From positions 1-9,767 of the forward strand of contig JASMDC010000068.1 in assembly GCA_030753015.1 (NCBI GenBank): DNA of 9,767 nucleotides, read 5' to 3'. The position numbers were made by a program, and so were the translations under genes. This document shows, piece after piece, positions 1 through 9,767 of this stretch. The notes under the pieces were generated by a model. That model saw nothing but the letters and a program-made list of their open reading frames with translations. It was not told where the DNA came from and did no database searches. This DNA is from Candidatus Undinarchaeales archaeon. GTDB taxonomy: Archaea; SpSt-1190; JASMDC01. How positions within the stretch are numbered: the stretch's first letter is position 1; every line of letters begins with the position of its first letter.

Positions 1-66
1 GGACCACCCGATGCGCCCGTGGAGCTGGAAACAGCGTCGAAGCGGGAAGCCCCTTGCGTCAGCTAG
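1..66 (+). CDS. tnpB: C-terminal end of a TnpB-type (IS200/IS605 family) protein, partial
   Basis: Reading frame 1 is open from the window edge to a TAG at 64-66 and encodes 21 residues ending in ELETASKREAPCVS. This ending (an E-x-x-x-x-K-R-E-A-P pattern before the stop) is what I recognise from archaeal TnpB proteins, the RNA-guided nucleases of IS200/IS605 and IS1341-type elements. The stop lies inside a GC-rich hairpin followed by TTCAC, the usual layout of the right end of such elements. The catalytic domain is outside the window, so it cannot be judged whether the gene is intact. The gene is convergent with modC, whose stop is 22 bases away. The assignment rests on a short tail plus the hairpin. 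Confidence 0.7.
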   Translation, partial: GPPDAPVELETASKREAPCVS

Positions 67-77
67 GGGTAGTTCAC
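46..77 (+). mobile_element. Right end of an IS200/IS605-type element (hairpin plus TTCAC)
   Basis: CCCCTTGC (50-57) pairs with GCTAGGGG (62-69) around a GTCA loop, with one T-T mismatch. TTCAC follows at 73-77. Subterminal hairpins of this kind are the transposase recognition structures of IS200/IS605 ends, and this part also forms the 3' end of the TnpB guide (omega) RNA. The element would extend left, out of the window. The exact cleavage point cannot be set without the left end. Confidence 0.6.
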
Positions 78-88
78 CGGGTAAAGTT

Positions 89-1207
89 TCATACCGTTTT
101 CGAGACCTGTTCGCCCTTGTCGTCCGAGAATATGTGGACCGCGGCTTTCCTTAGGTAGATATCCACGTCCTTGTTACTGCCCAGTTTGAAGCGGTGGTAG
201 GTGAAGTCGGAGATGTCGATCTCAAGATCGTGCTCTTTCTCCGAGCCCTCGATACGATAGAACAGGGTCACAGCCGGTCCCCTGAAGAACTCGTCGACGA
301 TCCTGCCCTTGATCGTGTTCTCCCTGGGTTCCGGCACCCGGTCGTTGGGGATTATCATGACCTGGGTCGGATGGATACAGAAGGATGCCTCTTGTCCGGG
401 TTCGACCTTGCACGCAGCGGCCACGAACTCCCGGCCACGCCACTCGAACACGGTCCCGTCCTTCTTCGATACCGTCTTGACCGTGCAGGGATAGATGTTC
501 TTTATCCCCACGAAGGACGCGACACGCGAACTGTTGGGGCGATAGAACGTCTCGTCCTTGTTGCCGACGTGGATGATCCGACCCTCGTCGAGTATCCCAA
601 TCCGGTCGCTCAGCAGGTACGCCTCCTCGAAGTCATGGGTCACATGGATGATCGGGATATCGAGCTTCCGGTGGATGCGCCTGATCGTCCGCCACAAGAC
701 CTCCTTGGTCTGGTGGTCCAGCGACGACATGGGCTCGTCCAGCAGTAGGAGCGAGGGCTCGGTCACGATGGCGCGCGCCAGCGACACACGCTGCTTCTCC
801 CCGCCGCTCAGCGAGCGGGCGTCCCTGTCGAGGAGATGGGTGATCCCGACCAGCTCGGCGACCTCCTTGACCTTCTTGCGGACGTCGGACGCCCCAAGAC
901 CCCCGTCTTGGTTCCTCAGCCCGAAGGCTATGTTCCCTGACACGTCGAGGAACGGGAAGAGCACGTGTTCCTGGGGCACGTAACCCATCCCTCGCAACTC
1001 CGGCGGCAGGCCGGCAACGTCGGTGCCATCCACCATCAGCCTCCCCGAGTCGATCGACTGGAGGCCGATGATCGCCCGCAGGAGCATCGTCTTGCCGCTG
1101 CCCGTGGGGCCCAGGATGGTCAGGTACTCGCCGTCCCCGACGGTGAGCGAGATCTCCTCGAGCGAGAAGGAGCCGAGCCGCACGCTCACGTCCTCGATCC
1201 CTATCAC
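89..1207 (-). CDS. modC: Molybdate/tungstate ABC transporter, ATP-binding protein
   Basis: Cytoplasmic ATPase of a molybdate/tungstate importer; ATP hydrolysis drives the permease encoded just upstream. With the start used here (372 aa), Walker A GPTGSGKT is at residues 33-40, the Q-loop (VPQEHVLFPF) near 77-86, signature LSGGEKQR at 133-140, Walker B LLLLDE at 153-158 and the H-loop histidine at 191. The last ~130 residues form a TOBE-like regulatory region, as in ModC/WtpC. I chose GTG at 1207 because it overlaps the permease stop (GTGA), has AGGAGG about ten bases upstream, and gives the normal ModC beginning MIGIEDV. An in-frame ATG at 1243 would add 12 residues but has no visible ribosome site. 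WtpC or TupC is equally possible by name; the metal cannot be told from the ATPase. Confidence 0.9.
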   Translation of the reverse strand: MIGIEDVSVRLGSFSLEEISLTVGDGEYLTILGPTGSGKTMLLRAIIGLQSIDSGRLMVDGTDVAGLPPELRGMGYVPQEHVLFPFLDVSGNIAFGLRNQDGGLGASDVRKKVKEVAELVGITHLLDRDARSLSGGEKQRVSLARAIVTEPSLLLLDEPMSSLDHQTKEVLWRTIRRIHRKLDIPIIHVTHDFEEAYLLSDRIGILDEGRIIHVGNKDETFYRPNSSRVASFVGIKNIYPCTVKTVSKKDGTVFEWRGREFVAAACKVEPGQEASFCIHPTQVMIIPNDRVPEPRENTIKGRIVDEFFRGPAVTLFYRIEGSEKEHDLEIDISDFTYHRFKLGSNKDVDIYLRKAAVHIFSDDKGEQVSKTV

Positions 1208-2007
1208 AGTGTCCGAGCCTCCTTTCCAACCAGTCTCAGGCATGCGAGCACGCCAAAGCCTACGGCGATGAGGATGAGAACGATGGATATCGTCGCGGCC
1301 ACGTTGGCGGTGGCCAGGTTGAGGTAGATGGCGACCGGCAGCGTCTCCGTCTTCATGGTGGTCGCTCCGGCGAAGGTGATGGTAGCTCCGTACTCCCCGA
1401 ACGCACGTGCCCAGACGAGGACGATGGACGCGAAGATCCCGCGCTGCGCCAGCGGCAGGGTCACGTGAGCGAACGCCTGGAACCGGGTGTACCCCAGCGT
1501 CCTTGCGAGATCCTCGAATCCCGGATCGATGAGGTCGAACGTGTTCTTCAGGAGCCTGAGCGCAAGCCCCGTGATGACGGTGAACTGGGCGACCACGATG
1601 CCCGGCCGCTCGAACATGAGCGCGAGCGTCCCGGCCTCGATACCCTTCCCGAGCGACGTGCTGAAGAAGAGGAGGAGCATGGCCCCCAGGGCGACGGGCG
1701 GGACGACGATGGGCAGGTCGAGTAGGGAGTCAACGAACGCCTTCCCCCGGAAGTCCGACCTTGAGAGGATGTAGGCCGCGGGGATTGCCACGGCGATGCA
1801 CAGGGCCGTGGAGACGCTCGCTGTGAACAGGCTCAGCTTCAGTGCATACAGCACTTCCGCGGACAGGAGCGTGCCCATGATGGTCGGCAGGTCGGTGTGG
1901 GTCAGAAGCGAGCCGATGAGCATGGCCATGTACAGGGTCAGGAACCCGAGGATGAGATAGGCGGACAGCATGAACCGGTCCTGGCCGATGCCGGCGTCCT
2001 TACCCAT
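1204..2007 (-). CDS. modB: Molybdate/tungstate ABC transporter, permease
   Basis: Integral membrane subunit of 267 residues that forms the oxyanion channel with ModC. Long hydrophobic stretches begin near residue 13 (LSAYLILGFLTLYMAMLIG) and recur to the C terminus, giving about six membrane helices. The cytoplasmic coupling (EAA) loop is visible around DLARTLGYTRFQAFAHVTLP, with the conserved glycine that contacts the ATPase. The ATG at 2007 overlaps the end of modA by eight bases (ATGGGTAA) and is preceded by GGGGTGGTC, a fair ribosome site. The frame stays open upstream, but only as an arginine/proline-rich shadow of modA. The stop overlaps the modC GTG. These overlaps imply translational coupling in one operon. 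Confidence 0.9.
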   Translation of the reverse strand: MGKDAGIGQDRFMLSAYLILGFLTLYMAMLIGSLLTHTDLPTIMGTLLSAEVLYALKLSLFTASVSTALCIAVAIPAAYILSRSDFRGKAFVDSLLDLPIVVPPVALGAMLLLFFSTSLGKGIEAGTLALMFERPGIVVAQFTVITGLALRLLKNTFDLIDPGFEDLARTLGYTRFQAFAHVTLPLAQRGIFASIVLVWARAFGEYGATITFAGATTMKTETLPVAIYLNLATANVAATISIVLILIAVGFGVLACLRLVGKEARTL

Positions 2008-2845
2008 CCGACCACCCCGCCGGCAATGCGTAGAGACCACCCAGCTGGGCCGTGGGTGCGTACTGCCGTGCCTCCGCCTCGGCGGAGAGGTAGTCGTTCT
2101 CGCTAAAGACGCGTTTACACGCATCGGACCCGAGGAAGTCAAGGAGGTCCCGGGCCCGGGCCCGGTCTCGTGTGAAGGTCGAGATGGCCGCGGGGATGTA
2201 CGATATCCGGGGCACACGGTCCCCCTGCACATGGATGATATCGATCTTCTCCGGATTCCAGGCACCGAAGACGCGCCACCCGATCACCGCGTCAACCGAG
2301 CCAAAGGCCAGCAGGGACGCTGCCTTCGAGCAGGACTCCGCGTACACCTTCATCCTGTCCCGCATCCGCTCGCTGATACCATTGTGCTCTAACAGCTCCA
2401 CTGAGTACAGGCCCAGGCATACGGTCCTCGGGTCGCCGATGCCCACCCTGACGTCATCCCTGAGCAGGTCGTCGAGCGACGTGATGTTCTTGGGATTGCC
2501 CTTCTGCACGGCGATGACGGGCACGTTGTACGCCAGGATGCTGATGGTATCGGGCTCCACGACACCGTCCCTTACGGCGATCTCCATGTAATCAGGGGAT
2601 CCCGGTATGTAGAGGTCACCACGACCGGTCATCTTCATCTGGGACAGCATCGTCCCCGAGCCGGAGAAGTGTAGGTCAATGGTCAAGTCGTTCTCGCTCT
2701 CGTAGAGCCTGGCACACTCCTCCAGAGCGGGTTTTGACGCCGAGCCGGCAAAGACCTCTAGCGTTGGAGCGTCCTCACCGGCATCGATGAGGAAGAAGAG
2801 CACGATGAGGACCGCAACACAGCCGACGGCCAGCATGGCCCTCAT
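2000..2845 (-). CDS. modA: Molybdate/tungstate ABC transporter, substrate-binding protein
   Basis: 281-residue extracytoplasmic binding protein that captures the oxyanion and delivers it to the permease. An N-terminal hydrophobic segment (residues 4-20, LAVGCVAVLIVLFFLID) acts as signal or membrane anchor; there is no proper lipobox. The mature part has ModA-family features: LEVFAGSASKPALEE at the first strand, a serine-rich ligand loop FSGSGTMLSQM, then GRGDLYIPGSPDYM, VPVIAVQKGNPKNI and GDPRTVCLGLYSVELLE. It is closer to ModA/WtpA than to TupA, whose TTTS motif is absent. It is first in the operon, just after a TATA box whose spacing predicts a leaderless message. Whether it prefers molybdate or tungstate cannot be read from sequence. 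Confidence 0.85.
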   Translation of the reverse strand: MRAMLAVGCVAVLIVLFFLIDAGEDAPTLEVFAGSASKPALEECARLYESENDLTIDLHFSGSGTMLSQMKMTGRGDLYIPGSPDYMEIAVRDGVVEPDTISILAYNVPVIAVQKGNPKNITSLDDLLRDDVRVGIGDPRTVCLGLYSVELLEHNGISERMRDRMKVYAESCSKAASLLAFGSVDAVIGWRVFGAWNPEKIDIIHVQGDRVPRISYIPAAISTFTRDRARARDLLDFLGSDACKRVFSENDYLSAEAEARQYAPTAQLGGLYALPAGWSDG

Positions 2846-2901
2846 GTCGTGAACCAGATGATATCATCTATAAAACGCTTCTTGTTTGTCCTAAGGACAA
2901 C
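2846..2901. promoter_or_regulatory. Divergent promoter region with shared TATA and two palindromes
   Basis: TATAAAA (2869-2875) lies about 27-30 bases from both start codons, modA at 2845 (minus) and the plus gene at 2902. Read on the minus strand it is TTTTATA, so one element could serve both directions, giving leaderless or nearly leaderless messages. AGATGATATCATCT (2856-2869) is a perfect 14-base palindrome between TATA and the modA start. TTGTCCT-A-AGGACAA (2886-2900) is an inverted repeat with 7-base arms between TATA and the other start. Both sit where a bound repressor would block initiation. Neither resembles the bacterial ModE site closely. Confidence 0.6.
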
Positions 2902-4260
2902 ATGTCGGCCCTTGATCGCGTACTCAACGGTCGCACGCTTGCCCTTGCAGCCGTTGTCCTCGTGCTGACCATCGCCGGGTACACATGGCTATCGGGCCCC
3001 GCCACCACTGGCGGGAGGGACGTGATCGACTGCTCTCTGGACGACATGCGGTACGGCGACAGCATCGGCATGGACACCAGCCGGCTCGCGGACCTCCAGG
3101 ACGAGCTGCTCTGGTGCCTGGAGAACGAGCGGTCGTTCGACACCGACCGGGCACTGACCCTTCTCGACTCGTTCCTGCTGGAGACCAGTACCGGGATCGG
3201 CGGGCTGGACACCGCGAACCCATTGCGCGCCAACAATCTCGCGATACGCAGCGACCTCATCCGGATGCTGGTAATGCGGCTAAAGGACGCCTCCTACGCG
3301 CCCGACCTGGCCCCCGTGAAGGCCAAGCTCCGGGAGTTCGGTTTCACATCGGACGACTATATCACGTGGTACGAGGGCAGCAGCTACCTCGTTTACACCC
3401 TGGCCGCGGTCAGGCAGGCGAACCGGCAGTTCGACGACGACGATCTCCAAAAGTTCGAGGAGGCGGCGGAACGATGGCTCGCGGACCTCGCGCTGCCCGA
3501 CGGCACCCTTGCGCCCATCGGCGACACTCGGCTGGACGCGTCCTACAAGGGAGCAAGGACCGTGGACCGCACGGTCGACCGCGTCGTCCACACCGACCAT
3601 GAGACCGCGGTCTTCTTCGACCATGGGAAGGGCTACCTGCTGTTCAGGCACCCGGTGAACAACACAAAGCCCGGCACCGTCCTGAGGCACGACCTGCACG
3701 TGCCGTTCGACTTCGGCTCGGTCTGGCTCTGGTACGACGGTAGCTGGAGGGTGCGGCCGGTCGGCTATCCAGGTTACGCCCTCAAGACCCGCGAGGACCT
3801 GGACGACAGGTTCAACCTCAATATCCAGTGTGCCGACAGTCTGGGCAACGACTTCACTCAAAAGGATACGGACCGCTGGGACCTCCTGGGCTATCTGAGC
3901 TCCTGGAGGGCCACGGCATCAGTGGTGATACCAAAGGACGCCGTGCAGAGGGCCGAGCATGCCGACAGGTACGAGCTGGTCTTCTCCTATTCCCTCAACA
4001 GCGGCGAGGACGGCGCCTACGAGAGGTTCACCAGGAACGTCACGCTCTACAAGGGCCTTCAAAGGATGGAGCTTGTCGATCACAATCCCGGGAACACCCG
4101 GTCCTACCTGATGGTCTCCGACGACATCAATATCACCTCGTCCCATACGGTCTCTTGCGGCCCCGACGGGAAATGGTCACCGGGCTCTAACCGTGTGGAG
4201 CGCTCCCGACGCTGCTCGATCGGCGGTGCCCCCGTCCTCGCGTACGCGGTACGATGGTAA
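2902..4260 (+). CDS. Membrane-anchored or secreted protein, weakly heparinase II/III- or lyase-like; probably 3'-truncated
   Basis: 452 residues; I do not recognise a firm family. Residues 11-30 form one N-terminal membrane segment or uncleaved signal (TLALAAVVLVLTIAGYTWL), so the rest should be outside the cell. Residues 60-195 look helical and include WYEGSSYLVY at 156-165. From about 198 come LPDGTLAPIGDT, GKGYLLFRHP (242-251), a tryptophan-rich stretch near 275-283 and VGYPGY (287-292), suggesting beta structure. Helical domain followed by beta-sandwich is the layout of heparinase II/III-type polysaccharide lyases, but catalytic residues cannot be assigned. ATG 2902 lies 27-30 bases after TATAAAA. 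The frame ends abruptly at TAA (4258-4260); the plus-one frame then continues with convincing protein sequence to 4372, so a single-base frameshift is likely. Confidence 0.6.
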   Translation: MSALDRVLNGRTLALAAVVLVLTIAGYTWLSGPATTGGRDVIDCSLDDMRYGDSIGMDTSRLADLQDELLWCLENERSFDTDRALTLLDSFLLETSTGIGGLDTANPLRANNLAIRSDLIRMLVMRLKDASYAPDLAPVKAKLREFGFTSDDYITWYEGSSYLVYTLAAVRQANRQFDDDDLQKFEEAAERWLADLALPDGTLAPIGDTRLDASYKGARTVDRTVDRVVHTDHETAVFFDHGKGYLLFRHPVNNTKPGTVLRHDLHVPFDFGSVWLWYDGSWRVRPVGYPGYALKTREDLDDRFNLNIQCADSLGNDFTQKDTDRWDLLGYLSSWRATASVVIPKDAVQRAEHADRYELVFSYSLNSGEDGAYERFTRNVTLYKGLQRMELVDHNPGNTRSYLMVSDDINITSSHTVSCGPDGKWSPGSNRVERSRRCSIGGAPVLAYAVRW

Positions 4261-4372
4261 TGAGGTGATATGGGCGCATCGTTGTCATACGTTCTTCTAT
4301 CCCATCACAAGAGGAACGAATATCTCCGACGTCCGTGAAGGACCCTTCGGATCTCAACGAGCTCGTCCTTGA
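4250..4372 (+). pseudogene. Out-of-frame C-terminal remnant of the preceding gene
   Basis: In the plus-one frame relative to the gene at 2902, tac at 4250 begins 40 codons that end at TGA 4370-4372. They read YDGNEVIWAHRCHTFFYPI, then TRGTNISDVREGPFG. This is rich in aromatic residues and normal in composition, unlike a random frame. Removing one base near 4246-4250 would join it smoothly to GGAPVLAYA of the upstream frame. The likely explanations are an inactivating frameshift or a sequencing/assembly error; programmed frameshifting is less likely because no slippery run is seen. The structured repeat begins directly after this stop. Confidence 0.5.
4338..4370 (+). other. Inverted repeat AAGGAC / GTCCTT before repeat copy 1
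   Basis: AAGGAC (4338-4343) and GTCCTT (4365-4370) can pair around a 21-base loop. The site overlaps the last codons of the frameshifted remnant and ends one base before repeat copy 1. There is no T-run after it, so a terminator role is doubtful; it could be part of the insertion junction. Confidence 0.25.
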
Positions 4373-4500
4373 TGACGTAGAACGGCCGGATGTTGCCGAC
4401 GCGGCTCCGCCAGGAGATATCAAGCAATGTTCAGGAGGCGCAGCTCATGCCTTTCGGAGGTGTGTTGGTGGGTCGCGGAACGGCGAGTGCAGTTATTATC
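4373..4500 (+). repeat. Structured intergenic repeat, copy 1 (subtype A)
   Basis: Shares with the other copies the box AACGG (4381-4385), then GACGCGG, CTCCGCC, ATCAAG and GTGTTGGTGG. The 58 bases at 4413-4470 align without gaps to 8001-8058 of copy 4 with 43 identities. Central stem: CCGACGCG (4396-4403) pairs with TGTGTTGG (4461-4468), then after one G-G mismatch CTCCG (4405-4409) pairs with CGGAG (4455-4459). The 3' arm GCGAGTGC (4483-4490) is identical to that of copy 4, but its 5' partner is not present, so this copy appears partly decayed. About ten bases of the small side hairpin seen in copies 2 and 4 are missing. This repeat is the main content of the 434-base gap 4261-4694. Confidence 0.7.
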
Positions 4501-4640
4501 CGCTTGCCCCCCGTGTCACGTCTTCCATCACGTTGTTTCTAGTTCGGAGTAATTGAGGAAGGACACGTATCTCATTAAAGTTGGAGTTGATCCTGCTTTT
4601 CCGATTCCATTCGAGAATAGTGCACCGCGCCGATGTCACC

Positions 4641-4694
4641 TATAAGAAAGAAGACCTATGTAGCATACGGACCTTAAAGAAAACGGTGATAATA
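4641..4694 (+). promoter_or_regulatory. Promoter and GGTGAT ribosome site of the zinc-ribbon gene
   Basis: TATAAG (4641-4646) is a plausible TATA element, predicting transcription from about 4670 and a short leader. GGTGAT (4685-4690), complementary to the archaeal 16S rRNA 3' end, is four bases before ATG 4695. It fixes that start over upstream in-frame codons. Between copy 1 and this promoter (4501-4640) I see no gene or clear signal. Confidence 0.55.
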
Positions 4695-4976
4695 ATGGTA
4701 AAAAGATATGCCGAATGTAAAGTGTGCAAATCTAGCAATTTTCTAAATTACGCTGGTCTTTGTAAGAAATGCAATCGAGAAGCTGCAGGTTCATTGATAA
4801 GAGAAGCACTTGCTGAAAAACAGCAAAAACAAATCGCAGCTCAAGAAGAACGCGAGAAACAGAAGATCGAAGATCTCAAGCAAGAACCTGCATCGGATGA
4901 AACGACCGATGAGGAACCTGATAGCAAGGATGATGAGAAGAAAGAGAACGAGGACGATCCCAAAGAGCGGAAATAG
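4695..4976 (+). CDS. Small zinc-ribbon protein with a charged, coiled-coil-like tail
   Basis: 93 residues. The N terminus has two CxxC knuckles, C8-x2-C11 and C23-x2-C26, spaced eleven apart (CKVCKSSNFLNYAGLCKKC). They should bind one zinc as a ribbon. Residues 30-64 are rich in Glu, Lys and Gln and probably helical or coiled coil; residues 65-93 are almost wholly acidic and lysine-rich and likely disordered. The start is set by GGTGAT four bases upstream. A/T use is clearly higher than in the flanking GC-rich genes, suggesting foreign origin, and the gene sits between copies 1 and 2 of the structured repeat. No family is recognised; a nucleic-acid or protein adaptor role is a guess from the ribbon alone. 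Confidence 0.75.
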   Translation: MVKRYAECKVCKSSNFLNYAGLCKKCNREAAGSLIREALAEKQQKQIAAQEEREKQKIEDLKQEPASDETTDEEPDSKDDEKKENEDDPKERK

Positions 4977-4978
4977 GA

Positions 4979-5113
4979 TCGGATAACGGCCAAGGACTCA
5001 CCGACGCGGCCCCGCCTAGCGATTCTCAAGCGACGTTAGGATCAACACACTTCAGGAGAAACGGGGCCGTGTTGGTGGAGCGACGAAGGCGCGTAACGGC
5101 TTGGGGTATCCGA
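4979..5113 (+). repeat. Structured intergenic repeat, copy 2 (subtype B 5' half, subtype A 3' half)
   Basis: Outer stem TCGGATA (4979-4985) / TATCCGA (5107-5113); second stem CCAAG (4990-4994) / CTTGG (5100-5104). The central stem is 14 uninterrupted pairs with two G-T wobbles: CCGACGCGGCCCCG (5001-5014) with CGGGGCCGTGTTGG (5062-5075). Within its loop, GATTCT (5021-5026) pairs with AGGATC. A small hairpin GCG...CGC follows near 5080-5092. The 42 bases from 5003 match copy 3 at 40 positions; the 3' part GTGTTGGTGGAGCG matches copy 4. The outer stem starts three bases after the zinc-ribbon stop codon. Together with the next entries this accounts for the 301-base gap 4977-5277. Confidence 0.8.
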
Positions 5114-5204
5114 CGCACCGGCGACTCCACACCATCCTCGAGCGTCATTCGATCCGAGGGCAGGTCGATAAGGTATTAGCCGGCGTGTGGATGGAAGGCT
5201 GAAG

Positions 5205-5245
5205 GCCTGGAGCTGGATACCCTTGTGTTAGCTTACAAGGGAAAT
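5205..5245 (+). other. Hairpin CCCTTGT/ACAAGGG, possible decayed IS200/IS605-type end
   Basis: CCCTTGT (5220-5226) pairs perfectly with ACAAGGG (5235-5241) around GTTAGCTT. The preceding TGGAGCTGGA and one reading frame (PCVS just before the loop) repeat features of the tnpB end at 22-69, as if a similar right end had lost about 20 internal bases. No transposase sequence remains. Alternatively it is a bidirectional terminator between convergent genes. The rest of 5114-5204 shows nothing I can name. Confidence 0.3.
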
Positions 5246-5264
5246 GAATAATTATTAAAATAAG

Positions 5265-5277
5265 TGTTTATATAGAC
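5265..5277. promoter_or_regulatory. TATA-like element at the 3' end of the HEPN gene
   Basis: TTTATATA (5267-5274) matches the archaeal TATA consensus on the plus strand, and TATATAAA is read on the minus strand. On the plus strand it would start a transcript near 5297, antisense to the end of the HEPN gene. On the minus strand it would run toward repeat copy 2. It may equally be chance in AT-rich DNA. Confidence 0.25.
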
Positions 5278-5658
5278 CTATTCAAGAATATCCTTCACTC
5301 CCTGAAGAAATTTTTCTGCCTTAGTAATCCATCTATTTGCATCCGACTTGCTCATTTCCTCCCCTTTGTAATCAACCTTGCTCTTCGTTTGCACACCATC
5401 TTGGACAATCTTCTTCAGGCTTGCACATGAAGAAGGGATCTTATTTGTAACAAGGAGCTCATGAAAGAGCTTAATGGCCTCATCGTGGCGTGCTGCGTTC
5501 TTTCTGAGAAATTTCATGGTCAGTGCATCGTTTGCTCGAATAATGGAATGAATGCACTGGGCAACGATGACCGTATATTTCTCACGAGCATCTGAACTCT
5601 CGTTGATAAGCCTTCTCGCGCTGATAAGCCAGAATTCGGCTTCACGAAGCTCTTTCAT
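5278..5658 (-). CDS. HEPN-domain protein, putative RNase toxin of an MNT-HEPN pair
   Basis: 126 residues, the usual size of a stand-alone HEPN protein: a four-helix bundle that, in toxin members, is a metal-independent RNase working as a dimer. HEPN features are helix 2 AQCIHSIIRANDALTMKFL (33-51), then R52-KNAAR-H58, which fits the R-x4-6-H active-site pattern, HDEAIKLFHELLV (58-70), and near the end KVDYKGEEMSKSDANRWI (94-111). The start ATG 5658 overlaps the end of the MNT gene by 17 bases and is preceded by GAGGAGTGGT, so the two are translated together. In known pairs the nucleotidyltransferase AMPylates the HEPN protein near the active site to silence it, typically on a tyrosine. The R-x5-H spacing with a second arginine before the histidine is slightly unusual. 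Toxicity is inferred. Confidence 0.85.
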   Translation of the reverse strand: MKELREAEFWLISARRLINESSDAREKYTVIVAQCIHSIIRANDALTMKFLRKNAARHDEAIKLFHELLVTNKIPSSCASLKKIVQDGVQTKSKVDYKGEEMSKSDANRWITKAEKFLQGVKDILE

Positions 5659-6637
5659 ACATTACCACTCCTCGGTTCAGTTCTTCTTCGAACTCGGTCA
5701 TATTAATTTCTTTACTGGATGACATGATCAAGGGTATTACTCGTATTCCAGTTCTTTCAAGCGTGCTACGGGCAATGGTATCTATACGCGATCCCAGCTT
5801 CTTGTCATCAATGAACACAGCAAGGTCTACATCGCTCTTCAGATTTTCCTCACTTCTGGCAACGCTTCCGAAGAGGATGATTCTTCTTACTCCTTTCAAC
5901 ACTTTAGCCTTTTGTGTAAAGAATTCAGCTGCCATTCTGTGTGGCGACGTTCTGATATCAAGGATCTTCTTTACTTCCTCGAGAAATGGTGTCGAGCTGT
6001 TCAACTTGCATGCTACTGCTTGTCCGATTCTTTCTTTCATTACAACGCCGGCGGAATACAGGTCCTCGACAAAGCGCCAGACCGTAGGATATGGTTTGTT
6101 GGATAGCTTGGCAAGCTCTCTGATAGTAAATGATCTTGAGGGGTACTTGAGAAGTAGGATGACGACCTCTTTGTGCTTGGATATCTTGGCTAAGGTCGTA
6201 TGACGCAGGTATTTGCTCGTCTTCTCCTCCCTTCTCCTATTCACATTACTCTGTATTCTTGTATGGATCGAGATGCGAGGCGTCTTCATCTCTGCCTTCA
6301 CAGATAAATAGACCTCATTGTCCACTTCCATCAATCCAAGTCCGAGACCTTTGATAATTGATCGTATTCGATTTGAGGAGCGGCTTGAAGGTAATGCAAG
6401 ATAGGAAAAATGGGAACCGGCAGAATGATCGATGGCCCTGGCGATTCCCGAATGGATGTTACCCATCCCGCCCTTCACTTCTATCATGATAATGCTGTCG
6501 TCCTTTGAAGCCACGATGTCGGGAATACTACCTTTTACCTTCACCGTTTCCATTATCGAGTGACCAGTGCTGACAAGATACTCTTGCACTATCTCCTTTA
6601 CTTCTTGTTCGGCAAGAGTATAATTTAGGTTTTTCAT
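5642..6637 (-). CDS. PD-(D/E)XK nuclease-like / winged-helix / MNT nucleotidyltransferase fusion
   Basis: 331 residues in three parts. Residues ~8-115: a restriction-endonuclease-like fold with I38-P39-D40 and, after a strand, E53-V54-K55, the PD-(D/E)XK active site. Residues ~152-213: a winged helix, FTIRELAKLSNKPYPTVWRFVEDLYSAGVV (170-199) being the helix-turn-helix. Residues ~248-331: a minimal nucleotidyltransferase with G257-S258 and D269-x-D271 (FGSVARSEENLKSDVDLAVF), two of the metal ligands; a third aspartate is not obvious. MNT beside HEPN is a known toxin-antitoxin layout in which MNT is the antitoxin, and an attached winged helix fits an autoregulator. The added nuclease-like domain is unusual to my knowledge. 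Start ATG 6637 is about 26 bases after a TATA box, so the message is probably leaderless. Clearly AT-rich against the flanks. Confidence 0.85.
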   Translation of the reverse strand: MKNLNYTLAEQEVKEIVQEYLVSTGHSIMETVKVKGSIPDIVASKDDSIIMIEVKGGMGNIHSGIARAIDHSAGSHFSYLALPSSRSSNRIRSIIKGLGLGLMEVDNEVYLSVKAEMKTPRISIHTRIQSNVNRRREEKTSKYLRHTTLAKISKHKEVVILLLKYPSRSFTIRELAKLSNKPYPTVWRFVEDLYSAGVVMKERIGQAVACKLNSSTPFLEEVKKILDIRTSPHRMAAEFFTQKAKVLKGVRRIILFGSVARSEENLKSDVDLAVFIDDKKLGSRIDTIARSTLERTGIRVIPLIMSSSKEINMTEFEEELNRGVVMYERAS

Positions 6638-6682
6638 ATTGGATAATATTATCCATTACTAAAATATATAGTTATCCATTTC
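6638..6682 (-). promoter_or_regulatory. Promoter and palindromic operator of the nuclease/MNT-HEPN operon
   Basis: On the minus strand the TATA element is TATATATTTT (about 6661-6670), placing initiation near 6640, at the start codon. TGGATAATATTATCCA (6640-6655) is a perfect 16-base palindrome between the TATA box and the ATG. Its half-site TTATCCATT (6649-6657, plus strand) recurs at 6672-6680 on the far side of the TATA box, 23 bases away. A dimer bound here would cover the whole core promoter. The winged-helix domain of the first gene is the obvious candidate binder. Confidence 0.65.
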
Positions 6683-6714
6683 CAAATCAGAATATGGTTG
6701 GCTGATATCAGCTA

Positions 6715-6857
6715 ATGGTCGAGCCCTCCCCAGACGCGGCCCCGCCTAGCGATTCTCAATCGACGTGAGGATCACAAGTCTTCAGAAGATGCGGGGCCGT
6801 GTACACGAAGGGCCGCGCCACGCGGCCCGAAGTCGGGGACGTTATGTTTTGTTATGT
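6715..6857 (+). repeat. Structured intergenic repeat, copy 3 (subtype B)
   Basis: Central stem of 12 pairs: ACGCGGCCCCGC (6734-6745) with GCGGGGCCGTGT (6791-6802). Loop hairpin GATTCTC (6751-6757) / GAGGATC (6767-6773). Second stem TCCCC (6727-6731) / GGGGA (6835-6839). The side hairpin is replaced by a perfect 8-pair stem, GGGCCGCG (6810-6817) / CGCGGCCC (6821-6828). GTTATGTG (6851-6858) repeats the end of copy 4, but a 5' partner is not clear, so the outer boundary is uncertain. Copies 2 and 3 are direct repeats about 1.73 kb apart enclosing the MNT-HEPN module. This copy is the main content of the gap 6638-6946. Confidence 0.75.
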
Positions 6858-6902
6858 GGCCCACTACCTCTTCTTTACACAACCCCGGTGATTGTGATTA
6901 CG

Positions 6903-6936
6903 ACGTATGCCTACCGGAAGCCTTCCGATGATACGT
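6903..6936. other. Two-level inverted repeat downstream of the MerR gene
   Basis: ACGTAT (6903-6908) pairs with ATACGT (6931-6936), and inside it CGGAAG (6915-6920) and CTTCCG (6922-6927) form a palindrome around one base. It ends ten bases after the MerR stop codon. It could protect or end that message, but no T-run follows on the minus strand. Confidence 0.35.
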
Positions 6937-6946
6937 GGGCTTCGGA

Positions 6947-7795
6947 CTATCCAGTCTCCGGCGTCTCCACTACGGGGAACTGGACCTCTGTCATGAGCTC
7001 TTCCTCGGGGACCTCGTTGGGGTTGTTGATGTACAGCTCGCGGTACGGAAGTACGAGCGTCAGGCCCTTCTCGGCAGCGAACTGCAAGACCGCGGCGTAC
7101 GCCTTGTCGATGTCCCGATAGGGCCCCTTGTGGATGACCGATATGGCCCTTACCCGCGGCAGCGTCTTGATCTCGATGGAGGGTTCGTCGACCGTGATCC
7201 CTCCGGAGATGGGCACAGCCACCCCGATGTCCGCATCGGTCTCCTTGTACTCCTCATCATGACCTAGCATCATGACGGGGCCCGTTATCCGCACGTTGTT
7301 ACGCTGGTTGTCGGGGTTGAAGACCACGTCCATCAGCTCCTCGGCGAGCTTCCCGACGGTCGTCTCGTAGCTCCCTTTTTCGCGCTTGCTCACGACCCGT
7401 GTCTCGGGCACGTCCTTAATTACCGGTTCTGGTACCTTCATGTTCAACACATCCAGCATCCGGTCGGTGGACGACAGTGCCTCCTTGACATCCTCTAGCC
7501 GTTCGAGCTCCGCACCGAGTTCCGTGCGCCTCTGGCGGCGCAGCACCTCGAGCACGTCCCACTCACTCCGCTCCTCGGCGTCGAGGAACGTCGCGATCTC
7601 GTCCAGGCCGAATCCCAGCCGTGCGAGGTTCTTGATCCTGATCCCCCGTTCGATCTGAGGGATCGTGTAATACCGGTACCCTGTGAAAGGGTTCTTTGCC
7701 GCCGGCTCCAGGAGGCCTTTCCTGTCGTACAGGCGCAGCGCCTTCTGTGAGAGGCGGGTCATCAGCGAGAACCTGCTGATCGGTATCTTGTCCAC
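6947..7795 (-). CDS. MerR-type regulator with GyrI-like ligand-binding domain
   Basis: 282 residues with the GTG start at 7795. Residues 2-71 are the MerR winged helix: ISRFSLMTRLSQKALRLYDR then KGLLEPA, GYRYYT and a second helix RIKNLARLGFGLDEIATFL. Residues ~80-118 form the coiled-coil dimer helix (RRQRRTELGAELERLEDV). Residues ~126-277 match the GyrI-like/AraC effector-binding fold of BmrR, BltR and TipAL: HKGPYRDIDKAY (222-233), PYRELYINNPNEVPEEELMT (250-269) and EVQFPV. Such proteins bind bulky, often cationic, compounds and switch on efflux genes; no transporter lies beside this one, so its target is elsewhere or itself. In-frame GTG 7801 and TTG 7810 are also possible; 7795 gives the standard MerR beginning. 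GC-rich like the main chromosome. Confidence 0.88.
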   Translation of the reverse strand: MDKIPISRFSLMTRLSQKALRLYDRKGLLEPAAKNPFTGYRYYTIPQIERGIRIKNLARLGFGLDEIATFLDAEERSEWDVLEVLRRQRRTELGAELERLEDVKEALSSTDRMLDVLNMKVPEPVIKDVPETRVVSKREKGSYETTVGKLAEELMDVVFNPDNQRNNVRITGPVMMLGHDEEYKETDADIGVAVPISGGITVDEPSIEIKTLPRVRAISVIHKGPYRDIDKAYAAVLQFAAEKGLTLVLPYRELYINNPNEVPEEELMTEVQFPVVETPETG

Positions 7796-7820
7796 TGACA
7801 CGATGCACAATGATTATGAG

Positions 7821-7840
7821 GGATTTTAAGTATATGAACC
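7821..7840 (-). promoter_or_regulatory. Probable promoter of the MerR gene
   Basis: Read on the minus strand, CATATACTTAAAAT (about 7823-7836) is a TATA-like element whose usual spacing puts the start of transcription at about 7800-7808, so the message would be leaderless and begin at one of the GTG/TTG codons there. The spacer has the normal archaeal length, so there is no sign of the stretched spacing used by bacterial MerR promoters. From 7841 to 7958 I see no gene or clear signal. Confidence 0.4.
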
Positions 7841-7958
7841 GTCGCAGTCTGCCCCGGGGGAGGGTTCTACCACGCACCCGCCTGCATACATCCCATGAAT
7901 GATGCCGAGCACGTTGATGAAGTGGTGGACCTGCGGTAGTGGCTAGAGTGGGGGCAAG

Positions 7959-8100
7959 GTCACATAACGGAAAAGCACTCGCCTGACGCGCCTCCGCCTG
8001 GAGATCTCAAGCATCGTTCAAGGAGACTGGCTCACGCCTCTCGGATACGTGTTGGTGGAGCGCTGAAGGCGCGGAACCGCGAGTGCGGTAGTTATGTGAC
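7959..8100 (+). repeat. Structured intergenic repeat, copy 4 (subtype A, best preserved)
   Basis: Bounded by perfect 10-base inverted repeats GTCACATAAC (7959-7968) and GTTATGTGAC (8091-8100). Inside is a second perfect stem GCACTCGC (7975-7982) / GCGAGTGC (8079-8086). The central stem GACGCG (7985-7990) / CGTGTT (8048-8053), with flanking CC/GG pairs around a bulged T, is followed by two mismatches and TCCG (7993-7996) / CGGA (8042-8045). A side hairpin is GCGC-TGAAG-GCGC (8060-8072). This is the reference copy for the element's limits, 142 bases. It is the main content of the gap between the MerR start and 8201; 8101-8200 shows no gene I can support. Confidence 0.8.
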
Positions 8101-8200
8101 GAGACAATACAAAGTATGGTCGAGCTTGAGTTGAAAAAGGCTAGAATACCACGGCTCAAGAATCGTGCCACTTTTACAGTCAATTCCTTTAACGATTTTT

Positions 8201-8740
8201 TCATTTGTTAATTGCACATACGGTCATATTCTTCGAGAAATACACGATCGAAAATAGAAGGATCATTATTGAAAGAATGGACAACTCCAGGCCACTGAAG
8301 GGCAGAACGGAAATACTTGCAGCGCCTAGGCCAAGGAGCGGGACCAATCCGATCCCGCACGCAGCACATCCCGGCGCAATGACCCCAAGGAAAACACCGA
8401 GTGATGGTATCAACCCAGCACTCCACCCGAATCCGGATCCCAATAGCAATGCCTTGTAGGCTATCATACTGAAGAGCATGCCGACCAGAGTGCTCGTTGC
8501 GATGAGCGCGAGATGCGAAAGCGTTCCAATCGTGCCCCCATATCCCGCTATCAGCGTGAGATAGAACCGAAAGACGCCGAGGATCCCGAGGGTCGCATAT
8601 GTTGAAGGGAATCCGGTCAGGTGGGGAATAAGAGCGTTAAATGCGTAGAACGCGGCCGCTATCAGGAACGCAAGGAGTGAGAACCTCCGCTTCCCAAAGA
8701 CCAGGATCAGGTTCTCAATGGCGAGGCTCGGCACGTTCAT
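8201..8740 (-). CDS. Six-helix membrane protein with a CAAC motif, redox partner candidate
   Basis: 179 residues, nearly all hydrophobic, with about six membrane segments (roughly 21-40, 50-66, 74-96, 108-122, 128-148, 150-168). The one striking motif is P-G-C-A-A-C-G-I-G at 123-131, at the edge of helices 4 and 5; the paired cysteines C125 and C128 could form a disulfide in the membrane. The start ATG 8740 follows GTGAT and GGAGGG; the frame stays open upstream but reads as low-quality sequence. It lies 56 bases after the DsbA-like gene on the same strand, so the two are probably co-transcribed. A role in passing electrons to or from the DsbA-like protein, as DsbB or CcdA do in bacteria, is inferred from motif and neighbour. 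I recognise no named family. Confidence 0.7.
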   Translation of the reverse strand: MNVPSLAIENLILVFGKRRFSLLAFLIAAAFYAFNALIPHLTGFPSTYATLGILGVFRFYLTLIAGYGGTIGTLSHLALIATSTLVGMLFSMIAYKALLLGSGFGWSAGLIPSLGVFLGVIAPGCAACGIGLVPLLGLGAASISVLPFSGLELSILSIMILLFSIVYFSKNMTVCAINK

Positions 8741-8796
8741 CCCTCCATCACGATGTATTGCTGTATCGCATTCGACCAAAGCTCGAGAGGTCGTGC

Positions 8797-9675
8797 TTAG
8801 GAATCCCCACCCCGTTCGGTGCAATTCCCATCCTTGCACGTTAATCCCTCCGGGCAGGGCTGGCATTCCTCCACGACGATGGACACGCAAGAGCTCTCAA
8901 CGGTCCCAGGGAGCTTGCACGTGGGCGTCATCTCCGTGGTACACGTCTCGTCCGTGCGCGAGCGGGAGCAGTACGGGCCCAGCGTCATCCCTTTCCGGCA
9001 GTCCGCATCGCTCGTGCATGTGGTGTTCTGCGATGCATTGATGGTGAAGTCCTTTTTTAGCTCGGCCTCGATCAGCTGTCGGAAGGCTGCGAGGGGCTGG
9101 GCCCCTGCCAAGAGGTGCCCGTTTATCGTGAACGTCGGCGTTCCCCTCACGCCCAGGGCCCGTGCATCCTGTAGGCTCTTCTCGACCTTGGTCATCTGGT
9201 CCGGATCATCGAGGCAGCGGGAGAACGCATCCGCGTCCAGGCCCATGTTCCCGGCCCAGGACACGATGTTCGGACGCGTGATGTTCCTACTGTTGGCGAA
9301 AAGGATATCGTGGTACTCGTAGTACCTCCCCTGCTCCCCCGCGCAGTGAGCAGCGACCGCAGCGCTCCTGGCCTCCTTGTGAATCTCTAGCGGGAAGTCC
9401 TTGAAGATGAACCTGACCTTGCCGTTATCGACGTATTCCTCGCGAATGGACGGCAGGGTCTCAATAGTGAACTTCTTACAGAATGGGCATTGGTAATCAC
9501 TGTATTCGATAAAAGTAACGGGTGCGTCGGGATCTCCAAGCATGGCGTAATCTTCTGCGTTCACCGTGATGGTAGCATCCTTCTGACTACAACCCCCCAA
9601 TAAGACGGCCAGTAGAAGCAGGAATACAACTGAATTGCTCATTCTGGAGATCATCGGAGTGAACGATCGAGGCAT
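8797..9675 (-). CDS. DsbA-like thioredoxin-fold lipoprotein with cysteine-rich C-terminal domain
   Basis: 292 residues. A lipoprotein-type signal (SVVFLLLLAVLLGGC, Cys29) anchors it outside the membrane. Residues ~50-215 are a DsbA/DSBA-like thioredoxin fold: VTFIEYSDYQCPFCKKF with the CPFC active site at 63-66, a helical insert, and the cis-proline loop VRGTPTFTINGHLLAG (P180). Such proteins oxidise or isomerise disulfides in exported proteins. Residues 220-285 add ten cysteines in EGF- or TIL-like spacing, a tail not usual for DsbA proteins. The ATG at 9675 fits a TATA box about 29 bases upstream, giving a leaderless message; later ATGs at 9654 and 9642 still keep the signal peptide, while one at 9720 lies upstream of the TATA. 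It is first in a likely operon with the CAAC membrane protein. Confidence 0.87.
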   Translation of the reverse strand: MPRSFTPMISRMSNSVVFLLLLAVLLGGCSQKDATITVNAEDYAMLGDPDAPVTFIEYSDYQCPFCKKFTIETLPSIREEYVDNGKVRFIFKDFPLEIHKEARSAAVAAHCAGEQGRYYEYHDILFANSRNITRPNIVSWAGNMGLDADAFSRCLDDPDQMTKVEKSLQDARALGVRGTPTFTINGHLLAGAQPLAAFRQLIEAELKKDFTINASQNTTCTSDADCRKGMTLGPYCSRSRTDETCTTEMTPTCKLPGTVESSCVSIVVEECQPCPEGLTCKDGNCTERGGDS

Positions 9676-9700
9676 ACTAGAGTTATTGCATAACCTGGAA

Positions 9701-9710
9701 TAAAAATATT
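9701..9710 (-). promoter_or_regulatory. TATA box of the DsbA-like gene
   Basis: On the minus strand AATATTTTTA reads at 9710-9701, placing initiation near 9678, just before ATG 9675. This favours that start codon. Upstream, ATCAATTCA occurs twice as a direct repeat (9736-9744 and 9756-9764), 20 bases apart; its meaning is unknown. Confidence 0.45.
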
Positions 9711-9767
9711 GGAGTTTCAAAAAAGATACTAACTGATCAATTCATCGCCGTTTCCATCAATTCACCT

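Follow-up and report, generated by a model that had tools for sequence, protein, structure and literature searches.

The window analysed here is the whole of contig JASMDC010000068.1 (9,767 nt) of assembly GCA_030753015.1, a metagenome-assembled genome (MAG) of a Candidatus Undinarchaeales archaeon (SpSt-1190). It carries five structured intergenic repeats on the forward strand with short genes between them. We list the repeats as integron attC sites, which they almost certainly are, together with the cassettes that this reading predicts:

4374–4505, + strand: attC site 1; R'' ending GTAGAAC at 4377–4383, R' GTTATTATC from 4492
4978–5097, + strand: attC site 2; R'' GGATAAC, L'' GGACTCAC; 5' and core parts intact, L'/R' arm absent
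5088–5237, + strand: attC site 2b; R'' GCGTAAC, L'' GGGTATCC, L' GGATACCC, R' GTTAGCT from 5227
6707–6857, + strand: attC site 3; R'' CAGCTAAT, R' GTTATGT at 6841 and again at 6851
7959–8101, + strand: attC site 4; 9-bp R stem, 6/4-nt spacers, 8-bp L stem GCACTCGC/GCGAGTGC, R' GTTATGT at 8091
4492–5227, + strand: predicted cassette A, with limits inferred from R' cores; ORF 4692–4976 (94 aa), ending just 5' of site 2
5228–6851, − strand: predicted cassette B; two-gene pair, 5642–6637 and 5278–5658
6852–8091, − strand: predicted cassette C; MerR HTH and GyrI-like regulator (Pfam), 6947–7810

Four of these repeats had been recognised in a preliminary description of the sequence, and they do lie where it placed them, in one shared orientation and clear of supported genes. 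The total is nevertheless five, with the additional site at 5088–5237, and the ends given earlier have been moved to the R'' and R' boxes, as listed (the 3' limit of site 2 lies at about 5097, and that of site 3 at 6851 or 6857). In the core, 40 of 42 bases are identical between copies 2 and 3, a count that we confirmed by eye, and a repeat search of the window aligned these two copies at 87% identity across 70 nt, copies 1 and 4 at 76% across 83 nt, and the 3' parts of copies 2 and 4 at 88% across 33 nt. The chimeric look that had been described for copy 2 is also visible; it arises because the 3' arm of site 2 has been lost and the site runs straight into site 2b. Inspection of the sequence downstream of L'' GGACTCAC revealed no pairing partner ahead of site 2b.

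We built a covariance model (R1) from fifteen copies, all taken from this one genome, and searched the whole 3.85-Mb assembly. The four original copies score far above chance, with E-values from 4.5e-15 (site 1, 73.4 bits) through 1.6e-22 (site 3) to 1e-28 (site 4). Site 2b reaches 2.8e-7 although it lay outside the training set, and its L boxes pair at 8 of 8 positions. This search, which the preliminary description had itself proposed, recovered 24 sites at E<1e-6 in the source genome, bearing out the claim of a structured, multi-copy intergenic family. Nine of the 24 were not used in training (four on contig C87, two on C29, one each on C70 and C24, and one in the window). Rfam returned no match at the gathering threshold, solely unrelated weak matches at E up to 10, and so the comparison with that database could not reveal what the repeats are.

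The published architecture of attC sites comprises RYYYAAC and GTTRRRY boxes, L''/L' boxes, short spacers and a variable loop (PMC3053210, PMC7370490). Full sites in this genome follow the same order: R'' closes with AAC or with a triplet that differs from it by one base, a spacer of 6 nt separates it from L'' (8 nt), 82–121 nt then lead to L' (also 8 nt), and a second spacer of 4 nt, shortened in some rows with gaps, precedes an R' starting with GTT. Once poorly resolved ends were excluded, GTT was present in all 22 tabulated R' boxes, and AAC at most R'' boxes. The strict GTTRRRY form occurs in just 4 of the 22, most of the others reading GTTATGY, GTTATAC or GTTGTAC; the invariant core is therefore kept, and the full RYYYAAC/GTTRRRY consensus is followed loosely. 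The L''/L' boxes are complementary and lie inside the R boxes, forming 8 bp with spacers of 6 and 4 nt, within the limit of 10 nt. The inner part holds a GACGCGGCYCCG/CGGGGCCGTGT stem and a small hairpin in the right arm. Site length runs from 117 to 158 nt (median 136), and 11 of 25 sites are longer than 141 nt, the upper end of the usual attC range of 55–141 nt (PMC7370490).

RNAalifold, run on the site alignment, recovered the inner stem alone, probably owing to several misaligned right arms, and the structure was therefore set by hand and its pairs counted. In the L stem, 84.8% of alignment cells are paired and compensatory changes occur in six of the eight pairs, while the structure as a whole is 83% paired, against 37–42% after a slide of one to three columns. 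The non-training sites behave alike: 47 of 64 L positions are paired against a shuffled mean of 36.5, a value equalled in 47 of 40,000 shuffles. The unpaired nucleotides number six in the left arm against four in the right, and the L stem has no classic single extrahelical base. The bottom-strand DNA fold of site 4 contains both the R and the L stems (z −2.25); one of the two bottom strands folded had an MFE no better than shuffled sequence (z −0.25).

Across the genome at least 24 sites at E<1e-6 are spread over eight contigs, mostly in same-orientation arrays with a spacing of about 0.4–2 kb. C53, C87 (including one weak site) and the window each hold five, C26 three or four, and C23, C24 and C29 two each. 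Seven clusters contain two or more attC sites separated by under 4 kb, in the same orientation and with different genes between them, the definition that we applied to cassette arrays without a neighbouring integrase (CALINs).

By the established integron mechanism, the crossover in an array would fall inside R', and the R' that closes cassette n−1 would supply the start of cassette n, while the R'' of site n would have evolved as the partner of that cassette's own start in the circular form. On this reasoning, R''(n) should match R'(n−1) better than the R' of its own site. We compared the six variable positions beside AAC/GTT and found that R''(n) and R'(n−1) match on average at 4.12 of 6, against 2.92 across all pairs, a value reached by 4 of 50,000 permutations; matches within a site (3.0) or with the next site (3.07) were at chance. 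As the idea arose from the C53 and window arrays, the cleaner figure is that for the arrays outside this initial observation (C87, C26, C29 and C24), where 29 of 50,000 permutations reach the linkage value. Within the window, the predicted start of cassette C, GTTATGTGGCC at 6851, matches the R'' of site 4, GGTCACATAAC. A lone attC at C29:179.1–180.3 kb has an exact 10/10 match to its R'', GTTATACGGCGT, 1,055 bp upstream; the site and this upstream core bracket a single 325-aa ORF, and the segment is a solitary cassette inserted away from any array. Taken with the linkage, this boundary indicates indirectly that the segment between R' cores would be the mobile unit.

The box anatomy, the covariation in the L stem, the same-orientation arrays with differing genes and the R''(n)–R'(n−1) signature together make us highly confident that the repeats are the attC sites of integron cassette arrays lacking a neighbouring integrase. 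They thus belong to an already named element, the integron being a known system that collects genes as small cassettes moving into and out of a chromosome, and the suggestion that the family was undescribed does not hold. On the basis of what is known of integrons, each attC would extrude its bottom strand as a folded hairpin with R and L stems and unpaired spacers, a tyrosine recombinase would cut beside the G of the GTT core and exchange one strand, and the segment bounded by two successive R' cores, a gene with its attC, would leave or enter as a circular cassette. The linkage test checks cassette identity with neither an integrase nor a published attC model, and it could be reused for integrons that standard models miss.

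No IntI match exceeded the cut-off in this 98.9%-complete genome, which thus yields no complete integron. A convincing attI-like core upstream of the first site was found at none of seven of the eight loci, the eighth being the lone C29 cassette. A search with PF00589 identified five loci, none of which reached the IntI cut-off (0/5). Three of the recombinases are near-complete, two in tandem on C31 and one, interrupted by one stop, on C76. Like IntI (TIGR02249; PDB 2A3V), they have SAM-like and catalytic domains; they differ in skipping IntI profile positions ~182–232, where the IntI insertion sits (65 residues in 2A3V against 23 here). The C31 pair scores 220–234 against the 265-bit cut-off of TIGR02249. 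On these two grounds, the missing insertion and the scores, we class the arrays as CALIN-type. For a 452-aa protein, no named relative was found. The C31 genes (L054:2–2571), which resemble XerA and IntI, also encode about 80 extra N-terminal residues and lie at the contig end.

Could such recombinases move the cassettes themselves, using as substrates attC sites that are longer and branched and carry an accessory hairpin? This proposal is compatible with the attC identity of the repeats and draws on the C31 pair and the C76 gene, on an internally deleted remnant of the same family 1.5 kb past the last C53 attC, and on one recombinase that, among solved structures, best matches V. cholerae IntI4, ahead of XerA. 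Yet all three near-complete proteins lack the insertion, a domain required for IntI activity in published work (PMC3053210), and, the C53 fragment aside, none shares a contig with an attC site. We regard the proposal as unlikely; action of the resident recombinases on the attC sites is possible but unsupported. Were it true, it would define a distinct archaeal integron branch that gathers even core transcription factors such as the TATA-binding protein (TBP). The simplest reading attributes the formation of the CALINs to an IntI that has since disappeared, falls within a gap in the assembly or works from a different genome. Assembly gaps are plausible, since C26 begins inside an attC and a C31 recombinase lies at a contig end.

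An archaeal rpoB scores above its cut-off in the genome, and its nearest named relatives, at 60–66% identity, come from MAGs labelled Altiarchaeota, Micrarchaeum and SpSt-1190; a search of the assembly yielded no archaeal SSU rRNA. The MAG measures 3.85 Mb, compared with 0.6–1.1 Mb in all nine class relatives, a difference that could reflect an enlarged genome or a composite bin.

Bacterial integron contigs misbinned into an archaeal MAG would be in keeping with the contamination estimate of 5.01% and with the GC content of the C87 array (0.46 against 0.56–0.60 elsewhere). However, C29 (229 kb), with three attC sites, carries an archaeal FEN1 (430.8 against a cut-off of 352) and a replication factor C small subunit (465 against 303), so the attC family is not confined to contigs that might be contaminants but is also present on an archaeal chromosome. 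One attC family is moreover shared by all eight contigs, and the TBP encoded by a C53 cassette is 85% identical to another TBP (C44) of the same MAG. Misbinning is accordingly very improbable, and integron cassette arrays can be placed on the chromosome of a little-studied archaeon whose nine class relatives gave no match.

Those relatives, nine genomes of the same class or phylum, were searched with the covariance model and yielded nothing, a result that says little about diverged attC sites because the model derives from a single genome. The same single-genome model found nothing in six named archaeal genomes (several apparently identical), and no empty site turned up in any relative among the genomes searched. 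A 27-base pattern was absent from viral contigs, and BLAST of two attC sites against 72,556 plasmids gave no match.

Many alike hairpin-forming intergenic copies in one genome, with none found in relatives, would also be expected of a non-autonomous transposable element or palindromic repeat (MITE/REP-like) in which each copy moves by itself. Against this, the copies are arranged in same-orientation arrays, separated by genes that differ from one interval to the next, the lone C29 copy has its own core as a boundary 1 kb upstream, and R'' matches the R' of the previous copy instead of its own, which a self-moving element does not predict. We know of no other repeat class that predicts such linkage, which largely refutes the transposable-element explanation and leaves it scarcely tenable. 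A structured RNA or cis-regulatory element (terminator, riboswitch or small RNA) transcribed downstream of genes would suit the strong helices with compensatory changes and the position of site 2, which lies immediately next to the stop codon of the ORF upstream, but Rfam gave nothing beyond the weak matches above, the flanking genes vary in kind and strand at each copy and a linkage between neighbouring copies would be meaningless for an RNA, so that we find this explanation hardly credible at all.

The 94-aa protein of cassette A appears zinc-ribbon-like (CxxC) by eye and has no Pfam match. In cassette B, 5642–6637 encodes a nucleotidyltransferase domain (Polbeta/NTP_transf_2) with a weak winged-helix match in Pfam, and 5278–5658, judged by eye and with no Pfam match, is probably its HEPN partner. 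Nucleotidyltransferase and HEPN proteins commonly pair as toxin–antitoxin systems, and we infer that cassette B is of this type. The 331-aa product of 5642–6637 appears by eye to have a restriction-endonuclease-like N-terminus as well, the winged helix is a weak TrmB match, and the gene overlaps the probable HEPN gene. The other arrays encode ParE, Phd-YefM, MazE, a nucleotidyltransferase, RHH, a weak GNAT match and a cupin. Such contents are typical of published cassettes (PMC9668308). On C53, a gene for TBP, one of four in the genome, lies as a cassette between two attC sites (L047:9702–10286). We found no published report of a TBP cassette; here a gene for a basal transcription factor is present as one.

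Archaeal integrons were already described in 2022, when Ghaly et al. reported them in 75 archaeal MAGs from nine phyla, mostly as CALINs and with a maximum of 107 attC sites in one MAG (PMC9668308), and the present arrays belong to that known kind. They resemble the published archaeal CALINs in that an archaeal MAG carries clustered attC sites but no IntI, the sites are separated by short ORFs, the cassettes are of toxin–antitoxin and acetyltransferase types, and the attC sites of the genome are similar to one another; they differ in their deep archaeal lineage, their longer branched sites and the TBP cassette. With bacterial attC sites (aadA-type and Vibrio cholerae repeats) they share the AAC/GTT boxes, the L''/L' stem, short spacers, a variable inner region and a cassette boundary at GTT, whereas here only a minority of R' boxes have the strict GTTRRRY form, the spacers measure 6 nt on the left and 4 nt on the right, and the right arm bears an extra hairpin (GGGCC..GGCCC). 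The interest of these arrays lies in their lineage, their long branched attC sites, the TBP cassette and a genome with no recognisable IntI. As a separate observation, C29 also holds, at 219820–226200, four tandem paralogous ORFs of ~470–560 aa that start MTYDLDLDGAYGxADxADGYAQAEDLSxKN.
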